Shown: piece after piece, positions 1 to 64,000 of the stretch
Layout of the letters: each line of letters opens with the position of its first letter
Position numbering within the stretch: position 1 is the first letter of the stretch
Origin: Zychaea mexicana
Taxonomy: Eukaryota; Mucoromycota; Mucoromycetes; Mucorales; Lichtheimiaceae
Reading direction: 5' to 3'
NCBI RefSeq assembly: GCF_025766255.1
Contig: NW_026516670.1
Location: 682,001 to 746,000, forward strand
DNA: 64,000 nt
Made by a program: the position numbers and the translations under genes
The notes under the pieces: model-generated
Told to the model about the DNA's origin: nothing
The model's input: the letters and a program-made list of their open reading frames with translations, nothing else
The model's database searches: none

Positions 1-1377
<1,377 letters not shown>

Positions 1378-1915
1378 CGTAAAGCAGTGTGTTTTAAAGA
1401 GCTGAGAAAAGGTGACGAACGCGTAAGCGAAGCACAGTGATTATATCGGGTGTTATAAAACTCCGCGCGAAGTTCGGATAGCTTTATAACTTTACAAATG
1501 CGTGAATGCACTGCGCACCATACAATTTTTGACAGCACTGATATATTTATAATATTATTGTTCCTTTTTTTGCAGTATTCTCCTTTCTTTTACTATGCTA
1601 ATATTGTATCTCTTGATGATTTGACCAAGCGGTCGGTTTGTGACAGAGATATAGCTTACTTTTCCGGATTGTTATAAAGATGTTCCAAGTCAATAATGCA
1701 AGAGATCCAAACAGCTGCTATACTTCAATAACACAGAGTCAGAGATGAAAAGTACTTTATAAATGTAGATACATTAAAAACATTCCATATAAACAGTGAC
1801 AAGACTACACGTAAAGTATATCATATGATGATGGTAGGGATTTGATTAGGAGCGGGAGGGAAAAAGACACAAGGCAAATATGTACGTTACAGATAACGTA
1901 AAGAGCATCCTCCTT

Positions 1916-3492
1916 CTACAGCGAGCTCCTTGGATCCTTTACACTGAAAATTCTAAGGTTTCCAATACCGTGCTTATCATTTGGCTTTTCCTTCTCATCA
2001 CCAGCATAAGCCAAATAGTAATCTCGTGGGCTCCAAGCAACCGTATTCATAGCAGCAGTGGTTTCGATATGATGTACTGACTCTCCACTTTCCACATGTG
2101 ACTATATCAAATTTTAAAGAGTTAGCATTATACTGTTTTTAACTAATGGTAACCAGAGCATTACTTGTTAAGATCTTATGTAACACAGTATACTTACAAT
2201 ATCAAGGAAGCTATCTTCGGACGCAGATGCGATGAATTGGCCATCGTAGCTGAAACTGATTGTTCGGACCGGCCAGCTTCAGATAAAAGTTAATGTAGAA
2301 GCAAATATGTCAGTTTCCCTCTTAGATTTCAGAAAGCTGTAATCACCATCACTTAATATCATCCTTCATCCCAAAAACGTAAAAAAAATATGAGCACACA
2401 CCTCAGCTCAGAGAATGATCGTACGCAGTCAAAAGTTTTCATGTCCCATAACGAGACCGAGGCATCTGCTGAACCAGCAGCCAAATATCGGCCCGTTGGA
2501 TCCACTTCCACACAATAACAATTTGCTGCATGACCGCGTAATGTGTAAAGGTGTTTGAGGTCATCGAGAAAGTCGTATACGCATATAGTGCCCGACCCCG
2601 TCGTTACAAAAAACAGATTGGTGGCGTTATTCCATGCAATCTCGTTGACTTCCATATTGCTGTGTCCTTGTGTCTTGAAAATGCTGAATGTGCGTGTGTC
2701 GATAAAGCTTATGTTATCGCCCTTGTCGCCCACGGCGATATAGTTTCCGTCAGGACTCCAACAGATATTGATGTTTTCGCCACCTGTTTGGATTGTTGAT
2801 GTACACTTTCCGGCTAAATCCACGCACGCATACATTTGGTAAGTCAACAGAACAAAGAATGTCACGTCGCTATTGGGCTATCCTCCCGAATACCCCTTTG
2901 CAACTCACATCGCTGATCCCATATCCTTGCAGTCCCGTCGCATGATGCTGTGGCAAGTCGATCTGGCGTGGTTGGATCCCAATCCAATTGATCTATACTT
3001 TGCGTATGGCCCTTCAACTCCATGGTATACCTGAGTTCCGGCTAGTAACAAAAATAAATGGGGTCAATTTGTTTTCTCTCAAATCTGTATAGCCGACTGT
3101 GAAAAGGTAACTCACTCGATGAGGATTCCAAACGCGTGCTGTCTTGTCTACAGATCCAGAAGCTAACCTTCGACCATCGCTATTCCAAGCAACTGTGTGT
3201 ACTTTGTCTTTATGTCCTTTGTATTCTCGACTTTTATTTCGTTCAAACATGGATACCATCTAATCAAAAAAAACGCGCGCGTATTAGGAATGATGTATAC
3301 GAATTGTCAATGTCGAGTTTTATATATCTATTACAATTAAAAGGGCTTAAAAAAAGATCGTGTATATGTGTATACCTCTGTTTTGGTAATTGGATCGCCA
3401 CGATAGCTATAATTTTCTATTACGCCAGTGGGTGGGTTCCAGTCGTAAATGATTTTACCAGAATCTGTCAAATTCTCTTCTGTTTCTGCCAT
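1916..3492 (-). CDS. THOC3: THO complex subunit THOC3/TEX1, WD40 protein
   Basis: WD40 beta-propeller subunit of the THO/TREX complex, which couples transcription with mRNP assembly and nuclear export. The start MAETEENLTDSGKIIYDW is followed by an intron, then EYKGHKDKVHTVAWNSDGRR, ASGSVDKTARVWNPHR, LKGHTQSIDQLDWDPTT, TGGENINICWSPDGNYIAVG, VNEIAWNNATNLFFVTTG, AGSADASVSLWDMKTFDCVR and a final blade with NTVAWSPRDYYLAYAGDE. The order and wording of these blades match animal THOC3 closely, especially GGENINICWSPDG. At least five short introns split it. The stop is the TAG at 1918-1916. It lies tail-to-head with RPN11 on the same strand, about 540 bp apart, with no sign of co-regulation. Confidence 0.93.
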
Positions 3493-4651
3493 GTGTTATG
3501 CGTGGTAGTAGTAGATCGCTTTGAACGGGTTGGGCAATAGAGTATTAGAAGCGGAGCAGGAGTAGCGAATTAATCAACTGCACACGTCACAACGCAAATC
3601 GTCTGCATATCCCTCGTATCGAACGCGTCGCTAGTATACAGGCTTAGATGAAGCTACTTAACGTGGTAGAAAAGCTACATCACTTTCTTAAGCTCGTTCA
3701 CAATGTGTAACGAGGAAAATCCTCATGGAAATACAAACTGTAAAACCCTTTTCATATGTAGAATATTTGAAAATTAAGAGCCGTTCATGTGCAGAATAGA
3801 CCTACTACTATCGGTCGGATTCTAGAGTTTGTATTTGGTTACTTGTACATCATATCCCACTCCAATTAAGGGGAACCATGTGTACCAATTTTAGTTTACT
3901 TAGTGCTGTGCTCCTGATCTCTATGTCATTACTTTTGCAATATACTTTTAATGTCTGAATCTTATTGTATACAGTTTGGGTGATGATTTATGTATTACGA
4001 TTGAAAGCATACTTCTGATAAATCTGATGCCAACATTTATTTAACGTATACATCGCTATCTGCTGTGTGTTAGCTCATGTGATATAACGGATGATTATGT
4101 TGATACTATAGCAACAGTTATATAGTGAGCTAACTTTCTTTGCCATGTTCTATAAATCTTAAAGAGAAATTAGACATGAGCTGATCAAAGAAGCAAACTT
4201 TGAATATTTATAAGATAAACTAATATGCAAGCAGCTATTTCTTGCTTCAGCAATGTCAAGATGCACAATTGAGAGCTGCTGTACATCAATTGTTACCTCA
4301 TGTGATGTGTACACAAGACAAAGGTAGTATGCATGTATAATGAATGATGCATTTGAAAAGCATAATCGGCAATTCTCACGAAGCGGGAAACAGGAGGTGC
4401 TGAATTTTCATTTCAACTTTGACTGCATTAAATGATAAGATTATTCCATGAAACGTTTAAAAAAAATTCTTGTTTGTTTACTCAAGGATATTTGTGCTGT
4501 TAAAGCTTATATCAAGACAATCTGTAACACAGCTGGAATCTTCTTTCAAAAATCAAACTTGACCAGAAGTGCAGCATGATCCATGCAAAATCAGTTGCTG
4601 TACACAATGTAAAACTGGTGCTATTCAAGTTTCTGATTCACCTAATCATGA

Positions 4652-4945
4652 TACGCGAATTCGTTTTACCAATACTTTACACTCCTCCTTCCCTCTTATA
4701 CTGACCCATCAGAAGAGAAGAACACAGTGGGATTCGCAAATGCCGCCCAAAATCTGGTCTTTGATCCAGAAGACCTTCCCACTCCTCCTCCCATCTCAGT
4801 GGGCCAATTGGAAAATGGCCTCCCTGAATGTGCCTGTGTGTGCAATAGTGCTTTTACGGAAAGCTGCAATATATTAATATCTATTACCCACAGTAGGTTT
4901 ATTCCAAATGTAAGAATCTCAGGACTTGTTTCTGTACAGCAATAG
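4652..4945 (+). pseudogene. orphan coding-like fragment, unrecognised
   Basis: An open frame from the codon after the TGA at 4649 runs to 4945 and reads like protein in its middle: TDPSEEKNTVGFANAAQNL, then VFDPEDLPTPPPISVGQLEN and ECACVCNSAF. It has no in-frame ATG at a sensible position and no recognised partner exons, and it loses protein character after about 4870. It could be one exon of an unannotated gene or a relic of a mobile gene. I do not recognise the family. The opposite strand is also partly open, so this is weak evidence. Confidence 0.25.
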
Positions 4946-7053
4946 ACCATACTTTAGTATCTGATATGATGAGCAACATTTTGCGTAAGTACAGAAAGTC
5001 GGTAATATTGCTAGCTAGCGAAAAAAAAAGTTTTCTTGATGTACGTTTCAAAAAAAAAATTATCGAAAGAAAGCTTAGTAAATTTTTCACCACCCACGTC
5101 CGTTCTTCTGGCATAGAAATAAGTGAGCAACACTGCTACAATAATCTGCGTTTATTTGTGGGAACTCGCCTCACCATAGGATGTTTTTTCCCCTGATGAC
5201 CCTGAAGTAAAGATTATAGCTTAGATTTGGACTTTTTTTCAGCACATGCATATATGCGCATTTCGAGCATTAGGATCTTATACAGAGATAGAGATGAAGA
5301 ATGTCCTGAGGATATTAAATCATATGTATTATAAAGTAAATAGAACTATTGCATTTGCGGTAGTGTTATGTACATAGTGCATACACATTATAATACAGGT
5401 TATACCGATTATAGAAGTACTTGGCATCAGTACCAACTTCCTCCTTATATGATGGAACATATGCCTGCGGTATGTAGATAAGATCAAAACGATGCTGTAT
5501 ACTTTAGAAGAGAAAAAAATATATAAACAAAATAATAGTCCTAGTCATTGAGTATATAAGCCATTATATTAATTATTACACTAATCAATAGGATTGACCA
5601 TGTTCACTCTTCGTCTACCTCTCCCTTTACTTCTGTCAGGCCACCCAAAAAAGCAACTGCTACCATATCGTTGTTATGCGGATGGGGTGTGGGTGAGAAT
5701 AGCCAATAAAGATGCATGGAGAAGCAGGGGCGGGAGCATCATTCTTATCAGGATATGTTTAGATAGATAAGAGGTGTGTGTTCCCAGGCGATCTCAAACA
5801 AACTAGGCATATTGTTTATATACTACATACCATTATCATCATAATCATTATCATCATCATCCACTCCCCTCATTACTACTGAGCTGTACTATAAAGCGGG
5901 TCTCTGCGACACAGCGTGTTTCATCAAGTAATTCTTGGCGAATAAATAAAGGTATTAAGTGAGAATTGCCGTCAACATTCCCACACACATCTGCATACAC
6001 TTTATCCATTTACCCCCCGGTTATGTACATACGTCGTTGCCATAGTAGCAAAACAGAGCCATTATCATGATCGTTGTCATCGTTTCCACTATCATATATT
6101 CAACATGATGCAGATAAAATATGGTTTCATATTGCTGCTTTAACGCCAAACAGCACGGCATTTTAGCTACGTGAGTAAAACTATAGTGTACAGTATAGCC
6201 ACAGGATATTAATACTATATAAAGAAACTTTATCCCTTGTCGGAAGTGATTCCGTACGATATTCCAGCAAATAAGATTCTAACGAATAAGGTTAAAGTTT
6301 CACTGCTAATAACTACTTTATAAACGACTTGTTGTTTGATTATCTATATGTGCTTTGTATGCACGATTTGTTTTTTTTTTTTTTTGTGGGAGTGGCAGGA
6401 GACGATCGAGAGGATCGTGGTGTGACTAATCCAACAACAAGAGCTGGTGTGCCGGGAGAGTCGGGAGCAAGCTTTTTTTTGGGGGGGTGGGGTGGAAGGA
6501 TGTATTTCTGATATACAAACAACAAGAGGGTAGTCGTTCTATTAAAACGTAAAAGAGATAGCCGCTGTGGAGGCTACACGTGGGGAGGGAGGTAGGTGAG
6601 CTGATTATCGGGAAGCTCTCAATAGTCTATGTATTGCCATGTGGAGAGTCATTTTCGCCATTGAGCGTAGAAAGTGTAAGGGACCTGACTTGTGTGAGTC
6701 TACATTTGCACTTGTCAACAATAAATCAGGGTTCTCATTGACCTATCGAACTTTAGACACCTTTTGCCAATCACGATAGCTGCTTCTCTTTACTCCCCAA
6801 ACCAAGAGCAGTCGCTTTCGTTGCCAAATTGCTTGCCAAGCATGCTAAAGCTAATAGTACATTGGACTTCTTTCTGGATTTTCTATGCGAGGGGTAAAGG
6901 AACAACGTAATAGCATAAGTAGAGTCGTTAGTAGAATTATTAGCTGCAGCGGGTGGGGCGCTCGTTGTAAACATTTATCCATATTGCTATGCATAATCGG
7001 ATGACGAGTAAAATCAAGTGCCTCCACATTTCCTTTTTCTTAATTCCTGATTG

Positions 7054-7088
7054 AGATCTCGATAAGCCGATTTCGGCTATCGAGATCT
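7054..7088. repeat. 17/16-bp near-perfect inverted repeat (hairpin)
   Basis: AGATCTCGATAAGCCGA (7054-7070), two T residues, then TCGGCTATCGAGATCT (7073-7088). The right arm is the exact complement of the left apart from one extra A in the left arm. It lies about 370 bp downstream of the GATA-factor stop on that gene's 3' side. It could form a long cruciform or RNA stem; function unknown. Confidence 0.8.
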
Positions 7089-7454
7089 TTTGATAAAACC
7101 ATAAAATAGCATACGTCTAATTTAAAGTTTTGAAACCAAAATATACATTTTCTCAAACGTGGAAACACAAACAAAGTACAGCACGTAGCACGCTTGATAT
7201 ATTTATCAGCAACTACGCGGCCAATTAGAAAGAAAAGAAGAGCTGCCGAGAGGGTGGTATGGGTTTGTTTTGATTATTGAAACATGATAAAGAAAAGGAA
7301 CGAAGAATAGAGATTTCCTCGTGCATGCACGTAGAAACTCCATCCTTTCTACTCGTCTTTCTTTTTATTGTAAATGTAAGAGCTTATGAAGAGCATATGT
7401 GGGAGAAGGGTTTAAAAGAAGACAGAATACCAGAGCAATAAGGGAGAATTAAGA

Positions 7455-9166
7455 TTAAGGTGGATCGTCTTTTGGACGATGCTCTGCGGGTAGTGGTGGT
7501 GGTAATGACACGTAGTTGATGAATGAGGTATGATGGGGGTGTTGCTGCTGCTGCCGATGATGATGCGGATGCTGATGCTGCTGATGCTGTTGATGTGTAT
7601 GTTGATGATCAGAGGATATTAGGTTGCTACTACTACTACTGCTGCTGCTGATTCCAATGGCAAGTCCAACTCTGTCTGGGGATTGAGACGAGTGTTGTTG
7701 GCGTGCTGGAGATATATCACGAACAGGGTATTCAATAACACGTGGCGGAGGCGGTGCTGCTGCAGTCGACGGCGGTGGTGGTGTAGATCGATCACTGCCA
7801 CTGCGTGTATCTTCAATAGCATAGTTATGCTGAACCGTCAACGATCCTCTTCGCACTAGCTTGGAGTAATCTAATCGACAAGAGAGCTCAGCGGTTGATA
7901 CACACGAAACAGATAGAAAAAAAAACGCGCAGTGCAAAGATAATGCACAACACCCCCTTCATTACCATAGGGAGAGAGAATACTAAGAAGGTCTTAAAAA
8001 TTTATAAACAGAGAACTTACGGAGACCACACGCATTGCACAGTGTTCTTGCGCCGTCTGGCCCTCGGCGCCACTCGGGCGTTTCGTTAGTGTGGCAAGAA
8101 TGACATCGTTGACCGATTCTATTACATGATACGTCAGTCTACAAACCATTAAATGCTATGTTCTTCCGTACACTCGTCTTTTACAAACGAGGCCTTACGT
8201 TGTCTTTTTCTGGAAGAAATGATGCAATCAAAGACCATGTTAGCGAGCAAAGAAAGGTTTGTCAGAACAGAAAGATGGAAATAGAATAAAATGGATACTT
8301 GCAGCTCGTCGTCGATAGCTTTGATGTACGTTGCCGATTGAATCCTGCAAGTTCCGTGCCCGGCGGATCATTACATATTCTGGTTGTGTTGACAGGGGTT
8401 CGCCGCGTACGGATGATGATGAAGTCGCTGCTACTGCTGATGCTGATGCTGATGTTGATGATGCGGATGTGGATGCTATTGATGATGCGGATGCTAAGTT
8501 TGCTTGCTCCTATACATTGCATTGCTTTTGAGAATCAAACCGACCGAGAGAATAACCACATGGCACACAGGCCCTAGAATGCAAGATATCTAACCTTGAA
8601 CGATGATGACATGATCCCATCCTCGTCAGGCTGCGTGTCTTTTCTCAATGTATGTAAAAGCGCTTGTGCAGCCCTGGACAACTGATTCAAGTTTGTTTCT
8701 CGATCTTGCACGGTCCACTCTGTCCATCCACGTCGAAGTTGCTCTATTTCTTGGCATAAGAGTGTGCATGTCGCCACGGCCTAGGATTTGCATTCTTAGT
8801 TTCCTGTACTAATACAAACAAGCGTGACATTGTCTATACCTCGGTTAGACTTTCATTTGTGTTTGGATCGTCGGTCCCGCTGATTATGGTATGTGGTACC
8901 GTACTTGGCGTTGGCGTCATTGTTGTCGGCGTCGTCGTCGTATTAGCAACAGTATTTGTCGGCGTCGTCGCTGAAGTGAGCGGCGAAGGTGTCAGTGGAG
9001 GTAACACGACATAGTCCGCGATTTTGTTTTGTTGGAAGCTAATCGTGCCAGCACAAGCTTCTCGAATGGGTGGGAGGGGGACGGGCGGTACACTGTCATT
9101 TCGTAGTTGTTGTTGTTGTTGTGGGTGGAGCGGGTGTTGCTGCTGTTGATTACTATGGGAGGACAT
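7455..9166 (-). CDS. GATA-type zinc-finger transcription factor
   Basis: DNA-binding regulator with one C-terminal GATA finger; probably nuclear. Six exons give an exact 421-codon frame (9166-8840, 8780-8595, 8509-8299, 8209-8185, 8118-8021, 7870-7455; 420 aa). The N-terminus is Gln/Pro/Thr-rich ([20 protein letters not shown]), followed by a helical block ([34 protein letters not shown]) and a linker with [17 protein letters not shown]. The finger spans exons 4-6: [20 protein letters not shown], then [20 protein letters not shown], i.e. C-x2-C-x18-C-x2-C with the fungal [16 protein letters not shown] core. The tail is rich in Pro, His and Gln. The finger is broken by two introns and a 25-nt exon, so it is invisible in any single open frame. 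The class of GATA regulator (nitrogen, light or iron) cannot be assigned; no PAS or LOV domain is seen. Confidence 0.85.
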
Positions 9167-9862
9167 TGTACGTTAAGAAAGGTGAAAAGAAAGAAGCAAC
9201 AGTTCTTAAAGAAGGTGCAGGAGGAGAAGAAAGGACGAAGAAGTGAAGAAGAAGAAGAAGAAGAAGCACCTTAAAGTTTCCCACCCAACATGTCCTTTGA
9301 ACTCTACAATCCCTACCATTCTTTTCAACTGTACTCCCCCCATTCCACTCCACTCACGCCCTCATACACAACCCCCTTTCCCTCCTTTTTTCTTCTTTTT
9401 TTTTTTGTGCGGCTGCGGTCACACCACTTTGGGGGGAGGGGGACAGGTGTTAGACACTATATAGGAAAGAGGGGCCGCTCTTGTTGATTATTCTTTAGGC
9501 TAACACGTACCCGAAGGATTGGACATGAGGAATTGGCTGGACGTCCTCAGATGATGATGACCTGCACAACATTGAGACGTCCATTAGGCTTCTCTGTTGT
9601 ATACCGTCAGGGCGGAAAAGGCTATGCACAAAGAGAAAGGCGTGGAAAGGAAAGAGGAAAGAAAACAAAAAAGAAGAGTGTGCGGGTATGGAGTACGCGT
9701 GAGAGCCGGCCTCCATCCTCGTGACTCTTACGGATGACAGAACAATTTCGATATTAAATGGAACAGCAGTAGCAGTAATAACACTGGTAATAATAGTAGT
9801 AAATATAATACACTTTACACATCAAAATTGTATTATTTCGGCCGAACCAAAAATATAAGTTT
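9167..9862. other. upstream region of the GATA factor / downstream region of YME1
   Basis: About 700 bp. The first part (9240-9420) is strongly strand-asymmetric: a (GAA)n run on the plus strand near 9243-9268, then C/T-rich sequence with a long T tract. As read from the minus-strand GATA gene this is its 5' leader and promoter. The rest is the 3' flank of YME1. No gene supported. Confidence 0.55.
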
Positions 9863-12431
9863 CTATCGTGACACCGGCTTCCCTCCTAGCACATCCACGA
9901 TCTCTTGGTAGGATAGCGTCTCATATTCTATCAGCGCTTTCGCCAAGCGATCCAGCTCTTCCCGGTGCGTCGTGAGGATCTCCTTGGCCCTGGCTTCTGA
10001 CGTTTCCACCAGATACTTGATCTCGCGTTCGATGGCTTGCTTAGTGGGCGCACTCAGCAGCTGCATATCCTCGTCATCGTGGCTGATTGGGCCAATCTTG
10101 TCGCTCATGCCATAGTTCCGCACCATCCGCTTAGCAACATCCGTCGCCTTGACAATGTCGCTGTGTGCGCCGCTCGTGACATTGTCTGCGCCAAATATCA
10201 TCTCCTCCGCAACACGGCCGCCCATGCATACATCGATCTGAGCCATGTATTCCCGCTTTGTAAAAGAGTCCTGGATAGATGCGTGTGGGAGAGAAGGCAC
10301 AAAACCCCATTTAAGGTTTTTATGTGAGTTATAGCAAGGTACATACATCCATTTTTATGAACATGCAAGTCCATTTCAAACCTTGTCCATTTCGGGCAGC
10401 TGGATCGTTACACCGAGTGCAGATCCTCGAGGCATGATGGTCGCCTTGTGCAATGGCATCGCGCCTAGGGTATAATAGGCAACCAGCGCATGGCCGCCTT
10501 CGTGGTAAGCAGTGACCCGCTTGCTCTCTTCCGTAATCACCGCTGAACGTCGCTCCGCACCCATCAGGATCTTGTCCTTTGCAAACTCCAGATGATGCAG
10601 TGTCACTTCCCGGCAGCTTTCGCGGGTCGCCTTAATCGCCGCTTGGTTGACTAAATTGGCCAGATCAGCTCCGCTGAACCCAGGCGTGCCACGGGCGACC
10701 ACGCTGACGTCCACCGCACTGTCCACTTGTACGCTCTTCATGTGATGCTTCAGAATCTCGATACGCCCGCGAACATCTGGCAATGGGACATTCACGTGCC
10801 GATCGAACCGCCCTGGACGCACCAACGCCTTGTCAAGAAGCTCAGGGAAGTTGGTCGCTGCAATGAAAATAACCCCTTCTGTCTGCGAGAACCCGTCGAG
10901 ATCCACCAGCAGCTGGTTCAATGTTTGCTTCATGTACGACTGGTCTTTCGGATTCCGCTTGGACCCGATCGCATCGATCTCGTCAATGAACACAATACTC
11001 GGTGCCTTGGCCCTTGCTGCCGCTATATATTAGCCAGCACAACCCCAACCCCCAAAGCTGTTATTAATTTGTTTGTTACCCAATCAAGATGGTCCCTCTC
11101 TTTGAACTTACCGAATAGCTCTCGCACACGCCGAGCTCCCACACCCACGTACATTTCGTCAAATTCACTGCCGCTCATAAAGAAGAATGGCACTCCGGCT
11201 TCTCCGGCTACAGCACGGGCCAACATTGTCTTGCCGGTGCCTGGGGGGCCCGTAAGCAACACACCCTTGGGGAGTTTGCCGCCTAGCTCGGTGAACTTTT
11301 GCGGGTTACGCAAGAACTGAACGAGCTCTTCCAACTCCTGCTTGGCTTCATCCACGCCCTGCACATCTTCAAATCGTACCACCTGCTGGTTGCTTGGTTC
11401 GTACTCGATCTGCGAGGACGCCGTCTTTAAAAGCCCCGAGTTTTCCAATGCCAACGAAAGCAGTGTAAGGATACACAATGCATAGGTCAACGTGATGCCC
11501 ACCCACCGCAGTGCGCGCCAGAGCATGTATTTTCGTGCTAAAATTCGGAAAAATGTAGTCAGTCTCTTCTACATCTGGAAAACCTCCCGCCTGCATGATC
11601 CTCCTTTGTCCTCTATCTTTTACCTTCTTCTACAACAACGTAGATGGGGCTATCCTTGTTACCAGCACCGGGTGACAGCTTTACTCCTCCTTCAACTGAT
11701 AACGTCTTGCCTGCATATCCGCGCGAAGCCGCTAGCTGCTGTAATACTTGCTTTGGTAGCACTATATGGACGGGCAACTTTCTATCAGTCCACTCATTTT
11801 CCATCTGCTAGAACTATCATTAATGTATTAATTATGATCCACTTCGATTTCTACCTTGCTGCCCTGACCCTTTTATTGCAGAAGATGATGACTCCATTGT
11901 TGCCTCCAGTTTTTGCATGATACGCGGTAAAATAGTCTCGGATTGACCTGTCTGCGCAAGTGCCGCGACATAGTACTGCCAACACTCCTCGTCATGTGCA
12001 AAGTTTCCTCGTTCAAATCGAGTAATTAACGCTTGTGGATTCTTTGCTCGTAACCATTCCTAAGGAAAACATCATTTTCTTATCAGCATGGTTACTTCGT
12101 ATATGCTGGCCTGCTTAGTATCGTGATGAAGTGTGTTTACTTTGTACAAGACGGCCTGCCGTCTTGGATCGTCAGGAAACATATTTGCATCTTGCTCGAG
12201 TTTGGTCAACCGTCGATGGTTAACAAAACGGAAGGATCGGGTCCACGATGGTGATGACGAAGACGACGAAAATAATGTACGTCGTTGTTGTTGCTGCGGA
12301 AACTGGTGTCGTTGTTGTTGTTGGCACAAAACATTGGGCGAGAATTTCGTACTGCCGTGCGCTCTCAACAGTCTTGAAGAAACAGCATCAGTAACTGCTC
12401 GATCGAGCGATTTTCGGGATTCCGGAACAAG
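9863..12431 (-). CDS. YME1: mitochondrial i-AAA protease YME1 (FtsH family); first exon unresolved
   Basis: ATP-dependent zinc protease of the inner mitochondrial membrane with its active site facing the intermembrane space; it performs quality control of inner-membrane and IMS proteins. Order seen: Arg/Gln/Ser-rich presequence-like N-terminus ([20 protein letters not shown]), a YME1-type N-domain ([19 protein letters not shown]), a membrane segment ([20 protein letters not shown]), and the AAA module with Walker A GPPGTGKT, Walker B [12 protein letters not shown] segment, and [22 protein letters not shown]. The protease zinc site is [14 protein letters not shown] (HExxH form HEGGH), and the tail is [20 protein letters not shown]. 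Several introns. The first N-terminal exon seen begins at an acceptor at 12431 with no in-frame ATG before residue about 60, so the initiating exon must lie upstream in 12432-13000 and I could not place it. Confidence 0.93.
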
Positions 12432-13467
12432 CTATATTATATGGTTTATTCTAAAATAAGTTCTCGTCTTTTCTCACCGTTTTCTACTTTTTACTTTACT
12501 TGATTTGGTCCACGTTGAGATAAAAATGTTCGATATTGATCGTGCCGATTCAACCCGTGGCGTAAAGTGGACGATCGGATTTGCTGAAATAAGTTGGATG
12601 TTTCGGCTGCTACAATCGCAAGCTAACAAAGTAAAAATGACAATGAGAGGACATGAGTTTCAAAGCGCATATTGCACGAAGGGTTGTTTGAATATTAACC
12701 TGTTTGGAGAAAACAGCTGGACCTGTAGTCATTTACGTTTAAAAGAGAAGGTCACCGAAAAAAAAAATGGTGTGTTTCCGATACCCTGGATGTTCGATTC
12801 GTTGTCCCTTTCCTTCCCTCTCTGTTGCGGGGTTCGCTTTTTTTTTTTGTTGCAGCAGGACCAATGGTCTTTGAGAGCTGTCAATTATTAACACTATTTC
12901 GTTCTTTTTGCTGGAGCAGTCTCTCACTGTGGTCACCCGCTTTAACACTCACGGTGCATTGCCCACCAGTTCTAGCTCTTTCAGTCGCAACAAATTAATA
13001 TCTTGATTGCAACCGGCTTCTTATAGTCCGTGGTAGTCCGTTGTATATGCTGGTCTGAAGCCTTCCGCAATAGTCCTCGCCAAGGTTTGTTTGCAGTACC
13101 AGTAAATGTGTTCTGTTGCAAGGTAGTTAAGCTGGTATCGATATGTGAGGCATCGTCCTCCTTTCAATAAATCTACATCAAGCGCATCATACAGTATGAT
13201 GCCGATGATGACGATGGCAACGGATTATGAAACAAGCGATCGAACCGTTACGAAATTTTTTCTAGAGGAAAGTAAAAATCGATGAGTGAATTCATGCGTC
13301 ATTTGAACTTTGCAAATTAGCATGGGTGAGGGATGAATTTCTGACCTCATGTCGCACAAATAGCACAATCACTCTCATATATAAAAACCCCCACCTCACC
13401 ACAAACTTTCCCGTCACTCGTTTTCTTCCAAATCTTCAACTAACAACAATAACGACGACAATCTAAA
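12432..13467. promoter_or_regulatory. shared upstream region of YME1 (-) and the LEA-like gene (+)
   Basis: About 1 kb between two divergently transcribed genes. The left part must contain the missing first coding exon and leader of YME1. The right part holds a clear TATA box and a pyrimidine/CAA-rich leader for the LEA-like gene. Two mitochondrial proteins share this region, but shared regulation is only an inference. Confidence 0.55.
13378..13387 (+). promoter_or_regulatory. TATA box of the LEA-like gene
   Basis: TATATAAAAA about 80 bp upstream of the ATG at 13468, followed by a CA/TC-rich leader ending AACAACAATAACGACGACAA just before the start context. Position and sequence suit a strong, inducible core promoter. 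Confidence 0.65.
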
Positions 13468-14306
13468 ATGCTTCCTCGAACCGTCTTACAACGTGTTGCT
13501 GCTAAGCAAGTCGCTCGACGATCCTATGCTACTGCAGGCAGTAACGTCGCCACTGGTCCAGGTGGCACCAGTGGTGGTCCCGCTGGCGGCCCCAACAAGA
13601 ACGGTGGTGGTAATGGTGGACTTATTATGGGCGTTGCCCTCGGTGGTGCTGTCGCTGCTTATCTTTACAAAAAGAGTCAAGAAGGAGGAGGTAAGCAACC
13701 ATCATCACCATCATCATCATCGAAACTTTTGGTTTCGAACGACTGCGGTTCATGCATGCAGCAAGTGATGAAAACTAACAGTAAGTCCTTCTCTAACTAT
13801 TAGGAAACGCAGAACGAAACTCTGCAAAGCTGAGAGAAGCAGTCGGCGACAAATCTGCAGAAGCCCAAGGCTATGTCGATGCTGTAAAGACCAAGGCCAG
13901 TGACGAATACGAAAACGCCAAGGAAGCTGCAGGCGACAAGGCTTCCGAAGCCCAGAAATATGCGGATGAAGCCAAGTCCAAGGCCAGCAATGAGTACTCC
14001 AATGCAAAGAAGGCAGCCAATGACAAGGCTTCCGAAGCTGAAGGTTACGTCGACTCTGTAAAGAACAAGGCTAGCGATGAATACGCCAACGCAAAGAAGA
14101 CTGCGAACGACATGGCTTCTGAGGCTGAATCTGAAGCGCAAGGCTACGTGGACGTCGCAAAAGAAAAATTGAATAGCACTACAGATTCTGCAAAAGAAAC
14201 AGCAGCCGATACTGCCGCACAAGCACGAGGCTATGTCGATGCAGCAAAGACCAAAGTCAACGACACAGCAGAGGCCGCTAAGGAATATGTAGGAGGAAAG
14301 AAATAA
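13468..14306 (+). CDS. mitochondrial LEA-like amphipathic-repeat protein
   Basis: A 241-aa protein from two exons (13468-13690 and 13804-14306). The N-terminus is a textbook matrix-targeting sequence, MLPRTVLQRVAAKQVARRSY. A Gly-rich linker and a glycine-zipper membrane-like segment (GGLIMGVALGGAVAAYLY) come next. The rest is charged, Ala/Lys/Glu/Asp-rich and built from imperfect 11/22-residue units such as DKASEAQGYVDAVKTKASDE-type blocks, ending KTKVNDTAEAAKEYVGGKK. This is the composition and periodicity of group-3 LEA proteins and related apolipoprotein-like helices, which protect membranes and proteins in desiccation, cold or osmotic stress. The function is inferred from composition, not homology to a named gene. 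It has a strong TATA box and converges with TBCK, stops 136 bp apart. Confidence 0.8.
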
Positions 14307-14415
14307 ATAAATTAAAAGAAGACAGAAAGCAAATGTACATAGACAAACAATATTCCTCTTGGAATCAAGACAATTCTTTTCGCTTTATTATTCTTTGCAG
14401 GCGATCTTGGTGTTT

Positions 14416-14432
14416 TGTGTGTGTGTGTGTGT
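14416..14432. repeat. (TG)n microsatellite between convergent genes
   Basis: About 8.5 TG units in the 3' intergenic space between the LEA-like gene and TBCK. Confidence 0.9.
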
Positions 14433-14441
14433 ATAATTATA

Positions 14442-17400
14442 TCATCGTTTGGATAGTGGAGTAGGCACTTTGCATCGCCAAATGACAAAGGGTGGTTCGG
14501 ATCCTTTGCCCTTATATCCTGCAGTGGTTTGTTTTTGTGGCCGGCACGTGCAAAGCCGTCCGTTACCTAATGAGTTATAGTGCCATTCTGCTGCTTCAAT
14601 GCCTCCTTGTAGTACCGCTGTTCGAGGGAAATGATGGTTCTGTACGAGTTGTGCAGCAAACTGTCACCGGTTGGAGAGAGAAAGAAATTGTTAATCAAAC
14701 CATTATAAATTTAGCCGTCATCGCATTGATAAAAACCATCTTACCTCAGGACCTTGCTTTTCACTATCATCCGCTACTATGACGTGGTATTTACGATTCA
14801 GTTTCCGTAATATGGAAGCATAGCTGTGCAGCTGGCTAGGCTGGACGTTCATGGACGAAGCAAGATGGCCGTTCACAAATCTATCAGTATATTTAAACAC
14901 GTTTAATACTAGTTGTTTACATACAAGATCTCTCTTCTTACTCGGCTTTTAAGAACTTACTCATGGTCGGAACGGATATCCAGTACAAGTGTATACGGTG
15001 AGATTCTGGGGAAATCGGCAATATCTATCCGAGGAGCGAGCTCTTGCTTTCGAACATCAATTGGAAGCGGTTTCTCCCACCATTGCTAATATAGAGTAAC
15101 GCTAATAGGTGAATAACACATAAAATTTACGACTACGTGGTTTGCATATAGTTATACCTGTCCCTCTTTATCAGATAATGGTGCAACAGGCCGTAATGAT
15201 ACAACACTTGGTGGGGTCACTTTGCACATTTTCATTGCACTCTGAATACACCCTTCAATATCAATCTTTGGGAAATGTTCAGAAAACAACGAAATGCATC
15301 CGTTGAACTCATATTTCAACAACTCGTCTCGGATCTGTCGCAAAATAGCAACACCGACAAACAGTGGAAGTGATGGTGGGCCCACCATAAATTTGTCCCA
15401 CAAGTGATATACTTTGTCCAATGGAAATACATCTAATACATGAATAAAGATTGGTGTTAAGCAATATTTCTTGCGATGAAAATTCTGAAAGTCCCTCTAC
15501 TCTCCTCTAATAGTTTGTCCTACTTACGAGTGAACAGTGTCAAAAACCATCGAATCGCGTACAGGTCAGGAACGAAACCAATGGCGTCAATATGTGCAGA
15601 TAATTCAGGATCATGGAAACTAAGGACATGTCGGAACACTGCAAAGTAATCTTGCAGGACAGCCGAATTGTCTCTGAGAAAAAAGTTATTGAGGAACTTT
15701 AGAATAAATTTTTGAAGACAGGCAAAGGCTAAAGCTTCATCGTTAAAGTTGAGTGTAAGAAATGGTGCGCAAAGCGAGTCGAGGCCTATGCGCATCTTTG
15801 ATAGTTAGTCCTGACGGGCTTTACTTCAAGCATAATCTTCCTGCTTAATATCCCTTTCTCCCTTTGATCTCATTACCTTGCCAATACACCCACTTCTTAT
15901 TTGATGATACCCAGGACTTTAATAACCGGCGTAGCTTCTCATGGCCAGCAGATGATGCCAGGAGCTGATTGTACTGGTGACATCGCGGTACGTCTATTTC
16001 AAGCGTTAGGTTTGTTGATATCAGCGCCTTTTTTAATCCCATAAGTGCATTCCTCATTCGTTCTGTTTGAATACTTACCCACATCAATCTATTAATGATC
16101 CAGAACGAAAACAAAATGATATAGTCAGCTTTCCCTTGCCATTTTCAAATTAAGAAGTTTCCCACTTTCTTTTTTACCTGGCGATCGGAAGCTATATCGT
16201 TATATTTGTCGATACGCTGATATTCAGTTTCTACATCGCCATGAACATCCAATATGGCGGCCCATATCTTATTCCGTAATAGTGGAGGGATATCCACCTT
16301 GGCATGGTGCAGGATCTCCTTTTGCGAAGCAGGGTATTGTCTCAACAGTTCAGCAAACAATCGCTGACGATGGTATTGGTAATTTACGTCTTGTTCACGA
16401 AGCGATAAAGGACGTCGAGGAATGGATGACTGTGTGGGTGTCGACGGTGCTGCTGCTGGCGTACCGACCGAAATTGAAGACGATGAACGTGAACGGTTCA
16501 TGCTACTCAAAGAAAACGTGCGGTTCAAGGACCGACTCGTGGATGGCGTTGTAGGCGTAGTTATTGAAATAAGTGCAGCACTACTGGGTGGTCCATTACC
16601 GATTGTTACTGCTGAATGAGGTGATGATATTTCATCGTCAAAAACAAAATCTTCGTTTTCGCCCTCGTTATTGTTTAAATTGTCAAACTTGTCCGTTTCT
16701 TTAAGTAAGAAATTTACATCGTTTTCGTCAACGACGTTGAAATAATCCGCATCCCATTCAAAGCGTTCCGAGTGTCGCTGTTCCTGTTGTTCGAGGCGTT
16801 GGTATAGTTCCTTGAAACTGAGAATATGCATCGTATCCGAGTATAGCTGTGTCGTGTCCACCATGACAGGCCCGATTTCTTCTGCATCCTCGATAAAGCA
16901 AACGCGTGGAAGTCTTTCGATGACTGGTACAGATAAAAACACACCTCGTTTGACAAGGTTGACCTCAACATCGCCACCTGCTAATCGCCAAAGATGGTAT
17001 ATATGGGAGAGTGGAAGGTCTGCTAATGGATCGCTTGGTGGTTGCTTTTTCATCGGTGTTGTTGGCCGATCGATATCCGTTTCGTCGGGCTGCAGATCTT
17101 GAGATGCAAGAATCGGTCCTTGAACCCAATCATGGCCTTTCATTTTGTTCTTCTTGCTGCTACTGCTCAAGAATGGTAAGGCAAGGATTTGGTGATAATA
17201 GGGTCGCTGAGTATGTGAAACTTGGAGACACATCAGTATGAGTTCTCTAAACGCCTCAATTTCTGCTTTAGCGTTGACGCTGTCGCCACTGTCGCTAACG
17301 TTGTTGCCTTGTAAAAAGCTGAGAACGTCCTTGTTGATATCTAGCGACTCAATCCCTTGGTGGTACCACACGCTATTGCTGCTATCTTCTTCGTTTTCCT

Positions 17401-18514
17401 TTGCCCAATCTGCTAGCGTGCTCAGCGTATCAAAGATCAATCCAACATCCGATGTTGTCCAGAAGGTGTTCCGGCAAAACTGTTCGACCAGAATGATACC
17501 CACTGCCCAGCAATCTCGCTGTTCCATAAAAATACAATCATGGCCATACGTCAATCGTCTTAAGCTTTCTCTATGTCCTTTTCGTCTCAACACGTTGATT
17601 ATAATGGATATATACCTTGTCGTAGCCAGATGACTCAGCACCCTCGTCGTCTAGGACACACTCAGGGGCCAAATAGCCTGGATATCTTGGTTACTCATCC
17701 GTTAATATTCACTTTGTTTCGTTCCATATCGCTTTCTGCTCCTGTTTCTTTTCGTACCTACCCAATAGGAAAATCAACATCTACACCATGGCCCGTCATA
17801 TAATACAGTCCATAGCCCGAAAGTTTTATTCGATCTTGTTCATCCAGCAGCACATTTTGAGGTGATAGTGCAGCATGAACAACATTGTTCTGCTCCAAGT
17901 AGGACAGGGCACCGAACATCTCGCAGGCATACCGCTGTAAAAGATTTATACTGACATATGTAAAGAGCGCCAAAGTCAGTATTATATTATGCAAAAGAAA
18001 AGCATTTAGTTATCTTAAAGGGGGTAGCAACATTATTAAACCTTCCCCGTTTTTTATGCTTTACCTGACCGATGTCTCTGCTTTAACGCTACGCGTCTTT
18101 TGTAGGGAGTTATCATGATATTCGTTGACAACGAACAGTCTATCTAATTGTGCATTAAAAATAAAGTTTATCGCACAACTTAGTATAAGGTACGTTGTGG
18201 TGGTTCTCGGTCCCTGTTTTGTTGTGGATTTACTTTTCGGACTAATCAAAAAGCGAAGGGTGGGGGTGAAGTCTATAGAACATACCATGTTTGCCTCGGT
18301 GAATTTCTACATACTCGCATAAATTTTCATGACACAGCGATTTCAATAGTTGGAAACGGCCCATGATTTGTGAAGGTGCTGAAACTGCCAAATGGCCTGA
18401 TTGCGCGAGTGCTTCGGACGACCTTGCCGACGCTACGAAATTACAGGATGCAAGTTTGGGCGTAGGTCGTTCATAATGCACCTTTAAATCACTGGCGTTT
18501 GCGAATAGCGCCAT
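14442..18514 (-). CDS. TBCK: TBCK: pseudokinase + TBC (Rab-GAP) + rhodanese protein
   Basis: Three-domain protein whose animal orthologue is a subunit of the endosomal FERRY complex and is linked to mTOR/Rab signalling. Domain 1 is a kinase fold with degenerate catalysis: [20 protein letters not shown] replaces the HRD loop, and [20 protein letters not shown] stands where DFG would be. Domain 2 is a TBC domain: [19 protein letters not shown], then [14 protein letters not shown] and WVYWQG (arginine and glutamine fingers both kept), then [39 protein letters not shown] and [15 protein letters not shown]. Domain 3 is a rhodanese-like tail ([39 protein letters not shown], then [20 protein letters not shown]). 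An acidic, Ser-rich linker separates domains 1 and 2. At least ten exons; start [15 protein letters not shown], stop TGA at 14444-14442. Wording is very close to human TBCK. Confidence 0.93.
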
Positions 18515-20150
18515 GGAAAAATACGTTGAAAAAAAGCGGGGATGTTATTAAAAGCAGAGACGAAAAAGAAGTATACGCCCAGAGTTTATAGAGAGAGGAA
18601 AAAGAAAAAAAAGGGAAACAGATATGCCGCATATGTGTACACACCTGTGTTCCAAGAAGCAGGTCGGGCTTTAGCACCAATGTATCTACATACACAGACA
18701 CATACACAACTAGGTCTCACAAAGGTGATTAGCATTGAGCGTACCATGCATTTTAAACTTAGCGCTATGTCTTATTTCCATTGGCATGACATTCTTTGCA
18801 TACGGTGAAAAGATTACCTTTGACGCGACTTTTTCATTATCCAGCCCTTTACATCTATTTCAACTTAGCACAGGCCGTGCCTCCTCCACATCTTGCAGTT
18901 CGTTCAAAATTGGACCTTTAAGAACGTTGACACGGATAGTGGTAAGCGGCACGGAAGACTTTATATGTCAAAGATTAAAAACCAGTGAGCAATTACTGAT
19001 TTACATCTCCTTCAATATGATCTATTTAAAAGATTCTAAAAGGAGGTCAAACAAGCTATTTTATGAAAAGGATTGGTATATGAGCTGTGCTAAGGTGATG
19101 TTTTTACGCAATACCGGCCTTAGCCTTTGATTGATAAGTCTTTGGATGCAGAAGGGGAAGCACTTATTGATCTGCTGCTTGCAAGTGCTGTAACTTGCGA
19201 GAAAAAAAACATGCGAATGTTTCGATAGAGGTGGGAGCTTCAATGTGTCCAATGTGTAACTCCCGGTAAGTGCAATCGCTTGACTTCCTCAGCCCCTTCT
19301 CGAGCTGACTGAGCATATTTTCACTGTCAACGGATAACAAGAGCAATCAGTTCTGTTTGCTGTGTCCTTTACAATCTCATAGGATGCTCACCAACAGCTT
19401 GAATTCCTAAGTGGGTCGAACTTCATTGCAATTTGAGCGGTTTTCCAAACATCCCAAGACGTTGTGTATCAGTATGTCTGATGTAGAGTTTATTTGCTGC
19501 GGTATTAGCCTTCACTTTACCAATTCGAAAGGCTATATATCTTAGCGATCCTCAGTAAGGATCGTGTCACCGTCCGTCCGCTCCTTGAAATCCGTGAGGT
19601 GGTAATCTTTGCTCTTGTAGAAATCTCATCAAGAATAGTGCAAGTTGATTATCGCTTGATGCTTTTACAGAGGGCCTTTCATGGCTTTTGTCATAGATCC
19701 TCTCCATTCATATCTTATCATCAATTATATGGTGCTTTTATTTCTGCATTTTGTCTCTATTCCTTAGGCTTTGTTGTAGCCGTTGCGAAATATTTGTGCA
19801 TTTATTATTGGTTGTTGCGTATTATTCCACGTATACCACATTCCCTCATTTTATACCTGTAAACGTAAGTTGAAGTAATTCTCCTTTAACTCATGGGATA
19901 ACTTATCGAAAGATCTTCGAACTTCTTAGGTAGTTAATTTTTGGAGGCGTGGGTGGTGTGTCCCAATGCACGCTCCTAGTTGACGTCTTTGATGCCTTCA
20001 ACTAGATAATTGTTTTGGTACTATTTTGCGATTAAATGAGTTGGTTGTATAGATCTGAATTAGAATAGGAAGTTTCTTTTCCAGTTACTGCTTAGGGATG
20101 TCAAAGCCGTTTCCATCTCGTCCTCCACCACCAATTATGCCGAATGAATA

Positions 20151-20242
20151 CATAGATCAATCAAGGTCCATGTGGGCCTAGTGTCGACCTTTCGAGTCAC
20201 TAGAGTGTAAAGTTAGAAGGCCAATGCTCGGTTAAAGAAGAA
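20151..20242. repeat. diverged direct repeat, copy A
   Basis: Shares ordered blocks with copy B at 20622-20712: ATAGATCAAT, ATGTGGGC, GTCGACCT(T/C)TCGA, AAAGTTA, AGGCC and a final AAAGAAG. Spacing between the blocks differs by a few bases. The copies are about 470 bp apart in the same orientation. It may be an old terminal or tandem duplication; no coding capacity is seen between them. Confidence 0.5.
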
Positions 20243-20621
20243 ATTTTATATGATCCATATCACAAAGGTCGATTGATGAAATATCTATGGTTCTTTTAAT
20301 GAGTGAAAGTGGAATAGAAAGAGTGCACAGGAATCAGAAAAGCAAAACCAATCATATGCGCAATAATTACATGTTGTCACACCTTTGACATCATGGCACC
20401 GGAAATTACAGTAGTGTGTGCACCTGGTGATATCCGAGAATAAGGTACAGTAGCAAAAGCGATATGTATTGTTTACACATGCCTTCAATCTTTCTTTGTT
20501 AAATCAACGCAGTCATCAAAAATGACGTTCACCTGTGTCAAACTGGGTCGACCTTACCAATAGCGTTGGCCAACAGGTCGATCTGCTAACAGGGATCGAC
20601 AACCGTCCTCCCAACCTATTT

Positions 20622-20712
20622 GATAGATCAATGGATTAATGGATCGAGAATGTGGGCAAGATCAAGTCGACCTCTCGAACCTTGACCTCAAAAGTTAACA
20701 GGCCCAAAGAAG
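20622..20712. repeat. diverged direct repeat, copy B
   Basis: Partner of copy A; the blocks ATAGATCAAT, ATGTGGGC, GTCGACCTCTCGA, AAAGTTA, AGGCC and AAAGAAG occur in the same order. Upstream, CCGTCCTCCCAACC here resembles CGTCCTCCACCACC upstream of copy A, so the similarity may extend further left. Confidence 0.5.
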
Positions 20713-21269
20713 CTACTCAGCGCCAATCTTTGATTATGAAATACTCTATCACCATATGTAAGCAACTGTATTCGTTCCTATTATATGCTAAATGCATTGA
20801 AAGTACCCCAGTACTGTATGATTAATCGCAGTGTGGTATATCCAAAAAAACTGCATGTTATTATAAACCTTTGCAGTGTTTGACCTTTACGATACATAGT
20901 TATGCATGCACTCATCAGTATGAAGTGTTATATCAGAATGTCTTCCCTCACATTTATTCGTAACCTTGTATGGATCGCTATTTTTGAGACTTTCACTGGT
21001 GGTGCTCCTAGTACAATGTTCTTGATTTCGATAACATACTATAATCCAACGATTGCATGTAACGGAACATTTTCGTTTACATGACAAGTTCCAAAAAAGC
21101 GGGTCGTTGTCTTACGGGCCACGTGTTTACATTCAATTAATAACAATGCAATTTCATCATGTTTGCTTGTGCCACCCTTTTATGGTACATAGATAGGAAT
21201 AAACACACAAATTATTCTCCTTTTCTTTTTCTCTCTTTCTCTTCTTTTTACAACACATATAAAGAAAAA

Positions 21270-21731
21270 ATGTCAGCCTACTCTGGTCGCGATATAGCGC
21301 TGTTCGTGGTAGCCTTCTTCTTCCCACCCCTTGCAGTGCTCGTCAAGTGTGGCTGCGGTATTGATTTTTTGATCAACATTTGCTTATGGGCTCTTGGCGC
21401 CAGTAAGTTTACCAACCAATATACTCTTGAGCCAAGTAGAAACAAAGCGAAAAGTGAAGACGCCCACACTAATCAATTAAATCGAATTTGAATTGATCAA
21501 CAACAAAAAAAAGTCCCCGGTATTGTCCATGCGTTTTACATTGTGCATAAGCATAACGACAATTTCGAAGACCTCGAACGAGGTGGTCTTCAGTATCAGC
21601 AAGTTCCTTCAGAGGAACCAAGTCGCGTGGTCTACGGATCTACCAATACAGGTAAAAAACAGAACTAGTCTCTTAAAACGCACCCAACACTTCACTTATC
21701 AAATCTCTATTCTAACCATTTAGAACAATAA
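21270..21731 (+). CDS. PMP3: PMP3-family plasma-membrane proteolipid
   Basis: Small hydrophobic protein of the UPF0057/PMP3 (stress-induced hydrophobic peptide) family, which influences plasma-membrane potential and salt tolerance. Three exons (21270-21402, 21514-21651, 21724-21731) give 92 aa. Exon 1 has the two-helix start, MSAYSGRDIALFVVAFFFPP, then LAVLVKCGCGIDFLINICLW; exon 2 continues with IPGIVHAFYIVHKHND, the family signature. The tail (FEDLERGGLQYQQVPSEEP) is longer than in the about 55-aa yeast Pmp3 and hydrophilic, as in some filamentous-fungal members. The last coding exon is only 8 nt. The stop faces the eS1 gene, 262 bp away. Confidence 0.92.
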
Positions 21732-21993
21732 CGGCTATGTTTATCACTCTCTCCTTTTATCCACCGTTTTATATCGTTTAAAATATATTACTTCATTATC
21801 ATCACTCTGAACGACAACTCCACAATAGCATAACATCACTAAGGAACATTGAAATATGGCCCTCCTCTTGGTTTCTTTCTTACCAAACACTACCGCGCAC
21901 AAACGACACATAGCGACAGTGTACAAAACACACATACACAGAGTTATTTTTCAAAAACAAGCGGCAAAAGATGTTTATTCAAATTAGCCAGAT

Positions 21994-23383
21994 TTAGACG
22001 GATTCAAGGACAGGGGGCTCCTTGAAGTCCTTGACCTTAGCGCCAGAGTCTTCAGCGGCAGCGGAACCACCGTGAAGAGCCAACAAAGCCGAGACATCGA
22101 ACTTGGGGGCCTTCAAGATCTTGACCTTGCGGATGTAGGTGTTCTGCAAGGGGTAGATGCTCTGGCAAGCCTTCTCGATGCGGACAGCAATACCGTCCTG
22201 GGCAGAGGCCGAGGCCGAGGAAGTGACCTTGTTGACCAATTCCTTCAAGTCGCAGGCAACAGCTTCCTCAGACATGATGTCGAACATCTTCTTGCGGATC
22301 TGACGGACCTGAGCAGACTGGGCGTAGGTGGTCTTCTTGAGCTGATTGCGACGACGAGCGGTGAACGAGATGGCAAACAAGCGGACGAGGTAACCATCGG
22401 TGGTCTTGACATCGACGAAAGCCTCAATCAAAGTCTATTTTTTTGTTCGCACCCATTACAGATACATGTATTGTTTAGTCTCTGTGGTGATCTTTCGCTT
22501 CCTTTCCTTTCTCGGACCTCTTTCGTATTCGACGTCAAATCATATAAACGCGATTATTTACCTGCCACTTCTTGACCATGGAACGGAGCTTGTCCGAGGT
22601 CATGTCCATACCATAAAAGTTGGTGAGGCAGTTCTTGCCCTGGATTTCATCAACCTTAAGCTGGATCTTGCGGAAGGCACGGGACTCATCCTTGCTAAGA
22701 TCGCCGAGGGAAGCCTCAACGACACGGCCGTTAAGCGAATCGTTGGCGTTACCTATTTTTTTTATTTCATAGCGTTATTACTTCTGGTTTGTTGCTCCTC
22801 CCACAATCAGCTTTTGCTAATGTTGCTGTTGTTTGCTCTTCATGAGCTAGAATTTTTCCAAAGTACAGTTAAAGACACTTACGCAAACCCTGGGTGCGGT
22901 TGACCAAGGTCTTACCAACCTGGCGAACTTCGAACATGGAAGGAGCCTTGATGTCATACCAGTCCTTACGGGTGAAGGGGTCAACGCTAAAAGTAAAAAT
23001 AAAAAAGATTTAATTTTCTGGCGCGTTTCCACAAAATGATCACTTATCGTTTGACGTAGTCGTTTCCAATAAGTTCGTAGAGAATGGGAAGAGTAACTTA
23101 CACCTTCTTCTTCAAACCCTTCTTTCCTTTGCTAAGACGCCTATATGATTATAATAAGGAAAGTACCAAGATCGATTAACATCAAATTATCGTAATGTTA
23201 CCCAAAGCCAATATATTTTTTCTTCCGTCTGTCAGGTATAAGCTTACTTGTTCTTGCCAACAGCTATATGTATAGAAAAATCAAAAGGTGTTTTGAGTTA
23301 GCAGGGATGTTGTTGAATCATGGATTCACGTTGATTGATGAATAGATGGATGGATGGATGGATGGCCCATAGTACATACCCAT
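21994..23383 (-). CDS. RPS1: 40S ribosomal protein eS1 (S3a / yeast Rps1)
   Basis: Component of the small ribosomal subunit near the mRNA exit channel. Seen in order: [133 protein letters not shown], and a C-terminus ending KEPPVLESV. The start is unusual: the only coding bases of exon 1 are ATGG (23383-23380), followed directly by a GTATGT donor; exon 2 supplies the rest of the Ala codon. About five introns, including inside the first 15 codons, a common place in fungal ribosomal-protein genes. Identification is certain; the first-exon call rests on splice signals and protein continuity. Confidence 0.95.
23345..23364. repeat. (GATG)n/(GGAT)n microsatellite at the 5' end of eS1
   Basis: Five tandem GATG units in the first intron of the eS1 gene, just downstream of its 4-nt coding exon. 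Confidence 0.85.
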
Positions 23384-23730
23384 GATGGATGGATTACTGA
23401 AAAGGAAGGCTTTTCGGCTTCAGGACGTGGTTGTCTTCTTGGGCTGCTGCGATCATTTACAAAGTCAGATTTCCTAATTCGACAGGCTCAACGGAGCCTT
23501 ACATATTTTATTGCTGTGTGCTCTTGCCCCCTTTGTTTCTTCTCATAATACTAAATCATTAGCGTTGTCACCATATTCAATATTGAAATTACTGGGCACA
23601 TCAATTATCGCACTGCTACCATGTTTAAATATCTAAATGGCGCAGTATGGAACGACTCAAAAAGTAATAAAGAAGATCGTATTTGAGGAAACCCCTGGTT
23701 ATGAAAGAAATGAACAAGAATATACATAGT
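23384..23730. other. short intergenic region upstream of eS1 / downstream of GAR transformylase
   Basis: About 350 bp; should contain the eS1 promoter and leader. Nothing else recognised. Confidence 0.5.
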
Positions 23731-24351
23731 TTATTCACTAGCAGTTAATTCATCCAAAAACTTTTGTGCTCCTTCTACAATGATTTCATGTTCCACACTA
23801 TGTATTCTTTTCTCAAGATCTTCCAAGGTATCGTCTTTTTCGATCGGGATGTTCCGTTGCAAGATAACCTGGCCACGATCGACGTCGGCAATGACCTTGT
23901 GAACCATGACACCAGTATGCTGAATATCGCCCTTTTTGAAAGCGTCATAGGCGCGTTCAATCGCATGGGCACCATCAAACTGACCCGGTAAAGCCGGGTG
24001 CAAGTTCATGACATTGTTTTGTGGAAAGAAAGACAAGAATTCGGGTGACAGGATATGCATAAATCCAGCCAAGACCACCAAGTCTGGCTTGTATTCTTCT
24101 TGTATCGTCTTGGCAACGTAAATGTCAAAGTCGACGCGTGTTTTGCCTTGATCCTTGAATTGTTTGAGTGAGAATGTTCGGGTCGGGATGCCGGCCTTGT
24201 TTGCGCGTTCAAGACCGTATGCTGCTTTGCGATTCGAACCCACAACAACAATGTTGGCGCGAAGTTTGCCGGATTGTGTGGCGTCAATGAGAGCTTGCAA
24301 ATTGGAGCCGGAACCAGAAATGAGAATTGCAATGGTTGGTAATGAGGCCAT
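23731..24351 (-). CDS. ADE8: phosphoribosylglycinamide formyltransferase (GAR transformylase)
   Basis: Cytosolic enzyme that transfers a formyl group from 10-formyl-THF to GAR, third step of de novo purine synthesis. Intronless, 206 aa, the usual size for monofunctional PurN/Ade8. Phosphate loop near the start, ILISGSGSNLQALIDA; then VVLAGFMHILSPEFL; then the folate/catalytic segment NLHPALPGQFDGAHAIERA carrying the Asn and His; then GVMVHKVIADVDRGQVILQ with the catalytic Asp. The enzyme stands alone here, as in fungi, and is not fused to GARS/AIRS as in animals. ATG at 24351 fits the family N-terminus. Confidence 0.95.
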   Translation of the reverse strand: MASLPTIAILISGSGSNLQALIDATQSGKLRANIVVVGSNRKAAYGLERANKAGIPTRTFSLKQFKDQGKTRVDFDIYVAKTIQEEYKPDLVVLAGFMHILSPEFLSFFPQNNVMNLHPALPGQFDGAHAIERAYDAFKKGDIQHTGVMVHKVIADVDRGQVILQRNIPIEKDDTLEDLEKRIHSVEHEIIVEGAQKFLDELTASE

Positions 24352-24725
24352 TTCTTAATTTAGTATGCGTGTGTGTTCGGTGGTAGTAGTGTATGTCGAA
24401 AGGATATGGTTTGATGGGTAATAAAGAAAGAGATGGATGTGAAATTCCAGTGGCTTGCTCCGCTGGCGAACAGAGGGCGCCTGTGAAATCTTGGAATCCC
24501 TCTCTGTCATTTAGATTATGCTATAGGCATTAAGTGTCCTTCGATATATATAAAAAAGTGCATAGAATCGTTGTTGATTTTTTATTCAAGTATGTGGATA
24601 CATGTGTGCGGACGAGAGTAAGGATATGCTATGGTTGTCGAGGTCGAAGAAAAGAAACAAATGCGCACGACAGAAAAGGGGAGACAATGTTGCGAGGTAG
24701 TTGAGATAGCTTTGGTTGATTCCTT
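24352..24725. other. intergenic region between SmG and GAR transformylase
   Basis: About 370 bp upstream of GAR transformylase. It contains GATATATATAAAAAAG near 24543-24558, not positioned as an obvious TATA box. No gene seen. Confidence 0.45.
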
Positions 24726-25117
24726 TCAGATACGTTCCATGGCTTCCATAAGATTAATGCTGTTACCACGAATAACCTATACGGCCATAAAAACAGCTTG
24801 TTTAGTTCCATTTCTTATAGGCATAATCCGATGAAAAACACAAGAAAACATACAATCATGCCAATATGGTTCTTTTCAGACGCGCTAATCTCTTCGACGG
24901 CATCGTCGAGAACAATGTTCATAAAGGGATCGTATCCACGAAGTACACCCGTGACTCGTCGGTTGCCATTCAACTGAAGCATCAGGCGCTTGTCCATGTA
25001 TCTAGTGATTCATTTCGTAAATGTCTTTAGTCTTTTTGATCAACAAATTTGTGTAGCTAAATTGAATAAAAAAATATAAACTCACCTTCTCAATTCTGGG
25101 GTAGGTGCTTTAACCAT
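24726..25117 (-). CDS. SMX2: small nuclear ribonucleoprotein SmG
   Basis: Sm-fold subunit of the heptameric ring of spliceosomal snRNPs U1, U2, U4 and U5. Three exons (25117-25086, 24999-24854, 24776-24726). MVKAPTPELRRYMDKRLMLQ begins the protein, then LNGNRRVTGVLRGYDPFMNI (Sm1 motif), VLDDAVEEISASEKNHIGMI, and VIRGNSINLMEAMERI as the Sm2 motif and C-terminus. Length and both motifs match SmG rather than the related LSm7. Starts 228 bp from the divergent brawnin-like gene, so the two probably share a promoter region. Confidence 0.94.
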
Positions 25118-25344
25118 AGCAAATCTGTGTATTGAGCCCTGTATCAATTAGTAAAAGATTATAGATGTATGCACGATCGATCGTTACGATGAATTTGCTA
25201 ACCTTTTTTAATGACAAGTGGGTGTGAAAGGTCTTGCCTGATATTCGTGCGTGCGTGGTGTACTTCCGTCCCATTTCAAGTCACGCCCTCTCGCTTTTTT
25301 GGCCTGACAGTGCGGCTCTTTTCCCGGTTCGATACCTTCCTTCA

Positions 25345-25577
25345 ATGGCACAAATCAGCAAGTTGTACACCTTCGTTGCATTGTGTGCTGGTATGGCTGC
25401 CGGAAGCACTGCTGTTAACAAGGTATGTCTCTGCTCTTGGCAAACTTTGGCACGAAGAAGTATATAACTAATCGAGTCATGTTTTTAATAAAGATTATGA
25501 GACCCGACATGGTAACAAAAACAACTGCCTGCTGTGATTATGATAGGGACAGGAAACAGCTAACAGAGAAGATATGA
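25345..25577 (+). CDS. brawnin/UQCC6-like mitochondrial microprotein (tentative)
   Basis: Small protein of 53 codons from two exons (25345-25422, 25494-25577). It begins MAQISKLYTFVALCAGMAAG and continues STAVNKIMRPDM. One hydrophobic helix containing CAG is followed by a short loop and an RPD motif, the pattern of animal brawnin/UQCC6 (helix with MCAG, then YRPDL), an inner-membrane factor for complex III assembly. The C-terminus is uncertain: a second intron (GT after RPDM, AG before GGACAGGAAACAG) would give a different, longer tail. Divergent from SmG and convergent with the next gene. The similarity was recognised by eye over about 30 residues only. Confidence 0.5.
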
Positions 25578-25725
25578 TATATAGACTATTCCACAACGTC
25601 AAGCACAACATCAACAACAACAAACAAAATAAATATTATATGAACTAATGTAATAGTGTATATATACAACAATCCTCCCAAAGCCACAGGAGTGAAAAGG
25701 GGAACATCCCTTTGTAATGACTAGT

Positions 25726-26572
25726 CTAGACATATCTTCTAAATCCTCTAAAATAAGCATTACCCACACCACCAATACCAAATGCCGGACCAATTCTTCC
25801 AATGCGTGCAAACGCACTTTTGAGATACTCTTTGCGGATCAATCCCATGCGCTGTGCAGACGATGCAGTGGGACGATTATACATATCCAGACCAAGCAGA
25901 TGGATAGGCGTGGAAACAAACTGGATCGAGGCAGGGCAGACAAGCTGCGCAATGACACGTGCATCATGTCGATCCAAACTGACATACTTTTGTTGCAACC
26001 ACTGGGCAAAGTAAACCGGGGCATTAAAGCTTGCGGCAATGGTGAGTGAGTCGCGTGCGGCAAAGCAGAAATAAGTGAGCATGGGCAAGGCACGTGTGGC
26101 AGTGACGCCAAACATACGCGTGAAGGATCGGTCCTTGTATATGCAGATGCCCATGTTGACGACCGAGGTAGCAATAAATTTGTACCACGCCGCGGTCGTG
26201 TCCTTCACGCCCATACGTTCGCTCGTCGTGTCCATCACATTGGCCGTAATGTATGTGCTAAAGTAGAGTCCATAGACCAGTCGGAACTGCAACGATCCCG
26301 CGAATTGGATCGGTTGCGTAAAGATAGCGCGAAGACCTTGGACGAGGCCTTGACCAAGCGGACGTTTGCCGTTGGCGTTTTCTATGATGGCTCTATACAT
26401 CTACTTGTCAGACGCACACTCGCTTCTTGCGTACATACGCCAGATCCTTGAGTGTTTACCTGTCAACGACGGCGATTAAAGGAGATACCATGGCCGAGGA
26501 CGTGGCTGCTGCTGCTACGTCGACACCGTAAAGAGCCCATAAACGCTGTTTCTCGGAATTCGATATCTCCAT
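25726..26572 (-). CDS. conserved fungal multi-pass membrane protein, probably mitochondrial
   Basis: Two exons. Exon 1 is MEISNSEKQRLWALYGVDVA through SPLIAVVD; the GTAAAC donor joins a TATAG acceptor to give DRAIIENANGKRPLGQGL. Further segments are AIFTQPIQFAGSLQFRLVYG, LYFSTYITANVMDTTSERMG, FIATSVVNMGICIYKDRSF, LPMLTYFCFAARDSLTIAAS, VIAQLVCPASIQFVSTPIHL and a Gly/Arg-rich tail GIGGVGNAYFRGFRRYV. About 260 aa with several moderately hydrophobic stretches, charged loops and P-x-x-F-type elements reminiscent of mitochondrial carriers or sideroflexins, but without a clean PxD/ExxK/R triplicate repeat. I do not recognise a named gene. Stop TAG at 25728-25726, convergent with the microprotein gene (148 bp). 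Confidence 0.7.
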
Positions 26573-29535
26573 GGCAACAATTTACTTTAACAAAAACTCG
26601 ATGGGGAATGTCGGCGCAATCGGACAAGAAAGTGGATTGTTCCCGGTTGTCAATCGAAGAAGAACACCAAAAAAAAAGAGATAAAACGTTCAGGCACTAT
26701 TGCACTGTCCCCGCGTATGAAAAAAAAAGGAGAGAGCGTGGGGAAATACTGCCAAATCTCCGTTACGCAACGAGAATACGCTTGGGGTGACCAGTCACCT
26801 GCGACGTAGCACCCTGCTGTATGAGCAAACTCAATAAAATAAGGATGGTCCGTGCTTTTCTCTTTCTTTATCTCTTAGTGTATATATATATATATATATA
26901 TATATAGAACAACGATTTGATGGAGGAAGGAAGGAGACACTACCTATGTTGTTACGTTTGATGATATCAGCAACAGCATTACATGGAGAAAAGGGAAAGT
27001 AATTAGTCAGGGAAATCATTTCTTACCAGATATTCCTAGTGGACAACGACTATGATAGCGTGCTACATTACATACCAATCACTCGTTGTTGTTTACTAGG
27101 AGACATGTGTACATATTGGACCCCGTTAACCATTGCTATGCACGTACATACTACAGTATACATTACAGATCAAACAACCAGCAGAGACCAGCAGTACCAC
27201 GATTCAGGGTCCGAGTTGTGTGTTTGTTGTTGTTGTTGTTGTTGTTGTTGTTGAAACAAAAGGAGGCCTTTTCGGGATGGGGATGTTGCGCGATAAAAGT
27301 GGGTGAGTAGGGCCAGCCAGGGAGAGAAACAATAAAATGAATGAATATATGAATGAATGGGAAAATAAAGGGTCCTCTCTTTGCTACTTTGCACGGGTTT
27401 CTGTTTTCTTTACAGCAGCCATGGTTCCCTTTTTTTAATCCATCATGCAAACGTTCTGAACACTAGCGAGTTCGGTTCTTTTCGTGGGTGTGATCAGATT
27501 AGATGATCCCTCGGAGAATGTAGAAAGTGTGTGCGCACGGTTCTATCCATATGTGAGCAGCGAAAGAACAAACGAACAAAGAAAGACCCACGGGCTCTTT
27601 GTCAAATAGCGAACAAGTGTCTTGTTCATGCTGCTGCTTATAATCTTTTGCTGCTCCGCTTGTCAATCAGTTTTGAATAAAGCTCCTAAAATTAACCAAA
27701 ACGAGATCGTTTCCCCGGAAGGAAGAACCCAGCACGAGCGGAAAGAAAACTGCCATGCATTCCGCTCTGCTGCATGTTAAAAGGAGTGTGTGGGAGGGAG
27801 GGAGAGACGAAGGCCTGGCCATCATCCTATTGAGCTAAGTGCAAATTATATAATGCAGTTAGCAGCAGCAGCAGCAGCAGCAGCATCATCGTCAGCATCC
27901 ATCCAGCGGTGTTGCATTGAAGTACTGTGTGATGGAACTCAGCATTCAGCTCCGTTTAGGAGCTGATTCATTGTTGCATTCCGGAGACACCTTCAAGCAT
28001 ATATCTTCTTCTTCTACTATTACTACTACAGGAGTATAGTGGAGGAAGACCACCCGGTAAAGATAAAGAAAGATGATAATGATGCTTTGCTGCAGGAACT
28101 GCCAAGGTTTCAGTAATAATCTTAGTAAAAGTGGTAGTGTAGTATTAGCCAAGTAATAATGCAGCACGAGGGCACGCGTCAAACAAAATGTGAGTATGAA
28201 AAAAGAAAAAGTGCGTGTAGAGTGCTGTGCAATACCCCTTACTCTCTCGCGATCACTGTGGTGTGCGTGTGCTTGTATACGCACTTATTCCTAAAAGTAG
28301 TAGGCAGGAGCAGCCATTGGATGAACGTGCAAAGTGACATTCCAGTGCACAAGAGCGAGTACCGTAAAAGAAAAGAAAAAGTGGGGGGAAACAATAGAAC
28401 ATTTAAGCGTGGTGATATATTTTTAGCCGTACTCGCTATACAATGATACCAGATATTGCTCTACTAGGTCGTAAGCTATTTACAAAAGGTCTTTTAAGTA
28501 AACTGTATATGCACCTGCCATGTACGCGCTAAATGTTTATTATTACAAACGAAACATGGAGAGAGAATAAAGAATTTCGCAAAATGTCATCGAAATCGGG
28601 GGATCGGAATATGAGAGTGGGCTGCATATACATTGCGTAACGCTATGGCCCACACGCACACACATATGTACATACATACACGCACACACAAACTCCACTC
28701 ACTCTGCCTGTGTTCACAGAGTCTGGACGGAACTTGTAATTTTGACAGATTGCTTGTTTTGGTCAAACAGTCATTATACGTTCAATATGTACACACTATG
28801 TAGCCCGGTGATTTACCTATTCCCCTTGAAGAATGGCGAGGGGTGGGAGCGTGGGGTGAATACAATAGGTCATAGGTAAAGATAGTCAAATCAACAGAAG
28901 AGCCAGAGGGAAAATGGAGAGCATATGATCCTCCCCATTCTTTAGAGCCCTGTTTAGGACATATTGTGAGGGGTGCCTCTGCAACTTTTTTTCTTACTGC
29001 GTGTATGTACAAGTGAGGGTGGATGAGTGAATAAGTGGTAGTAAGTGCGTGTGCTATCGTATATATAGGAGACCCCAGAGAAGCATGGACTGGCCCCTGA
29101 ATTATATATCGTCAAATCTCCTTTCTGATCTAAATAAGGAGGGTGGGCTGTCTGCGAGAGAGAGAGAGAGAGAGAGATGATAGCCCTTATAGTGATAGGC
29201 TCTATCTCTTACTTTCTTTTCGTAGTGTATGGAAAAGAATAAAAAATTGTTTGCTCTCTCTTTTTCACGCCCATGATTCTGTGTGTGCTCCGCCTCCTTT
29301 TTTGGGGCTGTTGTCGATCAAGCTTTTTGTTGGAAGTGAGCGTGTCAGATACAAGCATTAAAAAGAGTCCTTTAAATAGGGTTCCAATTCTTGCTTATCC
29401 CTTTGAAGGATTCTTCCCTTTTTGCTCTTCTTTCTTTCTTTCTTCCTCTCTCTCCTACTAAACACTTCTTTGAACGCGTAAAACGTTACGTATATAGAGC
29501 ACTACACCACATAATAAAAAGAGAAAAATAAGAGC
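26573..29535. promoter_or_regulatory. long upstream region of the C2H2 regulator, rich in microsatellites
   Basis: Nearly 3 kb without a supported gene. Simple repeats: (TA)n near 26879-26906, (TTG)n near 27219-27252, (CAG)n near 27862-27884, CA/TG-rich sequence near 28640-28700 and (GA)n near 29155-29176. The final 300 bp before the ATG at 29536 is TTTCTTTC-rich with TATATAG near 29491, a plausible leader and core promoter. Open frames across the repeats are artefacts of the repeats. Confidence 0.55.
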
Positions 29536-31510
29536 ATGTCGAGTCAGACCTTTGAGCAGCAACTCTCTACTCCACCCTATCCTGGAAAACTACCGAGTAT
29601 CACCATGCTACCTCCACTCGACAATGCAAAGGATGAAATGGTTTCGGCTGGAAACGCCAACATGCGATTCACCACTTCAACAACAGCGACCGCCGCGGCG
29701 GCAGCAGCAGCAGCAGCAGCAGCACAAGTAGAAACAGGAAGCATGCCTCCACCAAGCTATTCGTATCTTCCAGCAAACAACAACATGATGCATCATCATC
29801 ATCATCATCATCATCCACTGTACAGCCAAAACGTAGTGTCACCACCATTGACACCCGCTGTTTCGCCGTCCTCGATCTTGCTCGATTCAATGCAATTCAA
29901 GCGCAAGTTTTCTGTTGATGTGGGTCCTTTTGGCTTTAATACTAGCAACAATACACAGGTCGACATGGATGAGTATCGTCGAGCTTCTGTCATGTCGATG
30001 GACCAACACTATCATCAGCAAGAGCATGAGCACGCGCCTCCACCAGACTATAATCCTCGACCTACGGATTACACTTCATTTTTGAACTCCAGTATACCAG
30101 ATGCTACAATGTATAGCAGCAACAACAACAACAGTGACTTATTGGAGCAACAGCAACAGTCTAGTACACCAGCGACAGCGACAACAACAACAACGAAAGC
30201 GACGACAACGACCAAGTCTGCTGCTGCTGGTACGGGAAGACGCAACTCGTCCAAAAATAATCAGCAACAGAAGGCTCACAAGCATGTGTGCAAATACCCC
30301 TTCTGTGGTTGGAGCTTCAAGCGTTACGAGCATCTCAAGCGGCATATGCTGGTGCATACTGGTGAACGCCCCCATGTCTGTCAATTTCCTGCCTGCGGAA
30401 AAAGCTTCAGTCGCTCAGATAACTTTCATGCACATTGCCGAACGCACATGAAAAAAGTCAACCAACGCCGTCAATCGTCGTCGGCCAGTTCCACCACCGC
30501 CGCTGCTGCTACTGCTGCTGCAAGCAAGAAGCAGAATCGAAAGCTTTCAACATCGTCGTCTTTTTCAAATAGTAGTGCTGATACTGTTGTTTCGACTGCC
30601 GTTACAACGACAACACCGACAAGTACCGTACAACCAGCGACAAGTCTGCCAATGTCGTCAGGCTACACTGCTAACAGCGTACCACACTTCTCTTCCTGTG
30701 CCATGCCTACCACAGCTCATGAGGTAAAGAAATACAACCACTCTCTATTGAGAATGACATGTTTCCTTGGCATGCAAAGTACGAATAATACTAAAACCTT
30801 AAACCCAGCAATATCACTTTAACTCGCAGCATACCATGTTCGGATCCGATGTACCGTCACTTCTTAACCACGAAGCATCGTCCCAACCCCATTCCTTCTT
30901 TTTACCATCACCCACCGACCGATCGTCCACTTCTGGCGATACTGCCACTAATGGGATACAATACTATTCTCAACAACAACAACAACAACAACAACAATAT
31001 GATCATTCGCCCTCTTATGACTCTGTCAGCTATTCGTCGCAATACCCTAGCATGGCCGCTGCTGCTGTTGTAGCTGCATCAGCAGCACCTGCTCCTACAC
31101 CGCTTACTACTAATACTACCACTGCCGCAGATAGTGACACCAGTAGCACTAGCAATAGCAGTAATCGCCGGTCCAGTACAGCTAGCGCGCAACAACAACC
31201 ACAACCACAGCAAAAGTCGCACGTATGCCCTATCATGCAATGTCAGCGACGATTCAAGCGTCTCGAGCATCTCAAACGCCATATGCGCATACACACACTC
31301 GAACGCCCATTTGCATGCAACTACCCGGGCTGCCACAAGACGTTTTCGCGGTCGGATAATCTGTCTCAACATATGAAGACTCATCAGCGTCACGAAGAAA
31401 GACGACATCGTCAACAGCAACAGCACCATCATCACCATCAACAGCAGCAGTCAGACTTTTCATTGTCACCTTCGTCTGTTGACAGCATCAGCTGGAATGG
31501 CCCGTGCTAA
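29536..31510 (+). CDS. C2H2 transcription factor with two pairs of zinc fingers (Msn2/4-like fingers)
   Basis: Nuclear DNA-binding regulator of 622 aa from two exons (29536-30723, 30830-31510); the GTAAAG donor and GCAG acceptor join in phase 0. The N-terminal half has poly-Ala, His and Thr runs. Finger pair 1 (about residues 253-311): [20 protein letters not shown], then [31 protein letters not shown]. After a roughly 250-residue low-complexity linker with poly-Gln comes pair 2: [20 protein letters not shown], then [31 protein letters not shown]. Pair 2 fits the stress-response Msn2/Msn4 signature (EHLKRH...ERPFAC...[13 protein letters not shown]). The two pairs look like an internal duplication. 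Target pathway is not inferable beyond the finger class. Confidence 0.88.
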
Positions 31511-32349
31511 GCATTTATATTTACAAAATGTGCTTTTCACTACGTGCCCTACGCACATACCTCTTCTTCCATACCCCGCGCTACTTCAATCATACTTTCA
31601 CCACAAGTACAAAACTCACGCAAACTACCTCCCCCCATGCTTCTTTTACTTCTCTACTTGTTCTTAAACGCACACACACACACACACACACTTCTTCTGA
31701 TTTAAACTTGTTTGACAATTGTTTTCATCATGCCTTTTTTTCTTTAAATTATTTGTTTTTTGTATAGATCTCTGTTTCTTCTTCTTGCACACATTTCCCC
31801 TTTTTCTACTATTTCTTTTTATTTTACATATGCTTTCTTTTTTTAATTTATTTTTTTAGAAAGAGTTCTCCTAAAACTCTTTGAAAAAAAGATCAGAAAA
31901 AAAAGGAAGCGAGGCCGTATACTAACTTTTTTTCTCCTCTTCTACATCCCACGCAACTTCTCACACACACATACTCTCACACACACGCTCACACACACAT
32001 TTTTCTTTTAAGCACACAACAACATACACATATAACTTCTACTCTTTTCTTTTTATGTTTTCTTCATCACCCACCTTTCACATACACTCATACTCACAAC
32101 AATATATGGCCGGAAAATTAAAAATAAAAACCGTTATATAATTTCTACAAATATCAAACTGAGCGTAGATCTTGCTGAAAGAACGGGTAGCGGATGGCTG
32201 TTGTTGGTGGATATGCATGGATTATGACAAGGAACAGGAAGGAAACTAGATGTAGTAAATGACAATATATCAAAAGAGAATATATAATATATGCAAAAAT
32301 GATGCTGTGGGCGTGGTGACTAATGGCTAAGCGGATGGCTTGTGTTTCT
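31511..32349. other. convergent 3' region between the C2H2 gene and the phosphotransferase
   Basis: About 840 bp, extremely C/T- and CA-rich on the plus strand: (CA)n at 31672-31691 and again around 31960-32000, with many T tracts. It contains a short hairpin AAAGAGTT-7nt-AACTCTTT at 31860-31882. It looks like the long 3' untranslated region and terminator of the C2H2 gene. No gene. Confidence 0.55.
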
Positions 32350-33981
32350 TTATGAATGGAAGGTGCTGTAGGTGTTTCGGTTCTCTTCTTCGTGCACAGG
32401 GTTTGTTCCTGATTCTTCTGCTTCTAATAACGCATCTGCTTCAGGATCCACTATAGACAGAAAAAACATTAGCATCACAACCTATCATAGAGAAGCGCGT
32501 TTTGTCTGTTGGTTTCCCCACAGGAAAAGTCTTTACCTTCCGTGGATACACGTTGATCTGGCTGCTTCTGACGGCGAATAACCAGACATCGAATGCCCAA
32601 GAACCGACAGAATCCATCAATGACCAATGTGGCCCAGACGCCATAGCAAACGCAAGCCACGATAAATGTCAGCCATAGCAAGCCATACTCTGCCTGAGGT
32701 GAAAGCAGCCGAGTGCCAAAAAACATGTCTGTATTGACAAGCACGGCCATAAACACCACAGGGCATACCATGGGCGCCAGATTAGGGTAAGGCGATCGCG
32801 TTAGATGAGCGAGAATGATACTGGATGCCATCAAGCCAAACAGGGTGCCTGCTGTCAGGGCGAATAAACACAAGTGCTTGTCTTTGAGGATGGACGATGT
32901 GGGTGACATGATCCAGCAGTATTCGGCCAGGCAGAACACGACAATCGGGAAGCCGACGTTCATGAATGCGTGAACGCAGTCCAAGTTTTTGTCTCGGCAC
33001 ACTGTGTAAATAGAATAGAAGCTAATAACGTAACGGGTCAGTATCATGTCTAAAGAAGCCCTCTTCCACACTGGCGTCACTTACACTGGTATACATATAG
33101 TTACAGCAAAGAACAGCACCAGACTCCAAACAAACACATCTGCTGCCGTGGTGTTCTCGGGGAAGGGCCAAGCAAGAAATGGAACGCCTTCACTGAGGGG
33201 CACGTGCCAAGAAGCAGGGCCAAAGCATCCGGACCAAATAAACGCAAAACAGGTCAGCAAGATGCCCTCGGTAGGGCCATTGACATAACCCAAATACAAG
33301 ACCTTGGTATAATACTCTTCGGCGGTGGATAAATAGAATCCGGCTACGCAGGTGATCAACACGGCCGCTGCTTTCCCAGAATGGCCCAAGCCTAGTGCGG
33401 CGCATTGTAATATCGCCACAAACGTCGTATTGAGAGCATCGCAACCGTGATCGAACAGCTCGCCCAGCGGCGAACTCGTGCCCGTTCGTCTTGCTTGTTT
33501 GCCGTCGACGTTATCGAATGTGCTGTATAGCCATAAACTGGCTGCAAAGACAAAATATATCCAACTGGGTGCTGTCGTTTCGCTGGAAAAATCTGGCACG
33601 TAGTAAGTGACAAGCAGGACGCTGGACATCATAAACCCGAGACCAATGAGTGTAATAAGATTTGGACTAGTAATATATTTGGAGGGAAATGGCGCGGTTG
33701 GCAACCGATTAGCTTTCTTTTGTGACACTTTTTGCTCTACCTGTTGCTGCCCACTTCCGGGGATGGGGGGTAACAGGCCTATGACAAAGGAAGGAGGAGG
33801 GTGCTTACGCTATCCACATTGGAAACAAGGTGATTGCCCAGTTCCAGTAGTGTGACAAGATGTACTTTGTGACATAGGACTTGTCAACAGCGGCATACTT
33901 GTAATAACGTAGATTCTCGAGCTGTTCTTGTGTCGGAAACTCAATGTCAAAGGAATTCTTTAGGAATTGTTGGAGGGGCAT
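32350..33981 (-). CDS. choline/ethanolamine phosphotransferase (CDP-alcohol phosphotransferase)
   Basis: Integral ER-membrane enzyme that makes phosphatidylcholine and/or phosphatidylethanolamine from CDP-choline/CDP-ethanolamine and diacylglycerol (Kennedy pathway; yeast CPT1/EPT1, animal CEPT1). The start MPLQQFLKNSFDIEFPTQEQ is followed by LRYYKYAAVDKSYVTKYIL. The catalytic motif is intact: DNVDGKQARRTGTSSPLGEL then FDHGCDALN, i.e. DG-x2-AR-x8-G-x3-D-x3-D. About eight to ten hydrophobic helices follow, then a charged tail (ESGTNPVHEEENRNTYSTFH) and TAA at 32352-32350. Four exons. It cannot be decided by eye whether it prefers choline or ethanolamine. The ATG at 33981 matches the family N-terminus better than upstream in-frame codons. 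Confidence 0.92.
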
Positions 33982-34260
33982 GGATTCGAGAAAAGGTTTA
34001 TTGGGAAAAAGAAAGTAGAAAAAGAAAGTGACAGGCCTTGAAACAGAAAAAAAAGCACCCCTTGCTGCCTCGCTCACTCCTACAAAGTAGCTAGTGTCTC
34101 GGGCCTACAAAACATGTCTGGGCTTAGCGAAATTAAAATTACAATGTTCAAGGAAAAAGTCCTTAACTAGCTCCCTACGCACACAGGGTACGTTATCAGA
34201 GACATGCTGAGCGTAACCTCGCTGACAGTTAAGGTATCCAAACGAAAGTGTATCTTCATG

Positions 34261-34440
34261 TCACTTGCCGAATGAGGGCACTGGTGGGCAGTGCAGGGTC
34301 CTGCGCATCAAACGGTCGGAGCGACCTACAAAGTACTCGAGGTTTTGCCGTTGAAGATTGTGTATCATACTCCGCTGCTGGTGGGGTGCCTTCCGCGCCG
34401 AAGACGCCGATCTGCATCCAAAAAGGCGATGGCTTGTCTC
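34261..34440 (-). pseudogene. unrecognised coding-like island
   Basis: GC-richer than its surroundings. The minus strand reads PFWMQIGVFGAEGTPPAAEY, then PFDAQDPALPTSALIRQVT and a stop. All three minus frames and one plus frame stay open for over 40 codons, so coding status is doubtful. No start codon or flanking exons found. Possibly a relic of a mobile or duplicated gene. Confidence 0.2.
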
Positions 34441-35371
34441 AGTCACTCAAATTTTACCTAAAATGGGTCAAGGTGGTACAAGTGCCAAAGATTTTGACAA
34501 GCCGTCATTTTTCATTTCTTTTTGACGTGGGCATTCATGTTACAGGTTTAAAAGTTGGCCATACACACATACTATGCTACCATAGCATTGCACACACTAC
34601 ACTGTTGCAACCACCTATGAAAATTTGCTGTGGCTTCGTGCACGTTGGTATTATGCTACACTACGTTCGGCATCTCAAGTGGTACAGCGAGTGTTTTTGG
34701 ATATATCCAGCTTTGAAGTAAGCTTCCGCTGGTTCATCCTTGATTGTTGCTTTCAAATATTTGAAAATATGAGTATTATCATATTACAACATCTTATTGG
34801 CATCATCATACATAAGAAGCAGCAGTATAGCAGCACGCGTTGGTTACACTGATATACCGTCATACATACAACCACATAGGCACTATAACAAGTAATCTGC
34901 ACGATTAACAAGCATATGTACGTATCATTATTTATAAGAGTAATTTTATATGTAAGCAATTATATGATTTTGCCATAAGACTTGATATATTGGGAGTTTT
35001 GCTGCTTGCTGTCAATACAGTAGCTCAAAGTGCTGATATTACGAGTTACTACAGCAGTGAGTCAAACAGAAGCATTCGGGGTCCCAGAAATGATAGATGA
35101 GCTTCTCGTACGTACGTTCTTGACCAGATCAAATAAGTTGTAATCTTGGATAGGGCATACGCTTTTGAGTCAAGATATGTATGAGTCGTAGTAATTCACC
35201 TTTTAACTCAGGCTTCGCTGACAACAAGAATTACAGTGCTGTCGTCTGGTGTTGTCGATAACCGTGGTATCAGCTGGTGTTCTTCTGGTAACTAACACTT
35301 TGGTACGGTGCTGATAAAGATGAGCTCAATCGTATAATACGTATACATACATAGCTCGACTATCATCGCTA

Positions 35372-35559
35372 CAGTCGACCCCCGTTAACGTCAACCCTCA
35401 GGGTACCAGTAAAAGTGTTGACCATATCGAGGGTTGACGACCACCGGGGGTAGAGAATAGGCAAAATCTTTAACTATTAAATTTGAAAGGGTACCAGCGA
35501 ATCGGTTGACGCTATCGGGGGTTGACGTTATCGGGGTTGACGTTAACGGGGGTTGACTG
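35372..35559. mobile_element. pogo-like MITE, 188 bp
   Basis: Terminal inverted repeats of 25 bp: left CAGTCGACCCCCGTTAACGT..., right complement CAGTCAACCCCCGTTAACGT..., one mismatch. Flanked by TA on both sides (35370-35371 and 35560-35561), the Tc1/mariner/pogo target-site duplication. Subterminal copies of GGGTTGACG and GGGTACC lie near both ends. No coding capacity: it has the same ends as the 594-bp element at 36789 but lacks its interior, so it is an internal-deletion derivative. Confidence 0.88.
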
Positions 35560-36788
35560 TACATATCGCGGATCAAGTAGGTTGGTTATGATATAAAAGA
35601 ATGAGCAAAAGTGCTCATATTTTATTCTGCGTAAACACTAGTGTTACTGTATTCATTAAAAAAATGTCCTTCGTAGCCCTTCCTTTGTCGACCTGTTTTT
35701 ACTCCGTCATATTTACCCGTTCCTTAATTATTTACTTAGCACAACGCCGCACGCGCTATTGGAGCTCGTTCTCCTAAGGTCATAAGTACCTAATGGCTTT
35801 TTGGTTTCAAATTTGGAAATGCGGACGTCAAACTACACTAAAGCAGTTGGAAAACAGAACGCGATAAAAATAAGAACTACTATTCAACTGTGAAATCTTC
35901 CAAAAGCTGGAGATATACGACTCTGTGCCAGTCTCTACTCTAATAAGTTACCGTATCCTGGAACAGTTCTCCATCGAATCGTTTTATCAGAATTCCCTAC
36001 GGGCCCTTCGGTACACTTCGACCCTGTGTTCTTTAGAATCATATAAACGGATCTGTTGTAATTCCTGGGTTGCTTTACTTCTTTCATTCTCAGGGCCTCA
36101 GATGGCGTTGCTTGATGGATAGGATTTTTTTTAAAGAAATCTTCAAGTTTGCGCGGTGAAGCTCACGCTGCAAACATAGACAATTTTTATATTCAAAAGG
36201 AAGTCAACACAGCTCGCCTTTTTCTCTGCGTTTGAGCGGCAAGCGGTAAATGTAATCTCCGTACTTAAGCACGCTTCAATATGTAGCGCGATGGAGATAG
36301 CAAGAGCAGTGCTGTACATCAGACTGTCGCCACCTCTACTTTGCGAAAAGGTAGTTAGCTATAAGTCCATAGCTGACCGGTGCGATAAAAGCACATTGAG
36401 TGTTATGGTTAGCACTTTAGTGTTCACGCCAAGTTTGCTGCCATTGCGTTCGTCGCTGCATATACAGTAGGGCGTTTGTACGGTAATAAGCGGGATAGTA
36501 TATATTTCGGCTATCAGGTGTCACGATTGATGTATTAGTTCGGTCGCAGTAACATCAGTTTTCGCTAATCCGCCATTTTTTGCACCTGTCGCATGGATTA
36601 GATTATCAATTCCTTTGTGAACAAGGCTTTTTATTTCTCTTATGTACATGTGTTAGTAATACTCGTTATAACTGCCGATGCATAGGAGAGTTAATCCGAG
36701 CGATGTGTCTTCCTTCTATATCAAGCACAAGCACTGACTTATTAATATCTTTCCTTTAGCATTAACATTCTTCATCAGCAATCGACTA

Positions 36789-37382
36789 CAGTCGACCCCC
36801 GTTAACGTCAACCCTCAGGGTACCTGCAAAAGTGTTGACCATATCGAGGGTTGACGACTACCGGGAGTAGCGAGATTAGGCAAAATGTTTATCCTTGCAG
36901 ACACTAAATGAATCACCGCTTCCCGCCATTATAAATAACTTATGAGCGCGATTCGTATCTCTTTTCTCTCACAGATAGTGAGATTGTTCAAACAGTGACG
37001 GCAGTTGCTGAAGATGATGACACCCCAGATGTTGACGAAGAGCCAGTTCTGCAAAAAGAAGAGTATTTACTGCTAAAGACAAAGTTACCAACATCAACAC
37101 ATTTCTCGATATTTTAAATGAAGAGCAAGATCTACATGATACCGTTGTGAATGCTTCTAAGCAAGCCTCTTTGACAAATTATTTTGTACCACAGTCCCAA
37201 TTAATGTAATCTAATTGGACAAGTTTCACCCTCGATAACTAGTCAACCCTCCTGAAGGTGTTGAAGTTGACCTTATGTAGAAGTTGAAGTTTTTTACTGC
37301 TAAATTTGAAAGGGTACCAGCGAATCAGTTGACGCTATCGGGGGTTGACGTTATCGGGGTGGACGTTAACGGGGGTCGACTG
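36789..37382. mobile_element. pogo-like non-autonomous element, 594 bp, with a transposase-tail relic
   Basis: Ends are CAGTCGACCCCCGTTAACGT... and its complement (25 bp, one mismatch), flanked by TA. About 90 bp at each end matches the 188-bp element at 35372. The interior holds a decayed plus-strand coding segment from about 36980 to 37209: IVQTVTAVAEDDDTPDVDEE, a frameshift, then AKDKVTNINTFLDILNEEQD, VNASKQASLTNYFVPQ and a stop. An acidic stretch, a short helix and a terminal KQ.SLT.YF motif are typical of the C-terminal tail of pogo/Tigger-type transposases. The catalytic DDE region and DNA-binding domains are absent. Confidence 0.85.
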
Positions 37383-39927
37383 TACTCGAAAAGCTGCACC
37401 ATTCGCACGCGTTCATCTGTGTAAACGCTAGGAATTCAGTAGTAATTAGGCGCACAGAAGCACAGAAGACGGTTTTCGTGATTGTGATCAAGCCCACCGT
37501 CTCCGCCGCCATGTGCCGTCATTTTCACCTTTGTTAATTTGTTTCAAATTGATCTATCATAGAAAACAGATCAACTGATAGCTCAATTTGCTTTTGATTC
37601 CTCTGCAGGAATATGCTGTATGCTATCAACAAGCTCGGTCGCATCGCATATGGCTTACTAATGTTGAATAATAACGTGAATACATACAGTAGGTGCTGTT
37701 TTGTTATACGCTTTGCAGGATGAAAGTAAAGTACTTTTATATTAGATTGTTAACAAAAATCAATTTCGATAGGAAGTCTTGGTTTCCTTTTATTTTAGTA
37801 TATATTCTTGATAGACCTAAGAAACATTGGAGATATTAATAGTTTTTCGTTGACAGCGAGAATGCAATCGCTCAAGTTCGTGGAGCTTTCTGTGATTGCG
37901 AACGTTGTTTTGCGCGTGTTGCTATTGACTAAAAATGTGTTTTCGTCTGCGGATACTCCGGAAACACGTCGCACTTCTAAGATTGATGTGTGTGTTTTGT
38001 TACGCTGTGGTAAAGAAAAGGAAACAAAGGACATTACGCGTGTTGCGGTCTGAAGAATGTGACTCATCGCCGTGCGATTGTAGCCTTCTTTGTTTTTGTA
38101 GCGATTGTAGCCTTCTACTGTGAATTAGAATACTTAGTGAGCTGACTTTCAATCTATATTCATTTTTTTATAATGATTGATCTTTCAAAAATGTTGTTCA
38201 GAGTAGCGTGGTGTGCTTAATTTGGACGCAACGTTCAACTTCTTTATTGGTACCAACATGTCGCAGTATATATGGAAGTTCCTGGTTTAGTTCTTTCCTG
38301 TCCTCCACAAAAAGGAAGGCTGTTAGTATGGCTAACATGTACAGACGCAGTAACAGATTCGTTATAAAAAAGTCCTTCCCACCCATTAGATTACTTTCTT
38401 CTGCGAACATCGTATGAAGGAAATGTTTTCGACTAGAAAAATAATTGGATTAGCTTTCTGAAAGGCTTTATTCAGGGATTTGAAATTTCTTGATCCACGA
38501 GCCTGGCTTTTCGCTCGTATACAGAATACAGTCGATTGTGCAGTCGAGGTAAGCTTAGTATTTTTGCTAAGCATCCTTTTGATTCTTCAGTAAAGTGCAA
38601 TATCCGGCTGGTAATTAGTAAGAAGAGTTTATTTTATGAGAATGTCACAAGGTAAGCACTGGGCAAGAAGAACAAGAAATGTGTGATATCCGCATCTGAC
38701 ACATCGTCACAAACTAGATTACTTTTATTCGATTGAAACTTCTTTAATGAGACCTTGAAGACGCCTTCTTTATTAAGCTACTGAAAATGACGACAAGTGC
38801 AGACGACAGAAGTATACGGATCGATCATATTTAATTTTTGGCTGGCATTAATTAATGTAGTAAAGCTGCGTACGGGAGTTATACTTTACAAATGCGTCTA
38901 CTAAATTAAAGCGCATCAAGCTATGCTCCTGATACTGTGGAGCATAATAGCTGAGATGATAGCAATTCGCAAAAAAAAAAAAAATGACGTAATGAATGGA
39001 CGTCTGTTGCTGGGATGATATTATCTAAATTAACAATAAGCACTTCTTTGTTGTTTTATAAAACTAACGGCACGAAGATACACCGACGCTTAAAAGGAAT
39101 AGTACTTGTTTATTAAGGCTCATCACCAGCAAACATCCTCTTTCCAAAAACAAATGCTTCGTCTTCGTCGGCTCAATCTTAATTCTTGTGCATATTCCCG
39201 CAGTCAGAAGATGCGCCACTCATCAAGGTATGAGCGATCAGCTTAGCGAGTTCCTATACAGATCCTTGCAAGTTTAATAAGCTGAAAAAAAGGAGGTTGT
39301 CAAACACGAAAAATGCTAATCAATTTCAGGATTGACGTACGACGCGGGTGCAAATTTTAATTTATTTTCATTAACAGCAGTAGTAGCAGTCGTAGCAGTA
39401 GGTGTGGCGGCAATATCGGCAAAGGATCACCCACCAGCCACCACTTAATAATAAAATAATAATGATGACGTTAGTTTTAGCCATTTCACGTGTTTGCCCC
39501 GTTTGGGTCGTTGTAACACAAGAGCCTGCTCGCGAAAACACTCTTCCACGACCTTTCTTCATTTTGAGCTGTATTGCCACTAGATTTAAGTGTTTCAAGG
39601 GAAACATTTTATCGCTAGTGGTGAAGAGACTAAAAAATATTTTTTCTTGGCAATAATACTGCTAGTAAAAATTATCATAATCATCATCAGCGGCACCTTC
39701 ATGAACTAAGAATAAGAAGAGGGCACCAGAAAGGCCCAACGAAGGCGTTTTCCACAAGAGGCAATATGGCTTCTGCCGTGAGTTCAAAACAAGCGTAGCC
39801 AAACCGGGAAACGATTGTCGGTCGTCCAAGTTGCTCACTCCTCCCATTTCACTCTAACAACAATAGCGCTTTTCATCTCCCTTCTCTCTCTTTCTCTCTT
39901 ACTTTTTCCTTTTCGTTTTTGCTCAGA

Positions 39928-42900
39928 ATGTCGAGTGTTCCACCATCACCAACCGTGGTCATGGGCGACGAACGCGGCAACAATCCATATCAGCACCAGG
40001 GTGCTTATGCCATCCGACCACGACAACCATCACTACAGCAGCAACATCCGCAACCACAGCCTCCGTCACCTGTCCCTATCACCATACCCGAAAACATCAA
40101 GAAAAGCTACATGCGACAGCAGCTGCCTGTCCGCAAACAGAGTCTAGCTGCAGCCGCAACAGCAGCCAAGGCCGTGAACGCGTTCTATACACACAGCAAA
40201 ACAACCAGACATCCCAGTAACGCTAGCGACGAGTCAAACAACGATCCCACCACGCCACCGCCCATGTACTCCCCGCCATCCTTTTTTGCAGGCAAAAATA
40301 ACAAGCGAAGAGACGAAAAGCACGTTTCGTTTGGTCCGGCGCCAATAGTAGTGCATTCATCAAGTGAATCCTTGCCACCTTTCTCTGAGGAAGAAGAGGA
40401 AGAAGTTGACGATGAGCTCGTGTTACACGCTAAAGCAGGTAAGGTTCTAATTTCTTACGCTCATTTTGTCATTTCACACACACACACAAGTTTTATTAAA
40501 ATTTGAATAATTCTCTGTCTTTTCCTTATTTCTGATACAGATACCTCAGGCTATGATGGCCTTCATAATGCCGACGAGGACGACGATGACGATGAGGACA
40601 ACGAGGAAGAGGAAGAGGAAACAGAAGCGCTGGTCGCTCAACAACTCGACCCACCTCAACAGCAACATCAACTGGCTGTGGTTTCACCTATGGCCTACGA
40701 CACCGAAGATCAACAAAACGCCTTCTTTTCGCACTATGTCCAGCCGGGCAGCAAGGGTAGACGAGGCAACCACAGTAACAACAACACAGCGCTACTTTCA
40801 TACGTCGCCTTGGAGATGTACAAACGAATAGTACCGGACGATGTCCTCAGAGACGGAGTTGAATACCACTATCTCTTTACGGGAAAAGAAGCTGTGGTAC
40901 TGATTTAATGCCCTCTCTCGCTTTGGCGTTGCACAACGTATAAAAAAACCTAATTTCCAAGTCATGTTATTGTATAGGACCAAATTGTAGACATCTCTCA
41001 AGGAGCTGATCGGAACCGTGCATTGATGATCGGCCGTACGCTTGAATCGTTGGATGTGTTTCACGGAATTGACGGTGAACGACGATTTATGGATGCGTCC
41101 AGTGAGCTGTATCGGTTCACTGCCTTTACGATTGACCGTGCCAAAGGTAAAATAGAAAGGCTGAATTCAAGGATTTACCAAATAGCTGGTGCGTATCTGG
41201 AAATTTTATTAAAAAGGATTTGAAATTTAGATGGTAGCACCAACTTGGCCACAGGCGTCTTTACTCCACAGACGCCGTGCTACTCTCCTACATGCACCAC
41301 TGACCGACCTTGTTACTCAAACTGCTGTCCCAAAGTGAAGAGGGTAAAGCACTTCTTATCTTGTACAAGCGGAGGGATTGCTTAGCTCACACATGCAATT
41401 TATCTTTTACTAGAGGATCAAACGAACACGGAGTCAGTATGCTCGCCCCGACAAGGTAGATTAATGGAAAAATAGAGAGAGACTTTTCTTGTATAGCTCA
41501 CACAGACAATAGAGAACTTCACGTGCATTATGGGTCCACTCGGTACCAAAGGCGGTAATTGCGGCCACACCTCCCGAGGAACAAAAGCGTCAAGAGTGTA
41601 TATACGAGCTGATCTACACCGAAGAAGAATTTGCCCGTGACCTCGAATATATAAACAACGTATGCACAGTGATCGTTTTTTAGAAACAGTGGCAAAAAAT
41701 CAATCCATTTGACTTACGTATGACGACGGTCATTGTTCTTTATAGCACTGGATCAAACCGCTGTCAGCCAGCGACATTATTTCAGGATCAGATAAACGCA
41801 ACCAGCTCGTGCAACAAATATTCTGGAACATTGCAGAAATTGAAAAGGTCAGCGCCGCCCTGTCATCCGCCCTGGTCCAACGACGAAAAGAGCAAGAAGT
41901 GATTGACATGATTGGCGACGTCATGATGGCCTTTGTCTATCAATTCGAGCCCTACGTCGCCTACGGCTCCCACCAAGTCATTGGCAAACATCACTTTGAG
42001 CTCGAGAAACGACGCAACCCGAAATTCGCCCAGTTTGTAAGGACCACCGAACGTAAGAAGGAGTCTCGTCGTCTGGAGCTGAACGGATACCTGACCAAGC
42101 CCACGACACGACTGGGGCGTTACAACTTGTTGTTGCGCGAAATTTTGAAACGGACCCCGCAGGGCAATCCAGATCGTGAAATTATACCTCAGGCCACGGA
42201 TGCGATTGCTAAACTTTTGGAACGTGTGAATGAGGAGACGGGTCGTATTGAGCAACTCTTTACGCTTCAGCAGATTGAGGAACGAATGGCATTTAAGTCG
42301 ACCAGCATTTATGTGGTAAGTACTGAGATAATCATTCAAGGAAAGTGGTGCGGGGTCTCGGTAGCTAACGGACCGAACCGGATGCAGGATCTGAAATTGC
42401 GGGACGCTGAACGGGAATTGGTCATGCAAGGCAAATTGAAGCGGAAGGGACACGGCTCGTCGGAGGACCTGCAGGTGTTTTTGTTTGATCATTACCTTGT
42501 TTTTGGCAAGATCAAGAACCACAATCATGTCGAGCACTTTAAGATCTCAAGAAAGGTATGTAAAAGCAGAAAGTCCTGGACGTGCAAACAAAAATTATAA
42601 ACAGAAGTGGACTGAACACATCTTTGTACTATATCTTAGCCCATTCCACTAGATGTACTTTCCTTATCCATCGTCGATATCCCCTCCAATGGCAAAAGCC
42701 GACCAACCACGCCATCTTCTCTCACTACGCCATCACCGAGCATCAACTCCAATAGCTGCAGCAGCAACAGCAGTAACAGTATCGCTTCACCAAGACCATC
42801 CACATCATCCGAAACGTCAACGCCGTTGTCATTGAAACCCGTTCTCTCTTCCTCGTCTTCTTCCTCAACCGCTTCTAACAACGGTGTTGTCGGAATCATA

Positions 42901-43191
42901 TTCTATCACCACGGCCGCAATGGGTCACCGCCCATGACCTTGTACACCAATTCGATGGCAACGCGGGACCTGTGGGTCGAAAAGATCCTTACACAAAAGG
43001 AAAAACTGATGCAAAAGCAACAGGAAGCAGTTATGCCTCTTACCAAACAGGCGTCAAATAGCAGCAGCAGCAGCAGTACTACTACTGGCAGTAGTGGTAA
43101 TAGTAGTACCAATAATACCAATACCACATCTACGACTACCACTACCACCACGATTACCCCTGCCCCTACACTAGTAATTAACACAACCTAA
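39928..43191 (+). CDS. Rho guanine-nucleotide exchange factor, DEP-DH-PH (Rom1/Rom2-like, no CNH domain)
   Basis: Activates Rho-type GTPases (yeast Rom1/2 act on Rho1 in cell-wall integrity). About nine exons. Disordered, Gln/Pro-rich N-terminus with acidic run EEEEEEVDDE; DEP-like domain (LLSYVALEMYKRIVPDDVLR, GKEAV|DQIVDISQGADRNRALM, GRTLESLDVFHGIDGERRFM); Cys cluster (TPQTPCYSPTCTTDRPCYSN); linker ALWVHSVPKAVIAATPPEEQ; DH domain (ECIYELIYTEEEFARDLEYI, HWIKPLSASDIISGSDKRNQ, LNGYLTKPTTRLGRYNLLLR); PH domain (LKLRDAERELVMQGKLKRKG, DLQVFLFDHYLVFGKIK, then NSMATRDLWVEKILTQKEKL). The protein ends in a Ser/Thr-rich tail at TAA 43191. Yeast and other fungal Rom proteins carry a C-terminal CNH domain; none is visible here or in the 500 bp downstream. 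Confidence 0.88.
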
Positions 43192-43717
43192 TTGAAAAAC
43201 AAAAGAAAATAAATTATAATGCAATTTGCGGCATTTTCAGGTCGTTGTACTACCGGTTGTCAAGAAAACTTGCCATATACGAACACAAATGACGACGACC
43301 CGCACACACGGAAAAACATTCTTAATTGGAGTTTTCCTTTGGTGAACTATAATGAACCAGAGTGTTGTTGTAAATTTTATATAGATGACAAGAGAGATGC
43401 ATACAAAGATAATAAATCAAGAGAGAGAGAAATCATAAAAATGCTGGGAATAATCTTTTTTTTTCTAAACAAAATGATGGGAAGACGATGCAGGGTTGTT
43501 ACAAAAAAGAGTAATAGTGGTAGTAGTTTTTGGGGTATATGACGACGAGGTTAACAAGAAGAGAAGAATGAATGGAGTGCATAGTATGTAGTAAGAGTAC
43601 ACAGTGACGTGGAGTAGTAAGGAGGGTATGATGATGATGTTGATGATAATGTTATGATGATGATAGTGCTTCTAGTTGTTCCTGCTCAAGTAGAGCCATA
43701 AGAACAATGACAGCTGA
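43192..43717. other. convergent 3' region
   Basis: About 525 bp between the RhoGEF stop and the microprotein stop; A-rich, with GATGATG tracts near 43628-43665. No coding sequence similar to a CNH domain was found here in any plus-strand frame. Confidence 0.5.
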
Positions 43718-43894
43718 TCAATGTCTGGCATCCGGGCAGTGGTCTTCATGAGAGAACCTTGTGATGTCCACACCGCACTTTGGACAGAAATCAAAGTGCT
43801 CGTTATCATGAGTATGGCACACCAATGGCTGGAAGAAAAAGCCGATGTTATTGTTGCCAGTTGCCTTGATGATGTTCTTGTTTATGTTGTTCAT
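43718..43894 (-). CDS. 58-aa Cys/His-rich microprotein, function unknown
   Basis: Short intact frame from ATG 43894: MNNINKNIIKATGNNNIGFF, then FQPLVCHTHDNEHFDFCPKC, then GVDITRFSHEDHCPDARH. The spacing (CHTH, then CPKC, then H-x2-H-x0-C) looks like a compact zinc-binding knuckle or ribbon. Support for expression: a TATA box about 120 bp upstream on the same strand and a purine/pyrimidine-biased leader between. I recognise no family. An in-frame extension upstream has no ATG in a plausible context. Confidence 0.55.
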   Translation of the reverse strand: MNNINKNIIKATGNNNIGFFFQPLVCHTHDNEHFDFCPKCGVDITRFSHEDHCPDARH

Positions 43895-44015
43895 CGTAAA
43901 GTTGGTTCTTAGAAAAGTTTGCAGTATGAGTCTTATATTAGAGAGAGAGAGAGAAAAAAAAGTAGAATTCAAAAAGAGGACAAAGAAAGCTTCTCGCTGC
44001 CCTCTCCGCGCTTTG

Positions 44016-44023
44016 TTTATATA
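44016..44023 (-). promoter_or_regulatory. TATA box of the Cys/His microprotein gene
   Basis: TATATAAA on the minus strand, about 120 bp upstream of the ATG at 43894. Confidence 0.5.
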
Positions 44024-45756
44024 GCCAAGAGAAGTACCGGAAATGGGAGAACCAGCGTTTAAATTTCCCGCTAATAACGCGTTGCACACGCATACACAGC
44101 ACGACAAATCTAAAAAGACTATCGGCGACGATTGCCCGACGGATGCCAATTTAGCAAACAAACAAAGAAAGAAGCATCTTTAATACTTTAATCACGGGCG
44201 AGCGATATACAAAAGGCACCTCCTTAATCATCATAGCACCCTCCTTTTTCGCTTAAAGCCGAAAGTATGGATCTGGTGTGAAGGTGATGACACGGATGAA
44301 TGAGATACAAGGTTTTAAGCTTTTTTCTTGTGTATTACTATGGGTAAACCCCACCTTCCCCCCCTTTGTTTCGTCCACCCGTAGGAAAGAGGGTGCTTAG
44401 AGATGGGGGGCATATGCAATTTGTCAAACTGTGGCACAAAAATGGCTTGAAAGGTTAATTGAGCGCCACATCCGGTTTGATTGGTCCAGTCATTATTGGG
44501 CTTCTATGAGCTGGTAACAAACCAGCCCTATACAAACGTTTCCATGTGTTCAGATATGCCGGTTTATTGGAGCGTGTAACCATGAACAAATACGATATGA
44601 CGAAAATGACTGTATTACCATCCTAAACTATACCTTTCTCACTCAAGGCAGGAGTGGACCACCGAAGGGATTATATTTTAGTGTTAGATCAATCCTCCTT
44701 GTCGGCTGCTACAAATGTGTCACTAAGCCTTGTTTGATGGGATGAAAATAAAAAAAGCGAAAGTGCATGCCCTTTTTCTTGCAATCCACCCTTTCTTTCT
44801 ACATGAACTCCGGCAATTCAGAGAGCTATTATTACGGAAAATGACATTTGGATTTGGTGAGACTGAAGGATACACAGGGCTAAATAAACCCATTATTAGT
44901 GCATATATACTTTGATAGTAAACCACGCGATATCTTTGACAATTTAGCTATCATTTAATACCACTATGCATCCGCGCGCGCTGCTGCTTTTATTGCTCGG
45001 TAACTATATAATGCGTTTTATTGTATGACACACGCGCGCGGAATAACTTTCACTGGCGGAGAGAAGAAGTGATCGAGAAATGATCGGAGAACATACTCCG
45101 TCATAGCGTGGTTTCTGCTAATTACCAAAGGGTGGCGCATGCTTTCCTTTTGGAGCATACATGCACTGAATCAAGCGGAACCCACTCTACTGACTGCAGT
45201 GACGGAATATATAGTCAAGAAGAGAGAAAAAGCCAATGATAAAGTCAGAGACCCTAATGCAATTTGTATATGTCCATAAATTTGGTTTCGACGACATTTG
45301 GTGGAATACTTAGCGGCTGCTCCTAGATAGTTACCAGCTACCATGCCGGCCGGTTAAAGTCGCGGGTAATTTCGCATTTAACCGGTCAATGAAGTATGTC
45401 ACGGTTATAATGGACGAGTCTCCACTCAATTATGCCTGAATAAAGAAATGATGCGTTCTTTGTCGTGAGCTGCTGCTACTGTTTTCTATTCTCCTACAGT
45501 ACATAACTTTTCTTATGTTTTCTGGTGCTACAAAGAGATGATATGAGAAACGTTCATATGTAATATTGGAGCATAATCTCAGCTAATATGTATTATACCC
45601 GAGCTGCTTTTGTATACATCAAGTAGCAGTAGGTATGTCTGGACATCAGTTTATTTGAATCGAACCTATACCTCGTTGATTACACTTCTTTTTATCACTA
45701 ATCGTATCGTTTCCAGTGCCATCAATGTGGGCACTTACATACATACGACTCTGGTA

Positions 45757-45942
45757 TACCGTGGTTCCCCTTTCAATTTCAACCTCAAAGGGGGTCTATG
45801 AAGTGCTGAAACTACCGAGGGTTGATACAAAACGAGGGTGATTCAATCAGTGTTATATGCTTAAAGGGGGGTATAGAAAAAAGTTCAAAATAACTGAGGG
45901 TTTATCTTATCGAGAGTGAAATTCAACGGGGAATCACTGTGA
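45757..45942. mobile_element. degenerate pogo-type inverted-repeat element
   Basis: The left end reads TA then CCGTGGTTCCCCTTTCAATT; the complement of the right end reads TCACAGTGATTCCCCGTTGA. They share GTG-TTCCCC-TT-AATTTCA with a few mismatches. The interior carries GAGGGTTGAT, GAGGGTGATTC and GAGGGTTTAT repeats, echoing the GAGGGTTGAC subterminal motifs of the 35372 and 36789 elements. About 186 bp, no coding capacity. Boundaries are approximate. Confidence 0.55.
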
Positions 45943-46549
45943 TATCGCTTTAATGATATATTCAAGGATCTACCGTCACAATCAATACGGATCTGCTGTT
46001 GTTATTTATGTCCATCATCTCGGACGGGTCGCTCGACATGTCCGATATGCGTACCATAGGTTATAGAACACTGCAATATTCACACAGCAGCTAGTAGGAT
46101 CTCATCGATGCTTTTGCGGCCATCGCTAGCTTTACACATTTGTCGATCAAGAACAATGTCTTAAGAAGGAGAGCAGAGCAAATTGATAGCAAGGAGAGAA
46201 TAATGCTCGAGAAACTGATTGATAAGTGGCACGGCCATCGGCTTATCTGTATCAGCATCCAACCTCGAGGCTTTTCTTCAGTTGTCGTTGCATATACAAA
46301 AATACAGACATCCGCATAACGAATAGCTATTTTTCAATCAAATGCTTGTAATGTTTCTAGGAAACTAATCAATACCGTCCATTCAAATGTCTATAAAGGA
46401 TAAGCTGTAGTCACACCAAAAATGCGGTTTTATGTACCGATTTGATGGGCTCGGTGCTAACGACGCGAAGAACCGCATTTCTGTTCTGTGCCCTTTTTTT
46501 TCTTCCGCAGACGCGCAACGCGACGTATTTTCTAAAATCACCCACAACC

Positions 46550-47915
46550 ATGTCCACTTCTGAAAGTAATTCCACACAAAAGGCTCAAACACTTTATGAA
46601 GAAGGCACTCGTGCACTCTCTTTGAAGGATTACGAAACTAGTGTCGACAAACTCGGCAAAGCATGTCAGTTGTTGTAAGTGCAATGGATTCATTCCTTGC
46701 TTTTTTTCGAGAACGATCGCACGATCTTACTTATATTCTATCTGTAATGGTTAAAAGAGACTCGGCTCACGGTGAGTTGGCTCCTGCAAGCGGCGATGCT
46801 TACTTTGCTTATGGTCGAGCTTTGTTGCAAAGTGCCATTCAACAAAACACAGTACTGGGTGAATCGGGTCAGGACAACAAGGTTGACGTTGTCCCTCCTA
46901 CAGCTCAAGAAGAAAATGCTGGTATGATACGAAATAGTACATTGTAATTTCGATAGTAAACGGGTAGTGACTCTGTTACGCTCTCTATCTCAATGTAGCT
47001 ATTAAGAGTGGCAAGTTCCATTTTGAGGATGATGAAGTTCCCGAAGGAGATAATGATGACGAGGACGAAGAAGGCGAAGAAAACCGACAAGACGATGACT
47101 TTGAGACTGCATGGGATATTTTGGATATTGCGCGCGTCATCTACGAAAAATCTAAAGACAAAGAAACGCGACTTAAACTGTCGGATGTGCACTTGTGTCT
47201 TGGTGATGTCTCGATCGAAACAGGTAAAAGGAATCTAGGGGAAGCAAAGCAAAAGAAAAGAGAAAACTGAATTGTTTGCACCAACAAACGTTAGAGAAAT
47301 TCGACAGTGCTTTGCCAGACTACCAAAAGGCACTGGATATCAAAAAGGAATATCTGGCAGAAGATGATCGCCAGTTGGCTGAAGCACATTACAAGTACGC
47401 ATTGGCATTGGAGTTTTCGACAACGGAAGCAGACAAAGCTGGATCACAAATCAAGGCCGCCGTTGACGTTTTCAAGAAGCGTATCACTACACTAGAAGAA
47501 AAGGAACAAGGCAAAGGCAAAGGAAAGGCGTCTGCTGCAAATGCTGGAGATGCCACTATTGACAATAAGGAAATTCGTGAGATTGAAGGGTTAATTCAAG
47601 ACCTGGAAGAAAAGGTAAATGACTCACTGATTGTTTTGATAGCTTATAAGAAAATGCTGCATGTCTGCTGAAGACTTCTGATTTATTTATTAGCTCGAGG
47701 AGTTGACCAACCGACAAAAAACAGAAAAGGAGGCTGAGGCACTGCTAAAGAGTTTCTTGGGTGCTCCATCGGCAAACAATAATGGTGGACAGCAGGCAGC
47801 GGCAGCATCTCTGGAAAATGTTACGGTGAACGATTTATCCACTATGATCAAGCGTAAAAAGCGTGCAAACGAAGATGAAAAGGCCGATGAAAGCGATAGA
47901 AAGCATAAGCGATAA
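46550..47915 (+). CDS. NASP/Sim3/Hif1-type histone chaperone (SHNi-TPR)
   Basis: Nuclear H3-H4 chaperone of the N1/N2 family. Five exons. Order: MSTSESNSTQKAQTLYEEG with the first TPR-like helix pair (ALSLKDYETSVDKLGKACQL); the second helix pair (GDAYFAYGRALLQSAIQQNT); an acidic histone-binding insert (EGDNDDEDEEGEENRQDDDF); then the SHNi-TPR core (ETAWDILDIARVIYEKSKDK, VHLCLGDVSIE, FDSALPDYQKALDIKKEYLA, RQLAEAHYKYALALEFSTTE); a coiled region; and a basic C-terminus with KRKKRANEDEK and DRKHKR, likely nuclear-localisation signals. The acidic insert inside a TPR is diagnostic of the family. Stop TAA at 47913-47915. Confidence 0.9.
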
Positions 47916-48564
47916 ATGATTCTGTATTCTCATCATGTAATTTTCCCCTGGTATATGTGCTCGCTCTTGTATTGTGGGCCTAAAACATAGAACGTCTTCT
48001 TATGCATTTATGGTTGCACAACAATGGGTATATAATCGGTCAAGCTCAAACTGATGATTTTCCAAGCTCTTCGCTGGCAGGGTTCTATAGAATCACTCAC
48101 CCCGTTGAATGTATGACAAGTGAATTACATTGGTAGTGCCAGTGGGATGACGACATAGATTACGGCTCTATTGCCAAGGAGTATCAATTTCTGTATGCAT
48201 ATATAATGCTTACTTATAAAGGACAGCAACGACGATTCATTAGTAATCAGTTACAAATCTGCGCTTGTTCTCAAATATTTGCTATCTTATATTCAAGAAA
48301 CAGTAAATGATAATGATAAACTGCTTGAAAGTCTATAAAGTGCTCGAGCACAACAGAAATGATCTGGCGAGGGATACATGTTCGATGGGATTATGTTATG
48401 CTAGATCTTTGGCTATAGTCATGGCGTTGCATGTTTGTCATCAAGAAAAAAGATCCGCAACTATTTAGCGTGATTTTCCCCGACCGACCGATGTCCCGAC
48501 GAACCCTTTCTCTCTCTCTCCAGCACCTTCTCTCGCGCTTCCTTACCAAAAGAATAACTCGAAA
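47916..48564. other. intergenic region upstream of riboflavin kinase
   Basis: About 650 bp; the last 70 bp are a TCTCTC-rich leader. Nothing else recognised. Confidence 0.45.
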
Positions 48565-49367
48565 ATGTCTAACGAGCTTAATCCCGATCGCCCTCTTATT
48601 GTTGGCCCCGAGAAACCAGAAAGCCCTTATCCTCATTCCGTCGCTGGCAAGGTTGTTAGTGGGTTCGGTAGAGGTTCCAAAGAGTTGGGCATTCCTACTG
48701 GTAGGTTCTTAATAAGCGTTTGCCCACCCCCGCAGCTTTTGACATTAGGTTTAAACCCTCTATTTTTTTACCCACGTACACACACACTAAAAACAAATGT
48801 GACAATTATAGCCAATTTGTCAGAGGAAGCACTTGAAGCAATGTGTACAGAGTTTACCACGGGTGTTTATTATGGTTGGGTACAAATTGCTGAGAAAGGA
48901 TCTGAAGTATACCCCATGGTGATGAGCTTGGGTTGGAACCCTTACTACAAGAACGAAAAGCGATCGGCTGTATGTATTACCCTGAATGCTATGCGACAAC
49001 CACGACAACGACACTTGACTCTTTTATGCAGTATGGCTGACAACGGATTTGATATCATTGGATTATGTAGGAGGTACACATCATTCACGAATTCAAAGAT
49101 GACTTTTATGGAATTGATATCCGCGTAATTGTGCTCGGATACGTCCGACCAGAACAAAACTATCCATCACTAGGTAATATACGTTTGCTTCTATGTCACC
49201 ACATAATATTAAGAAAGTATATGACTAAATTTAAGCTTTTTTTGCGGAATCGATTCATAGATGCCCTAATTCGAGATATCCGGACTGATGTTGAGGTGGC
49301 CAAGACATCTCTTCAACGTCCAGCTTACCTAGATTTCAAGCAACACGAACTTTTTACGAAGCAGTAG
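48565..49367 (+). CDS. FMN1: riboflavin kinase
   Basis: Phosphorylates riboflavin to FMN with ATP. Four exons. [20 protein letters not shown] begins it; [20 protein letters not shown] then TANL is the nucleotide-binding GRGSKxLGIPTAN motif, split by intron 1 inside the Ala codon. Next come [20 protein letters not shown] and [17 protein letters not shown], then [20 protein letters not shown] with the catalytic E-V-H-I-I-H/FYG segment, [14 protein letters not shown], and [20 protein letters not shown]. All family landmarks are present; about 175 aa, the normal size for the monofunctional eukaryotic enzyme. Confidence 0.94.
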
Positions 49368-50229
49368 ATATGTTGGAAGAAAAGGGACGGGGCACAATAT
49401 TTTTTATATATATAGATTGTACATAATATGATTAAATTATGTTCCGTTGTTTATACGTGAGGCTCGAAAAAAAGGCTTTGTAAAACAGTAAGTTTAGGCT
49501 TGGAAAAGAGTTTAAGTGTGGGATTGTTTTAATTCGTTCAACAGTAGGAGAATTGCGGTAGAGTAGGACTACATTACAACTATTAGCGCTTTACCGGGTT
49601 ATACTGGCAGGGTTTATTGAAAGAAAAGCTGGGTTGAAATGGAATTATTAGTTGTAGCATTGGTGGATCAACTTTAATAATGGGGGTAGTGAGACTTCCT
49701 TATACAAGTCGAAAGTACTATGTAGTTCCTATTTTGACAAACACATAAGCTGATGGTTGACACGATTGTCTAACTACAGTACAGCGTAAGCCATGTTCAT
49801 AGTAAGATGGTGGCTTCGCTATTGGTAAACACACATCGGTCATTTTATAAGATATCAAAAAGCATACCTGAATCTGCAAACACACGTATTAATGTATGAC
49901 TCTACAGTAAACTCTCGTTAAGGTCACATCGATGGCTATGATTCATGTATTGGATACTGTAGACTCAATTGTATCGTGGAACTAAGCTATGACAGTTAAG
50001 TCAGATGAACAGCAAGAACCAGGAACCACCGCGTAGCACGTTACTCAAAAAGAAAAATAAAGACTGAGGATGAATAAGTGGAGCAAGACGATGGTGAGGG
50101 CGAGGAGAAGGAGGAGCCGATATAGTGAGTGCGTTCGTTTTGTGGTCTTTTAGCGTATTTCTGTATGAATGCTCAGCAAATGGATCGTTTCAACAACATT
50201 TAAAAATAAACAAGCATTATATAGACACT
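49368..50229. other. convergent intergenic region with a solo pogo-type terminus
   Basis: About 860 bp between two facing stops. At 49904-49932 it reads TACAGTAAACTCTCGTTAAG then GTCACATCG, matching the style of the CAGTAcCCgCTCGTTAAAgcGATCACC terminus at 59722, but no inverted partner was found nearby. No gene. Confidence 0.45.
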
Positions 50230-51692
50230 TTATTCCATTTTTGTCATTTTCTGCTTTTCCGAGACAATTGAATCGGCATGTACACCGCCCACCATCTTTG
50301 CCAAAAAAATAACCAAATCATTCATTTTACGAACGCCGAAAAATAATGGGATCTTGTTGGGAGCAGACAATTCAGGATGAACGGTTTTGCCGGATGCCAA
50401 AGGCTGACCGTAAGGAGTGGCTGGCTTGGGTGTTGCCATGGTAGCCATGATCACATACTGTAAAAAATTAGTTAGTTAAGAGTCAAATAAGTCTCATAGT
50501 GCGAAGAAACACATACGCTCGGGTACAAGATGGCAAACACAGCACCGGAGTGTAAGGTTGACAGGAAGAACGTCAACACAGTGATTGGCGTGCCTATTTT
50601 TCGTTGTTATCTTTTACGTGCATAAAATATAAAACTAACCGAGATTCCTGTTCTTGAACAACAGCGCATATTCATCCTTTCTCTTCTCTTACCGAAACCC
50701 AAAAAGTAAGCCCAGTGTTCCTCCATAAACGTCATGCGTTGTTCCAATGTCCATCCCATGTACAGCCACTTGTATCTGGAAATAATAAAAGAGCAAGGGT
50801 CGTTAAAGACTGGGCCATGACGTACTTTCTGGAAGAGGACGCGTTAAAGAAACTTACTCAAAGCAGTAATAAGACATGATGGCACAGTTCATAAGAAATG
50901 CAAGCAAAGTACCGACATGCGGGATCATACTGCGCAAGAGACCAGCAAAGACGCCACAGTTCATATAGAAAATAACAGTGTAGATCATGGATGCCATGCT
51001 TTGTACGATGTTTGTAGAACCAGGCGTTGTGCGTGGATTGTTCTTGGCTTGGAGTTGGAAAGCCTTTTCAGCTATAGGTGTAAAAAACTTGCCGTTTATG
51101 CCAAGTGTTCCAAAATACAGTGGAAATCCTGTGATAGTCTGTTGTTGTTGAAAAAGAAGTTGTATCAGTTTATACCGCCCATCATCTTAGTTAGCTTGCC
51201 AACTCGGTGTACGCCATAAAAAATCATTACTGCTTTTTTTTCTTACCGCATAAGAGCAGCCGAATATACGATGTTCTGGTGCATTGTAGAAGATTTCTAG
51301 GAACAGGACGCCACCTAAAAATATAATGCCGTTTATGAATAAGGCTTTAAACATTGACTTTTGAACGGTCGAAGACCTATGTAATGTAGTAATACGAGTA
51401 TTATTTAAATGTCAAAAAAAAATACCCTGACCTATATACCACGCAAACAAGTGAAGTATGCTGGCGAGTCAACTTACGAGTAAAAGAGAATAAAGGTCTT
51501 TGGCCAGTTGAACGCTTGCTCGGCGCCATTGAGAAAGTAATTCCAATGCTGAGAGAGTGGAGATTGCGTAGATGTGGCCATTGCTTTCTGGATATCAAGA
51601 CTTGAAAGGCGCGTGGGCTGGACTGAATTCTTCACGACCGGGAGAGAGGGAGAGCGGCGTCGGGGTTGCTGCATGATTCGGGAGTCGTGCAT
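50230..51692 (-). CDS. EI24: EI24/PIG8-like ER membrane protein
   Basis: Multi-pass ER protein of the EI24 (etoposide-induced 2.4) family, tied to autophagy and membrane contact sites in animals and distantly related in fold to bacterial CysZ. Five or six exons. It starts with a basic Arg/Ser-rich segment (MHDSRIMQQPRRRSPSLPVV), then WNYFLNGAEQAFNWPKTFIL, GIIFLGGVLFLEIFYNAPEH, NIVQSMASMIYTVIFYMNCG, IPHVGTLLAFLMNCAIMSYY, and the family hallmark KWLYMGWTLEQRMTFMEEHW followed by AYFLGFGTP. It ends SIVSEKQKMTKME. The W-x2-E-x-R...HW-x-YF-x-GFG block supports the family call. Confidence 0.85.
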
Positions 51693-51830
51693 ATTTGTAT
51701 CGTGCCCATCATCATCCCCTTGCGCGTTTCAATGGAACTCTGTACTTAGCGATCATGTATATTGCCGAGTAGCAAGGATTAAATGTAAGTAATGATTATG
51801 CTGTTTATTGATATATACAGGGGTTACAAA

Positions 51831-53160
51831 CTAATGGTATTGTGCGTATTGATTGTAGTTGCTGTACTGGTAATGACCGTGAGCATCGGCGGTTTGGTTG
51901 CTGTGAGTTACTGAAACGTAATACCGGTTTATATATTGCTGCGCTTCCTCTGTGAATGGCATATGTAAGAATGAGTTAGAGGCCGTAACTCAAGCGGTAG
52001 AGAAACACTTACCTAGATTCTGATTAAGCATTTTCGCTTGCTTTCGCGCCCTGGTTAGTTCTTCTTCCATTTTCTTTGTCTCCTCTTCTGCCGCTGCTAG
52101 TTCTGTTTTCATAATGACGTGTTCCATGCTAATTTTACTATGCTCCAATTCGAGACTTGCATACTAAACAAAATCCAAATGTGCAATAAGAGCAAATGAG
52201 CCAACGCATAGTAGCCAGTTTCATCCAAAGTTTCTACACTACGCTAAGAATGCTAACCTTCCTTCCGAGATCTGAGATTTCATCTCGCATAACTTGGACT
52301 TCTCGTTGTTTCACAATCAGTTCCTGTTCTTGGTTTTGTCGAAGACCATCCGCTTGTGCCTTTTGAACATTAAATGAGATTTTCAGCTCGTCAAGTGCTT
52401 TACATAACTCTTGATTTTCGGACTTCAAAGCTGCTGCAGTACCGGCGCTTCCATTGCTTTGTTGCAGCTGTTGTCTCATTGTGTTATTCTCTTCTGTCGC
52501 GTGGTGTAGGTGATTTTTCAAACCCTCAACCTCCCGCATTAGTGAAACGTTACTATTCAAGCACCCTGTCAACCTTTGCTCAGCCGCCGACAGCTGCGAT
52601 CGAGTTTCGGCGAGGTCCGATTGAGTTTTTTCGTTTTTGTGCTGCTGTGTCTTGAGCTGACGCTCAATGTCTTCGATATCGATAGGGGGGGACCCTTCCT
52701 GAGTAGCAGTAGTAGTACGCACCGATTCCAACATCGGGGTGGCGGTGCTCTTTGACAGGTTAACGGCCTTCATGACCAGTTCATAAAGTCGGAGAAAATC
52801 TTTGTTCGGACCGTTGTTGTTGCTGTCCTTGTCAGAACCTGTGCTCATGGCTCGTTGCGATTGTTCTTTTGCTTGTAGTTCCAACAATGCTGAATTTTCA
52901 GCCTGTAAAAGTTTGACCTGGTATTGGAGCTCCTCATTTTGAATAGTTTTCTGAGCAATGACTTTTCGACCCTTGGTAATAAGGCGTTGAAAGGCGTCGC
53001 GTTGGTCGTTTATGACACAGTGGCAGTCGTCCAGGGCATGGGTGACTTGGTCGAGTGTAAGTGAGTCGCTATTGCTGCTTCTACTACTGCTGGTTTGGCG
53101 TTGAAATTGATCATATGGAGCAAGGGGAGCACTGGTGGTGTTTGCAAAGCCGTTAAACAT
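51831..53160 (-). CDS. coiled-coil protein, unrecognised
   Basis: Three exons (53160 to about 52259, a middle exon, and a last exon ending at TAG 51833-51831). The first 30 residues are low complexity. Then come long heptad-like helices: CHCVINDQRDAFQRLITKGR, VIAQKTIQNEELQYQVKLLQ, QLKTQQHKNEKTQSDLAETR, LMREVEGLKNHLHHATEENN, LCKALDELKISFNVQKAQAD, VKQREVQVMRDEISDLGRK, and exon 2 with TELAAAEEETKKMEEELTRA. The tail is Tyr/Gln/Asn-rich (HGHYQYSNYNQYAQYH). Probably a dimeric scaffold, with no motif that names a family. Translation is continuous across both introns, so the gene model is sound. Confidence 0.75.
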
Positions 53161-54350
53161 CTTTTTGACAGTTTGACGCGGAAGAAGTAAGAGAGGAGTG
53201 TCGTCAAAGAAAAAAGGGCGCTGCGTTTTTTTTTAAAACGCGTTACTCGATTACAGGTTATGTACCCTCAAGTGAATTCATTGTTTATGCTTTGTTGATG
53301 GACCCGCATATTGCATCAATAGGTGTAATAGTATGTTATTTTGCTTCCTACTGTGGAGGCTTTTGATCGGGAGTACATACTATCCTTACGAAATCCAGAC
53401 TGCATGATGATTTAATGACCAACGAAGAACAGTGTTTGCTAGGTGATAGACCATAGCGCGAATCAATCATTGTGTTTTTCTAGTTGATTGACAATGTATA
53501 AAGTGAATGGATCACAAATTGAGGCCACATAGAATGGCACGGTCCACTGCAAATTGAAGGCTTGTGTCTGTCGTTTTTCTGTGTCGATCGGTTGCCTTTC
53601 TTGAACGGTGGTACAAGGTACAAAATCGGATTTGCGGAAGCGACATTTTGAAGCGACATGAAGCTTTTTACAGCTCGTAGGAACATTGACCGTCGACCAA
53701 CATGGGATATTCGTCTACCGATGCCTGTAAATCAAAGGTAGTCAAAAGGAATGTTTCGAATATTGATCCCTTTGGAACACACATGCAATATGTCTAATTG
53801 TAGTTCAAGTGAAAAAGAAAGCGAGCTCGTCGTCCTCTGTCCACTGCAATAGGTCAGGGAAATGCTTACTATGCACTATACTTGGAAAATCTTTAGCTGG
53901 TCCATAGAGTACCTTCAGGCGCTATTCATAACCCATCACTCTTCCGGATCCTACACAACGAAGATGCAAATGTTTCCTCCTAAAGTGTTGCGTCATGCTT
54001 TCAAGCTGTGTGACGTGAACTCTTGAGACGAGCTGTGGATACGATGTGATATCCTATGCTGGTCAGCAGACCAGACTATATGAGTTTCCGACGAATTACC
54101 ACAAAAAAGACCATTTTATTATTTTAATAATAAAGATACTGTGTAACAAATATTTCTTATAAAGTACCATAAAAATTGTGGCGAGGCAAAAAAAAAGACC
54201 CCACACAATGATATTGTATATCAGCATGGGTGTCGCAACGAGAACTCACGTCTTCCTTTTATAGTTAACCTACTTTTCGGTACGCGCGTTCTTACCAAGA
54301 TTTTAAAGTATGCAAGCAAGGAACCCTTTGTTTGTTCTCTCGTACCAAAT
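53161..54350. other. intergenic region
   Basis: About 1.2 kb, AT-rich. The left end is the coiled-coil gene's upstream region; the right end is the 3' flank of the tandem-exon gene. One open frame around 53480-53686 lacks protein character. Nothing supported. Confidence 0.5.
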
Positions 54351-57282
54351 TTAACTGAATTCACTTTCTTCTTCCACAAAGAACTCCCGGAACAGGTTCG
54401 AGGTAAGAGTTACTTGGATGAGGGGCGCCTCTTTGCGATTGTCAGTATATGATTCTAGCTTTGCCTTAGTAGCCGCATGGACACGTTCGCGACAGTACGG
54501 CTGTGGGGGCGGGGGAAGAGGTGGCGACGGAGCGGATGAGAAAGCGGCAGCAGGTGGTTGCTGTTGTTCTTGGTGAATAGAAGATGACGCTGCAACTTCA
54601 TTTGTTTTCGTACGCTTTGGCAATGACTGCTGCGGCATCGACCCTAGTAATGGCCGCAAAGCGAAAGCTGTTGTTAGTACGCATGCATCTGTATAGCAGT
54701 TAAGAGAGTTAAGAGACACTTTATTGCCTAGTACTACCTGTGTTTAATTGTTCAGTTTCGCCACTGTCATTCTCGCGAGGACGCTTTCTGACCAGTGGCA
54801 GAGATGCTGATGCTAATGCTTGTTCGTTTAGCGTTCCTCGCATACTTGGTTGATTTCCCGAGGTATCGACTGTAGTAGGGCGCGTTTCTCGTGACGCTGA
54901 TAATGAATCGATGGAAGAAGTGCCTGTGGCAATACACTCTATATCAGAATGAGCATTACATAACAACTGTTCTTTATCGACCCTAATGAACCCCTTCCAG
55001 ACTAACGTTCAGAAGCGTTTTCAGCGCGCTCCTCGGTCACCACAGGTGCACCCGTTGTTTCTTCAGCTGCTAGTTGTGGTCCACCAAGTTGGCTCGAAGA
55101 AAACGTCGATGATTTTCCTGTTTTCAATCGTTTAGAACTTTTTTCTTCTAATGAAGACGCTGAGGATTCCGAGAAGATATGCAACAAATGTTAGTATGTG
55201 TTTAGAACGAGAAAAGTGATCACATTTGCTGCAGTGACATACATGTGCTTTGGTTTTGCGAGTGGCCCGTGTTGGCGCCACTGTCATTAACATTGAATGT
55301 ATGTTCCAGAAGTTCGGGCTGACGACCGCGCTTCCGGCCTAAATAATACGATGTTATTGTTATTGTCTCTGTTGTTGGTTCTTCTTGCTCTCGAGCCTCT
55401 GAAGCAATAGTAGTAGTAGTAGTAGTAGTAGTAGCAGGAGCAACTTCAACCGGAAGCGAGGACGACGGGTTGTCTATTATATCATTACTAATATAAGCAT
55501 CGTAGTCTGTTTATATGATACCTTTTTGTTCGATTAACAGCTTTACCTTGAATCTTATTCGATGTGGTGGGTTCAACTTTGGCAGTGGAATCAATATTCA
55601 GTTGCTCAGTTCTTTCTGGCATAAGACAATCAATGTCTTCTCGAGCCTTTGAAGCAATAGTAGTAGTAGTAGCAGGAGCAACTTCAACCGGAAGCGAGGA
55701 CGACGGGTTGTCTATTATATCATTACTAATATAAGCATCGTAGTCTGTTTATATGATACCTTTTTGTTCGATTAACAGCTTTACCTTGAATCTTATTCGA
55801 TGTGGTGGGTTCAACTTTGGCAGTGGAATCAATATTCAGTTGCTCAGTTCTTTCTGGCATAAGACAATCAATGTCTTCTCGAGCCTTTGAAGCAATAGTA
55901 GTAGTAGTAGCAGGAGCAACTTCAACCGGAAGCGAGGACGACGGGTTGTCTATTATATCATTACTAATATAAGCATCGTAGTCTGTTTATATGATACCTT
56001 TTTGTTCGATTAACAGCTTTACCTTGAATCTTATTCGATGTGGTGGGTTCAACTTTGGCAGTGGAATCAATATTCAGTTGCTCAGTTCTTTCTGGCATAA
56101 GACAATCAATGTCTTCTCGAGCCTTTGAAGCAATAGTAGTAGTAGTAGCAGGAGCAACTTCAACCGGAAGAGAGAACGACGGTTTGTCTATTATTATATC
56201 ATTACTAATATAAGCATCGTAGTCTGTTTATACCTTTTTGTTCGATTAACAGCTTTACCTTGAATCTTATTCGATGTGGTGGGTTCAACTTTGGCAGTGG
56301 AATCAATATTCAGTTGCTCAGTTCTTTCTGGCATAAGACAATCAATGTCTTCTCGAGCCTTTGAAGCAATAGTAGTAGTAGTAGCAGGAGCAACTTCAAC
56401 CGGAAGCGAGGACGACGGGTTGTCTATTATATCATTACTAATATAAGCATCGTAGTCTGTTTATATGATACCTTTTTGTTCGATTAACAGCTTTACCTTG
56501 AATCTTATTCGATGTGGTGGGTTCAACTTTGGCAGTGGAATCAATATTCAGTTGCTCAGTTCTTTCTGGCATAAGACAATCAATGTCTTCTCGAGCCTTT
56601 GAAGCAATAGTAGTAGTAGTAGCAGGAGCAACTTCAACCGGAAGCGAGGACGACGGGTTGTCTATTATATCATTACTAATATGATCATCGTAGTCTGTTT
56701 ATACCTTTTTGTTCGATTAACAGCTTTACCTTGAATCTTATTCGATGTGGTGGGTTCAACTTTGGCAGTGGAATCAATATTCAGTTGCTCAGTTCTTTCT
56801 GGCATAAGACAATCAATGTCTTCTCGAGCCTTTGAAGCAATAGTAGTAGTAGTAGTAGCAGGAGCAACTTCAACCGGAAGCGAGGACGACGGTTTGTCTA
56901 TTATTATATCATTACTAATATAAGCATCGTAGTCTGTGTATACCTTTTTGTTCGATTAACAGCTTTACCTTGAATCTTATTCGATGTGGTGGGTTCAACT
57001 TTGGCAGTGGAATCAATATTCAGTTGCTCAGTTCTTTCTGGCATAAGACATTCAATGTCTTGTAAGATTGATGCGAAAAATGGGTTTGTAAAAGACGAAT
57101 GAATATAAATGTCAACGGTCGTCGCACTGCCCAGTTGCGATTGCGTGCATGTACTTTGGGTAATTAAAGAACTTATGGTTGACAATTATTATACCTGTGT
57201 CCCTCAACGCGTCGGGAGGTGTGTCGTTTCCAAACACGTTAAGTCCAAGTGCCTTTAAAGTGAGTTGTATTATATTCGACAT
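54351..57282 (-). CDS. novel gene with tandemly duplicated 55-aa exons; function unknown
   Basis: Twelve exons assemble into exactly 683 codons (682 aa), and all eleven introns are phase 1. Exon 1 (57282-57195) encodes MSNIIQLTLKALGLNVFGND then TPPDALRDT. Exons R1-R8 follow (57058-56969, 56897-56730, 56661-56497, 56423-56259, 56187-56023, 55949-55785, 55711-55547, 55473-55243). R2-R7 each encode about 55 residues: DNPSSSLPVEVAPA (DKP in two copies), a Thr run, SKARE, DIDCLMPERTEQLNID, and an end at SNKIQ. R1 has only the second half. R8 has the first half, then diverges into QEEPTTETITITSYYLGRKR with an AT-hook-like RKRGRQP. Three further exons carry basic patches (SSKRLKTGKSS, LVRKRPREND, SLPKRTKTNE) and end EEESEFS. 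The composition is disordered, acidic/Ser/Thr-rich with possible nuclear signals. No family recognised. Confidence 0.8.
55243..57058 (-). repeat. tandem array of exon+intron units, period about 238 bp
   Basis: Seven repeat periods. Each unit is one exon (165 bp; 168 in R2) plus one intron of 68-73 bp (71, 68, 73, 71, 73, 73, 73 in transcript order). The units are nearly identical, introns included. R2 and R5 share DKP codons and a 71-bp intron variant, whereas the others have DNP and mostly 73-bp introns, suggesting a three-unit higher-order duplication (R2-R4 and R5-R7). A (TAG)n/(ACT)n run varies in length between copies and is longest in R8. Confidence 0.92.
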
Positions 57283-57807
57283 TGTAGCTTTGTCGGTTGG
57301 AGAATGGAAGAAGAGTGACAGCTCAAAGGTTGTTTGACACGAGCGAAGATAAAAGGGCGATGGGTCTTCAAGTTGCTGCGCACCACATGACAACACATGA
57401 AAAATACATGCTGTACGAGGAACTAGAACAAAATGCCTGGACTGCGAAAAAACCATGCGTTTGATTATGTAGATCGGCAGGATGGTGGCCTTGTTAGGGT
57501 TAGATCCTTACAAGGTGCAATGTCGCTGCCCTGACTTCATCCGACGAGGCTCAACATGCGAATACATGTATTTGTTTAACAGGGTAGAAGATGTTTCCTT
57601 GCCACCTGTGCACCGGTCATCCGCTGTCCCCACTTCCACCGCCACAGAAACAGAAGCAAGTCCATCCCAAGAAGCAATCTTTGCAAAGGTATATTATATA
57701 TATATGATGTGCGCTATCCATATTGTCACTAACTTTGTAATAGATTCCAGGTGACCTTTCAGAAACTATCCAAATAACAAACCGGTTGGCAGGTGTGACA
57801 ATTCCAA
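57283..57807 (+). pseudogene. decayed SWIM-type zinc-finger gene
   Basis: Protein-like blocks occur in different frames in one direction: first LCRLENGRRVTAQRLFDTSE with MGLQVAAHHMTTHEKYMLYE, then a stop. After a frame change comes VQCRCPDFIRRGSTCEYMYL, and, after a possible short intron (GTATATT...TAATAG near 57689-57742), IPGDLSETIQITNRLAG and a stop. The second block is a SWIM motif (CxC...CxH) in which the final His is Tyr. SWIM proteins of this kind accompany MULE-like elements or expanded fungal gene families. Frameshifts and the lost ligand argue for a pseudogene. It lies head-to-head with, and within the promoter zone of, the tandem-exon gene. Confidence 0.5.
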
Positions 57808-58434
57808 CTTGATGAGTTGTTGTCTAGGAGGTAGAGAACGAACAGCCCGATAGTGATGCCCTGCAACATCATCGTTTTTTGCGACTGCTACCTGGCATGT
57901 TGTTTCGTCGGTGAATGTCATTTCATAAAGATTGCTTTTTATCACGGTGGTACGCTCTGCCATATCAACTCCGTATAGAACGCCTAAAAATGGGCCGAGT
58001 GACCCATAAAGCAAAAGTGTCATCTATGAGGGGCCCCTAATTAAATACCAGCGACAGTACAGTATGCAAGACTTGATAAGAAAAAACGCGAAGTCGGCAC
58101 ATGGAGGGAGAATTATAACGAAGTCCTCAACTTGAAAAAAAAGCGGCCAAGTCATATATTTATAAAATCGTCTTTGGTGATTTCTTTCGTTGGATGTGTT
58201 GTGCTCCCAAGTCTTCAATGTTGACCATGAATTCTCAAGAGACTGGGAGACTTGGTTTATGTAACGAGCAGCAATGGGCAAATAGTAATCTGGTGACCTT
58301 AAGCTCAAATTGAGAGCGGCTCTGTCTAAATATGGACACGTATTGCACTTAGGCCTGTACCGGTCCGTGGAAGGCGGCTGGTTCAAAGGCAAAAGACTTG
58401 CTGTACTCACGATGCCCAGCATGATAACCACCAA
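57766..58434 (-). CDS. hypothetical protein in two collinear open segments, unrecognised
   Basis: The upstream segment (58434-58024) reads MLGIVSTASLLPLNQPPSTD, then YRPKCNTCPYLDRAALNLSL, YYLPIAARYINQVSQSLENS and ends at TAG. The downstream segment starts with ATG immediately after that stop, in the same frame: MTLLLYGSLGPFLGVLYGVD, MTFTDETTCQVAVAKNDD, ending THLPTGLLFG-like at 57766. A weak GTTGAG donor after WPLFFQ and the CATAG acceptor just before ATG 58023 would remove the stop and join the two in phase 0, so this may be a two-exon gene. A short hydrophobic N-terminus could be a signal peptide. No family recognised. Its 3' end overlaps the SWIM relic. Confidence 0.35.
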
Positions 58435-58530
58435 GAAGGATACGAAACTTTAACGCGCTGTATCGATTTCGGCGCTCTCCATAATCGCAATCGCGATTTT
58501 TATGTTACCTGGCAATCGATGGGTGTTTAT

Positions 58531-58690
58531 TGCAGATATTGCCACGCTCAGGATCACACCCGATCGCCCTGATCCCGAATGCTTCAACTGTTGTTGTAAA
58601 GGTCATATTTCCATTGCATGTCCGCAACCACGAAACAGCTACCCTCGCAAAAGCGCCCAAGACGAACCATCCAACTGAACCATCATCTTC
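58531..58690 (+). pseudogene. tandem zinc-knuckle (gag/LINE ORF1-like) relic, frameshifted
   Basis: Two CCHC-type knuckles lie in adjacent frames: CRYCHAQDHTRS (C-x2-C-x4-H, last Cys lost at a frame break) and, +1 frame, CFNCCCKGHISIACPQPRNS (C-x2-C-x4-H-x4-C complete). Paired knuckles in this spacing are typical of retroelement nucleic-acid-binding proteins. The frame break and the lack of neighbouring reverse transcriptase show a dead fragment. Confidence 0.5.
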
Positions 58691-58797
58691 ACGCAAGAAG
58701 TTCAAGGTGGCTCGAACCACTTCGATTCCAAGGCAGCACAAGCTCAAAGCAAGGAGCGAATTGCTAGTGAGCGTGGAAAAGTTGCTACCAAGGTGTA

Positions 58798-59247
58798 ATG
58801 TCCAAGGCTGTCAAATGGATTAATCACAAAGATTTTCGGCTGAACACCATTACCACCATAAGATCTCCGTCATGTCATTATCGTGCAGTTTACCGTGGAG
58901 AACAGCCGTCAGAATACTACTTTGAACACTCAAACAATGGCGAGCCTTTTGGAACTTTGACCTATCGACAGTCAGAAATGAATGATCTCGCACGTTGCTT
59001 GGAAAAACTATCTTGCCGCTTGACACTGGCTACTATACTTCCTCACGAATTCGACAACAGTACCTGCCCAATATGCAAAACGACATTGACGATGCACCAG
59101 GAAATGAACGATCTGGGTGTCAGTTCTCTCATAAGTACTGCTGATCAATATATCATGCGAAATACTAACAGAATGGCATCTTCTCTCTACAACTCCCGTC
59201 GAAACCGCCGCGTCCATTGTCACACTACTTTATGTATTCACAATTAA
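58798..59247 (+). CDS. hypothetical 149-aa protein, possibly a relic
   Basis: Open from ATG 58798: MSKAVKWINHKDFRLNTITT, then CHYRAVYRGEQPSEYYFEHS, NNGEPFGTLTYRQSEMNDLA, CLEKLSCRLTLATILPHEFD, then STCPICKTTLTMHQEMNDLG and a Ser/Arg/Asn tail ending LCIHN. A CPIC pair and other Cys/His residues hint at metal binding. It sits just after the zinc-knuckle relic in a decayed region, so it may be the surviving end of the same dead gene. No family recognised, no promoter seen. Confidence 0.3.
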   Translation: MSKAVKWINHKDFRLNTITTIRSPSCHYRAVYRGEQPSEYYFEHSNNGEPFGTLTYRQSEMNDLARCLEKLSCRLTLATILPHEFDNSTCPICKTTLTMHQEMNDLGVSSLISTADQYIMRNTNRMASSLYNSRRNRRVHCHTTLCIHN

Positions 59248-60468
59248 ATAGCTTATATGCACAGTCATGTAGACCCTTTTAATTTCATATACTCAAGCTT
59301 TTATATCCCTTCCTCATACCGCTTAATACGTAGTCTGTACATAAAAAAATCGACGCTTTTTTCAGCGCGCCTAAAAAATTATATACATGTAGGGCTGTTA
59401 TTGTATAACAGTCCTCTCATCGATTCCTACTAGCGTACTCGTCAAAATACTCAATTCATTATAGCTGAACTAATCTTCTCGCCATGTCGAGAGTTATATA
59501 GATGCCTGACTGTGCACGTATCCCACATTAACTTTAAAAAGTGCTCACTGAGTTGTCCTCTCGATACATACTTCACAATGCGCGAAACAAGATGCTTGAA
59601 AAAGTGCTGTAAAAGACAAATCAAATATCCTTAGGAGCTATCGATGTAAAACTACGCAAGAGCAAGTGATCCGTAATATCTTCAACCGAATCTTTCTTCT
59701 TCTATCTCGAGAAAGCCAATACAGTACCCGCTCGTTAAAGCGATCACCTTTAACCGATATTTCGTTAAACCAATCACTTCCCCAATATACCAGCTTGGTA
59801 AGCAGTATGTATGTCATATAGTGGACCCTCAATCTTTAAACCGATCATTCGTTAAACCGATCACTTTCTCGAAAAACAGAGGTGATCGGTTTAACGAGCG
59901 GGTAATGTAAAACGAATACAGTATTTTTCTGCTTACATAGGGTTTAAAGGTATTGCACCATCCTACATAGTATCATCGGACATGGTTTTGAAAGGCTGTA
60001 TCAATATCAATGTCGCGCTTCCTTCGGCTATCATTCTCCCGGCATACGATATACACCTCTTCAGTACCTGAAAGCTCATATTGAGGGTATGAATGCTGCT
60101 CTAACCAGCAAGTGTTATAATGCGAAGAGCACTTGGCCTCAGGATGTAAAGAAGGTAAACAGGTGAATTTTTTGCATATCAAATAAAACATGTTGACTTT
60201 AGCGTACGTTGCTATGCTTATTGTAAAAACAACGAGAGAGACGCTTAAACATAAACATTCGCCTTGAAATATCTGCTCGCTGTGATCATAGTTTATGAGC
60301 GAGGAATATTGTAGTGATGATGGTGCTGCGGTAATGGGATAATCCATCTTGCATGTAGTGCGATTTTAAGCGCGCATCGGAGCTTTTCAGTAACGTAAGC
60401 AAACAAAAACGAAACTTTGGCAGCTCCCTGCTTCTCCTCTTTTATATTTTTTTTTGTGACAAACAAAA
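59248..60468. other. intergenic region with a MITE, upstream of COA6
   Basis: About 1.2 kb; contains the inverted-repeat element at 59722-59907. The 60 bp before COA6 is T-rich leader sequence. No other gene supported. Confidence 0.5.
59722..59907. mobile_element. pogo-type MITE, 186 bp
   Basis: The left end after TA is CAGTACCCGCTCGTTAAAGC then GATCACCT; the complement of the right end is CATTACCCGCTCGTTAAACC then GATCACCT (28 bp, three mismatches), followed by TA. TA target duplication at 59720-59721 and 59908-59909. The interior repeats CGTTAAACC(G/A)ATCAC in direct orientation. No coding capacity. Terminal sequence differs from the 35372/36789 family, so it is a separate family. Confidence 0.85.
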
Positions 60469-60821
60469 ATGACAGCAGCCGAAAACGCAAAACCACCAAC
60501 GCGTCAACAACGACAACACTGCTGGAAGTTACGCGACGAATACTTTGCATGCCTCGATAAGTTATCCATTGTCGATCCTGTCATTGTCGAAAAAGAACCA
60601 ACCAAGGCCAAGGAATGTCTCGAAAAGAAATCACAGTACGAGGATGCATGCATGGCAAGTTGGGTAAGTTCTCAAGGTCATTATCTTCAATCAACCCTTC
60701 TTTATAACACAGACATTATGTATATCTTTTTGTATAGGTTGAATATTTCAATAAACGACGAGTACTGGACGTAAAACAGCGCGAATATCTAGAATTCTCA
60801 AAGCAGCAATCCGGCAAATAA
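60469..60821 (+). CDS. COA6: cytochrome c oxidase assembly factor 6 (COA6)
   Basis: Intermembrane-space twin-Cys protein needed for copper delivery to the CuA site of COX2. Two exons (60469-60663, 60738-60821), 92 aa. MTAAENAKPPTRQQRQHCWK opens it; CWKLRDEYFAC is the CX9C motif and CLEKKSQYEDAC the CX10C motif characteristic of COA6 (most twin-Cys proteins have CX9C twice). It ends SWVEYFNKRRVLDVKQREYL then EFSKQQSGK, the family's conserved W-x-x-YF-x-KRR block. Stop TAA 60819-60821, only 65 bp from the facing stop of the TFIIIC gene. Confidence 0.95.
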
Positions 60822-60886
60822 GCATTTGTACATATATAACAACACCACCAACAACAACAAAATAACATGGTTTATTACTAGTATCC

Positions 60887-63800
60887 CTATACACTCGAAC
60901 CACACATTATACATTTTTGACATTCTTGTAATACCAGTTCTGTTAATGATTCGGGAGGATGGGTCCCCTTTGGTATTAAGCTCTTTTCTCCACATAATCC
61001 ACATACGCGCAAATTGCTAGATGCCAATACACGATGTGTCATGCTGCAACAGCCTATATAATAAAGCCATGACTGATAAGCATATCATCTATCTCGACGA
61101 CAACGACGACAGCAGCAAGCCTACAACGGACAACACTTACCCCACATGTGTAACGACGGACATACAGCCAAACGGTCGCCTTTGATAGTAAGCAATTGTT
61201 GGCAACCTGGACATGTCTCTCTTCCCGGTAATGGTTCTTTTAAATCATTCCCATCCAGCAAATCTATTGCAGTGTCCATCTCTCGTTGTAGCAAAGCCTT
61301 TTGTGAAGGATCCGATATATACGACTGGATAAGATCTTTGCAGGTCATTTGAACTTGTTCCAGGGCAAACAGGATGGGCTCTTGTTGTGCAAGAATACGA
61401 TCACAAAATAGCAAGATGACCATGATATCCTCATCTATATATAAATAGCAGTTATGAGTTAATATATGTACGTATCTTTTTACGCTTCAACCAAAGCTAC
61501 TGTACACATACCATTCAGTTTTTGAAGTCGGTTTTTGGGTAGATTAAGGATATGATCCAGTGTCGTAACAGCAAATTGTTGTTTGAGAAATGATTTAGCT
61601 TTGCTGCAAATACTGGCTAATTTACGTGAAGCTTCTTCTGTTAGATCGTAATTTTTGAGATCCAACTCTGCACGAACGAGAATACGGGCTGCTGTCGTTC
61701 GTTCATCAAAGAATAATCTCCTTGCTAATGAATCCGTACTAATACTTGCGTTTCGGAAAGAAAAAAGACAGTTGAGTGATCTATTCTTTTCAATTGTTGC
61801 TACTACCACCTAAATGATTTTTCTTCCCGATTTACCTTTTGTTATACTGGCCTTGAGACATGAGTTCATCCAATTTCTCTAACCATCGAAGCACTGCTTT
61901 ATTATCGTCTTCATCCACGATATATTGTAGTGACTCGTGAAGTAATTGTTGGACAGGCGAAGTAAAGACTATATAATTATACAATATTTTGGTCAAACAT
62001 TTGCTTTCAGGTTGTTCCTTAAAAAAAGAGAGAGAAAAAAAAACTTACAAAATTCAGGATCCTTGGCATACGTTTCGACCGTATCACATATTCCTTCAAT
62101 AATTTTGTCATCTTGACGCTCACGATGTAACAAAAAGCCCAGATAAATAAGATCAGTGTAGCCTGAGCCATAATAGTTTATATCCCGGCTTGAACGAAGC
62201 CTAAAACATATATATAGAAATGATAAAAAAAGCGTGTGTGTGTGTTAATAAGCGAGAAAAGGAGAGACAAAGATGAGCGATGCATGAGACGAGAAAAACT
62301 CACGTAAAAAGCACTGCTGTGAATAAGCCAGTGGTTGTATGTGCCGTAGACCATAGTTTGGGCGTAACAGCATTGGCTGTAGCTAATGTTTCTCGATCCA
62401 TCTTGTCCTGCTCCAAAATCCATTGATGGTTTGCTTTATTTACGAGTCGTTCGTTGGTCTGTGCTGATACTGGTTTGTTGTACGTGTATTTGGCATGGTC
62501 ATCGACGTCTAATACTACACATTGTAGATCATATGTATACATTTGTAGCTGTGTTCCATCAGTCGCCCATCTGGCGCCTGGAAATAAAACACGATTATCC
62601 ATCCATCAGGTTATTCAGTTGCTGCTGGTGGCGGTTGTGCCGAAATCATATGAGGACGAGAAATGCGTCGTTTCTCACCTGATAAACCCATTACTGTGTG
62701 CTCGAGATAATATTCTGATTGATGGTCGGCAATATCGTCGTCGTCATCGAGTATCATTGACAAAATATCGACACGTGCGTTTTTACACAATGCTACCCTG
62801 ATCGTTTTACCGTTTTCGCTTTTCTAATAGAGAAAGTGTGAGATGCGGTAAATACTAGGAAAAGTTTAAGAGCAATGTTTGTTCTATAAAAAAAAATGTC
62901 TTTTCTTCACCAGATTATCCCAAATGGATAGAACGCTGATAGTAGCAGGATCAGACTCGAACCAAGTCTTGGCGACAGTTGCCACTACAGACTGAATGAC
63001 AGTTTTACCAGCATCATCCGCTGATACAACTACTTCCACAGTAGATAGTGCAGCTGTTCCATCCGTACACGTCGAAATTAAATATGCCGTGTCTATAATG
63101 AGCCCCACAAGTTCAAGTGTGCATGTGTTAGCGCCTTCCTTTTTCTCTCAAGTATACACATCACACATCATAAAATCATGAGCAAAATAGACACATACGT
63201 TTGCTACCGTGAATTCGCCAGTGACTCCATTCGACCAAGTTGACAAAGGATTGGTGCGGTTGAACAGTGGTGCAAAACTGTGCTCCTGATGCAGAATGAT
63301 AACTAAGAACAATCAAGTCAATACATGATACCAATATGAGCGATATAATTCACGTCATTATGCAGTAGCCATCGAGACGAAAAAAGGAGTGGTTACCTCC
63401 AAAGTGTAATTTCGCCAGCCTTATTACCCAATGCAATCAGAGCAGGTTTCTCGTTGAAAGCATCAGGAATGATACGCGGCGACCATGCACAACCTATATT
63501 AAGCCCGTTTCCGAAAAGATAGTTAGTATGTAGTCATATACGAGTGTTTTCTTTTCTAACGCCTCAACACATAGACGCAAATGAATAAGAAAGATTATTT
63601 ACAAAGGGTATGAAAACGGTCGAGTTCTTCCAGCGTATCGAATCTGTCTTTCGATCCCAAGACATGGTCTTTTATTAAGGGGGTCATATCGAGGCACTAT
63701 GTACATGCATATTGTAGTTAATAAAGGAAACAGATAAGGTTTTTTAGTAGACGTATCAATTGCCATTTTCAAATTTGCCATGACTAAAGTCGCTCTCATT

Positions 63801-64000
63801 CTTCTTACGGTTTCAAAATATTCTCTTGGATTGGGCGCACTGTATAATGTTACTTGATGTTGTGTTGTTATGACCGCTAATATGCACCTATAATATGTGC
63901 GCGTTAGAAGAAAACAATGATGCATGTGTTCTGAACTAGGCGACAAGTTACCTTTTCATCTGGGATAATCCAGTCGGTGACCATCGTGCACAACGATATG
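60887..64000 (-). CDS. TFIIIC subunit, TFIIIC90/GTF3C4-like; 5' end beyond window
   Basis: Component of the RNA polymerase III factor TFIIIC that recognises tRNA-gene promoters. From the right edge inward: RCARWSPTGLSQMKRCILAV, ITTQHQVTLYSAPNPREYFE, then GCAWSPRIIPDAFNEKPALI with ALGNKAGEITLW, the WD40-type N-terminal domain of the family. Further blades and helices follow through 61.4 kb (LLDGNDLKEPLPGRETCPGC, QQLLTIKGDRLAVCPSLHMW). The last intron splits the zinc module; the final exon gives CCSMTHRVLASSNLRVCGLC, GEKSLIPKG and ends QECQKCIMCGSSV. The paired CxxC C-terminal zinc module is a TFIIIC90 hallmark. Many short introns. The first WD40 part and start codon lie past 64000. Confidence 0.85.

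Follow-up and report, generated by a model that had tools for sequence, protein, structure and literature searches.

The stretch of DNA analysed here (the window) comprises 64,000 nucleotides from the Mucorales fungus Zychaea mexicana (Lichtheimiaceae) and is part of contig C273 in an assembly of 50.3 Mb and 305 contigs. On the minus strand, from 57282 to 54351, a 12-exon frame was placed base by base. It consists of 2049 nt, equal to 683 codons with the stop (682 aa), and its 12 exons are free of interrupting stops and frameshifts. Exons 2 to 8 encode 361 residues. Exons 3 to 8 have lengths of 168, 165, 165, 165, 165 and 165 nt, introns 2 to 8 have 68-73 nt, and half-units of the repeat are found in exon 2 and at the start of exon 9. 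The 12 exons, the 683 codons, the six full and two half repeat exons and the 361 array residues of the original prediction were all confirmed base by base. The features are as follows.

54351..57282, minus strand: entire gene, 683 codons including the stop in 12 exons; the deposited model P0002 covers exons 1-8
57195..57282, minus strand: exon 1, single copy, 29 aa plus 1 nt; 55% identical counterpart in L012
57059..57194, minus strand: intron 1, 136 nt, phase 1; its 3' tip is the upstream edge of the duplicated segment
56969..57058, minus strand: exon 2, first half-unit; the counterpart exons have 105 nt in C288 and C284
56730..56897, minus strand: exon 3, chimeric repeat exon, 168 nt
56497..56661, minus strand: exon 4, chimeric repeat exon, 165 nt
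56259..56423, minus strand: exon 5, chimeric repeat exon, 165 nt
56023..56187, minus strand: exon 6, chimeric repeat exon, 165 nt
55785..55949, minus strand: exon 7, chimeric repeat exon, 165 nt
55547..55711, minus strand: exon 8, chimeric repeat exon, 165 nt; P0002 continues into intron 8 and stops
55243..55473, minus strand: exon 9; the last half-unit takes up its first 84 nt and the remainder is single copy
55160..55242, minus strand: intron 9, 83 nt, with a TACTAAC branch motif; probably related to intron 11 by copying
55007..55159, minus strand: exon 10
54738..54938, minus strand: exon 11
54644..54737, minus strand: intron 11, 94 nt, with a TACTAAC branch motif
54351..54643, minus strand: exon 12 with stop; the 3' 143 nt are strongly unlike the C223 copy
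55390..57060, minus strand: seven-unit array; units start at 57060, 56821, 56588, 56350, 56114, 55876 and 55638
52121..58678, no strand assigned: segment duplicated on contig C223 (L011); 57770-58292 is inverted there, and 2 units are present there against 7 here

For exon 12, two acceptor sites had to be weighed. The later site, at 54643, has a TACTAAC branch-point motif about 30 nt upstream in six of the six family members printed, and the early site is without its AG in two of these six (C284 and C112). The later acceptor, giving 683 codons, was therefore preferred and the early one (697 aa) was dropped. As counter-evidence, the deposited model P0001 of the C223 gene uses the early site.

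Tandem Repeats Finder located the array at 55420-57061 with a period of 238, 6.9 copies, 97% matches and a score of 3042; a second row for the same array had a period of 474 and a score of 3067. The tandem array in this gene is not due to chance. The units measure, in order, 239, 233, 238, 236, 238, 238 and 249 bp, the last one with a longer TAC run. Units 3, 5 and 6 do not differ from each other at any position and the remaining pairs differ by 1-5 bases (gaps uncounted), with distinguishing changes in units 1, 2, 4 and 7. Between the window units and those of C223, 1-6 base differences were counted, again without the gaps. Every unit holds a whole intron together with the flanking exon parts, and the introns of the array are near-identical copies. 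When the whole genome was searched with one unit, 11 matches were obtained, confined to C273 and C223. The unit was not found by this search as a satellite or dispersed repeat outside these two contigs.

The junctions between the units were then compared with the single-copy members of the family. In six of six cases in the window, and in the one case in C223, the inner junction reads GGCTCGAGA followed directly by AGACATTGA, and in both genes the end of intron 1 stands before the first unit. To the right of the junction are the last bases of intron 1 and the beginning of exon 2, and to its left is sequence from within exon 3 of the single-copy gene; by inspection the two sources share one base. 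With a one-base overlap, the first duplication would therefore have needed no pre-existing repeat. In the paralogs on C288 and C284 (deposited as P0003 and P0004), exons 2 and 3 are each present once, as separate exons, with a single copy of the intron between them; exon 2 has 105 nt, exon 3 has 222 or 210 nt and the intron 85 or 83 nt. Since these relatives have one copy, the extra introns of the array indicate a gain and not a loss.

It had been proposed that the gene grew by duplication of one exon. A pre-existing single exon of 55 aa, duplicated by crossing-over in the flanking introns, would account for array exons that are all 55-56 aa long and phase-symmetric. However, a free-standing 55-residue exon is absent from both paralogs with complete models (C288 and C284), where the homologous sequence is split across two exons by an intron, the copied segment spans an intron, and the array junctions fall within coding sequence and not within introns. 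This explanation is very improbable and the earlier proposal was abandoned. Judged by the junctions and paralogs, the 55-residue exon is evidently a fusion that arose as a by-product of the duplication, not the product of a one-exon duplication.

Instead, the gene was likely lengthened by an internal tandem duplication of intron-spanning DNA. The copied segment runs from the last bases of intron 1 through exon 2 and intron 2 to about base 84 of the next exon, and its copies are arranged head to tail. Each junction joins a partial exon 3 to exon 2, which generates a new chimeric exon of 55-56 residues, and intron 2 is copied once more with every unit. The frame is kept at each gain or loss of a unit, since the intron has phase 1 and the coding length per unit is divisible by three. 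Later changes of the array may have occurred by unequal crossing-over or replication slippage. The consequences of exon skipping were also computed. The frame is kept when any one of exons 2-9 or 11 is skipped, so that the predicted tolerance to skipping holds for any array exon; outside the array it fails for exon 10, where skipping leads to a stop.

The second locus is part of a 6.5 kb segmental duplicate; the window regions 50000-52120 and 58679-63999 are without an adjoining match on C223. In the C223 gene 2 units are present, which make a single chimeric exon, and the frame is intact, with 423 aa when the early exon 12 acceptor is used and, by subtraction, 408 with the later one. Outside the array and exon 12, the two loci differ at 1/222 and about 10/744 bases. 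Since 7 units face 2, and since three of the seven window units are identical, the gain or loss of units probably postdates the split of the two copies. The unit number has evidently changed in frame between the window gene and the C223 copy, the direction being either way, which bears out the predicted in-frame change of copy number as a difference seen within one genome, at two loci, and not among isolates, with a count that rests on one assembly. The wholly identical sequence of three of the seven units could have led the assembler to miscount them. However, units 1, 2, 4 and 7 are distinguishable and the second locus carries the unit twice, so a unit number that is an assembly artefact is improbable.

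Several other differences and elements were observed in and around the duplicated segment. The end of exon 12 (54351-54493) shows 16 differences to C223 in 143 bases, compared with 1 in the neighbouring 150 bases, and over exon 12 as a whole 16 nonsynonymous changes and 1 synonymous change were counted. This end is a candidate for fast change or a conversion tract. The C223 copy (L011 3389-3674) has an insertion of 273 bases flanked by two copies of GAGCTGTGGATAC, for which window 54030-54042 represents the empty site. With 13 consecutive T at one of its ends, the insertion resembles a reversed SINE, and Rfam gave no believable match to the insertion (one at E 0.38, far below the gathering score). 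At 59719-59909 the window has a MITE-like element of about 190 bases with inverted ends of about 31 bases, of which many full and partial copies were found on other contigs with 85-97% identity. A dispersed repeat at 58303-59227 has stretches with 74-86% identity on C35, C262, C243, C201 and C274, and the right edge of the segmental duplication (58678) lies inside this repeat.

The deposited models were compared with the full frame. P0002 (BDB00DRAFT_925667, 409 aa) has exons 1-7 and the start of exon 8 as in our model and then ends with a stop inside intron 8. It gives support to the predicted splicing, not proof. P0001 from C223 (298 aa; L011 4001-5509) starts inside exon 2 and has a 427-nt intron that jumps exon 9 and part of exon 10, a layout that is a candidate for a mistake or an isoform. 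P0001, P0002 and P0005 all disagree with the full frame and were counted against our main reading, in which the array introns would be spliced as drawn.

The array introns have the donor GTAAAG, compared with GTAAGA in the paralogs, and are without a good branch motif. A GTAAAG donor looks weaker than GTAAGA, and both traits weigh against our main reading. Conceivably, the array might work as a length generator at the RNA level, with weak donors that let one or another of the seven near-identical introns be retained. In the computed products, retention of any array intron leads to a stop after a further 19-21 codons, and the added tails all start with the same basic stretch, GKAVNRTKRY. A ladder of 80, 136, 189, 246, 299, 354 and 409 residues would result besides the 682-aa form, and the deposited 409-aa P0002 coincides with one rung. 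Nevertheless, we give this possibility little credence.

To describe the gene family, we list the genome matches as lower bounds. Multi-exon matches were found on at least C273, C223, C288, C284, C112, C103 and C34, and further matches comprise at least two short stretches, at separate places on C236, and an exon-sized one on C148. Five proteins of this family in the public database come from Zychaea mexicana. Among the best 7996 and 7992 candidates scored in protein searches, which were crowded by low-complexity words so that distant relatives could be missed, no relatives outside Zychaea were found. A literature search under the name Zychaea mexicana found nothing. The window gene appears to be a fast-evolving gene that so far has been found only in Zychaea, within the searches made.

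The DNA downstream of the paralogs on C284, C288 and C103 matches a part of P0004 with a C2H2-like finger, a part that is absent from the window gene. In P0004 this is the stretch CPYRGC...HLKKRH, which matched Pfam PF17017 only at E 0.33. A protein search with the finger-like part found only P0004 among 220 candidates, and a C2H2 finger was not found by Pfam in window exons 9-12.

Coding constraint was estimated from dN/dS ratios. With all exons, the window gene gave 0.61 against C288 (bootstrap 0.45-0.82) and 0.62 against C284 (0.46-0.83), values in which part of the signal comes from exon 12, whose C-terminal half aligns poorly between the window and the paralogs. Without exon 12, the ratio was 0.64 against C288 (rough z for pN below pS, 2.5), 0.72 against C284 (1.8) and 0.93 for C288 against C284 (z 0.3). 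The window and C223 copies gave 1.65 (0.65-6.65). These ratios suggest a weak constraint on the protein in the family. They also bear on a different view of the locus, namely that the gene is a relic or in decay, with the array as a minisatellite and a frame that is open but out of use. Weak signals in the array introns, the end of P0002 in intron 8, a ratio not below 1 between the window and C223 copies and a constraint that is slight without exon 12, and absent for C288 against C284, would all fit a relic. However, the 12 exons of the window and the C223 copy are without stop or frameshift, and the all-exon ratio of about 0.6 to the older paralogs has intervals below 1. The array lengths are multiples of three, which is a weak point against a relic, since the TAC runs vary by threes anyway. 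Overall, a relic is unlikely.

All 11 introns of the window gene are phase 1, as had been predicted. Also in P0003 and P0004 the first five introns are phase 1. The phase is not universal in the family, since a single phase-2 intron occurs further on in P0004 and the deposited P0005 model (C103) has phase 0 in three of its seven introns. We then compared introns with each other, in tests where i3 and i5 denote the window introns 9 and 11. Introns 9 and 11 with their flanks, taken as a consensus of four members, had a local score with z 8.5 that was reached by none of 1000 dinucleotide shuffles, and in the alignment the donors, the TACTAAC motifs, the acceptors and the K-R-x-K-T codons were all in register. 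In this consensus-level test of 10 comparisons, the 8 others besides 9/11 and an overlapping pair gave z -0.3 to 1.5. With the DNA of the single genes, intron 9/11 gave z 5.1, 2.0, 3.0 and 2.4 (21 comparisons); as a control, the unrelated pair of C288 introns 2 and 4 gave z 3.3 (1/300 shuffles). The profile comparison assigned the 9/11 pair a probability of 38.6%, compared with 0.8% and 0.3% for two controls. At the protein level (36 comparisons, four genes) the scores were mostly within those of the shuffles, with z 0.9-2.1 for exon 9/11 and z 1.2, 1.6, 2.9 and 5.4 for exon 10/12; C284 exon 10/12 was the sole case with 0/300. The adjacent-intron pairs i3/i4 (z 11.7-12.8 per gene) and i1/i2 (z 8.0 in the consensus) were dropped, as the cut segments physically overlap. 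The intron 9 counterpart starts with GC (GCAAGTCA) in three paralogs (L012 3178, L013 5149 and L015 about 4899), and with GT in the window.

These comparisons moderately support an earlier duplication of the same type, which would have made introns 9 and 11 and the flanking exon ends. If introns 9 and 11 are copies, the 11 introns would probably reduce to about four independent ones (1, 2, 9/11 and 10). The uniform phase 1 would then largely reflect copying, because introns 2-8 are copies of one intron and introns 9 and 11 are probably related in the same way. So the predicted phase was found in 11 of 11 introns, and these amount to about four independent facts instead of eleven.

The window protein is acidic, with a pI of 4.7 and a charge of about -35, and S, T, P, Q and N make up 43% of it. 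It was scanned against Pfam in pieces (exons 9-12, the unit and P0002). At E <= 1, nothing was found for the 55-aa unit, window exons 9-12, the 423-aa C223 protein, P0001, P0003 and P0005, and the predicted lack of a known family was upheld for the first three of these. Five weak to moderate matches were obtained with P0002, among them Rib_5-P_isom_A at 1.9e-6 (28 bits) and KaiA_N at 3.4e-6 (27.6 bits). Both are just above the cut-offs and none of their stretches passes alone. We disbelieved the P0002 matches, since they read as sums over a perfect repeat. In the tail, exons 9-12 encode the four basic patches RKRGR, KRLK, RKRPR and KRTK. An AT-hook has the core RGRP. The basic patches of the original prediction were thus recovered, whereas its AT-hook was not: the core is RKRGRQP, and neither window exons 9-12 nor the 423-aa protein of C223 gave a Pfam AT-hook match at E <= 1.

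A structure predicted for P0002 alone showed a beta-repeat with a mean pLDDT of 71.5 and a pTM of 0.73. According to the available text of PMC11795689, AlphaFold 2 gives confident-looking beta-repeats for perfect repeats of random sequence, and Foldseek against the PDB returned no match to the P0002 model at E <= 0.001 (96 matches at E <= 10, of which 50 were listed). For these two reasons the model was rejected as evidence for a fold. The prediction for P0004 with three relatives had a mean pLDDT of 39.4 and was uninformative or indicates disorder. As a guess that we hold at well under even odds, the protein may be nuclear and largely disordered, with the array, which is acidic and rich in S, T and P, as a spacer of variable length; the four basic patches of exons 9-12 also led to this guess.

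We also considered whether the gene encodes a secreted effector with repeats, as the SP7 family of arbuscular mycorrhizal fungi does. The SP7-like effectors of Glomeromycotina are modular with variable hydrophilic repeats, and several have a nuclear localisation domain, as described in the available text of PMC11333574; the window protein resembles them in its hydrophilic repeats of variable number and in its basic, nuclear-localisation-like patches. However, it is without a signal-peptide-like start, since simple hydropathy detected no such stretch at the N-terminus (best 11-residue mean 1.6, with a lysine inside). In addition, PMC11333574 reports no hint of such proteins in Mucoromycotina, and among the best 7996 candidates the protein database search yielded Zychaea proteins only. 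An effector of this type is extremely improbable.

The closest known case is CNN00420 of Cryptococcus neoformans (Sharpton et al. 2008, PMC2395259). As far as the available text describes it, this gene has six introns, of which 2-6 are copies or near-copies, with repeats of about 107 nt, a unit number that differs among resequenced strains, and splicing backed by ESTs. The window gene shares four features with this type of intron gain at the sequence level: a unit of exon ends and a full intron, introns that are identical or nearly so, a copy number that varies between related copies, and relatives that lack the extra introns. Both genes are fungal. The window gene differs in that its units have 233-249 nt, introns 2-8 are the related ones, the variation is between two loci, there are signs that a similar duplication took place earlier in the same gene, and the splicing is predicted. 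The original prediction had regarded the system as a candidate for something undescribed. This stands for the family, within the searches made, and not for the mode of growth, as growth by intron-containing repeats has been published for Cryptococcus (PMC2395259, in the part available).

An intron of the potato RdRp gene was likewise gained by tandem genomic duplication, which, in the account available from PMC4974935, extended across an intron-exon boundary. There, a single duplication took the donor of the new intron from exon sequence, whereas in the window gene whole introns with both splice sites were copied. The repeats of the yeast FLO genes lie within one exon, whereas every unit of the window gene holds an intron. 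In both, the unit number shifts, in yeast by slippage according to the available text of PMC2395259, and the protein length alters.

Taken together, the window gene is a clear further example of a route of intron gain known from a few genes, and not a new kind of system. Beyond CNN00420 it offers a larger array, fused exons, a second locus with two units and signs of an older round. One genome carries all three forms, from the single copy (C288 and C284) to 2 units (C223) and 7 units (window). Uniform intron phase need not mean design, as the copies of one intron inherit its phase.
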